A stretch of 34,029 bases of DNA from Treponema sp. (GTDB taxonomy: Bacteria; Spirochaetota; Spirochaetia; Treponematales; Breznakiellaceae), in contig JAISOX010000045.1 in the NCBI GenBank assembly GCA_031275325.1, forward strand, positions 1-34,029, read 5' to 3'. The notes below the pieces were generated by a model that worked only from the letters and a program-made list of their open reading frames with translations, had not been told where the DNA came from and did no database searches. Shown here piece by piece: positions 1 to 34,029 of the stretch (position 1 is its first letter; every line of letters begins with the position of its first letter). The position numbers and the translations under genes were made by a program.

Positions 1-1027
1 CTATCGCCCGGTCGGTCATCCCTTTCTCGTCATACGCAGTGCCCCGGTTGTTATAGGCGTCGGCATAATTAGGGTTTATCCGCAGGGCGGCGGTATAGTC
101 CTCTATCGCCCGGTCGGTCATTCCTTTCTCGTCATACTCATTGCCCCGGTTGTAATAGGCGGCGGCAAGATTGGGGTCAATCCGCAGGGCGGCGCTGTAG
201 TCCGCAATCGCCCGGTCGTACATCCTCTGGCTGGAATACATAAGACCCCGATTGAAATAGGCGTTGGCATAATTGGGGTCTATCCGCAGCGCGGCGTTGT
301 AGTCCGCTATCGCACGGTCATAATCGCCCTTATCGGCATACGTACAGCCCCGGTTCAAATAGGCGCTGGTATAATTGGGGTCTATCCGCAACGCGGCGTT
401 GTAGTCCGCTATCGCCCGGTCGTAGTCGCCCTTGTCGTCATACGCATTACCCCGGTTGTTATAGGTGGCGGCATCATTGGGGTCGATCCGCAGCGCGGCG
501 TTGTAGTCCGCTATCGCCCGGTCATAGTCACCCTTGCGGGAATACGTAACGCCCCGGTTGTTATAGGCCGTGGCATAATTGGGGTCTATCCGTAGCGCGG
601 CGCTGAAGTCCGCTATCGCCCGGTCATAATCGCCCTTATCGGCATACCTAACGCCCCGGTTGCTATAGGTGACGGCATCATTGGGGTCTATCCGCAGGGC
701 GGCGTTGTAGTCCGCTATCGCCCGGTCATTGTCGCCTTTATCGGCATACGCAACGCCCCGGTTGTTATAGGCGTTGGCATAATCGGGGTTTATCCGCAGT
801 GCGGCGCTGTAGTCCGCAATGGCCCGGTCATACATCCCTTTGTTGTAATACGCGAGGCCCCGGTTGTAATAGGCGAAGGCATAATTGGGGTCAATCCGCA
901 GGGCGGCGCCGTAGTCCGCAATCGCTTGCTCGTAGTCGCCTTTGTTGTAATACGCATTGCCCCGGTTGTTATAGGCCGCGGCATAATCGGGGTTGAGCCT
1001 GAGGGCCTCGGTATAGTCCGCTATAGC
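1..1027 (-). repeat. 102-bp tandem repeats encoding TPR units
   Basis: Ten head-to-tail copies of a 102-bp unit (34 codons each), ending exactly at the window edge. They are conserved at the DNA level beyond what the TPR consensus needs: runs reading CGCCCGGTC, CCCCGGTTGTTATAGG and TCCGCAGGGCGG recur on the plus strand. This indicates recent expansion or gene conversion, so copy number probably varies between strains (inference). Confidence 0.9.
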
Positions 1028-1657
1028 GTTGTCATATTCCCCCTGGCTTTGGGAGCGCAAGGCCCGGTCAAAGAAGGCCCCCGCGGTCCTCGGCGGGCCG
1101 CCCCCGGTTTCGCCGTAATTGGCCGTGGAAACGGCAGCCGGGGCTTTCCCCACCGCGGCAATCAAATTCCGCAGGGCCCGGCCGCCGCGGACATTGAGCC
1201 GGGTCGAGCTTTCCTGTACCGCGGTCTCCACGTTGATCCCGGAAACGCGGTAACGGTAGCTGCTTCCGGCGTTGATAAGCTGCCCGGCGATCACATGGGA
1301 CGCTCCCAGGAATTTGCCGATGGATACTGCGGTCTCGTCGCTTACGTCCCCGGACATCTGGAAGCCGAGTTCCTTGTACACATACGCCAGGTTCCGGCGG
1401 TCCGCCACTTCAATATCCCCGTCCACCAGCGCGCCGGCAAGCTCGTCCATGATGTATTCGGAGAGTCGCTCATCCTCCGAGGCAAAGCCGGCGATTGCCA
1501 CCCGTGTTCCCCCGGGCAGTTCCGCGGCAAGCTCCGCCGCGGACCGCTCTATGGCTTCCTCAAGGGAAAGGCCCTCCCCGCCCCCGCCCGTGGTGGCGCA
1601 GGCCGTAAGCGCGGCAAGAACAATTGCCGCGGCTGCGATTGATATATGCTTTTTCAT
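1..1657 (-). CDS. TPR-repeat lipoprotein with CsgG/LpoB-like N-terminal domain (partial, 3' end outside window)
   Basis: The frame is open from the ATG at 1655-1657 to the window edge, so at least 552 codons are present and the C-terminus is missing. The start is set by an AAGGAGG ribosome site five bases upstream. The N-terminus is a lipoprotein signal (MKKHISIAAAA, lipobox LTAC, Cys about 20). Residues about 40-170 resemble the CsgG/LpoB-like domain common in treponemes (VAIAGF, IMDELAGALV, GKFLGASHVIAGQ, SGINVETAVQESSTRLNVR). From about residue 211 there are ten complete 34-residue TPR units of the form AIADYNAALRIDPNYA.AYNNRG.AYxxKGDYDR and the start of an eleventh. The role is probably an envelope-anchored protein-interaction scaffold (inference). 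The next gene upstream on the same strand ends 56 bases away, so the two may be cotranscribed. Confidence 0.9.
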   Translation of the reverse strand, partial: MKKHISIAAAAIVLAALTACATTGGGGEGLSLEEAIERSAAELAAELPGGTRVAIAGFASEDERLSEYIMDELAGALVDGDIEVADRRNLAYVYKELGFQMSGDVSDETAVSIGKFLGASHVIAGQLINAGSSYRYRVSGINVETAVQESSTRLNVRGGRALRNLIAAVGKAPAAVSTANYGETGGGPPRTAGAFFDRALRSQSQGEYDNAIADYTEALRLNPDYAAAYNNRGNAYYNKGDYEQAIADYGAALRIDPNYAFAYYNRGLAYYNKGMYDRAIADYSAALRINPDYANAYNNRGVAYADKGDNDRAIADYNAALRIDPNDAVTYSNRGVRYADKGDYDRAIADFSAALRIDPNYATAYNNRGVTYSRKGDYDRAIADYNAALRIDPNDAATYNNRGNAYDDKGDYDRAIADYNAALRIDPNYTSAYLNRGCTYADKGDYDRAIADYNAALRIDPNYANAYFNRGLMYSSQRMYDRAIADYSAALRIDPNLAAAYYNRGNEYDEKGMTDRAIEDYTAALRINPNYADAYNNRGTAYDEKGMTDRAI

Positions 1658-1713
1658 GGATACCTCCTTAATTAATAGCATGGAGCGTTTTGCTCCCTCC
1701 TCCATCCTCACTA

Positions 1714-2376
1714 TTACGGTATAACCGCGTTGTAGATCTCGCTCCAGGGGCCTTTCAGGTTGGTATGGCTTTCCCAGCGCAGCACGAAATAGACCCGCTT
1801 CCCCCGCTGGCTTTCGGTAAAGGTGAGGGTGAAGGGGGTGGCGGTGTCAAAGTCGCTGGAGGTGAGTTCCGTTTCGTCCACAGGCTCCCGGTCAAGGATG
1901 GCCCAGCGGATTTCCGCGCCGTGTACTTTGGGCGGCTTGGCGCGGCTTGCGGCCCCCTTGTCCCGGAAGTGGATGGTAAGCTGCCGGATGATCGAGCTGT
2001 CAACTTCCGCTTCCGGGTAGGTCACGGGTTCGGCGTCCGGGGTGCGCGGGCTTGGGGGCTGGAAACCGGCGTCCATAAGCTGTTCCAGCGTAACCGCCGG
2101 ATGCTCGATGAAGCGCCGGTAAAAGGAGCTGATCTCCTTTTCGCCGGCCTTGCGCGCCTCGTTTTTGGCGGCGGTCTGGCCCGGCGTATGGGGCGTGAGC
2201 GTCGCCTGATACGCCGTGTGCCACGCGGTATAGGAAGCGTTCAGGGCCGCCGTCTCCTCCGCCGGGATATGCGTCCATTCGGGAGCGCTCCCGCCCGTCA
2301 TCTTCGACACATACTGAACCATATTGCCGAACCATACGTCAAATGCTCCGTCTTTCATTTTTGAATACCTGTTCAT
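1714..2376 (-). CDS. Conserved hypothetical protein with C-terminal Ig/FnIII-like segment
   Basis: A 220-residue protein starting MNRYSKMKDG at 2376, chosen because AAGGAG lies six bases upstream. The frame stays open to 2667, but that extension is only the 21-bp repeat read as heptapeptides (PEAYGAV-like) and its first ATG has no ribosome site. The N-terminal half looks helical (AFDVWFGNMVQYV, AAKNEARKAGEKEIS, FIEHPAVTLEQL). The C-terminal half ends with GKRVYFVLRWES and KGPWSEIYNAVIP, a pattern I associate with a family of hypothetical proteins in gut treponemes and other gut bacteria. The C-terminal part looks like a beta-sandwich (inference). There is no signal peptide or membrane segment. 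Function is unknown. It lies 56 bases upstream of the TPR lipoprotein on the same strand. Confidence 0.75.
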   Translation of the reverse strand: MNRYSKMKDGAFDVWFGNMVQYVSKMTGGSAPEWTHIPAEETAALNASYTAWHTAYQATLTPHTPGQTAAKNEARKAGEKEISSFYRRFIEHPAVTLEQLMDAGFQPPSPRTPDAEPVTYPEAEVDSSIIRQLTIHFRDKGAASRAKPPKVHGAEIRWAILDREPVDETELTSSDFDTATPFTLTFTESQRGKRVYFVLRWESHTNLKGPWSEIYNAVIP

Positions 2377-2410
2377 TGGTTTCTCCTTAATAAAAATTAA
2401 CGCGCCGCCT

Positions 2411-2641
2411 GTTTCCGGCGCGGTATTGCAGGCTTCCGGTACGGCTCCGCAAGCTTCCGGTACGGCTCCGCAAGCTTCCGGCGCGGCATTGCAGGCTTCC
2501 GGTACGGCTCCGGAAGCTTCCGGTACGGCTCCGGAAGCTTCCGGTACGGCTCCGTAAGCTTCCGGTACGGCTCCGTAAGCTTCCGATACGGCGTCGTAAG
2601 CTTCCGGCACGGTGCCGCAGGCTTCCGGAGCCGCGCTGTTT
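2411..2641. repeat. 21-bp tandem repeat array, about 11 units
   Basis: Units start at 2411 and then every 21 bases (2432, 2453, ... 2621). Each is essentially GCTTCCGG + TACGGCTCCG + a variable CAA, GAA, TAA or CAG end. Where the end is GAA, GCTTCCGG pairs perfectly with the following CCGGAAGC across a 7-base loop. The linker TAAGCTT resembles TAAGCCT of the 23-bp arrays elsewhere in the window. Because 21 is a multiple of three, several frames stay open across it, which produces spurious ORFs on both strands. The array begins 35 bases upstream of the start codon at 2376. Confidence 0.9.
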
Positions 2642-2676
2642 GCGGCGGCTGCCGCTGCAGGAAACATGAAAACATT

Positions 2677-2850
2677 GTTTCAATCCACCCGCTCACATGA
2701 ACCGCGGCAGCCCCTTTACCGTAGGGTATACTACCCCGCCCCTTGGGGCGTAAAATTGGGGGCCCGGGGGATTTGTTCCCCCGCATACGATACGCTTTCA
2801 AGGAAAAATCTTCAATACCCCGCGGCTCTGCGGGGGATTTTTTATTCAAT
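2677..2850 (+). repeat. Structured ~175-bp element, copy 1 (CRISPR-repeat-like 5' end, terminator 3' end)
   Basis: This stretch is nearly identical to 3200-3375. It begins GTTTCAATCCACCCGCTCAC, which looks like the GTTTCAATCC end of many CRISPR repeats. It then holds a row of hairpins on the plus strand (GCCCC/GGGGC, GGGGG/CCCCC) and ends in CCCCGC...GCGGGG followed by GATTTTTTATT, an intrinsic-terminator shape. A small RNA or a non-autonomous repeat are both possible; no promoter is obvious. Confidence 0.75.
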
Positions 2851-3088
2851 CCTGGCCATTCCTCAAGGATTTGAAGATGAGCCTCCCCGGGGCGCCCGCG
2901 GACTTCTGGTCCCACAGGGTAGCTGAAACGTAGCGCGGTGTTTGATGTCAAAAATAGGGGATTATTGTAGTTTATAGGGAAAATCCGCGCACCCTGTTTC
3001 CCGAAAAGGGTAGGGCAAACCTCAAATCAGGGTTACTTGGGGTAATTCCCGGACCAGGTCTGCCTCCCTTAATTCGCGCTTTTTATGA

Positions 3089-3111
3089 TTTGGTTTGGTT
3101 TGGTTTGGTTT
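3089..3111. repeat. TTTGG pentanucleotide simple repeat
   Basis: Four full TTTGG units and a partial fifth abut the second CRISPR-repeat-like motif. The 5-bp period makes the tract prone to slippage. Confidence 0.85.
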
Positions 3112-3199
3112 GTTTCAATCCGCACGCTCCCATGAAGCCCGGCAGCCCCTGTACAGCGGGGTTTAATACCCCGCGGCTGTGCTGAGGGGATTTTTTATT
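3112..3199 (+). repeat. Structured element, copy 2 (internally deleted)
   Basis: It starts GTTTCAATCCGCACGCTCCC and ends GGGGATTTTTTATT like the other two copies, but it is only 88 bases long and lacks the central hairpins. A GCGGGG...CCCCGC pairing is present. It abuts copy 3 directly, so two CRISPR-repeat-like motifs lie 88 bases apart. Confidence 0.65.
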
Positions 3200-3375
3200 G
3201 TTTCAATCCACCCGCTCACATGAAGCGCGGCAACGCCTTTACAGTAGGGTATACTACCCCGCCCCTTGGGGCGTAAAACTGGGGGCCCGGGGGATTTGTT
3301 CCCCCGCATACGATACGATTTCAAAGAAAAATCTTCAATACCCCGCCGCAGAGCGGCGGGGATTTTTTATTCAAT
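3200..3375 (+). repeat. Structured ~175-bp element, copy 3
   Basis: This is a near-identical partner of 2677-2850. Many of the differences fall in or beside hairpins and keep them paired: the terminal stem is CCCCGCCGC/GCGGCGGGG here and CCCCGC/GCGGGG in copy 1. The end overlaps the stop codon of the chemotaxis gene at 3367. Confidence 0.75.
3341..3370 (+). terminator. Intrinsic terminator at end of element copy 3
   Basis: CCCCGCCGC (3341-3349) pairs with GCGGCGGGG (3353-3361) across AGA and is followed by ATTTTTTATT. The T-tract is on the plus strand. The minus side has only a weak T-rich stretch (GATTTTTC about 10 bases on), so it may also stop the chemotaxis transcript less efficiently. 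Confidence 0.65.
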
Positions 3376-5583
3376 TTTAAATTTCGATACTTCCTGTACC
3401 AGGACCTCAATGTTCTCCTTGTTCTTCCCGCTGATGCGGTTCACCTGGTTTACGGTCCCGTTGATCTGATCCGCTCCAATAGCCATGTCGGACATACCGT
3501 TGCTTATCTCCTGGGTTACCAGTTCCAGGCTTTTACTCTCCGCTATTATCTGGCGGCTCCCCACAAGCATCTCGGTGGAACCTTCCTGGACCATATAGGT
3601 AAGGTCGTTTAATTGACCAATAGCATCCAGAATCTGTTTGCTCCCTACGTTCTGTTCCTCCATAGCGTTTCGGATGCGCTCTTCCTGGAGCGATACGGTC
3701 CGTACCCCCTGGTCTATCGCTTCAAATTTGTTAAGCACGCTGGTGGTGGACCGGGTTATTTTGTCGATAGAGTCTTTGATTTTCTTGAGGACCTGGGCAA
3801 TGGTCTTGGAGTGTTCCCCGGAATGCTCCGCCAGTTTTCGGATCTCGTCAGCCACCACCGCGAAGCCCTTCCCCGCTTCCCCGGCATGGGCAGCCTCAAT
3901 CGCGGCATTCATGGATAAGAGATTGGTCTGGCTGGCGATATTGTTCATCACCAGGTTGATCTCCAAAAGCCCTTCGGACTCCCGGGCGATATCCTGAATG
4001 TCCGCGGCCACTTCCTGAAGCCCGGAGCGTCCCACCGTGGAAGCCTCTATCAATTCTTGGACGTTAGCGGTGTTTTTGACCAAGGTTTGGGTAACCGACT
4101 GGATACTGGCAATCATTTCCTCCACTGCCGACGAGGACTGGGCCACACTGTCAGTCTGCCGGTCCACATGCTCCTTGAGTTTACCGATGTTGACGGTGAT
4201 CTGTTCCATGGTGGCTTTGGTTTCAGTAACGCTGGCAGATTGATTTACCACCCGGCCCTTGATGCTTTGGATATGCGCGGTGATCTCGTTGACTGCCGCT
4301 GCGGTTTGGGTCATGTTACCGGCAAGGTCATTCCCCACATCAAAGAGCGCGGCAGCCTGTTTCTGAATGGTAAACACCAGGTTCCGGATTTTTTCCAGAG
4401 TAGCGTTAAAGTACCGGGCCATGTCGCCGATTTCGTCCTTGGAATTGACCGCCATGACTTTGGTGAGATCCCCTTCGCCTTCGGAAATATCCTTGAGGCT
4501 GCGGGCCACTTTGACAATAGGTTTAGCAATATTTCCAGAAACCACAAAGATGATGGCAGCAGTGATAAGGATCGAGACGAGCCCTATGATGATCGTAAAG
4601 AAGGTTAAGGTATGGACATCTTCAAGAATGATATTTTCTTCCGTACCCAGCATGAGAGACCAGGTAGTACCGGTTTCACCGATAGTAAAGGGATAGAGGA
4701 TGATTTGCAAATTTTTATTGATAATTTCCGAATATGCCGAGAACCGTTCCTTTTTTCCATAAGTTACTGCGGCCTCAGCGGTGAGGGTGTTCGTACCATA
4801 TAATCTACTGTGTATGTCTCTGAGGGATTTACCGATATGCTGGGTACTATAACTGGCAACAACCGTGCTGTTACTAGAATACACCGTCATGGCGGTGATC
4901 TCTCTCTTGGTTGAGTCTTTGACGAGACGGTCCACGAGGGACTGGGTAAAGTCCACATTGATATCTATCCCCACCCGGCCTATCACCTGGTTGGTCTTAC
5001 GGTAAATAACCGGTACGGTGAACTCAACGGTGTTGGTTTGCTTACCCTCCACGATCTGGATTATGGGATCGTATATTATATCTTTTCGCGTGTTTTCTCC
5101 GGAGATGTTACCCATGACCCGCTCCACCTCATTATAGGTAAGGTGTTCAATTTGTCCTGACCGCCGGGTATACCAGTTGGCCCACTGGCCGGTTTCGGTA
5201 TTACCGGTAACTCCCGCAAAAGCAGCGTCCATACCAGCATCAATGGTATTAGGCTTAAAGACCGCGAAAAGACCGATAAGCCCCTCTTTGGAGTTGGAAT
5301 ACAAAATCGATTCCATGAAGTTATCAAACCGGTTACGCTGCTTGCCCACATCGGTTTTATCAAAATCCGCCAGGGCCGCTGCCAGGGTATGGGCAATGCC
5401 TAGATAGGTCTCATAGTACATCTGAATGAGCCTGGCCTGTTCTGCTGCAAGCCGTTCCTGGCTTTCATTAGAGGTAGCCATCTGTATGGAAGAGGCATGG
5501 ATCAGCAAAATGGTGGATATGAGCGCCACTATGGCGACCAAAACCGAAATAACAATGATACATAAACGATACTTTAGTTTCAT
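3367..5583 (-). CDS. Methyl-accepting chemotaxis protein
   Basis: A 738-residue chemoreceptor that senses a ligand in the periplasm and controls the CheA/CheW kinase complex. TM1 is about residues 7-29, followed by a dCache-like sensor region (about 40-320, with [19 protein letters not shown]). TM2 is about 326-348, HAMP about 350-402 (ends [13 protein letters not shown]), then a coiled-coil signalling domain. The hairpin tip is highly conserved (about 541-590: [36 protein letters not shown]). The ATG at 5581-5583 has GAGGAA eight bases upstream. I see no C-terminal CheR-binding pentapeptide; the end is SKFKIE. The ligand cannot be told from sequence. No chemotaxis partner genes are nearby, so it is an orphan receptor as is common in spirochetes. 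Confidence 0.95.
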
Positions 5584-6351
5584 ATAAGGTTCCTCGTATG
5601 AATATAGTAGACGATCACTTTCAAGATCGCAGGTTTAAGGGAGGATTGTAATCATGCTCTGCTTGAGGTATAAACACTGTATATGGCGTCATCCATACGC
5701 TTGAAACAGAGAAAATATCATGCAAATCAATATGATTACAACTATACAAAAAATTAATAATGCTTCTTTGCAATACAGAAATTATCAATCTCTATCAAAG
5801 GCAGGTTTCTTTTCATATAATCCAAGATAGCTCCGCAATACATACCAAAACTGTTTATTTTCTAATATAACATAATGTTATTTTTTACTATGGTCAATAG
5901 AAAGGCGCTGTCTTTCAGGATAAACCCATAGCAATTCCTATGAGCAATGCGGAAAAGAACAGCGTACCCCGTTAATACGCACGCTCTTTACGCAAAGCCA
6001 GCGGTTACAAAAAGAAAGATAAGAAAAGAGAGCAGCCCCATCAAAGTCGCTGTGCGAGTGACGGTTAGCGGGTCCTTGCTTTTTTTCCTGTTCCTCGGTA
6101 CCGTGGAATTCGGGTGAGCCCTGCTTATAGTGATAGCTATGCTTTCATAAGAGTGCCTCCTGTGCTTCTGGCCATGGTATGATTCATGAGACCGGTGAGA
6201 TAACCCGGCGCTTGTCTCGCCGGTCGTGCAATTTTCGCCTTGCAGCTTGCGAAAGGGCGGTATTTTTAAGGAAATTGGGTTGGCAATTTCAGTTTTCAGA
6301 CAACCTTATGGTATTTTTTGATCCGCTCCGATTCTAAAAAGGATGGTCTTT
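5584..6351. other. Gene-poor intergenic region with one strong hairpin
   Basis: No convincing intact gene lies between the divergent chemotaxis and galactokinase genes. About 5690-5900 is AT-rich. GACCGGTGAGA (6190-6200) pairs with TCTCGCCGGTC (6215-6225), an 11-bp stem with one wobble pair, but no T-run follows. TTTCGC...GCGAAA sits just downstream. A possible broken small membrane-protein reading frame at 5988-6148 is listed separately. Confidence 0.6.
5988..6148 (-). pseudogene. Possible broken small membrane protein
   Basis: On the minus strand a good GGAGG site precedes ATG at 6148, but that frame stops after three codons (M-K-A-stop). The frame shifted by one base then reads about 50 residues without interruption: a basic, proline-containing stretch (RAHPNSTVPRNRKKSKDPL) and a hydrophobic C-terminus (MGLLSFLIFLFVTAGFA) ending at 5988. 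This could be a small one-span membrane protein inactivated by a frameshift near its start, or chance. I do not recognise a family. Confidence 0.25.
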
Positions 6352-7707
6352 ATGAACCACAGATTACTCCATCGCCTTGATTCCCCCCAGGCGGCATCCA
6401 TCTTGGCATCCCTCTACGGCCCCGAGGAACTTGCATCAGCCCGGTATCGTTATACATCCCTGATTAAAGGGCTCTGCGCCTTAGTCTCCCAAGAAGACCC
6501 GGAACAAGCCATGGAAAAGGCCCCCCATATCCGGGTTTTTACTGCCCCAGGCCGTACTGAACTCGGCGGGAACCATACGGATCACAACCACGGTAAGATT
6601 CTGGCTGCCTCTATTCAATTGGATGTGGTTGCCCTGGTCCTCCCCCGGTCAGATAAACAGGCGCTTTTTCGTTCCACCGGATACCCGGATGTGCGGATCG
6701 ACCTTTCGGACCTCAGTCCTCGGGCTGCTGAACAGGGAACCGCCAAAGCCCTGCTTCGAGGAGTCGCCGGGGAATTGGCTGCTCAAGGGCTTGCCCTTGG
6801 GGGTTTTACTGCAAATGCGGATTCCACGGTGTTTGCCGGTTCAGGACTTTCCTCTTCCGCAGCCATAGCGGTCCTTTTTGGGACGATTTTTGATCATCTC
6901 TATGGGAAGGGAACCCGTTCTGCCCTGGAACTCGCCAAGATCGGGCAAAAAGCGGAAAATACCTATTTTGGGAAACCCTCGGGCTTGATGGATCAAACTG
7001 CCTGCGCCTACGGGGGCGGGGTGCTCATCGACTTTGAGCATGAACCGGATCCGAACATCCAACCTATCCATCTGGACATGGAATCTTTGGGTTTATGTCT
7101 TTGTGTGGTACATACCCGGGGAAACCATGCAGACCTCACCGCAGAGTACGCTGCCATTCCTCAAGAAATGAAGGCAGTGGCCCGGTTTTTCGGTAAATCG
7201 GTGCTTCGGGAATTGGATCAGGAGACCCTCTTGACCCATACAGAAGCCATACGGAAGACCCTGGGAGATCGGCCGTTCTTGCGGGCCTTGCATTTTTTCC
7301 ATGAAAATCAGCGGGTGGATGCCATGCAGGAAGCCCTGGAAAGGGCTAAGACCCTTTCCGGCACTGCCGGATCAGCGGCTCTTATGCGTTACCTGCGCCT
7401 GGTCAACGAATCCGGGGATTCCTCTTGGAAACTATTGCAAAATCTCTATGCCCCTCAAAACCCAAAAGATCAGGGTCTACCCCTGGCCCTGGCTCTGACC
7501 CGGGCCTTTTTTGAAACTCCAGGAAAACCTAAGCCGTGGCTATGGGCTTGCCGGGTACATGGCGGAGGGTTTGCCGGAACTATCCAGGCCTATATACCCC
7601 TGGAGTACCTGGATTCATATAAAACCCTTATGGAATCGGTTTTCGGCCCTGGAGCGTTTACCCCTTTGAGAATTCGGCCCCAGGGAGCAGTGGAGTTGGT
7701 GTTTTAA
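6352..7707 (+). CDS. galK: Galactokinase
   Basis: GHMP-family kinase of 451 residues that phosphorylates galactose with ATP to galactose-1-phosphate, the entry to the Leloir pathway, in the cytoplasm. The galactokinase signature is present in variant form (about 67-81: GRTELGGNHTDHNHG). The phosphate-binding motif is GSGLSSSAA (about 163-171), the Asp of SGLMDQTACAYGGG fits the catalytic base region, and the third GHMP motif is RVHGGGFAGTIQAY near the C-terminus. I chose ATG 6352 over ATG 6343 because AAGGATGG ends just before it at sensible spacing, while it abuts the first ATG. No galT or galE is in the window. Substrate is inferred from the signature; another sugar of the GHMP group is possible. 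Confidence 0.9.
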   Translation: MNHRLLHRLDSPQAASILASLYGPEELASARYRYTSLIKGLCALVSQEDPEQAMEKAPHIRVFTAPGRTELGGNHTDHNHGKILAASIQLDVVALVLPRSDKQALFRSTGYPDVRIDLSDLSPRAAEQGTAKALLRGVAGELAAQGLALGGFTANADSTVFAGSGLSSSAAIAVLFGTIFDHLYGKGTRSALELAKIGQKAENTYFGKPSGLMDQTACAYGGGVLIDFEHEPDPNIQPIHLDMESLGLCLCVVHTRGNHADLTAEYAAIPQEMKAVARFFGKSVLRELDQETLLTHTEAIRKTLGDRPFLRALHFFHENQRVDAMQEALERAKTLSGTAGSAALMRYLRLVNESGDSSWKLLQNLYAPQNPKDQGLPLALALTRAFFETPGKPKPWLWACRVHGGGFAGTIQAYIPLEYLDSYKTLMESVFGPGAFTPLRIRPQGAVELVF

Positions 7708-7727
7708 GGTATCTATGGATAATCCCA

Positions 7728-7760
7728 GTGTTTTTTGCAAAATCTGATATTTTGAAAAAC
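7728..7760. repeat. Palindromic TTTTTGCAAAATCTGA element, copy 1
   Basis: GTTTTT pairs with AAAAAC and CAAAAT with ATTTTG, giving a 12-bp stem with a two-base bulge. It starts about 20 bases after the galactokinase stop codon. A second copy at 12588-12620 also lies directly after a gene end. Confidence 0.7.
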
Positions 7761-7923
7761 CTCCATAGTAATTTTTGAATATATGCCGTATATTTTTTTA
7801 TACATATTTTGAGTCATGCGAAGGCTGAACTGAACACGCCTGAGGCCATTACTTGTTTATACGACGCGCCAGTTTCACAATTCCCTGAGTATAGACCCTA
7901 TGGGCCTCCCCAAAAACGCGGAT

Positions 7924-7996
7924 TTTTTGTTGTTTTTAAGCGGTTGTTGGCGAACCTTGGGTTCGACGGAAACTGAAGTTTCCGAACAACCCTATT
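7924..7996 (+). repeat. Dispersed ~72-bp hairpin element, copy A
   Basis: It consists of a T-rich start (TTTTTTGTTGTTTTTAAGCG), a GC-rich middle, and an inverted repeat CGGAAACT/AGTTTCCG closed by two bases, then AACAACCC. The same order of parts occurs on the minus strand at 30791-30862 and 33617-33676. The second half alone is at 19790-19822. Confidence 0.8.
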
Positions 7997-8116
7997 CTGC
8001 AAAAGCCTCTTACTATCTTTTCGGTATCGGTATACCATTAAAGAGGGGGACGGTTTGTTTATACCCTGCTAAACGAGCCAGACTTAGTCCTGGCATAGAA
8101 TTTGCTGATAAAAAGA

Positions 8117-8773
8117 ATGATGAAGGCAATACCTGTACTAAAAGACGACTTCCTTATGGTTCGACGGTCCGGTATGCTCAGAGGAACCCCCGAACTCAGA
8201 GAGATTAAAACAGAAGTTCTCAGAAAATCTATCCACTTTCTCATCGCCCTGAGTCCCAGTATGGCAGCGATAAGCCGGCCCTTTACGATGACCCTCCTGA
8301 TGACCGGTACGCTGGTGTATACCTATATGGAAATCGCCAGGCTTTCTGGGGTGGAGATCCCCCTCATTTCTTCGTTGACGAATATGGCTTCCCGCTCACG
8401 GGATAGGGGTCATTTTGTCCTTGGGCCAGTTACTTTGGGAATCGGTTCTTCTTTGGTGCTGCTCTTATACCCGGATCCCGCTGCTTCTATTGGGATATAT
8501 GCTTTAGCCTTTGGAGACGGATTCGCTAGTTTAGTGGGGAAAATGTTCGGCAGGATTCGTCCTGCTTTTCTTTTAGGGAAGAGTTTGGAAGGTTCTGCGG
8601 CATGTTTTACCGCGGTGTTTTTTACGTCCTATCAGGTCTCTTATGATTATAAAACCGCGCTGCTGGCCGCGATAAGCGCCACCGTGGTAGAAGCCCTTCC
8701 CTTGAACGATTACGATAATCTGGTGATTCCCCTTGTCGCAGGGCTTGCAGCACACCTTGCATGGCTATATTAG
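8117..8773 (+). CDS. Dolichol/phytol-kinase-like membrane protein (CTP-dependent lipid kinase family)
   Basis: A 218-residue polytopic membrane protein with about six hydrophobic segments. EVLRKSIHFLIAL near the start, AFGDGFASLVGKMFGR, LLGKSLEGSAACF and VVEALPLNDYDNLVIPL match the layout of the Dgk1/SEC59/phytol-kinase family, which phosphorylates long-chain alcohols or diacylglycerol using CTP. Bacterial members are often labelled phosphatidate cytidylyltransferase. The substrate is unknown; a polyprenol or phospholipid salvage role is inference. Start codons are uncertain: ATG 8117 and 8120 have only a weak AAAAAG site, and TTG 8102 or ATG 8156 are alternatives. The core family sequence begins about 30 residues in. 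Confidence 0.7.
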   Translation: MMKAIPVLKDDFLMVRRSGMLRGTPELREIKTEVLRKSIHFLIALSPSMAAISRPFTMTLLMTGTLVYTYMEIARLSGVEIPLISSLTNMASRSRDRGHFVLGPVTLGIGSSLVLLLYPDPAASIGIYALAFGDGFASLVGKMFGRIRPAFLLGKSLEGSAACFTAVFFTSYQVSYDYKTALLAAISATVVEALPLNDYDNLVIPLVAGLAAHLAWLY

Positions 8774-8831
8774 CGGCATGAAGCAGGAGTCCGGCTCCCG
8801 CCAGCCAATACTTCATACCAAGAGAGCCAAT

Positions 8832-9599
8832 TTAGCGTGCCTTTTCCTTGACAAATCCGGCGATGAAGGGATTAAGAGAAACCCCTACATCATAGGTATC
8901 TACCCCTTCAGCCTGTTTGAGTTTATACGCGGCCAGGTAGGTGACGGGAGTCATCAGCACTTCAATGGTACACTTAAACAGGTAGTTGGTGAACACCAGC
9001 GTGCCAAAGAGTTCCCACCCAAAGACCCCGGTAAGGCTTGCAATACCTACAAAAACCAGACTGTCCACCAACTCTCCCACCAGGGTACTCCCAATGGTCC
9101 GCACCCAGAGCATCCTGCCCTGCATCAGCATTTTCATACGGGACAAAACTGCAGAATTGGAGAATTCCCCCATCCAGTACCCTAAAAGGCTTGCCAAGAC
9201 AATACCCCCGGTGCTCATGCCTCCCAGAATTGCGTCAAATGCGGCGCTTCCCGCATAGGATTCCCAAGAGGCTTCCCCAGGGAGGATGCGAAGCAGGAAA
9301 AATACCCCCCATGACAAGACCAGGACTGCAAAGCCGGTCCAGATAACCCGGCGGGAGGCACGGAAGCCGTATACCTCAGTGAGCAGATCCCCAAACACAT
9401 AAGACAGAGGGAAGAGCAGGGTACCACCGTCAAAGGCCAAAGGTATTCCAAAAAGGGAAAAGCCCAGATCGAGGATTTTCGCTGAAGAAGCCACATTGCT
9501 TATCAGCAGAATAGCCACAAAAAAGGCCATTACCTGATCTAAATACAAGAAACGGGGTGATCTACCCGTCTCTGAAGACTGCAAAAGAGAAGAAGCCAT
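8832..9599 (-). CDS. VUT-family transporter (YhhQ/QPTR-like, probable queuosine precursor uptake)
   Basis: A 255-residue inner-membrane protein with about six membrane spans, of the VUT/DUF165 family, known for import of queuosine precursors such as preQ0. Supporting motifs are VAILLISNVASSAKI, FPLSYVFGDLLTEVYGF, GELVDSLVFVGIA and the C-terminal stretch TNYLFKCTIEVLMTPVTYLAAYKLK. ATG 9599 is chosen over ATG 9608 because AAGGA is eight bases upstream of it and abuts the earlier one. It is convergent with the lipid-kinase-like gene and separated by an intrinsic terminator from the glucan phosphorylase gene upstream. Precise substrate is inferred from the family only. Confidence 0.85.
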   Translation of the reverse strand: MASSLLQSSETGRSPRFLYLDQVMAFFVAILLISNVASSAKILDLGFSLFGIPLAFDGGTLLFPLSYVFGDLLTEVYGFRASRRVIWTGFAVLVLSWGVFFLLRILPGEASWESYAGSAAFDAILGGMSTGGIVLASLLGYWMGEFSNSAVLSRMKMLMQGRMLWVRTIGSTLVGELVDSLVFVGIASLTGVFGWELFGTLVFTNYLFKCTIEVLMTPVTYLAAYKLKQAEGVDTYDVGVSLNPFIAGFVKEKAR

Positions 9600-9663
9600 A
9601 CAAACCATCCTTGTTTTGATGTGGCGAGTGTCGCTAAGGGCTCTAAAACGCTAACACTGGGGA

Positions 9664-9696
9664 ATAAAAAAACGCAATTCGGTAAAACCGAATTGC
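9664..9696 (-). terminator. Intrinsic terminator after glucan phosphorylase
   Basis: On the minus strand GCAATTCGG pairs with CCGAATTGC (plus-strand 9674-9682 and 9688-9696) across a five-base loop and is followed by GTTTTTTTATT. The 9-bp perfect stem and T-tract are canonical. It separates the phosphorylase transcript from the downstream transporter gene. Confidence 0.9.
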
Positions 9697-9808
9697 CGTA
9701 AAAAACTATGGAAGCGGCCCAGGGACTAACCAGAGAAAAACCCCCTTTCCTAAGCCGCTTCTTCCCGTAAAACTGCACTAAACACCGGACCGACCAAACC
9801 AGGCTGCT

Positions 9809-12349
9809 TTAGGCCCATTTGATAAAACCCGAGCGATACGGATGGACGAGGGCATCATGTTTAGGGAGGATCCGCACGGTGTGTCCCTGAAAACCAGTAT
9901 CCATACATTCTACCCTCACCTGGTACTGGTAGCAAGTTCCCTGATGATTCACAGGCCTCATCTCGGACCGCCGGGCCTGGGCAATATCGGTACTTTGATT
10001 CGATACGGCGCCGTGGTACAGTTCAACCAATAATTCCTCTGGCAGGAGCGAACCCAGATCAATGGAAGCAGTAACCGTAAGGAAATCTCCCCGCTGCATC
10101 ACCGGTTTTGCATTGGATTCAATGGCGAGGATATTTAAGTGGTTCCAAGAGGCCTGAAGTTTCTGAAAATAGGCGGCTAAGGATTTGGATTCCTTATACT
10201 CATCTTTCACGATCCGGCGATAGTTCTTTAATGCCGGGAAGTAGAATTGGTTGGAATAATCCATCAGCATCCGGTGGCTCGACATAGATTGGCCAATCTC
10301 TTGCATGGAGGCCTTCATCCGCCGGATCCATTCCCGGGGCAGCCCATCCCGGCCCCGCTGATAGAAGAGCGGGATAATGTCCCGTTCCAAAAGATCGTAG
10401 AGGGCCTTGCTTTCCACATCATCCTGTAGGTTCGTATCTTCGTATTGTTCCCCCTGTCCAATAGCCCAGCCAATCTCAGGGTTATAGGCCTCATCCCACC
10501 AACCGTCCAGGATAGAACAGTTGAGTACCCCGTTCATGGCGGCCTTCATGCCGCTGGTCCCGGAAGCCTCTAATGGACGCCGGGGAGTATTAAGCCACAC
10601 GTCCGCTCCACTGGTGAGATACCGGGCCACAGTCATATCGTAGTTTTCCAGGAAAACGATACGGCTGGTAACATCGTATTTTTCTGCAAAATGGATGATC
10701 TCCCGGATGAGTTCCTTCCCAGGCATATCCATGGGATGGGCCTTTCCCGCGAAGATGAGCTGAACCGGACGATCATTGTCTTTAACCAGTCTGAGGAGCC
10801 GTTCCGGGTCCCGAAGCAAGAGGTTCCCCCGCTTATAGGTGGCAAACCGGCGGGCAAAAGCCAGGGTCAGGGCATAAGGAGAAAGGGCATCCTCTGCCTG
10901 CTGAATTCGCCGCTTCACTGCCCCGCTGTGGGTAATGTACTCCCGGATCCGTTCCCGGGCAAAGACAACCAGCCGTTCCCGCCGCCGATCATGGGTACGC
11001 CACAGTTCTTCATCGGAAATCCGGTCCATCCGGTTCCAAATGGTCAGATCCGTAGGATCTTCCTCGAAATGGAGGCCGAAGTACCGGTCCAAGAGATCCG
11101 TCATCACATTGGAAACCCAGGTCCGGGGATGTACCCCGTTGGTAACATGACCGATAGGCACCTCATCCAGGGGAAGTCCCGGCCACAGTCCTTTCCACAT
11201 ATCCCGGGACACGGTCCCATGAAGCCGGGCAACGCCGTTGGCATAGGCCGCAAGCTTGAGGGCCAAAACCGTCATACAGTAGGTTTCATGATCATCATCA
11301 GGATAGATCCGGCCAAGGGCAAGGAAATCTTTCCAGGATATACCTAAAATTTCAGGCCACGAACGGAAATATGTTTCCATAAGCCCGATGTCAAACCGTT
11401 CGTTCCCTGCCGGAACCGGGGTATGGGTGGTAAAGATATTGGTGGGCCATACCGCTTCTTTAGCTTCATCAAAGGTAAAGCCCTTTTCCTGCATGATCTC
11501 CCGGATCCGTTCCAAGCCCAGAAAGGCCGAATGCCCTTCATTCATGTGGGTTACCGCAGGATTGATCCCCAAAGCCCGGAGCGCCCGAATACCCCCTATA
11601 CCCAAGAGGATTTCCTGCTGAATCCGGGTTTCCTTGTCCCCTCCATAGAGCGCGGCGGTAATATTCCGTATATCCTGGGCATTTTCTTCGATGTTAGTGT
11701 CCAACAGGTAAAGGGAAGAACGGCCTACCTTAACTTCCCAGATCTGGGCTACCGCGACCCTGCCGGACAACTCAACGGTGATCTTCAACGGCTCCCCGTC
11801 TTTACCAATCTTCCGTTCCACCGGCATATTATACCAATCATTTTCAGGATAGCTTTCTTGCTGGAATCCATCGGCATTAAGCACCTGCTTAAAATAACCC
11901 TGCCGATAGAGCAGTCCGATGCCTACCAAGGGAAGTCCTATATCCGAGGAGGTCTTCATGTGATCCCCGGAAAGGATACCCAAGCCACCGGAATAAATGG
12001 GGAGAGACACATCCATACCGTATTCCATAGAGAAATAGGCAACCATATCCCTCCGTGATCCGTGATACCAGGTGTCGCCTTTTTTATATTTGAGGAAACG
12101 CTTGTACACTTCATTAAGGGCGGCTAAATAGGAGTCATCCTTAGCCGCTTGAGCGAGCCGGTCTTGACTCACCATACCTAAAGCCCGGATCGGACTTTGC
12201 TGAGATTTAAGCCATGCTTCATAATCCAGGCGGATAAAAAGCTGGACCGCGTCAAAATTCCATGAAAGCCAGAGGTTACGGGCTATTTCTTCCAAGGGTT
12301 TTAAAGGGCTCGGAAGTTTCGGTTTAACCGTATAAGTAGCAATTTTCAT
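9809..12349 (-). CDS. glgP: Alpha-glucan phosphorylase (MalP/GlgP type)
   Basis: An 846-residue PLP enzyme that releases glucose-1-phosphate from glycogen or maltodextrins. It belongs to the shorter-N-terminus bacterial/archaeal type (KLPSPLKPLEEIARNLWLSW at the start). Visible landmarks are SLPIYSGGLGILSGDHMK (about 115-132), THMNEGHSAFLGLERIRE (about 267-284), THTPVPAGNERFD (about 308-320), GHVTNGVHPRTWVS (about 400-413) and the PLP-lysine signature EASGTSGMKAAMNG with Lys about 602. The start MKIATYTVKPKLP fits the family; an upstream in-frame ATG at 12409 would add 20 unrelated residues with no ribosome site. A TTGACA/TACACT promoter ends six bases before this ATG, so the mRNA may be leaderless. 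The gene is single, closed by a strong terminator. Confidence 0.93.
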   Translation of the reverse strand: MKIATYTVKPKLPSPLKPLEEIARNLWLSWNFDAVQLFIRLDYEAWLKSQQSPIRALGMVSQDRLAQAAKDDSYLAALNEVYKRFLKYKKGDTWYHGSRRDMVAYFSMEYGMDVSLPIYSGGLGILSGDHMKTSSDIGLPLVGIGLLYRQGYFKQVLNADGFQQESYPENDWYNMPVERKIGKDGEPLKITVELSGRVAVAQIWEVKVGRSSLYLLDTNIEENAQDIRNITAALYGGDKETRIQQEILLGIGGIRALRALGINPAVTHMNEGHSAFLGLERIREIMQEKGFTFDEAKEAVWPTNIFTTHTPVPAGNERFDIGLMETYFRSWPEILGISWKDFLALGRIYPDDDHETYCMTVLALKLAAYANGVARLHGTVSRDMWKGLWPGLPLDEVPIGHVTNGVHPRTWVSNVMTDLLDRYFGLHFEEDPTDLTIWNRMDRISDEELWRTHDRRRERLVVFARERIREYITHSGAVKRRIQQAEDALSPYALTLAFARRFATYKRGNLLLRDPERLLRLVKDNDRPVQLIFAGKAHPMDMPGKELIREIIHFAEKYDVTSRIVFLENYDMTVARYLTSGADVWLNTPRRPLEASGTSGMKAAMNGVLNCSILDGWWDEAYNPEIGWAIGQGEQYEDTNLQDDVESKALYDLLERDIIPLFYQRGRDGLPREWIRRMKASMQEIGQSMSSHRMLMDYSNQFYFPALKNYRRIVKDEYKESKSLAAYFQKLQASWNHLNILAIESNAKPVMQRGDFLTVTASIDLGSLLPEELLVELYHGAVSNQSTDIAQARRSEMRPVNHQGTCYQYQVRVECMDTGFQGHTVRILPKHDALVHPYRSGFIKWA

Positions 12350-12355
12350 AATTTC

Positions 12356-12384
12356 AGTGTATGTTTCAATGGTTATATTGTCAA
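12356..12384 (-). promoter_or_regulatory. Sigma70-type promoter for glucan phosphorylase
   Basis: On the minus strand TTGACA (12379-12384), a 17-base spacer and TACACT (12356-12361). The start codon begins seven bases after the last -10 base, where transcription would be expected to start, which predicts a leaderless mRNA. Confidence 0.6.
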
Positions 12385-12587
12385 TCTGGAAGAACCCAGG
12401 ATACCCCATAGAAAACTGCTTTGCCGGGGAGGTTTCCTCTATACTTTTCTATATAAAATAAACTGGAGGCCAAAAAGGGAGAGCTTGTTCCCTAGAGAAA
12501 CGGCCCTGCAACTTACCAAGCAGTGAATTTCTCCTGCCTTCCTATACATTTTCTATGCGCTTATAAGGAATGTAAAGAATAGGTGGA

Positions 12588-12620
12588 GCTTTTTGCAAAA
12601 TCTGACCTTTTAAAAAACTG
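12588..12620. repeat. Palindromic TTTTTGCAAAATCTGA element, copy 2
   Basis: CTTTTTGCAAAATCTGACC followed by TTTTAAAAAACT, matching 7728-7760 with small changes. It can fold into a long AT-rich hairpin in either strand and lies directly after the stop codon of the minus-strand FliL-like gene, so it may act as a 3' end or terminator. Confidence 0.65.
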
Positions 12621-12622
12621 GC

Positions 12623-13198
12623 TTATTCGATTATCATAAAATCATGGAAATACAACACCTCTATTTGCCCCAGATGCAGTATGGCGTTATACTGGCGTAC
12701 CATTTCGGCCTTTATCAGGCTTTCATTGGCTTGACGCAATTCCGCTGCAGTATGGGCGCTGAAATACGCGGCAGTGATATTCCTAAAATCCCGGACCTTG
12801 GAGTCCAGTTCTTCCGCGAAAGCCCGATCCTCCGGCTCATAGGGAAAGGCAATGGAAATAACGATGGTCATAGGCGGGGTATCTGCAGTAACCACCCGGA
12901 ACCGGCCAATACCGGTAAACATCCCGTCCATGACCTGGGATTCTGGCTTCCCCTTACGGGAAAAAGCCGGAATCCCCCGGTCAGGCAGGGTATACAAAGG
13001 ACGGTCTCCGGAATTCCGTAAAACCAAGGCATAAACCGTTACCCCCCCAAGCGCCAGGATTAACAGCAAAACCAGGACCCAGAGGAACCGGTATAGGATC
13101 CTTCCCGTTTTGGATAGGAATGTTCCCCCGGGGCTTGTTTGGGGGGAGGGCGACGGAGCGGAGGCTGCTTTCATACCCGAATCATGGATGCGCTGCAA
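12623..13198 (-). CDS. FliL-like membrane protein
   Basis: About 191 residues: a short proline/serine-rich cytoplasmic tail, one membrane span (about 33-60, WVLVLLLILALGGVTVYALV) and a periplasmic domain. The domain has the FliL-like order: a beta region with VVTADTPPMTIVISIAF, then DSKVRDFRNITAAYFSAHTA, LRQANESLIKAEMV and a final strand IEVLYFHDFMIIE. FliL proteins sit beside the flagellar stator and modulate motor function; spirochetes use periplasmic flagella. The gene begins four bases after the mechanosensitive-channel stop. The reported start is TTG 13198 with AGG upstream in the preceding stop region, giving possible translational coupling; ATG 13174 is an alternative. It is outside any flagellar operon, so a stator role is inference. 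Confidence 0.65.
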   Translation of the reverse strand: MQRIHDSGMKAASAPSPSPQTSPGGTFLSKTGRILYRFLWVLVLLLILALGGVTVYALVLRNSGDRPLYTLPDRGIPAFSRKGKPESQVMDGMFTGIGRFRVVTADTPPMTIVISIAFPYEPEDRAFAEELDSKVRDFRNITAAYFSAHTAAELRQANESLIKAEMVRQYNAILHLGQIEVLYFHDFMIIE

Positions 13199-13201
13199 GG
13201 C

Positions 13202-14221
13202 TTAACCTAACACAATTCCCGCTTCTTCAAAACGCCGGAGTACGGCGAGATTGACCGCATTAAGGGCCGCCATATAATCGGCATCTTGAGCAATATAAAA
13301 GATAAACGTAATCTGACAGGTGTTTCCGCTGACCGCAGTCAACCCTGCCGAGGAATTGCCATCGGTTCCCTCCAGGGTAGATCCTATTTCCCGGAGCAGG
13401 GCTAGGGCCGCCTCGATTTTTTCCAAGCCGCTGCTGGTCTTTATTGCCAGGGTTTGACTCACCTTAGTATTCGGCGCGGCAGTGATGTTTTCAATGGGAC
13501 TGGACGCAAAGATGCTATTGGGGATGATCACCGTGCGGTTTTCCAAAGTTCGCAGCCTGCTGGTCCTGATACCCATGTCGGTAATCACCCCGTCATAGCC
13601 GGCAATCTTAATCCTATCATTAATGGCAAAAGGCCGATCCACAAATACCGTGATGGAGCCGAAACAGTTGGATAGGGTATCCTTGGAAGCCAGGGCCAGG
13701 GCCGCGCCTCCCAGGCCTAAACCAGCCATGAGCGCGCTCACATTATAGCCCAAGGTTCGCAGGATACATACCCCGGCAATGACCCATATCAGGGTGCTGG
13801 AGAGCTTCTTGAGCAGGGGCTGCATATCGGTTTCTCTTTTTGAGAGAGGGCCCGGAGCCTTGACCGGAACATAGCGGTTTATCAAGATAGTGAGCAGCGC
13901 GGCCAGGGCCCTAGCAAGAACCACTATAATCAGGGAGGCTACGACCCGGTTCACCCAAAGTCGCGGGGCTTCATCCATATCCAGCATACTCAGGCCGTAG
14001 GTAATACTCCCTATGGTAATCAGCCAGGTCAGCGGCCGTTTTGCCGTTTTCACCATACAATCGTCCAAGGGGCTGGATGTTTTACGGCAGATATGTTTTA
14101 CCACGCTGGAGAGGATCAGGGTGCAGAGCTTTCCCCCAAGAAAGCCCCCTCCCATGAAGGCCAGGGCATAGAGCCATTGCTGTATCTGATTACCCCCAAT
14201 GCTTATCTGTAAGAATTCCAT
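13202..14221 (-). CDS. MscS-family mechanosensitive ion channel
   Basis: A 339-residue small-conductance mechanosensitive channel family member that would release solutes on osmotic downshock. It has four likely membrane spans. The pore helix is the glycine/alanine-rich ALMAGLGLGGAALALASKDT (about 193-212), followed by the MscS beta-domain signature GSITVFVDRPFAINDRIKI, GVITDMGIRTSRLRTLENR and IIPNSIFASSPIENIT. ATG 14221 is supported by GGAAGG just upstream; the longer frame from 14302 is mostly overlap with clpP. It lies 37 bases after clpP and four bases before the FliL-like gene, consistent with one operon. Confidence 0.9.
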   Translation of the reverse strand: MEFLQISIGGNQIQQWLYALAFMGGGFLGGKLCTLILSSVVKHICRKTSSPLDDCMVKTAKRPLTWLITIGSITYGLSMLDMDEAPRLWVNRVVASLIIVVLARALAALLTILINRYVPVKAPGPLSKRETDMQPLLKKLSSTLIWVIAGVCILRTLGYNVSALMAGLGLGGAALALASKDTLSNCFGSITVFVDRPFAINDRIKIAGYDGVITDMGIRTSRLRTLENRTVIIPNSIFASSPIENITAAPNTKVSQTLAIKTSSGLEKIEAALALLREIGSTLEGTDGNSSAGLTAVSGNTCQITFIFYIAQDADYMAALNAVNLAVLRRFEEAGIVLG

Positions 14222-14258
14222 GATCCTTCCCACTCCGCAGCCTCGCCCGGGGGCATTG

Positions 14259-14894
14259 CTAAAGCTCAACCCGCTGGGATATAACCCGGGAGATAAGCCC
14301 ATAGCGGACCGCTTCTTCCGCGTTCATCCAATAGTCCCGGTCGGTGTCCTGTTCCACCTGGCTAAAAGCCACGCCGGTCTCGGTAGCGATGAGGAGGTTG
14401 ATCTTTTCCCGGAGCTTATCCAGTTCCCGGGCGTGGATTTCAATATCCGTAGCCACTCCTCGGATTCCTGAAAGAGGCTGATGGATGAGGTAGTGACTGT
14501 TAGGCAGCCCTACCCGCTGGTTCCGGGGACTGGCAAGCTGAATAATGGCCGCTGCGCTGGCCACAAGGCCCATACCGATGGTCCACACCGGAGGCTTAAT
14601 AAAGCGGATCATGTCGAAGATCGCGAAGCCGGCATCCACATCCCCGCCAGGAGAATCAATAAAGATACGGATCGGATCTTCCCCCATATCCTCCAGGAGG
14701 AGGAGTTGCCGGATGGTCCGCTCTGCCAGGTCTTTTTTTATTTCTCCAGACAGCAGGATGGTCCGGGTTTTAAGCATCTTATGTAACAAGGGGTCTGGTC
14801 CTGATCCTGAGGATTTTTCCTCAGCCTCTTCCCCGGGTTCCTCCGCGTACTGCTTTTTGCCGTAGTCTTTAGGGGGGCTATACCTGGTTTGCAT
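14259..14894 (-). CDS. clpP: ATP-dependent Clp protease proteolytic subunit, variant
   Basis: A 211-residue serine peptidase of the ClpP family that forms the proteolytic chamber used with Clp ATPases. Catalytic residues are visible: Ser about 113 (GLVASAAAI), His about 138 (LPNSHYLIHQP) and Asp about 183 (EQDTDRDYWMNAEEA). The segment around the serine (MGLVASAAAIIQ) departs from the usual GQAASMGA, and there is an acidic extension of about 34 residues before the core (EEPGEEAEEKSSGSG). Both suggest a second, specialised ClpP (ClpP2 type) rather than the clpX-linked one; no tig or clpX is adjacent. AGGAG is eight bases before ATG 14894. A good promoter lies about 90 bases upstream. Confidence 0.9.
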   Translation of the reverse strand: MQTRYSPPKDYGKKQYAEEPGEEAEEKSSGSGPDPLLHKMLKTRTILLSGEIKKDLAERTIRQLLLLEDMGEDPIRIFIDSPGGDVDAGFAIFDMIRFIKPPVWTIGMGLVASAAAIIQLASPRNQRVGLPNSHYLIHQPLSGIRGVATDIEIHARELDKLREKINLLIATETGVAFSQVEQDTDRDYWMNAEEAVRYGLISRVISQRVEL

Positions 14895-14983
14895 TGCACA
14901 TCTCCTCGTATTAGGGTAACTTTGCCGCTTCTTACCCTGTTTCCATTTTTCTATAATTTTCTATATTAAAGAAAAGTAAGATC

Positions 14984-15012
14984 ACTATACTCTGAACTGG
15001 GTATATAATCAA
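14984..15012 (-). promoter_or_regulatory. Sigma70-type promoter of the clpP operon
   Basis: On the minus strand TTGATT (15007-15012), exactly 17 bases, then TATAGT (14984-14989). This predicts transcription start near 14977 and a leader of about 83 bases before clpP. The remaining sequence up to 15184 holds no gene: small inverted repeats (ATGGGC/GCCCAT; a TTCG-loop hairpin near 15065) but no recognisable RNA family. Confidence 0.7.
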
Positions 15013-15184
15013 TCATGTTCCTGCAAGATGGGCGATAAGCCCATGAAAACTTCCAGAGGGTTTGGGGCCTTCGGCTCCCCATATAGGCAGGACCCGCTGC
15101 TTCCCCCATCTTAAAATTCTCTACTGTCCTGGCAGCTAGGGCCCTCCTTATAGAAGACCCCCTCAATAAGGAATATCCCGGTCT

Positions 15185-16714
15185 TTACCGGGCGTACTCA
15201 ATGATCCGGGTTTCCCGGATGATCGTTACTTTGATTCTGCCGGGATAGCGGAGGTCCGTTTCGATCCGTCTGGCTATCTGCTTGGCCAGTTCCCGGGATT
15301 GTTCATCGTTCATCACTTCGTTGTTGACGATGATCCGCAACTCCCGGCCCGCCTGAATCGCAAAGGTCTTTTCCACCCCGGTAAAACCTGCCGCGATATT
15401 CTCCAGATTCTCCAGCCGTTTGATGTAGTTGTCCAGCGTTTCCCGCCGGGCTCCAGGCCGGGACGCGGAAATCGCATCTGCAATCTGTACCAGCACTGAT
15501 TCGATACAGGAAGGTTCCAAGTCGTTGTGATGGCTCCCAATGGCATTGATGATCCGGGGGTCTTCTCCCATCTTCCGGGCCATGTCCATGCCGATCTCCG
15601 CATGGTTTAAATCCGAATCCGATTCTACCCCTTTACCAATGTCATGGAGCAGCGCCGCCCGCTTGGCCAACTCCCGGTTGGCCCCGACTTCTGCCGCGAG
15701 AATTCCCGTAAGAATCGCCACTTCCTTGGAATGGTAAAGCACGTTTTGCCCGTAACTGGTACGAAAATAGAGCCGTCCCAAGGCCCGGATCGTATCGGAT
15801 TTGATATTGTGGATCCCCAGATCAAACAGAACCTTCTCTCCCTCTTCAAAGATCTTCTGAGAAATGTCCTTGGTAACCTTGTTTACGATTTCCTCGATCC
15901 GGGCAGGATGGATCCTGCCGTCGATAATGAGCCGCTCCAGGGCAACCTTGGCGATTTCCCGGCGCACCGGATCAAAACAGGAAATAACCACTGCCTCCGG
16001 GGTATCATCAATGATTATGTCCACCCCGGTGAGGGTCTCCAGGGTACGGATATTCCGTCCTTCCCGGCCTATGATGCGGCCTTTCATCTCGTCATTAGGT
16101 AAGGTAACGGTTGCCACGGTTACCTCCCCGGTTACTTCTGTAGATATACGCTGAATGGTGGCAACTAAAATATTCCGGGCCTTTTTTTCCGCCTGAACCG
16201 CTGCATCCTGTTCAATCTTGTTGATTAACCCTTGCGCATCATGCCGGGCCTCACTCTCCAGGTTTTGAATAATGAGCGCCTTCGCGGCTTCCACACTTAA
16301 ACCGGAAATACGTTTTAATTCTTCCCGGTACCGCTCTTCTTCCCGCTCCAAAGCGCCTTCCCGTTCCCGGATTTTCTTTTCCTTTTCGGCAAGTCCCTGT
16401 TCCGCGCGTTCGAGCTGATTCATCTTTTTATCTATAGTCTCTTCTTTTTGTACGACACGCCGCTCATATCGCTGCAATTCGGCCCTGCGTTCCCGAGTCT
16501 CCCTCTCCTGCTGGTTTTTTTCGCGGATAACTTGTTCTTTTGCTTCGAGAAGGATCTCCTTCTTTTTAGCCTCAGCTTCTTTTATCGCATCCTGTTTAAT
16601 ACGTTCGGCTTGCTGTTCCGACGTGGTTAATTGGAATCTGGCGTATAGCCATCTAATAGTCCAGCCTAAGGTTAACCCGGCAAGAGGGAGGATTATCCAC
16701 CATATCCAATACAT
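15185..16714 (-). CDS. rny: Ribonuclease Y
   Basis: A 509-residue membrane-anchored endoribonuclease that starts mRNA decay. An N-terminal membrane span (about 3-23) is followed by a long coiled coil (about 30-190, rich in E, K, R, Q), a KH domain with GRIIGREGRNIRTLE (about 212-226) and an HD domain with the metal-binding HD of ALLHDIGKGVESDSDLNHAE (about 357-358) and SHHNDLEP. Length matches the family. ATG 16714 is preferred over the adjoining GTG 16717 because AAGGGG is seven bases upstream of it. The stop codon lies in the loop of a CCCGGT/ACCGGG hairpin (15177-15192). On the minus strand TTGACG and TATTCT with 18-base spacing at 16759-16788 is a plausible promoter. Confidence 0.95.
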   Translation of the reverse strand: MYWIWWIILPLAGLTLGWTIRWLYARFQLTTSEQQAERIKQDAIKEAEAKKKEILLEAKEQVIREKNQQERETRERRAELQRYERRVVQKEETIDKKMNQLERAEQGLAEKEKKIREREGALEREEERYREELKRISGLSVEAAKALIIQNLESEARHDAQGLINKIEQDAAVQAEKKARNILVATIQRISTEVTGEVTVATVTLPNDEMKGRIIGREGRNIRTLETLTGVDIIIDDTPEAVVISCFDPVRREIAKVALERLIIDGRIHPARIEEIVNKVTKDISQKIFEEGEKVLFDLGIHNIKSDTIRALGRLYFRTSYGQNVLYHSKEVAILTGILAAEVGANRELAKRAALLHDIGKGVESDSDLNHAEIGMDMARKMGEDPRIINAIGSHHNDLEPSCIESVLVQIADAISASRPGARRETLDNYIKRLENLENIAAGFTGVEKTFAIQAGRELRIIVNNEVMNDEQSRELAKQIARRIETDLRYPGRIKVTIIRETRIIEYAR

Positions 16715-16758
16715 CACTCTACCCCTTACCGTCTTTCAACGTTAATAAAATTCATAAT

Positions 16759-16788
16759 AGAATACTATAAACTGCTGATTTCCGTCAA
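16759..16788 (-). promoter_or_regulatory. Probable promoter of rny
   Basis: Minus-strand TTGACG (16783-16788), 18-base spacer, TATTCT (16759-16764), ending 45 bases upstream of the rny start. The -35 box is good, the -10 only four of six. Confidence 0.45.
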
Positions 16789-16923
16789 GATAGATTTGTA
16801 GCGCTCATAAGGTGAGGGTCAATCCCGTTCAAAAGGGCCGGAAAAACCAATGGATCGAGGCTGATTCAAAGGGAAATAGGGCTGAAATCCTGCTTGGAGC
16901 GCAGCGCGTCCCAGGGAAGAGGA

Positions 16924-17700
16924 TCACCTGGAATAGACCAAGCCGTACTGTACCAATCCTATATATTCATGCAGGGCTATCCAGGTTCCGAAAAACGCAC
17001 CCATAGAGGGCAGAAAACTGAACAGATCGTAGGGCTTGTTCCGGTGGCTATAGTAATCCGTGGGGGCCGGAATAACCATGACGCGGTTTTTCTCAAAACA
17101 AAATACGCTCCTGGGCATGTGGTACGCGGAAGTAACCAGTATAACCTTCTGGTACCCAAAACGCTCAGCCACATTCCGGGCGTTTTGCCAGGTGTTCCGG
17201 CTCTCTGTTTCAAGTACGATCCGTTTCGGATCTAACCCCAGCGCGATCAGAACCCTGGCAGCCGCCACCGCCTCCGCTTCCTGCCCCCGGTCAAATACCT
17301 TACCCCCGGTCAGCACATAGTCCCCGATAAAACGGTCCTGCAGGCTAAACCCATAGACCAGCCTTTTTAAGGCAGACGGAGCAAGGCTGTCACGGCGTTC
17401 TCCTGCTTCAGGGGAACCCTGAATCGTTCCCCCGCCCAAGATCACCAGGGCATCCGCAGCGCCGGGCCTTTCCCTGAGTTCAGCTTCCGCCGGCAGCGGG
17501 GGATACCTATCTTCTAAGGGACGGAGCAGCAGATCCTGGAAAGGCTCAATAGCAAACAGGTAACAGAGCAGCCCCATCCCCCGGAGGATCCATCGGGCTT
17601 TGCCCCGGTGCAGCAGGATAAACCCCAGGATAAGCATCCCCAGAATGATACATCCTGGAGGCAATATGAGGGCCGTACCAATTTTTGCAAGCCATACCAT
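16924..17700 (-). CDS. DUF218/SanA-like envelope protein (YdcF family)
   Basis: A 258-residue membrane protein. Two N-terminal spans (about 5-30 and 40-58) precede a DUF218 domain with ADALVILGGGTIQG, GDYVLTGGKVFD, EAEAVAAARVLIALGLDPKRIVLETESRNTWQNAR and KVILVTSAYHMPRSVFCFEK. The family (SanA, YdcF, ElyC) is linked to cell-envelope integrity and undecaprenyl-phosphate use; its reaction is unproven. ATG 17700 lies four bases after the aroH stop, with GGGGGAG about ten bases upstream, so it is the last gene of a three-gene operon. Confidence 0.88.
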   Translation of the reverse strand: MVWLAKIGTALILPPGCIILGMLILGFILLHRGKARWILRGMGLLCYLFAIEPFQDLLLRPLEDRYPPLPAEAELRERPGAADALVILGGGTIQGSPEAGERRDSLAPSALKRLVYGFSLQDRFIGDYVLTGGKVFDRGQEAEAVAAARVLIALGLDPKRIVLETESRNTWQNARNVAERFGYQKVILVTSAYHMPRSVFCFEKNRVMVIPAPTDYYSHRNKPYDLFSFLPSMGAFFGTWIALHEYIGLVQYGLVYSR

Positions 17701-17704
17701 GGGT

Positions 17705-18118
17705 TTATGCTCCCCCGGGACAGGCCCAATCCGGCCGCAATGTCTCCGCGCCATTCCGGTATACATGACAGAGCCCTGCCCCTTGAGGAAGATAGGCATG
17801 GATGAGCACCCGGATGACCCCGGACATCCCCTGCTGGACCGCGGCCTCCTGAACCACAAAGAGGGCCGCATCCGGCGCGCGCCCCTCGTGCCGTAGGGCG
17901 GCAGCGGGATTCTCCACGGTTAGGTCTTGGGTAACCGAGAAGATGAGGGATACCAGATCCTGCTCCTGCAGGCGGTTCTTCTGCAGCAGTTCATCATACA
18001 AGGCCCGCACCTGAACCTGCATATCCTCCGCTTCGTTACGGCAGCAGGTTGCTCCCCGTAATGCGGTAAGCTGTTTTGCCGGTTTCCTTTTCAGGGCTTT
18101 TCGTTTTATGAATTTCAT
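17705..18118 (-). CDS. aroH: AroH-type chorismate mutase
   Basis: A 137-residue monofunctional chorismate mutase of the Bacillus AroH fold, converting chorismate to prephenate for phenylalanine and tyrosine synthesis. Alignment from memory to B. subtilis AroH: TALRGATCCRNEAEDM matches the RGAT start with the active-site Arg (about 21). DLVSLIFSVTQDL matches the DVVQMLLSATPDL region. VVQEAAV supplies the Glu (about 91), VIRVLIHAY the second Arg (about 103), and HVYRNGAETLRPD the C-terminal Arg (about 128). The cysteine found three residues before the Glu in Bacillus is valine here. About 15 extra basic residues precede the core. AAGGA is six bases before ATG 18118, and its ATGA overlaps the stop of the upstream gene. 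Confidence 0.85.
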   Translation of the reverse strand: MKFIKRKALKRKPAKQLTALRGATCCRNEAEDMQVQVRALYDELLQKNRLQEQDLVSLIFSVTQDLTVENPAAALRHEGRAPDAALFVVQEAAVQQGMSGVIRVLIHAYLPQGAGLCHVYRNGAETLRPDWACPGGA

Positions 18119-18465
18119 AGGTTTCCTTCTGTAAGCGCCAGGATGAATGACGCCAGGCCGGCTATGGCGATACCAAAGACCCCTAAGCAGAGATACCCCC
18201 CAATACCGCTGAGATACCGGTATTTTTTACGGAATATGAGCCATAGATCCAAGCCAATCCCGTACATAGAACCAACGCCGATGAAAAGCCCTGCCATAAC
18301 CGTTATACGCAACAGCATGAACTGGGTTCGCTCCATAAACCCCTGATTCGTTCCGATACCGTACAGAAAAAGGCTTAAAAGACCGCTCCCAAAGAAAAAC
18401 AGCACGGTTCGCTTTACCAGCATGAGGAGGATGGGTTTCTTTTCAGGCGGGATCATGGTTTGCAT
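18115..18465 (-). CDS. Small polytopic membrane protein, unknown function
   Basis: A 116-residue protein with three or four hydrophobic segments (about 18-40, 48-78, 84-110) separated by short basic loops (FRKKYRY). No family is recognised. The ATG at 18465 has GGGAGGA five bases upstream. The stop overlaps the aroH start as ATGA, so the two are translationally coupled and the gene heads the operon with aroH and the DUF218 gene. A role tied to either neighbour cannot be told from sequence. Confidence 0.75.
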   Translation of the reverse strand: MQTMIPPEKKPILLMLVKRTVLFFFGSGLLSLFLYGIGTNQGFMERTQFMLLRITVMAGLFIGVGSMYGIGLDLWLIFRKKYRYLSGIGGYLCLGVFGIAIAGLASFILALTEGNL

Positions 18466-18978
18466 AGTTCCTCCCGCTGCACCTATCAGAAACCAGAAAC
18501 AGAAAACCAGGCGTATTGCTAAGAGCCCGCGCTTTGTTTATGATAACCATAGTAATAATATAGAGCAGTATACTCATGAACGTATCTTAAAATCAATAAA
18601 ACTCCAGGCAGGGAACCTGCATTAAGGAAGCCCCCTGCCTCTGCGATAAAAATACTGCTGGCTAACCTGTATAAAAGCCTTCGCGGGGCGCTGCGATACG
18701 CCTTCGCGGGGCGCTGCGATACGCCTTCGCGGGGCGCTGCGGTAAGCCTTCGCGGGGCGCTGCGGTAAGCCTCCGCGGGATGCTGCGATAAGCCTTCGCA
18801 GGATGCTGCGATAAGCCTCCGCGGGATGCTGCGATAAGCCTCCGCGGGATGCTGCGATAAGCCTTCGCAGGATGCTGCGATAAGCCTTCGCAGGATGCTG
18901 CGATAAGCCTTCGCAGGATGCTGCGATAAGCCTGAGTTGCCGGCAGCGATAAGCTAAAGTATACAGAAGGAAAGGATT
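18466..18978. other. Divergent intergenic region carrying a 23-bp repeat array
   Basis: No gene is supported here. The region separates the minus-strand operon from the plus-strand SPFH-like gene. More than half of it is the 12-unit 23-bp array (18677-18952). The open frames across it on the minus strand are the repeat read in rotating frames (23 is not a multiple of 3). Confidence 0.7.
18677..18952. repeat. 23-bp tandem repeat array 1, 12 units
   Basis: Units start every 23 bases from 18677. Each has the linker TAAGCCT (TACGCCT in the first units) and a 16-base core, for example TCGCAGGATGCTGCGA, which folds as TCGCAG/CTGCGA with a GATG loop. Other cores are TCGCGGGGCGCTGCGA and CCGCGGGATGCTGCGA. 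The twelfth unit is degenerate (GAGTTGCCGGCAGC). Same unit length and linker as the array at 27598-28425. Confidence 0.95.
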
Positions 18979-19785
18979 ATGAGGAAATTTGTAGTAACCT
19001 GTATCATACTCAGCATCATAGGCGGTACGGCCTTCTTTTTCGGCTGGGTTCAACTCATGGTTCCGCTGGGGGCTTACGGGGTATTGCGTTCTAAAACCCA
19101 CGGCCTAGACCCTAAGATCATCCGGGCAGGAGAATTCCGATGGGTGTGGTATACCCTGATTCCCTCCAATGCGGAGATCCAGGCGTTTCTCTTGGACCCG
19201 GTGAGCCGTTCCTTGAGCGTTCAGGAGGCCCTGCCTTCGGGAAAGGAGTACGCCTCTTTCGCGGGATTTACCCTGGACTTTGCCTATAAGGCAGGGATTA
19301 CCTTTTCCTTTACGATTAAACCGGATTCCTTGATTACCCTTATAGATACCCGGCATATCCTGGATCAAGAAGGTTTAGACGCCTTTGAAACGGATCTGGC
19401 CGGGCAGATCGAGACCTTTATCCTGCAGCGGCTGCGGATCTATACCACGGATATGGCAAAACTCGAGGAAATGCTGAGTTCCGGTTCCATAGCGGCCCTG
19501 GAAGCGGATATACAGCGGGTCTTTCCTGATATTGAAAACCTGGCCTGTTCCATCAAGACCCGGGATTTCCCTGATCTCGATCTTTACCAGCAATTCCGGA
19601 CGCTCTATAGAGGGTATCTGACCAGGCAGCAAGCATATATCCAGTCCGAACAGGCCCTGCAGCCGGAGACCCGTATGCGTACCCATATCCGTTTTGACGA
19701 TCTTACCCGGTATGGCGAGTTATTGACCAAATATCCCATACTGCTGCAATTCCTGGAACTGGAACAGCGCAATCAAACAAAATAA
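18979..19785 (+). CDS. Membrane-anchored SPFH-like protein, unknown function
   Basis: A 268-residue protein with one N-terminal membrane span (about 4-25) and a soluble domain. The start GWVQLMVPLGAYGVLRSKTH followed by IIRAGEFRWVWYTLIP recalls the first strands of SPFH/prohibitin-type domains, and helical segments follow (about 135-170, 195-230). It lacks the long coiled coil of typical prohibitins, so this is a weak family call. ATG 18979 has AAGGAAAGGA immediately upstream. TTGCCG (18937-18942) and TATACA (18960-18965) with 17-base spacing form a possible promoter whose -35 box lies inside the last unit of the 23-bp array. A hairpin element follows the stop codon. It may act alone. Confidence 0.65.
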   Translation: MRKFVVTCIILSIIGGTAFFFGWVQLMVPLGAYGVLRSKTHGLDPKIIRAGEFRWVWYTLIPSNAEIQAFLLDPVSRSLSVQEALPSGKEYASFAGFTLDFAYKAGITFSFTIKPDSLITLIDTRHILDQEGLDAFETDLAGQIETFILQRLRIYTTDMAKLEEMLSSGSIAALEADIQRVFPDIENLACSIKTRDFPDLDLYQQFRTLYRGYLTRQQAYIQSEQALQPETRMRTHIRFDDLTRYGELLTKYPILLQFLELEQRNQTK

Positions 19786-19789
19786 GACT

Positions 19790-19822
19790 GGTTCAACGGA
19801 AACTAGAATTTCCGCACAACCC
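19790..19822 (+). repeat. Dispersed hairpin element, copy B (second half only)
   Basis: GGTTCAACGGAAAC, a short loop region, TTTCCGCACAACCC. CGGAAA pairs with TTTCCG and GGTT with AACC. It starts four bases after the stop of the SPFH-like gene and ends just before the -35 box of the next promoter, so it may serve as the 3' end of one transcript. Confidence 0.7.
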
Positions 19823-19828
19823 TATTGA

Positions 19829-19857
19829 TTGAACAGAACCCCGGTATCCGGTATAGT
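19829..19857 (+). promoter_or_regulatory. Sigma70-type promoter of the outer-membrane/RarA operon
   Basis: TTGAAC (19829-19834), exactly 17 bases, TATAGT (19852-19857). It lies about 120 bases upstream of the barrel gene. The leader contains a 13-codon open frame (ATG 19883 to TGA 19924) with GGGGCGG before it, which may be a leader peptide or chance. Confidence 0.65.
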
Positions 19858-19979
19858 AACAAAAGACCGGGGCGGTTTGTTTATGAGTGAAGGTGAGGGT
19901 GTTCAGGATCTAACCGAGTTTTGAACCCTGCTCTTAGGGAACCCTCTATGAACCCAATCTTTCGGTAACAGGGAGTTAT

Positions 19980-20615
19980 ATGGTGAGAAAAGGACGTTCC
20001 TTGCTTTTCATTGTGTGTGTATGGTTATGCGGGTTCTTGCAGGCCCCCCTGAGCGCTCAGGAAGCGGAAGCGCCTGAAAATGAAGTTCCCATTGATTCAG
20101 ACTGGTCCGGGATTATGCCTTCCCTCTATGCCCAGGGAGACCAGACCTTAAACATTTCCTTGGGGGTGCTTTTTCCTATGTTCTTTGTGGGTAATGCAGG
20201 GGTCCTGGACAATAAGGTGAGTCTCGGCGGCACCTTTTCCCTGGCCTATACTTATTTTTTGTCCCCTTCTTGGTATGTGGGAGGTGAATTTGGACTCATG
20301 GCTGCCGGAACCTTGGGGAAAAATATGCTGTACATGGTTCCCTTTGGCTTGAGAGCCGGGTACCAGGCAGTGGCGGGCCGTTTTGAATTTCCCTTTACCC
20401 TCACGGTTGGAGCCGCGCCGCAACGATACCTGGAGCAGGGATATTTTGGATTTTTTATGAAAGGTATGGGGTCTATTTTTTTTAGGTTTAATTTGAACTG
20501 GTCCTTTGGCCTTAACACTGCCTGGTGGTGGGTTCCTCAATGGACTAAGGAGAGCGCCAAGGATGTACACGGTCATTTCCTGGAGTTGACCTTGGCGGCT
20601 CGTTATCACTTCTAG
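19980..20615 (+). CDS. Predicted outer-membrane beta-barrel protein
   Basis: A 211-residue exported protein: signal peptide (about 1-26, LLFIVCVWLCGFLQAPLSA) and then alternating amphipathic strands rich in G, Y, F and W (LNISLGVLFPMFFVG, VSLGGTFSLAYTYFLSPSWYVGGEFGLMAAG, VPFGLRAGYQAVAG, FRFNLNWSFGLNTAWWW). It ends in LTLAARYHF, the aromatic C-terminal strand typical of outer-membrane barrels. The size suits about eight strands, similar to small treponemal barrels such as TP0733 (similarity suggested from memory, unverified). GGGAG is six bases before ATG. It is the first gene of a tight plus-strand cluster with the lipoprotein and RarA fusion. Confidence 0.75.
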   Translation: MVRKGRSLLFIVCVWLCGFLQAPLSAQEAEAPENEVPIDSDWSGIMPSLYAQGDQTLNISLGVLFPMFFVGNAGVLDNKVSLGGTFSLAYTYFLSPSWYVGGEFGLMAAGTLGKNMLYMVPFGLRAGYQAVAGRFEFPFTLTVGAAPQRYLEQGYFGFFMKGMGSIFFRFNLNWSFGLNTAWWWVPQWTKESAKDVHGHFLELTLAARYHF

Positions 20616-20626
20616 GGGGGCGAACC

Positions 20627-21688
20627 ATGACTTTGAGTGTTTTTAAAAAATTGCGCTTTCCTTTCTGGAGCGTATTGTGGGGAGGGCTCTTGTTGGGTTC
20701 CTGTAACCAGGATCCTATCTTTTATAGTATTTCCCTGGAAGTGGAACCAGTGGATCCGCGGATTGCAGGGATGCCTACCCATATCGTGAGCGTAGGGGAT
20801 AAAGTCTACGCTGCCAGTAAATTCAACACAACCATCCACCAGTATGCTGATAGCGAATGGAATGAACTGCCCAAAAGACCCGGCGGCCCTATCCTGGACT
20901 TGGCTGCCACAGCGAGCCATCTGTATGCCCTTGCCGGAGAGCCGGGATCTGCCAAACTGTATAGACGGGATACCAGCGGGAATTGGGAATCTATTGCCAA
21001 TGCTGCCAATATCCAGTCCATCTATGGAGCGGAAGAGAAGTTATTTGCCGGCGCTATGACCGGCACCAGTAGCTTTACCATGTTATACGTCGATGATAAC
21101 GGGGGGGCTTTAACGCCATTGAGCGGAGGCAGCGGGTTGCTCCAGGGAGCAGAGTATACTAACAGCACGTATTACCTTGCAGGGACGGGGATTTATAGAC
21201 TTGAGAATGATGAAACTACCCTTACTCCGGTTAAGGGTACTGAAGGACTTCCCATGGTAGGCTTGATTGCCCTGAAGGACGACAATACGGTAGTAGGGGT
21301 GGGCAGAAAGACGCTGCTTACCGTCAAGAATAGTGTCGTTAAGGCGTATGATATGGGCGTAACCTTTACCGGGGCTATGGCGCTATGGGGCCGCCTCACC
21401 TCATCGGAGGAGAAAATCTTACTGCTCCTGGGCATACAGGGAAGTTCCACTTCCACTACCCACGGCTACCGGGAGATCCTCTTGAGCAGCGGCGGCCTTG
21501 GCGCGTTGAACCTGAGAACCCCTGGAGCGGATCCAAGCAGTGTTTCAAACTATGATAAATACAATTCATCCTTGGGAAAACATCCGGTGCTGACCTTGTT
21601 TCAGGCTCCCGACGGCGTCTTGTTCGCGGGAACCACGAAAAACGGACTGTGGTCGTACCGGGATGACCAATGGAATGCTGAACCCTAA
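20627..21688 (+). CDS. Predicted lipoprotein with beta-propeller-like repeats
   Basis: A 353-residue lipoprotein: hydrophobic signal and lipobox LLLGSC with Cys 26, then a beta-rich domain. Short recurring segments (VSVGDKVYAAS, AATASHLYALAG, GAEEKLFAGAM, TYYLAGTGIYRLEN, ALKDDNTVVGVGRKTLL, LFAGTTKNGLWSYRD) look like blades of a beta-propeller (inference). The start is 11 bases after the barrel gene, and the stop is eight bases before the RarA gene. Being paired with an outer-membrane protein, it probably sits at the outer membrane. No enzymatic motif is seen. Confidence 0.75.
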   Translation: MTLSVFKKLRFPFWSVLWGGLLLGSCNQDPIFYSISLEVEPVDPRIAGMPTHIVSVGDKVYAASKFNTTIHQYADSEWNELPKRPGGPILDLAATASHLYALAGEPGSAKLYRRDTSGNWESIANAANIQSIYGAEEKLFAGAMTGTSSFTMLYVDDNGGALTPLSGGSGLLQGAEYTNSTYYLAGTGIYRLENDETTLTPVKGTEGLPMVGLIALKDDNTVVGVGRKTLLTVKNSVVKAYDMGVTFTGAMALWGRLTSSEEKILLLLGIQGSSTSTTHGYREILLSSGGLGALNLRTPGADPSSVSNYDKYNSSLGKHPVLTLFQAPDGVLFAGTTKNGLWSYRDDQWNAEP

Positions 21689-21696
21689 TCCCCGGT

Positions 21697-23970
21697 ATGC
21701 AGGGTAGGGACCTCTTCACTGTCCAGGGCGTCCTGTCCCCGGATGGGCCGCTGGCGGATCGGATGCGGCCTCGGACCTTGGATGATATTATCGGGCAGGA
21801 TCATATCCTGGGTCAGGGCCGGCTTTTAAGGCGGGCAATCCAGGCGGATAGGCTTTCCTCCCTCATCTTTTACGGCCCTCCAGGTACAGGCAAAACGAGC
21901 CTGGCCCGGGTCATCGCCAACACCACTAAAAGCACTTTTGAAAGCCTCAACGCGGTACTGGCCGGTATCAAGGACATCCGGGAGGCCATAGACCGTTCTG
22001 ATGAGCGGCGGCGGCTCTACGGCAAACGGACCATCCTCTTTGTGGATGAAGTGCACCGTTGGAACAAGGCCCAACAGGACGCGCTCCTCCCCTGGGTGGA
22101 AAACGGTACGGTGATCCTCATTGGGGCCACCACGGAAAACCCCTTCTTCGAGGTAAACCGGGCTTTGGTAAGCCGGAGCCGGATCTTTCAGCTTAAATCC
22201 CTCAGTCCTGAGGATCTGCGGGAAACCGCCTTACGAACCCTCCAGGACCGGGAGCGGGGGTATGGGAAATGGCGGGTTTCCTTTGAGGAGGGCAGCCTGG
22301 AACACCTGGTGGCCGTAGCAGGGGGAGACGCCCGGAGCCTCCTCAACGCCCTGGAACTGGCAGTGGAAACCACTGAAACCGGCGCGGCTTCTTGGCCTCC
22401 CCCGGAGGGCGCTGAAATCCGGGTATCCCTGGAAGCTGCGGAAGAAAGCATCCAGCGCCGGGCAGTGCTCTACGACCGGGACGGGGACTACCATTTCGAC
22501 ACCATCAGCGCCTTTATAAAAAGCGTCCGGGGAAGCGACCCGGATGCCGCGCTGTACTGGCTTGCTAAGATGGTTCGGGCTGGGGAAGATCCGGCCTTTA
22601 TCTTCCGGCGGATGATCATTCTGGCTAGTGAAGATGTGGGCCTGGCAGACCCTCAAGCCTTGGGGGTGGTGATTTCCTGTGCGGAAGCCTTTGACCGCAT
22701 AGGCTTTCCAGAGGGGAATTTCCCCTTGGCCCACGCGTGTCTGTACCTAGCCGCCGCGCCTAAGTCCAATACCGCCCTGGCCTTCTTTGACGCCCTGAAA
22801 GAGGTGGATAAGGAAGACGGGGAGGTGCCTAACCACCTGCGGGATCCCAGCCGGGACAGCGAGAGTTTCGGCCATGGGAAGGGCTATATCTATCCTCATG
22901 CTTATCGGGATCACTGGGCGGCTCAACAGTACCTGCCCACAACGTTACGGGGAAAGACCTTTTATACCCCTTCCGCCGTAGGATATGAAGGCCGCATCCG
23001 GGAGGAGGTACTCAGGAAGCGGGAAATCCAGGTTGCGGTTATCCTGGGGGATACCCAGGGGGACCTTGATCCTGGGACCCAGGGACTCTCCTGGTCCGCA
23101 TCCTCCAAAGGCCGGGAAGGTTGGTTCAAGCGGCTTGAGTCGGGGAGAAGCGCCCTCCTCCTAGCGGATCGGGACGCTATCCTGGGACAATGCCCTATTT
23201 CCCGGCATGACCGCGTACTCATTCCCGCAGCCAATGACGGCCTGCTCCTGTGGGAAAGTCTCCGCCGGACCCCCGAAGGCTTGAGCGCCGCGTTGGTGGA
23301 CAACGACGCTGCCCGGGAAGCGCTGCTCCGTTACGCCGCTTCCCTGGACGAACTCGAACAGCCGGTAATTGCCGTTTTTCCAGGAGCTTCCCTTCCCAGT
23401 CCTGAAGCAGGGGAAGCCCTTTTTTCCTGCGCATCCTTTGATTACATCCTGGCCCGGGAGCCTTGGCGCAGGGGGGCGGGGGCCGGGGTTTTCCGTGCTT
23501 TTGCCGAAGGGGCCTGGCAGTTGCTGGTTCCGGGGGGAGCCCTGGTTATCCTCCAGTCCCCTCCCCTGTTGGGGGAACGGATCTCCCGGATCTTACGGGA
23601 TGCATGTGCAGGGGATAGGGCTTTGGGGGCCAAGCTGGAAGCCGCGGAAGAAGCCTTCTTTACGGGCCAGGATGAGGCTCAGGCTGGATCAGCCCGATGG
23701 ACCTGGGATGGGGATACGCTGGAACAGGTTTTTATGGATGCGGGGTTTAAGACGAGCCTGAGCATTTTGAATCAAAAAGAAGACCGGCTGCTGACTGAAC
23801 GGGATCTGTCCCTGTGGTTTGATAGGGAAAAGTCCCCCTGGGGGGCTTTTATTGCCCGTGCCTTGGGGGATGGGGATTTTACCCGGCTTCGGGAAGCCTT
23901 GCATGAACGGATAAGGGGCGGGCCTTTGGTTTGGCAGTGGAAAAGCCTCTTACTCACCGCTCACCGATAA
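21697..23970 (+). CDS. rarA: RarA/MgsA AAA+ ATPase fused to a methyltransferase-like C-terminal domain
   Basis: A 757-residue fusion. Residues about 1-430 are RarA/MgsA, a clamp-loader-like ATPase acting at stalled replication forks: [20 protein letters not shown], Walker A GPPGTGKT (about 60-67), Walker [13 protein letters not shown] (about 113-124), sensor [12 protein letters not shown], and the C-terminal [11 protein letters not shown] and [20 protein letters not shown] regions. Residues about 440-757 form a second domain with a Rossmann-like start ([17 protein letters not shown], about 505) and [10 protein letters not shown] and [11 protein letters not shown], like a SAM-methyltransferase. 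The usual GxGxG motif is absent, so it is probably non-catalytic. RarA with an unknown C-terminal domain is a known arrangement. The start has no clear ribosome site and lies eight bases after the lipoprotein stop, suggesting coupling. Confidence 0.9.
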
Positions 23971-24011
23971 CAGGAACCGGGCCTTTTCCTGGGCCTTCAT
24001 AAGACCAAGGC

Positions 24012-24040
24012 TTGTATTTCCATGGGGTATATGATAAAGT
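24012..24040 (+). promoter_or_regulatory. Probable promoter of the ilvN-ilvC-leuA cluster
   Basis: TTGTAT (24012-24017), 17 bases, TAAAGT (24035-24040), giving a start about 27 bases before the ilvN ATG. The leader is too short for an amino-acid attenuator or T-box, and no T-box sequence is seen. Confidence 0.5.
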
Positions 24041-24074
24041 CGAATATACATACCTAGATGAAGGGGAGATAGGC

Positions 24075-24590
24075 ATGAAGCAGCATGTGGTGTCGGTATT
24101 GGTGGAGAACCGGGCAGGCACGTTGAGCCGGGTTTCCGGTCTCTTCAGTCGCCGTGGATTCAATATTGACAGCCTGACGGTCGGGGAAACTGAGGACGCC
24201 TCTATTTCCCGGATGACCATTGCAGTAACCGGAGATGATTCGGTGCTTGAACAGATTATTAAACAACTCGGTAAACTGGTGGATGTCATTGCGGTGCAGG
24301 AACTGGATCCTGCCTCGTGTATCCGCCGGGAAATCATGTTGGTGAAGATTCGGGCGGATGAAAAGACCCGGCCTGCGGTTCTGGAGATCGCGGGTATTTT
24401 CCGGTCCCGTGTTATTGATGTATCCTCTGTTACCATTACCATTGAGGCCACTGGCGATATAGAAAAACTGGAGGGCCTCCTCCTGCTCCTGCGCCCTTAC
24501 GGTATCCTGGAACTTGCCCGCACCGGTTTGGTTGCCCTGGAGCGGGGTTCCCGGGTGCTGGCAGTACCTTCCCTAAGCCTTAGCAATTAA
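24075..24590 (+). CDS. ilvN: Acetolactate synthase, small regulatory subunit
   Basis: A 171-residue regulatory subunit that binds the catalytic subunit and gives valine feedback inhibition in the first step of valine/leucine/isoleucine synthesis. The N-terminal ACT domain is MKQHVVSVLVENRAGTLSRV, SGLFSRRGFNIDSLTVG; the C-terminal half has RREIMLVKIRAD and EATGDIEKLEGLLLLLRPYGILELARTGLVAL, the standard IlvH/IlvN layout and length. ATG 24075 with AAGGGGAG upstream is chosen over an ORF start at 24012 that lies in the promoter. No catalytic subunit gene (ilvB/ilvI) is adjacent; the neighbours are rarA upstream and ilvC downstream. It should therefore be encoded elsewhere. Confidence 0.93.
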   Translation: MKQHVVSVLVENRAGTLSRVSGLFSRRGFNIDSLTVGETEDASISRMTIAVTGDDSVLEQIIKQLGKLVDVIAVQELDPASCIRREIMLVKIRADEKTRPAVLEIAGIFRSRVIDVSSVTITIEATGDIEKLEGLLLLLRPYGILELARTGLVALERGSRVLAVPSLSLSN

Positions 24591-24672
24591 CCGGCGATTG
24601 CGCGGCTGGGCCTATGCCTGCTGTAAGCCAATTACCGGCTTTTCTCAATCCCCCTGCTTAAAGGGGTATAAC

Positions 24673-24688
24673 CGTTTCAAAAGAAACG
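24673..24688 (+). promoter_or_regulatory. Short hairpin directly upstream of the ilvC ribosome site
   Basis: CGTTTC pairs with GAAACG across AAAA, ending four bases before AGGAGG. CCCC/GGGG (24650-24666) lies just upstream. No T-run follows, so this is not a terminator; it could affect ilvC translation or mRNA processing. Confidence 0.4.
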
Positions 24689-24703
24689 TGTCAGGAGGTC
24701 TTT

Positions 24704-25705
24704 ATGGCTATCATGTTCTATGAAAAAGATTGCGATCTCGGAGCGCTCAAGGGTAAAACCATCGCGGTGATCGGGTATGGTTCCCAAGGGCATGCCCATG
24801 CCCTTAACGCCAAAGAATCAGGGCTTAGGGTGATCGTCGGGCTTTACGAGGGTTCCCCTTCCTGGAAACGGGCGGAAGCGGCAGGGCTTGAGGTTAAAAC
24901 CGCCAAAGACGCCGCGGACGCCGCGGATTTCATCATGATCCTCATCAATGATGAGAAACAGGCCAAGCTCTACCAGGAGTCCATCAAACCGGTACTGAAA
25001 CCCGGTAAGACCCTGGCTTTTGCCCACGGTTTTAACATCCATTTCGGCCAAATCATACCCCCCAAGGATATCAACGTGGTGATGATTGCCCCGAAAGGGC
25101 CGGGGCATACGGTCCGGGAACAGTACCAGGCCGGCGCGGGGGTTCCCTGTCTCATCGCGGTTCATCAGGACGCCACGGGGGACGCCAAGCGGATCGGCCT
25201 GGCCTATGCAGCTGCCATTGGCGGCGCCCGGGCAGGGGTTTTGGAAACCACCTTTCAAGAGGAGACTGAAACGGACCTCTTCGGCGAACAGGCGGTGCTT
25301 TGCGGAGGGGTTTCCGCCTTGATGAAGGCAGGTTACGAGGTGCTCACCGAGGCAGGCTACCAGCCGGAAAGCGCCTACTTTGAAGTGATGCACGAGATGA
25401 AGCTCATCATCGATCTGGTGAACCGGGGAGGGCTTTCCTTTATGCGGTACTCTATTTCCGATACCGCGGAATACGGGGACTACATAACCGGGCCCAAGAT
25501 CATCACCGAGGAGACCAAGAATACCATGCGGCAGGTCTTGAAGGACATCCAAACCGGCAAATTCGCCAAGGACTGGATCAGTGAAAATCAGGTGAACCGC
25601 CCCTTCTTTAATAGGATGCGGGTCATTGAAAGGGCCCATCCCATTGAGCAGGTGGGAAAAGAACTCCGCTCCATGATGAGTTGGATTCCTAAATCCACGG
25701 TATAA
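24704..25705 (+). CDS. ilvC: Ketol-acid reductoisomerase (class I)
   Basis: A 333-residue enzyme that rearranges and reduces acetolactate (or acetohydroxybutyrate) to the dihydroxy acid, second step of branched-chain amino acid synthesis. The nucleotide-binding motif is [12 protein letters not shown] (about 24-35). The cofactor-specificity loop is GLYEGSPSW (about 46-54). The catalytic region is [11 protein letters not shown], and the metal ligands lie in [17 protein letters not shown] and [17 protein letters not shown]. Length is that of the short class I form. GGAGG is about seven bases before the ATG. The loop has Tyr-Glu where many NADPH enzymes have Arg, so cofactor choice is uncertain. 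Confidence 0.96.
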
Positions 25706-25708
25706 ACG

Positions 25709-25768
25709 CCGCAGGAAGCAGGTTCGGGGACCGGCCCTTCCACTCCGCCCCTAACCGGCTTCTTGCGG
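25709..25768 (+). promoter_or_regulatory. Long imperfect hairpin between ilvC and leuA
   Basis: CCGCAGGAAGC (25709-25719) pairs with GCTTCTTGCGG (25758-25768) with one wobble. Continuing inward after single mismatches, GGTT pairs with AACC and GGGG with CCCC, about 19 pairs in all. There is no T-run, so it is not an ordinary terminator; it may stabilise or process the ilvC-leuA message. Confidence 0.6.
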
Positions 25769-25804
25769 GATCTACTTCCCCTCGCTAATTAAGGAGTAAA
25801 TACT

Positions 25805-27346
25805 ATGGCGAACAACGAAGCGGCACGGGTAATACAAGTATTTGATACGACCCTGAGGGATGGAGAGCAATCTCCAGGATGCAGCATGAATTTACCGGAA
25901 AAACTGGAAGTGGCCCGGCGGCTTGAACGGCTCAGGGTGGATGTGCTGGAAGCGGGGTTCCCCGCATCCAGTCCGGGAGATCTGGAATCGGTGAAGGCCA
26001 TTGCAGGGATCATCAAGGATTGTACGGTGGCTGGACTGTGCCGGGCTTTGGAAAAGGACATTGACGCGGCCCGGGAGGCCCTTAAACAGGCCGCCGCGCC
26101 GCGGATTCATGTCTTCCTGGCTACCTCTCCCATCCACATGGAGTATAAGCTCAAAATGACCCCTGAACAGGTGCTGGAGCGGGCGGTTATGGCCGTGCAA
26201 TACGCGAAGAAGTTCTGCGCCCAGGTGGAATTCTCTGCAGAAGACGCTTTTAGGAGCGATCCGGACTTGGTATGCCAGGTTTTCGGCGCGGTGATTGCCG
26301 CAGGGGCCACGGTGGTAAATGCCCCGGATACGGTAGGTTACGCCATGCCCGATGAATTCGCCGGGTTTATCAGCTATATCAAAGGGCATACCCCGAATAT
26401 GGAAAAGGCCCGGCTCTCGGTACATTGCCATAATGACCTGGGGCTTGCAGTGGCCAACAGCCTGGCAGCGATCCGCGCGGGAGCGGACCAGGTTGAGTGT
26501 ACGATCAACGGCATTGGGGAACGCGCGGGAAACGCTTCTTTGGAGGAGATCGTCATGGGCCTGCGGGTCCGAAAAGACCGCCTCCAGGCAGATACCCGTA
26601 TCGACGCGGCCCAGCTTTATACGGTAAGCCGCCTGGTAAGCCAAGTAACCGGGGTGAAGGTCCAGCCCCACAAGGCTATTGTGGGGGATAACGCGTTTGC
26701 CCATGAAGCAGGGGTTCACCAGCACGGGGTCTTGGCTAACCGGGCCACCTACGAGATCATGACCCCTGAATCAGTGGGGATCCCCAAGAACCGCATGGTC
26801 TTGGGCAAACACTCAGGCCGCCACGCGTTTGAGGATCGCCTCCGGGATCTGGGGCTCTCCCTTAATGAGGCCCTGGTAGAACCGGTCTTCGCCCAGTTCA
26901 AGGTCTTGGCGGATAAGAAGAAAGTGGTGAGCGACCGGGACATAGAGGCCCTGGTGATGGAGGTTTCCGCTTCGGTTCCTGAAACCTGGAAACTCGACCG
27001 TTGGGTTATAAACTGCGGTTCCACCTTGAGCTCTACCAGCACGATCCGGCTTCAGCATAAGGATGGAACCGTACAGGAACAGGCCGCGGTGGGGAATGGG
27101 CCTGTTGATGCCGCGTGCAAGGCCATTAACCGGATCATCGGGAAGGAGCCTGCCTTGGAAGCCTATGAGCTGGGGGCCATTACCGGGGGCGAAGACGCCC
27201 AGGGTGAGACCCTGGTGAAGATCCGCTGGCATGACCGGCATTGGAACGGCCGGGGGGTTTCTACGGATGTGGTGGAATCCTCGATAAAGGCGTACCTGGC
27301 CGCGATAAACGCCCTGGAGTGGGAGCTGGCCCCTCCGCAACCCTAG
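25805..27346 (+). CDS. leuA: 2-isopropylmalate synthase
   Basis: A 513-residue enzyme condensing acetyl-CoA with 2-oxoisovalerate, the committed step of leucine synthesis. The TIM-barrel has FDTTLRDGEQSPGCSM (about 13-28), the metal-binding HCHNDLGLAVANSLAAIRAG and the HEAGVHQHG motif. A subdomain follows (VLGKHSGRHAFEDRL), then a C-terminal LeuA regulatory domain for leucine feedback (about 385-513). Length fits the long-form LeuA; homocitrate or citramalate synthases are less likely because they differ in N-terminal substrate motifs. AAGGAG is eight bases before ATG 25805. It is the last gene of the plus-strand cluster; no leuB, leuC or leuD follows. Confidence 0.92.
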   Translation: MANNEAARVIQVFDTTLRDGEQSPGCSMNLPEKLEVARRLERLRVDVLEAGFPASSPGDLESVKAIAGIIKDCTVAGLCRALEKDIDAAREALKQAAAPRIHVFLATSPIHMEYKLKMTPEQVLERAVMAVQYAKKFCAQVEFSAEDAFRSDPDLVCQVFGAVIAAGATVVNAPDTVGYAMPDEFAGFISYIKGHTPNMEKARLSVHCHNDLGLAVANSLAAIRAGADQVECTINGIGERAGNASLEEIVMGLRVRKDRLQADTRIDAAQLYTVSRLVSQVTGVKVQPHKAIVGDNAFAHEAGVHQHGVLANRATYEIMTPESVGIPKNRMVLGKHSGRHAFEDRLRDLGLSLNEALVEPVFAQFKVLADKKKVVSDRDIEALVMEVSASVPETWKLDRWVINCGSTLSSTSTIRLQHKDGTVQEQAAVGNGPVDAACKAINRIIGKEPALEAYELGAITGGEDAQGETLVKIRWHDRHWNGRGVSTDVVESSIKAYLAAINALEWELAPPQP

Positions 27347-27365
27347 CAAAGCCGCGGGCTGGGCT

Positions 27366-27595
27366 AAGCCTTCGCGCCTGCCGCGGGCGTTATAGGGGGC
27401 CGCGGGGTACGGATGCGGGGCTTATGTCCCTTGGTTCCAGCCTCCAGCGGCTCGTCCTCTCCTATACTGTGGGTAATTATAAGCCTTCGCGCCTGCGGCG
27501 GGCGTTATAGGGGGCCGCGGGGTACGGATGCGGGGCTTACGTCCCTTGGTTCCCGCCTCCAGCGGCTCGTCCTCTCCTATACAGTGGGTAATTAT
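27366..27595. repeat. 115-bp direct repeat, two tandem copies
   Basis: 27366-27480 and 27481-27595 are nearly identical. Both begin AAGCCTTCGCGCCTGC, contain GCGGGCGTTATAGGGGGCCG and end GTGGGTAATTAT. The length equals five 23-bp units and the following array continues in the same register. Confidence 0.92.
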
Positions 27596-27597
27596 AA

Positions 27598-28425
27598 GCC
27601 TCCGCGGGGCGCTGCGGTAAGCCTCCGCGGGGCGCTGCGATAAGCCTTCGCGGGGCGCTGCGATAAGGCTTCGCGGGATGCTGCGATAAGGCTTCGCGGG
27701 ATGCTGCGGTAAGCCTTCGCGGGGTGCTGCGATAAGCCTTTGCGGGGTACTGCGATAAGCCTTCGCGGGATGCTGCGATAAGCCTTCGCGGGGTACTGCG
27801 ATAAGGCTTCGCGGGATGCTGCGATAAGGCTTCGCGGGATGCTGCGATAAGCCTGTTATGTTGGCATAACTAAGCCGGTTATGCGGGCAACATTAAGCCG
27901 GTTATACCGGCATAACTACGCCTATTCAGGATCATGAACTAAGCCTGTTCAGGATCATGAACTAAGCCTGTTCAGGGTCGTGAATTACGCCTGTTCAAGG
28001 TCGTGAATTACGCCTGTTCAGGGTCGTGAATTACGCCTGTTCAGGGCCGTGAATTACGCCTGTTCAGGGCCGTGAATTACGCCTGTTCAGGGTCGTGAAC
28101 TACGCCTGTTCAGGGTCGTGAACTACACCTGTTCCGGGCCGTGAATTACGCCTGTTCAGGGTCGTGAACTACGCCTGCTCAGGGTCGTGAACTACGCCTG
28201 TTCAGGGCCGTGAACTACGCCTGTTCCGGGCCGTGAACTACGCCTGTTCCGGGCCGTGAACTACGCCTGTTCAGGGTCGTGAACTACGCCTGTTCAGGGT
28301 CGTGAACTACGCCTGTTCAAGGTCGTGAACTACGCCTGTTCAGGATCATGAACTACGCCTGTTCCGGGCTGTGAATTACGCCTGTTCCGGGCTGTGAACT
28401 ACGCCTGTTATGTCGGCATAACTAA
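27598..28425. repeat. 23-bp tandem repeat array 2, 36 phase-locked units
   Basis: Units start every 23 bases from 27598 to 28403 without any phase slip. The linker is TAAGCCT or TACGCCT. Units 1-11 have cores like TCGCGGGATGCTGCGA. Units 12-14 have GTTAT-type cores (GTTATGTTGGCATAAC). Units 15-35 have GTTC...GAAC cores (GTTCAGGATCATGAAC, GTTCAGGGTCGTGAAC, GTTCCGGGCCGTGAAC). Unit 36 returns to GTTATGTCGGCATAAC. Core arms mostly stay complementary across the changes. Confidence 0.96.
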
Positions 28426-28464
28426 GCCTGGGCGGTCAGCTCGTATTCGGAACGAACTTCTCGC

Positions 28465-28557
28465 CGCCTGCAGCGGGCGTTACGGGGTGCCGCGGGGTGC
28501 TGGGCTTAGGTCCCTTCGTTCCTGCCTCCTGCAAAGCGTTCTCCCTTATACCGCGGG
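28465..28557. repeat. Third, diverged copy of the 115-bp element
   Basis: CGCCTGCAGCGGGCGTTACG, GTGCCGCGGGGTGC and GGCTTAGGTCCCTTCGTTCC align in order with the 115-bp units at 27366-27595, same orientation. The array is therefore bracketed by this element on both sides. Confidence 0.75.
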
Positions 28558-28582
28558 CTTGGCCCCAAAGCAGCAAAGACCC

Positions 28583-28710
28583 GAAGCAAGGAACGCCCTG
28601 TTCTCTTAGTACCACGGCCCTCCAGGGGCATTAAACCCGCTGGCGGGAAGCAAGGAGCGACCCGTTCTCTTATTACCACGGCCCTATAGGGGCATTAAAC
28701 CCGCTGGCGG
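28583..28710. repeat. 64-bp tandem duplication
   Basis: 28583-28646 and 28647-28710 match at most positions (GAAGCAAGG, GTTCTCTTA, ACCACGGCCCT, GGGGCATTAAACCCGCTGGC). The second copy ends 14 bases before the stop codon of the minus-strand gene. Confidence 0.9.
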
Positions 28711-28723
28711 GCCCGCTGGGGGG

Positions 28724-30529
28724 TTAGTAAAATATTCTGATATGCTCTACCTGGTTCCGATGCACCATCTTAAGCAGCAGGGTCTGTTCCGATGCAGAGT
28801 AAGCCCAGCCGGAAGAATTATACCGTTCAAAGTCCGCAGCGGTTCGATAATCAATACCGTAGAGTTGAAGCCTGCTGGGCCGGGAGATGCCGCAGATCAG
28901 CATATAATGGGTCTCCTCCACCGGAAATGATACGGCAATGTCCAGCATCGAATTGCCCTGGGTTACTGAGACGGAAGAAGCCCCGGTCCAGGCCCAGACC
29001 GCAGTGGTCCCGCTGCCGCTGATGCTTACCGCCCGGGGATAGTTTTCACTGGGACTCAAGATGCGATAGATCTGGGCGGAACTGAGCCGTGGAGAATCGG
29101 TATCTTCGCTTATGGCTCCGGTTTCTGAAATGAGCAGCCCTGCAGGAACGGTTCCTCCCTCATGCTCCAGGGAGAGCGCCGAAAGGATGAGGGAACGCCC
29201 TATAGCGGCCCAATCCATAGTGCCGGCGTTTTCCGCGTATACCATGAGGGCTTTCCCCAGGCGCAGGTTGAATGCGGTATCCGCCTTACCCTCATAAAAC
29301 ACAAATGTCCCTTGGGGGGCCTTGGTAAGACCCTGGGAGATGATGAAATACATCTGATCGATAAACCGTTGAAAGGGGTTCTCTTGGATCCCGGTCTTCT
29401 CCGTAATGGAACGGTACAGCATCCAGTCCATATACCCTTCGAAGATTCCTGGGAGCAGATCCGGAGAAACCGTAACCGGATTCAGAGAACTGAGCAGCTT
29501 CACCCCGTTTTCAAGTAAGGTAAGGTGCCCGCGGATCGCCAAGTATGCAAAAACGTGGGGTTCTTTTAAGAATTCCAGGGATTCCTCCCGGAGCATCCGG
29601 GAAAGCCGGTTGACGGTATCCCGTTCAGCGGCGGCAAGAGAACGGAGCCCTTGATCCAATTGACCGAGAAACACCGTGGACTCGTAGGTCCGCCGGTTTC
29701 CATTGAGAAACGCGGAAGGAACCGCTGCAAGGGCCCCTCGATAGGTTCCCTGGCGGATCGCTTCTCCTCCATAGGCAATCACGAGATCTTCGGTAGCAGC
29801 CCCGGCAATGCTCGTACTCCAGAGATTGAAATTCTGATCCTGCCAGCGGCTGATGAACTCATGGTATACCTGGTTATCCTGAGCGCCGGTAATGATAAAG
29901 TTTTGAGGGGTAAACGTCTGGCCTTCCAGAACAGGCCGGTAGGAAATAAAGGGGACTTCCTGGTGGAGCGCCAGAACCTGCCGTTCTGAATCCCTCAAGG
30001 TTCTATTGAACCCGTAGCTTACCCCTGTATCCGCGACCACCTCGAATTGGCCGTCCCCCCTATCATGGGTCCGGGAGGTTTTAAGGGGTTTATAGGGAAG
30101 CTCCAGCCCAAGAATGCCTTCCCCTAAGGCCGCCCGAATCAAGAGTTCCGGTTTCTCGCCGGTATCGTAGACGGAAAAGATGAGTTCTGTCCCGCCCGGC
30201 AGTTGGACCTCCAGGGTTTCCCCGGATATGGTCATGGCTTCAGGACGCATAGGCTCTTTGGTTCCATCAGCCCTTATGAGACTGAATCCGCCATCCCGGT
30301 TGGTGATACTGAACCGCATTCCCCCAAAGGAAATCAGGAGGTCTCCTGCCAGGGGGTAATGGTTGGCGTCAGGGGGAATATGCTTAGGGGACCGCCCGCT
30401 TACCACAAGATTCCCCACCTGCCGGGTAAAGGTCCCTTTTTCGGCAAACTGTAAGGTTCCTAATAACACAAAAGCCGCCCCATAAAGAAAAAGAAGGCCG
30501 ATTATTCGTGGAAATATAGATGTTTTCAT
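28724..30529 (-). CDS. Large membrane-anchored or exported protein, unknown function
   Basis: A 601-residue protein with an N-terminal hydrophobic anchor or signal (about 5-28, RIIGLLFLYGAAFVLLGTLQF) and a large domain presumed to lie outside the cytoplasm. The first 200 residues look beta-rich (LLISFGGMRFSITNRDGG, EVQLPGGTELIFSVYDTGEKPELLI). The middle is helical (about 280-420: ERDTVNRLSRMLREESLEFL, FEGYMDWMLYRSITEKTGI, and the region with KALMVYAENAGTMDWAAIGR). The end is beta-rich (HYMLICGISRPSRLQLYGID). I do not recognise a family. ATG 30529 is chosen because a strong promoter ends just before it and the upstream ATGs at 30544 and 30547 lie inside the -10 box. No ribosome site is obvious. 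Confidence 0.75.
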   Translation of the reverse strand: MKTSIFPRIIGLLFLYGAAFVLLGTLQFAEKGTFTRQVGNLVVSGRSPKHIPPDANHYPLAGDLLISFGGMRFSITNRDGGFSLIRADGTKEPMRPEAMTISGETLEVQLPGGTELIFSVYDTGEKPELLIRAALGEGILGLELPYKPLKTSRTHDRGDGQFEVVADTGVSYGFNRTLRDSERQVLALHQEVPFISYRPVLEGQTFTPQNFIITGAQDNQVYHEFISRWQDQNFNLWSTSIAGAATEDLVIAYGGEAIRQGTYRGALAAVPSAFLNGNRRTYESTVFLGQLDQGLRSLAAAERDTVNRLSRMLREESLEFLKEPHVFAYLAIRGHLTLLENGVKLLSSLNPVTVSPDLLPGIFEGYMDWMLYRSITEKTGIQENPFQRFIDQMYFIISQGLTKAPQGTFVFYEGKADTAFNLRLGKALMVYAENAGTMDWAAIGRSLILSALSLEHEGGTVPAGLLISETGAISEDTDSPRLSSAQIYRILSPSENYPRAVSISGSGTTAVWAWTGASSVSVTQGNSMLDIAVSFPVEETHYMLICGISRPSRLQLYGIDYRTAADFERYNSSGWAYSASEQTLLLKMVHRNQVEHIRIFY

Positions 30530-30542
30530 TTTTGCTTCGCTC

Positions 30543-30571
30543 ATCATACTACGAATATACCCGCGTATCAA
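30543..30571 (-). promoter_or_regulatory. Strong sigma70-type promoter of the unknown membrane protein
   Basis: Minus strand TTGATA (30566-30571), exactly 17 bases, TATGAT (30543-30548), each five of six to consensus. The expected transcription start is only about six bases upstream of ATG 30529, a near-leaderless message. Confidence 0.7.
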
Positions 30572-30604
30572 CTTGCGGATATCCTGAAAAGGCTATATAG
30601 TGAA

Positions 30605-30756
30605 CCTGTCCAAAACCCAGTTAGTTTTGGACAGGGGGAGAACCAGGCTAAATCGGGCTTTAGTCCGTGCAGACGTTAGCCCGGCCCGGTTTTCCCGCTA
30701 CATCTAAGGAAGCTGTTCCAAAAGCTGAAGTTTTGGCACAGCCTCAGTATTTGAGG
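30605..30756 (+). promoter_or_regulatory. Row of four hairpins upstream of the TPR gene
   Basis: The first is CCTGTCCAAAAC/GTTTTGGACAGG (30605-30635, perfect 12 bp). The second is CGGGCT/AGCCCG with an inner GTC/GAC (30654-30683). The third is GCTGT.CCAAAA / TTTTGG.ACAGC (30712-30742). The fourth is CCTCA/TGAGG (30742-30756), whose right arm forms the GAGGGG ribosome site of the frame starting at 30764. This could be a structured leader or stacked repeat elements. Confidence 0.55.
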
Positions 30757-30763
30757 GGTTTAC

Positions 30764-32320
30764 ATGGCTGATGGAAAGAATAAAAACAGGGTTGTTCGGG
30801 AACTTGAGTTTCCGTTGAGCCAGAGGTTCGCCACATTCCGCTTAAAAACAGCAAAAAACCTGGATTTCGTCAAGCCCTCCGGGTTTTGCGGGAGAGGCCG
30901 ACGGGAACCCGGGGGGTGCTCCCGCGCCTTCAATTTCTTGAAAAAGCCGCTTATGGCGATAGTATGGGCCGGGGCGTTTATGCTGGGGAATACCTGCCTT
31001 GGGGCTTTTGCAGAGGAACGGTCCCATACTGAATCGGTTCTCACCCAGGTTACCGGGCGTTTACAGGCCCAGGATTATACCGGAGCCCTTGCCCTGTTTG
31101 AGAACCTTCCCGCAGACCAGCGGGAATCCTCCGCGTTTCAACTCTTATACGCCTCGATTTTGAATTCCGCAGGCCGGACCGCGGAAGCCCGGGGGATCGT
31201 TGGAAAGATCATTGCTGCAGAGCCTGCTCATACGGAAGCCCTCTTTGTCCTTTCTACCATTGAAGCCGCGGCAGGGAAGGAACGGGAACAACGAAGCCTC
31301 CTGGAACGGATCCTCAAAATCGATCCTATGCATATACAAGCCCTCATCGCCCTGGGAACCATAAACCTGCAGGGCCGGTCCTGGCGGACCGCGGCTTCCT
31401 ATTTTGACCGGGTCCTGGAAGCGGAACCAGAGAACCCGGATGCCCTGGTTGGGCGGGCCCAGGCGTTCCGCTATACCCAGGATTTCCAACGAGCGGAAGC
31501 CCTGCTTAACCAGGCCATAGCCCGTTTTCCTGATTGGGTTAATCCGAGGATTGAGCGGGCCCGGTTGTACCGGAATACCCGTTTTTTTAGCCGGGCACTG
31601 GCGGATCTGGATGCAGCCAAACGTATTGACCCCGCTGATTATTGGGTAGCTGTGGACCGGGGCGGGGTACTGATGGATATGGACAAAAAAGCCGAGGCCC
31701 TGGAGGAATATGAGCGGGCCATTAAACTGGATCCAAACAATTTCCTTGCCTATGTGTACGCTGCGGGTATTAAGGAGGATCTGCAGGATTATGAAGGAGC
31801 GGAACAGGCATATAGGGCCATTATACGGCTCAAGCCGGATTACTACTTTGCCTTTGAAGGGCTGGGGATCTGCCACATGAGAAAGGGCCAATGGGCCGCG
31901 GCCCGGGAGGCCTTTCTTGAAGCCTACAAACGGGCCCCTAAAGAGGCGAATTATGCCCTTCTCGCGGCTATGAACTGGATGCGGGCAGGGAAACTCACGG
32001 ATCCGGAGTTGAAACAATTTTTGCAAAAGGCCCTGCGGGGGGTTCCCCGGGACGCGGCGGCATGGTCTATGCTCCGCCTTTACCACGATCTTTCCGGGGA
32101 TGGGGATGTGCTGACACGGCTGGAAAAGGAAAAAGACCTGGATACCAAGGCCCGGATGTTCTACTACCTGGCTAATTACTATGATATCCGGGGTATTAAA
32201 ATCCTGGCGGATACCTATTTCATAGAGGTGAAAAAACTCAACCAGCTCAAGAACATTGAATGGCGTTTGAATGAATGGGCCTTTGAACAGCGGAACCTCA
32301 CGGTTACGGATAGCCCCTAA
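30764..32320 (+). CDS. Tetratricopeptide-repeat protein, probably exported
   Basis: A 518-residue frame with at least eight TPR-like helix pairs (residues about 90-470), for example ALIALGTINLQGRSWRTAAS, ADYWVAVDRGGVLMDMDKKA, LEEYERAIKLDPNNFLAYVY and AEQAYRAIIRLKPDYYFAFE. TPRs mediate protein binding; the partner is unknown. The start is uncertain. ATG 30764 has a strong GAGGGG site five bases upstream, but residues about 10-33 are simply the dispersed hairpin element read in frame. A good signal peptide (KKPLMAIVWAGAFMLGNTCLGAFA) only begins near residue 60, so TTG 30938 or ATG 30953 may be the real start, giving a periplasmic protein. The TraB-like gene follows 42 bases later. Confidence 0.8.
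   Translation: MADGKNKNRVVRELEFPLSQRFATFRLKTAKNLDFVKPSGFCGRGRREPGGCSRAFNFLKKPLMAIVWAGAFMLGNTCLGAFAEERSHTESVLTQVTGRLQAQDYTGALALFENLPADQRESSAFQLLYASILNSAGRTAEARGIVGKIIAAEPAHTEALFVLSTIEAAAGKEREQRSLLERILKIDPMHIQALIALGTINLQGRSWRTAASYFDRVLEAEPENPDALVGRAQAFRYTQDFQRAEALLNQAIARFPDWVNPRIERARLYRNTRFFSRALADLDAAKRIDPADYWVAVDRGGVLMDMDKKAEALEEYERAIKLDPNNFLAYVYAAGIKEDLQDYEGAEQAYRAIIRLKPDYYFAFEGLGICHMRKGQWAAAREAFLEAYKRAPKEANYALLAAMNWMRAGKLTDPELKQFLQKALRGVPRDAAAWSMLRLYHDLSGDGDVLTRLEKEKDLDTKARMFYYLANYYDIRGIKILADTYFIEVKKLNQLKNIEWRLNEWAFEQRNLTVTDSP
30791..30862 (-). repeat. Dispersed ~72-bp hairpin element, copy C (inside a reading frame)
   Basis: On the minus strand it reads GGTTTTTTGCTGTTTTTAAG, a GC-rich middle, CGGAAACT..AGTTCCCG and GAACAACCC, matching copy A over its whole length. 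It falls within the N-terminal extension of the TPR frame and keeps that frame open. Confidence 0.8.
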
Positions 32321-32362
32321 GGGTCTATAGCCCAAAAAGTCAAATATAAGGAAAAAAACTGT

Positions 32363-33553
32363 ATGAACGATACCCGTATGACCCTCAAGTTCCAGGAGAG
32401 AGTGATTATTCTTATCGGGACCGCCCATGTTTCCCGGGACAGTATTGAAGAAGTACGCCAGATAATCCAGGAAGCGGGGCCTGATATGGTCTGCGTGGAA
32501 CTGGATGCCGGAAGGTATCAATCCATCACTGAAAAGGAGACCTGGGAACAGTTGGACGTGGTCAAGGTCTTTAAGGAAGGCAAGGGGTTCCTCCTCATCG
32601 CTAACCTCGTGCTGTCCAGTTTTCAGCGGCGTATGGGCGCGGAACTGGGGGTTAAACCAGGGGAGGAAATGAAGACCGCGGTGGAAACCGCGGCTGCCTT
32701 GGGTATCCCCTATGCCTTATGCGACCGGGAAGTGCAGGTAACCCTCCGCCGGGCCTGGGCCCGGTGCGGACTGTGGAACAAATGTAAACTCTTAGCTTCC
32801 CTTTTATCCAGCGCTTTTTCCACTGAGCAGTTAAGCGAAGGGGAGATTGAGAACCTTAAAAACCGCAGTGAGCTGGACGGTATGATGGCTGCTTTGGCTG
32901 ATTACCTGCCCCCGGTGAAAGAGACCCTCATTGACGAACGGGATCGGTACTTAGCGGCGCGGATCTGGGCCAGCGGCGCCAAGGCGTCCGCGAGGAAGCA
33001 GGTAGCCGTAGTGGGAGCCGGGCATATACAGGGAATCAAGGCCCATCTGGAGAAGCTCGCCGCGGGCGAAGCAGGGGAGGATCTGTCGGACTTGGAGGTT
33101 ATTCCTAAGCCGCAGGTTTTTTCCAAGATTGCAGGGTGGATCATACCGGCCCTCATCGCGGCCCTGGTGGCCCTAGGTTTTCTCAGGGCCGGCGTCGGGG
33201 TGAGCCTGACCATGCTCGTGCGTTGGGCCCTGCTCAACGGTTCTCTGGCTGCTTTAGGGACCCTCCTCGCCCTGGGGCATCCTCTTTCTATGGCGGTGTC
33301 TTTTTTCGGCGCTCCCATTGCCACCATCAACCCCTTCATCGGGGTGGGCCTTTTTTCAGGGATTACCGAAGTTACCCTCCGAAAACCCCGGGTTTCAGAT
33401 ACCCAGACCCTTTCCGAGGATGTTACCACCCTCAAGGGAATCTACCGGAACCGCATCACCCGGGCGCTTTTGGTCTTTTTTCTCTCGTCTTTAGGGGGCG
33501 CCCTGGGGAACTTCATCTCCATTCCCTCATTGGCGAGTTTACTGGTCAAGTAA
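32363..33553 (+). CDS. TraB/PrgY-family membrane protein
   Basis: A 396-residue protein of the TraB/GumN (TIKI-like) superfamily. Motifs are GTAHVSRDSIEEVRQII (about 19-35), DMVCVELDAGRYQS (about 41-54), YALCDREVQVTLRRAW, IDERDRYLAARIW and VAVVGAGHIQGI (about 215-226). The C-terminal part has four likely membrane spans (about 255-275, 283-305, 310-335, 372-392). Some family members are metal-dependent proteases and PrgY/TraB limits pheromone activity in enterococci; the function in spirochetes is unknown. The start MNDTRMTLKF has AAGGA about 11 bases upstream, and ATG 32378 is an alternative. It is likely cotranscribed with the TPR gene. Confidence 0.88.
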   Translation: MNDTRMTLKFQERVIILIGTAHVSRDSIEEVRQIIQEAGPDMVCVELDAGRYQSITEKETWEQLDVVKVFKEGKGFLLIANLVLSSFQRRMGAELGVKPGEEMKTAVETAAALGIPYALCDREVQVTLRRAWARCGLWNKCKLLASLLSSAFSTEQLSEGEIENLKNRSELDGMMAALADYLPPVKETLIDERDRYLAARIWASGAKASARKQVAVVGAGHIQGIKAHLEKLAAGEAGEDLSDLEVIPKPQVFSKIAGWIIPALIAALVALGFLRAGVGVSLTMLVRWALLNGSLAALGTLLALGHPLSMAVSFFGAPIATINPFIGVGLFSGITEVTLRKPRVSDTQTLSEDVTTLKGIYRNRITRALLVFFLSSLGGALGNFISIPSLASLLVK

Positions 33554-33616
33554 GGGCCTCCTATTCACGCTGCCGGGGAGGGCCTCTCCGGGCAGGGGCT
33601 GAAGAACTATACCGTG

Positions 33617-33676
33617 GGTTGTTCGGACAGGGGCGTTTCCGTTGAACCAGGGATTCCCCACATTCCGCTTAAAAAA
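33617..33676 (-). repeat. Dispersed hairpin element, copy D
   Basis: On the minus strand it reads TTTTAAGCGGAATGTGG, GGTTCAACGGAAACG and CCGAACAACCC, in the same order as copies A and C. The inner stem is weaker here (CGGA/TCCG). Confidence 0.75.
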
Positions 33677-33705
33677 ATACGTTTAGCCGCGGTGGAGCGG
33701 CTCCC

Positions 33706-33830
33706 AAAAGACAATGGGCCGTTCATAAAAGACAATAATCGGCTCACAAAAGACAGGGAGCGACTCATAAAAGACAGGGAGTTGCCCCACAAAAGACAAT
33801 GAGCGATTCACAAAAGACAGGGAACTATAG
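33706..33830. repeat. 21-bp tandem repeat, about six units
   Basis: Units begin AAAAGACA at 33706, 33727, 33748, 33769, 33791 and 33812 (one unit is 22 bases). The rest of the unit is variable (GGGAGCGACTCAT, ATGAGCGATTCAC). Confidence 0.85.
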
Positions 33831-33914
33831 AAAAAAAACAGTGAGGGGTTTACAATCATCCCTATATACAGGGCATTGACCATTTTAAGATGATAGGATA
33901 AAAATACTTTATGC

Positions 33915-34029
33915 AAGAGCCAAGAGCCAAGAGCCAAGAGCCAAGAGCCAAGAGCCAAGAGCCAAGAGCCAAGAGCCAAGAGCCAAGAGCCAAGAGCCAA
34001 GAGCCAAGAGCCAAGAGCCAAGAGCCAAG
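33915..34029. repeat. Heptanucleotide AAGAGCC repeat, at least 16 units
   Basis: Perfect 7-bp tandem repeats run from 33915 to the window end with no interruption visible, so the true length is unknown. On the minus strand it reads as a repeating LALGSWL peptide, which I regard as an artefact. Confidence 0.95.

Follow-up and report, generated by a model that had tools for sequence, protein, structure and literature searches.

Phased 23-bp palindromic arrays in Treponema and their association with genes for HU-like DUF4469 proteins

The window, by which we mean the whole 34,029-nucleotide stretch analysed here, is contig C84 (JAISOX010000045.1) of a Treponema sp. MAG (GCA_031275325.1, hereafter G000) that is 66% complete and comprises 2.15 Mb in 178 contigs. 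Its named relatives are mostly Treponema and Spirochaetaceae MAGs from what we presume to be a termite-gut series. The window contains two arrays of 23-bp units, each unit consisting of a 7-nt linker and a 16-nt palindromic core. The main array lies between two convergent genes and the second between divergent genes. The features discussed below are as follows.

18674..18956, + strand: second array, in the same family as the main one; 12 units, flanked by divergent genes
25805..27346, + strand: upstream flanking gene, which we take from its sequence to be 2-isopropylmalate-synthase-like; the main array begins 248 bp beyond its end
27365..27594, + strand: two 115-bp direct repeats, each starting with TAAGCCT, abutting the main array
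27595..28429, + strand: main array, thirty-six 23-bp units, each a TAMGCCT linker followed by a 16-nt dyad, and a closing TAAGCCT
27595..27847, + strand: block 1, 11 units, TCGC..GCGA, core of the TCGCRGGRYGCTGCGA type
27848..27916, + strand: block 2, 3 units, core of the GTTATG..CATAAC type
27917..28399, + strand: block 3, 21 units, GTTC..GAAC, core of the GTTCAGGGTCGTGAAC type
28400..28422, + strand: last unit, GTTATG..CATAAC, core GTTATGTCGGCATAAC
28724..30571, − strand: convergent flanking gene, without a Pfam match

Unit spacing in the main array is exactly 23 bp from the first unit to the last, as the first-pass annotation had described from a start placed 3 bp too late (the true start is 27595). 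The three switches of core family that it reported also hold, from TCGC to GTTATG, to GTTC and back to GTTATG. The linker is less constant than was claimed, since TAAGGCT, TAAGCCG and TACACCT occur beside the TAAGCCT and TACGCCT forms. The consensus arms pair at 5-6 of 6 positions, the GTTCAG..CGTGAAC block reaching only five because its pair 6 is G/G. The adjoining 115-bp repeat belongs to a dispersed family with 62 matches in G000. Related forms of this ~100-115-bp repeat (GCGCCTGC..GCGGGCG) lie on both flanks of the main array, and the copies that abut the array open with TAAGCCT. Composite arrays look as if they were joined at linkers. Elsewhere in the window, tandem repeats at 1-993 (102/306 bp) and 2413-2628 (21/63 bp) are probably coding.

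The arrays belong to a family that extends well beyond the window. Exact TAMGCCT-N16-TAMGCCT matches occur at 112 places in G000, compared with 0 for a reversed-pattern control. Calling an array as a run of at least three linkers, with one mismatch allowed, we found same-linker arrays with differing self-complementary cores in 28 of 200 family genomes, representing 13 genera; the array is thus not unique to one assembly. Matches of our first pattern scan in other phyla were mostly chance-looking, non-palindromic runs, with the exception of a Bacteroides record (L108) that carries a real array adjoining a DUF4469 gene. Among 360 locus-distinct cores, Watson-Crick pairing holds in 62-85% at pairs 1-6 and in 34-40% at the centre. 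The centres GATC, GGTC and GGCC therefore vary as the earlier annotation stated, with little pairing at these positions across the arrays as a whole. The arms tell a different story: 20 core clusters keep a mean of 3.9 of 6 arm pairs, compared with a mean of 1.67 and a maximum of 2.6 in shuffles, which bears out the proposal that self-complementarity is kept while the core changes. Where both sides of a pair had changed, 47 pairs were still paired and 14 were unpaired. Units within arrays differ at 4.4% of linker positions (0.044) and 12.4% of core positions (0.124), a contrast that is an upper estimate because units were picked by linker. A palindrome with a one-sided linker is nearly absent; instead, palindromes alternate with tags in direct tandem, each having one on either side. 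The dispersed arrays are intergenic and show no orientation bias relative to genes, which speaks against a cis-regulatory element of fixed orientation.

Arrays of this kind come and go between close relatives. The second array (18674) is missing from the orthologous site in three sister species (G001, G002 and G003), so was probably gained recently. At the orthologous site 3' of the window gene 28724-30571, G006 (L267) has an unrelated 21-bp array of TATAGAAGTTTCCCGGTCGGC-like units and G001 has a ~42-bp repeat; on sequence comparison, this intergenic site is a hot spot for different arrays. In a repeat census unbiased by linker, which used G000 contigs selected in part for their arrays, G000 and a relative, G127, had ~20-26 tandem arrays per 100 kb, and one comparison genome had 6 per 100 kb. 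Many of the arrays in G000 and G127 contain dyads, have a period of 23-24 and use other linkers. Many contig ends in G000 and G127, including window positions 33914-34029, are perfect 5-, 7- or 21-24-bp repeats of ~118 bp. This length points to an assembly at k=119 that broke within tandem arrays, so array content is underestimated. We considered whether the arrays could themselves be an assembly artefact and rejected this, as interior arrays are imperfect and are present in the records of other projects (L132, L136).

A cross-genome comparison of array-adjacent genes picked out one 255-aa protein family, at whose stop codon an array begins in L136, L137, L147, L151 and L117. These proteins combine DUF4469 with an HU-type DNA-binding domain (HU-DNA_bdg) and are members of the known HU-DNA_bdg/HU-HIG + DUF4469 proteins (PF14848, PF18291, PF14734; PDB 4fmr). 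The HU fold is supported by matches to PF14848 with E values down to 1e-38 and by a profile match to 4fmr (E 4e-71), with IHF/HU chains matching weakly. Seven of seven proteins checked from outside a Treponema clade that we call clade T (see below) exceed the gathering score for both PF14848 and PF14734; in clade T, DUF4469 passes and PF14848 reaches 23.2 bits at best, below the cut-off, or gives no match. An AlphaFold2 model built from a five-sequence alignment had a pLDDT of 41 and was discarded. A search of viral contigs for relatives found none.

The association between arrays and HU/DUF4469 genes is strong. Defining a gene-side array as one of period 22-24 or 45-48 that starts between -60 and +150 from the stop codon, we found a ~23-bp array 3' of 56 of 71 DUF4469 genes and 16 of 483 control genes (Fisher 7e-48). 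Five of the 71 genes had been found via arrays, and without them the count is 51 of 66. On the 5' side, an array was present at only 3 of 67 genes. The 3' arrays start mostly within ~60 bp of the stop codon, and several overlap it. In a larger set, 115 of 140 DUF4469 genes have some 3' array, with a period of 23 bp in 72 cases, 46 bp in 29, 24 bp in 4 and other values in a few. DUF4469 is present in 26 of the 28 array genomes and 53 of the 172 others (raw counts that ignore phylogeny and habitat), usually in several copies (1-23 per genome). Most genes have a repeat unit of their own, for example GTGAGAGACGCTCTCAC-ctatgg or GATCAAACACCTTGATC-gcatcg, and the gene-side units are dyad-symmetric (5.16 of 6 pairs, compared with 4.14 when shuffled). 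Genes for more similar proteins tend to have more similar arrays (Mantel r 0.21; permutation maximum 0.08), yet array sequence turns over fast: even proteins that are >80% identical have only 15% of repeated 5-mers in common.

Where do the window arrays belong in this diversity? Seven TAAGCCT-adjacent Treponema proteins form a single long-branched clade, clade T (support 100/99). By our count, 27 of 36 further clade-T genes, found by protein sequence, have 3' arrays with linkers near AGGCTTA, which is TAAGCCT read from the opposite strand. An in-phase linker of the form AG[GC][CA][CT]T[AG], a pattern chosen after inspecting the arrays, occurs in 22 of the 34 arrays beside clade-T genes and in 6 of the 73 remaining arrays; for the exact AGGCKTA linker, the counts are 11 of 34 and 4 of 73. 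The linker is not strictly clade-bound, with exceptions at L382, L363 and L108. Clade T is present in 19 of the 28 array genomes and 18 of the 172 others, again as raw counts that ignore phylogeny and habitat. The mismatches run both ways: in 18 genomes with clade-T matches we detected no TAAGCCT array, and 9 of the array genomes gave no clade-T match; gaps in the MAGs may explain some of these.

The cores of the main array also point to clade T. The TCGC core of block 1 matches clade-T gene-side arrays at L461, from the sister species G008, and at L151 in 14-15 of 16 positions; at L461, the clade-T gene is followed by TAAGCCT-TCGCAGGGTGCTGCGA units that are almost identical to those of the window. 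The GTTATG core of block 2 matches an array adjoining a clade-T gene at L460 in 15 of 16 positions, and the core of the last unit is found there with 16 of 16. The GTTC core of block 3 has a 15 of 16 match in the array adjoining the clade-T gene at L117. More generally, of 55 core clusters from dispersed arrays, 11 have a match of at least 14 of 16 at clade-T arrays only and 3 elsewhere only (permutation p 0.0002). Within genomes, the match between dispersed and gene-side arrays is modest (11.8 versus 10.9 of 16, p 0.02), though strong in G127.

In all, the window arrays share the 23-bp period, the dyad core and the clade-T linker with the HU-DUF4469 module. We looked for a DUF4469 gene beside both of them and found none nearby, and thus neither starts within 150 bp of the stop codon of such a gene; we class them as dispersed by their linker and core matches. 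The best explanation of the main array is that it is a dispersed member of a 23-bp palindromic array class that would belong to the HU-DNA_bdg + Ig-like DUF4469 proteins. The only clade-T gene found in the 66%-complete G000 (C7:3506) is truncated, its DUF4469 half lost. Since this gene is truncated and no DUF4469 gene adjoins them, the window arrays may be relics, or a copy within the third of the genome that the assembly lacks may serve them. Unrelated sequence stands in place of the DUF4469 half (G000:C7:3506-4882), and both here and in L147 the start of a type III-like DNA methyltransferase gene adjoins the clade-T gene.

The association reaches into a second phylum. In Bacteroidota, arrays of 23-24-bp palindromic units are found at most DUF4469 genes of Tannerella, Dysgonamonadaceae and Bacteroides MAGs of termite or gut origin. 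In the Bacteroides array at L108, the palindrome is kept while the linker moves from an AAGTATT-like form to AGGCTTA. A wider Bacteroidales sample had an array at 13 of 26 DUF4469 genes, leaving about half without one. In Parabacteroides distasonis TSDC17.2-1.1, whose records are labelled as plasmids in PLSDB, all five of the DUF4469 genes found have an array.

We propose that these arrays form a new class of gene-linked DNA element, in which diversified HU-fold/DUF4469 proteins of Spirochaetota and Bacteroidota each have their own palindromic array, with the pitch (23 bp) and symmetry conserved and the sequence free, and in which protein-specific docking arrays would spread through the genome. 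We give this reading a rough probability of 0.55. Slightly more probable, in our judgement, is its narrower core, namely that HU-like proteins would dock on the arrays and recognize them by dyad structure and spacing more than by sequence. Among the three ideas put forward in the first-pass annotation, arrayed protein-binding dyads is thus the one we favor, because of the linkage to HU-like genes from which we infer binding and function. The HU-DUF4469 protein would bind the array as DNA, with one protein unit per 23 bp, and would recognize the linker together with the dyad geometry, a bent or cruciform-prone palindrome of the kind that HU binds. If the protein reads a short linker and, at 23-bp intervals, the palindrome geometry, the two arms could change in concert with no loss of linker, symmetry or spacing. 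The array at its own gene could serve the protein for loading or autoregulation, and dispersed arrays could give it additional places to dock and so shape chromosome structure locally. New and mixed arrays might be born by duplication and joining at common linkers.

Several features of the arrays could also arise without a dedicated protein. In hairpin-driven minisatellites, palindromic units would expand by replication slippage and imperfect ones would be corrected by template switching, with the HU-like gene a bystander or merely tolerant of them. Such a process would fit the recent gain at an empty orthologous site, the lack of gene-orientation bias, the many unrelated sequences among arrays, and the 47 to 14 excess of arm changes that stay paired. 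However, it does not predict a single period (23/46 bp), a location 3' of the genes of a single family in both phyla, or a linker conserved above the core (0.044 versus 0.124, in units selected by linker), and we think it unlikely. We rate slightly lower still a selfish mobile module made up of gene and array, which would use the arrays as substrates when it inserts or recombines. The multiple DUF4469 copies, the arrays that appear and vanish between sister species, the composite arrays seemingly joined at linkers and the site-specific integrase adjoining one P. distasonis gene are all in keeping with mobility. However, the HU-DUF4469 protein has no recognizable transposase or recombinase domain, neither target duplications nor terminal repeats were found, and the repeats are on one side of the gene only.

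An array that follows directly on a stop codon, on one side only, is also where one would look for a string of 3'-UTR hairpins that stabilizes the HU-like gene's mRNA or regulates it. In the sense-strand arms of gene-adjacent arrays, however, G-T pairs (104) are not in excess of A-C pairs (110; sign test p 1.0), with individual classes deviating both ways, and this is why we favor DNA over RNA. Furthermore, the dispersed arrays are unoriented to genes, and Rfam models gave 0 matches in the window and hence no known structured RNA. The structured transcript suggested earlier is therefore improbable. Least probable of all, to the point of being very doubtful, are REP/BIME elements mobilized by a RAYT (Y1 transposase), despite a real resemblance in short tagged intergenic palindromes, stems that differ between species and a dedicated protein family (PMC3733652, PMC3116915), and despite Y1_Tnp genes in many genomes. 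TAAGCCT palindromes flank 0 of 20 Y1 loci, and G000 has only one Y1 match. By definition, a REP/RAYT palindrome adjoins a GTAG or CGTC tag (PMC3733652), whereas our palindromes lie between two tags of another sequence in direct 23-bp tandem, with an HU-like partner rather than an adjacent Y1 nuclease. The lack of such flanking repeats also weakens the case for a repeat-making enzyme acting on a hairpin template, a further idea of the first pass for which Y1/RAYT is the one obvious candidate. A Y1/RAYT-like gene does lie near the clade-T gene of L461 (~420-1040), bordered by its own palindrome GTGTCWGACAC, which is also present in L151; this is probably a separate REP/RAYT system.

Returning to docking by HU-like proteins, the closest parallel is in E. 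coli, where HU, which prefers cruciform and distorted DNA, acts with the palindromic REP325 locus and its RNA (naRNA4) in nucleoid condensation; the likeness lies in the HU-fold protein, the repeated extragenic palindromes, the cruciform preference and the proposed chromosome-structuring role (PMC6907758). In contrast to REP325/naRNA4, the arrays described here are tied to genes, keep a 23-bp phasing, are lineage-specific and bear no sign of RNA-level selection. To our knowledge, REP325 is not an HU-gene-linked array. STAR elements of staphylococci and other minisatellites are likewise intergenic short direct repeats (PMC3532100). They are not known to have a free-sequence, fixed-period dyad or a linked gene. 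CRISPR arrays, with repeats of about 21-48 bp and unrelated spacers, do not fit, as the constant part here is 7 bp and the variable part is palindromic and itself repeated. Neither do integron attC arrays, as the cores (GAGTGG, TCGCAG, GATCGG) are without GTTRRRY/RYYYAAC boxes. A search for literature on DUF4469, a linked repeat array or palindromic repeats of termite-gut Treponema found none, although there may be an earlier notice in a survey of HU clades that Burroughs and colleagues are said to have published in 2017. We know of no described kind of gene-linked array that combines conserved geometry with free sequence, and the 23-bp palindromic array class, a large one in gut Spirochaetota and Bacteroidota, is apparently undescribed.

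If this reading is true, the arrays would provide a DNA partner for a domain of unknown function, DUF4469, and an example of a DNA-binding system that conserves geometry rather than sequence. They would also explain some of the short tandem repeats at which assemblies of termite-gut bacterial genomes break. P. distasonis, a cultivable gut commensal with arrays at all of its DUF4469 genes found, would then be a directly testable system. In this species, the DUF4469 genes of L477 and L479 adjoin fimbrillin-family and integrase genes, and given these neighbors they may mark variable surface loci.
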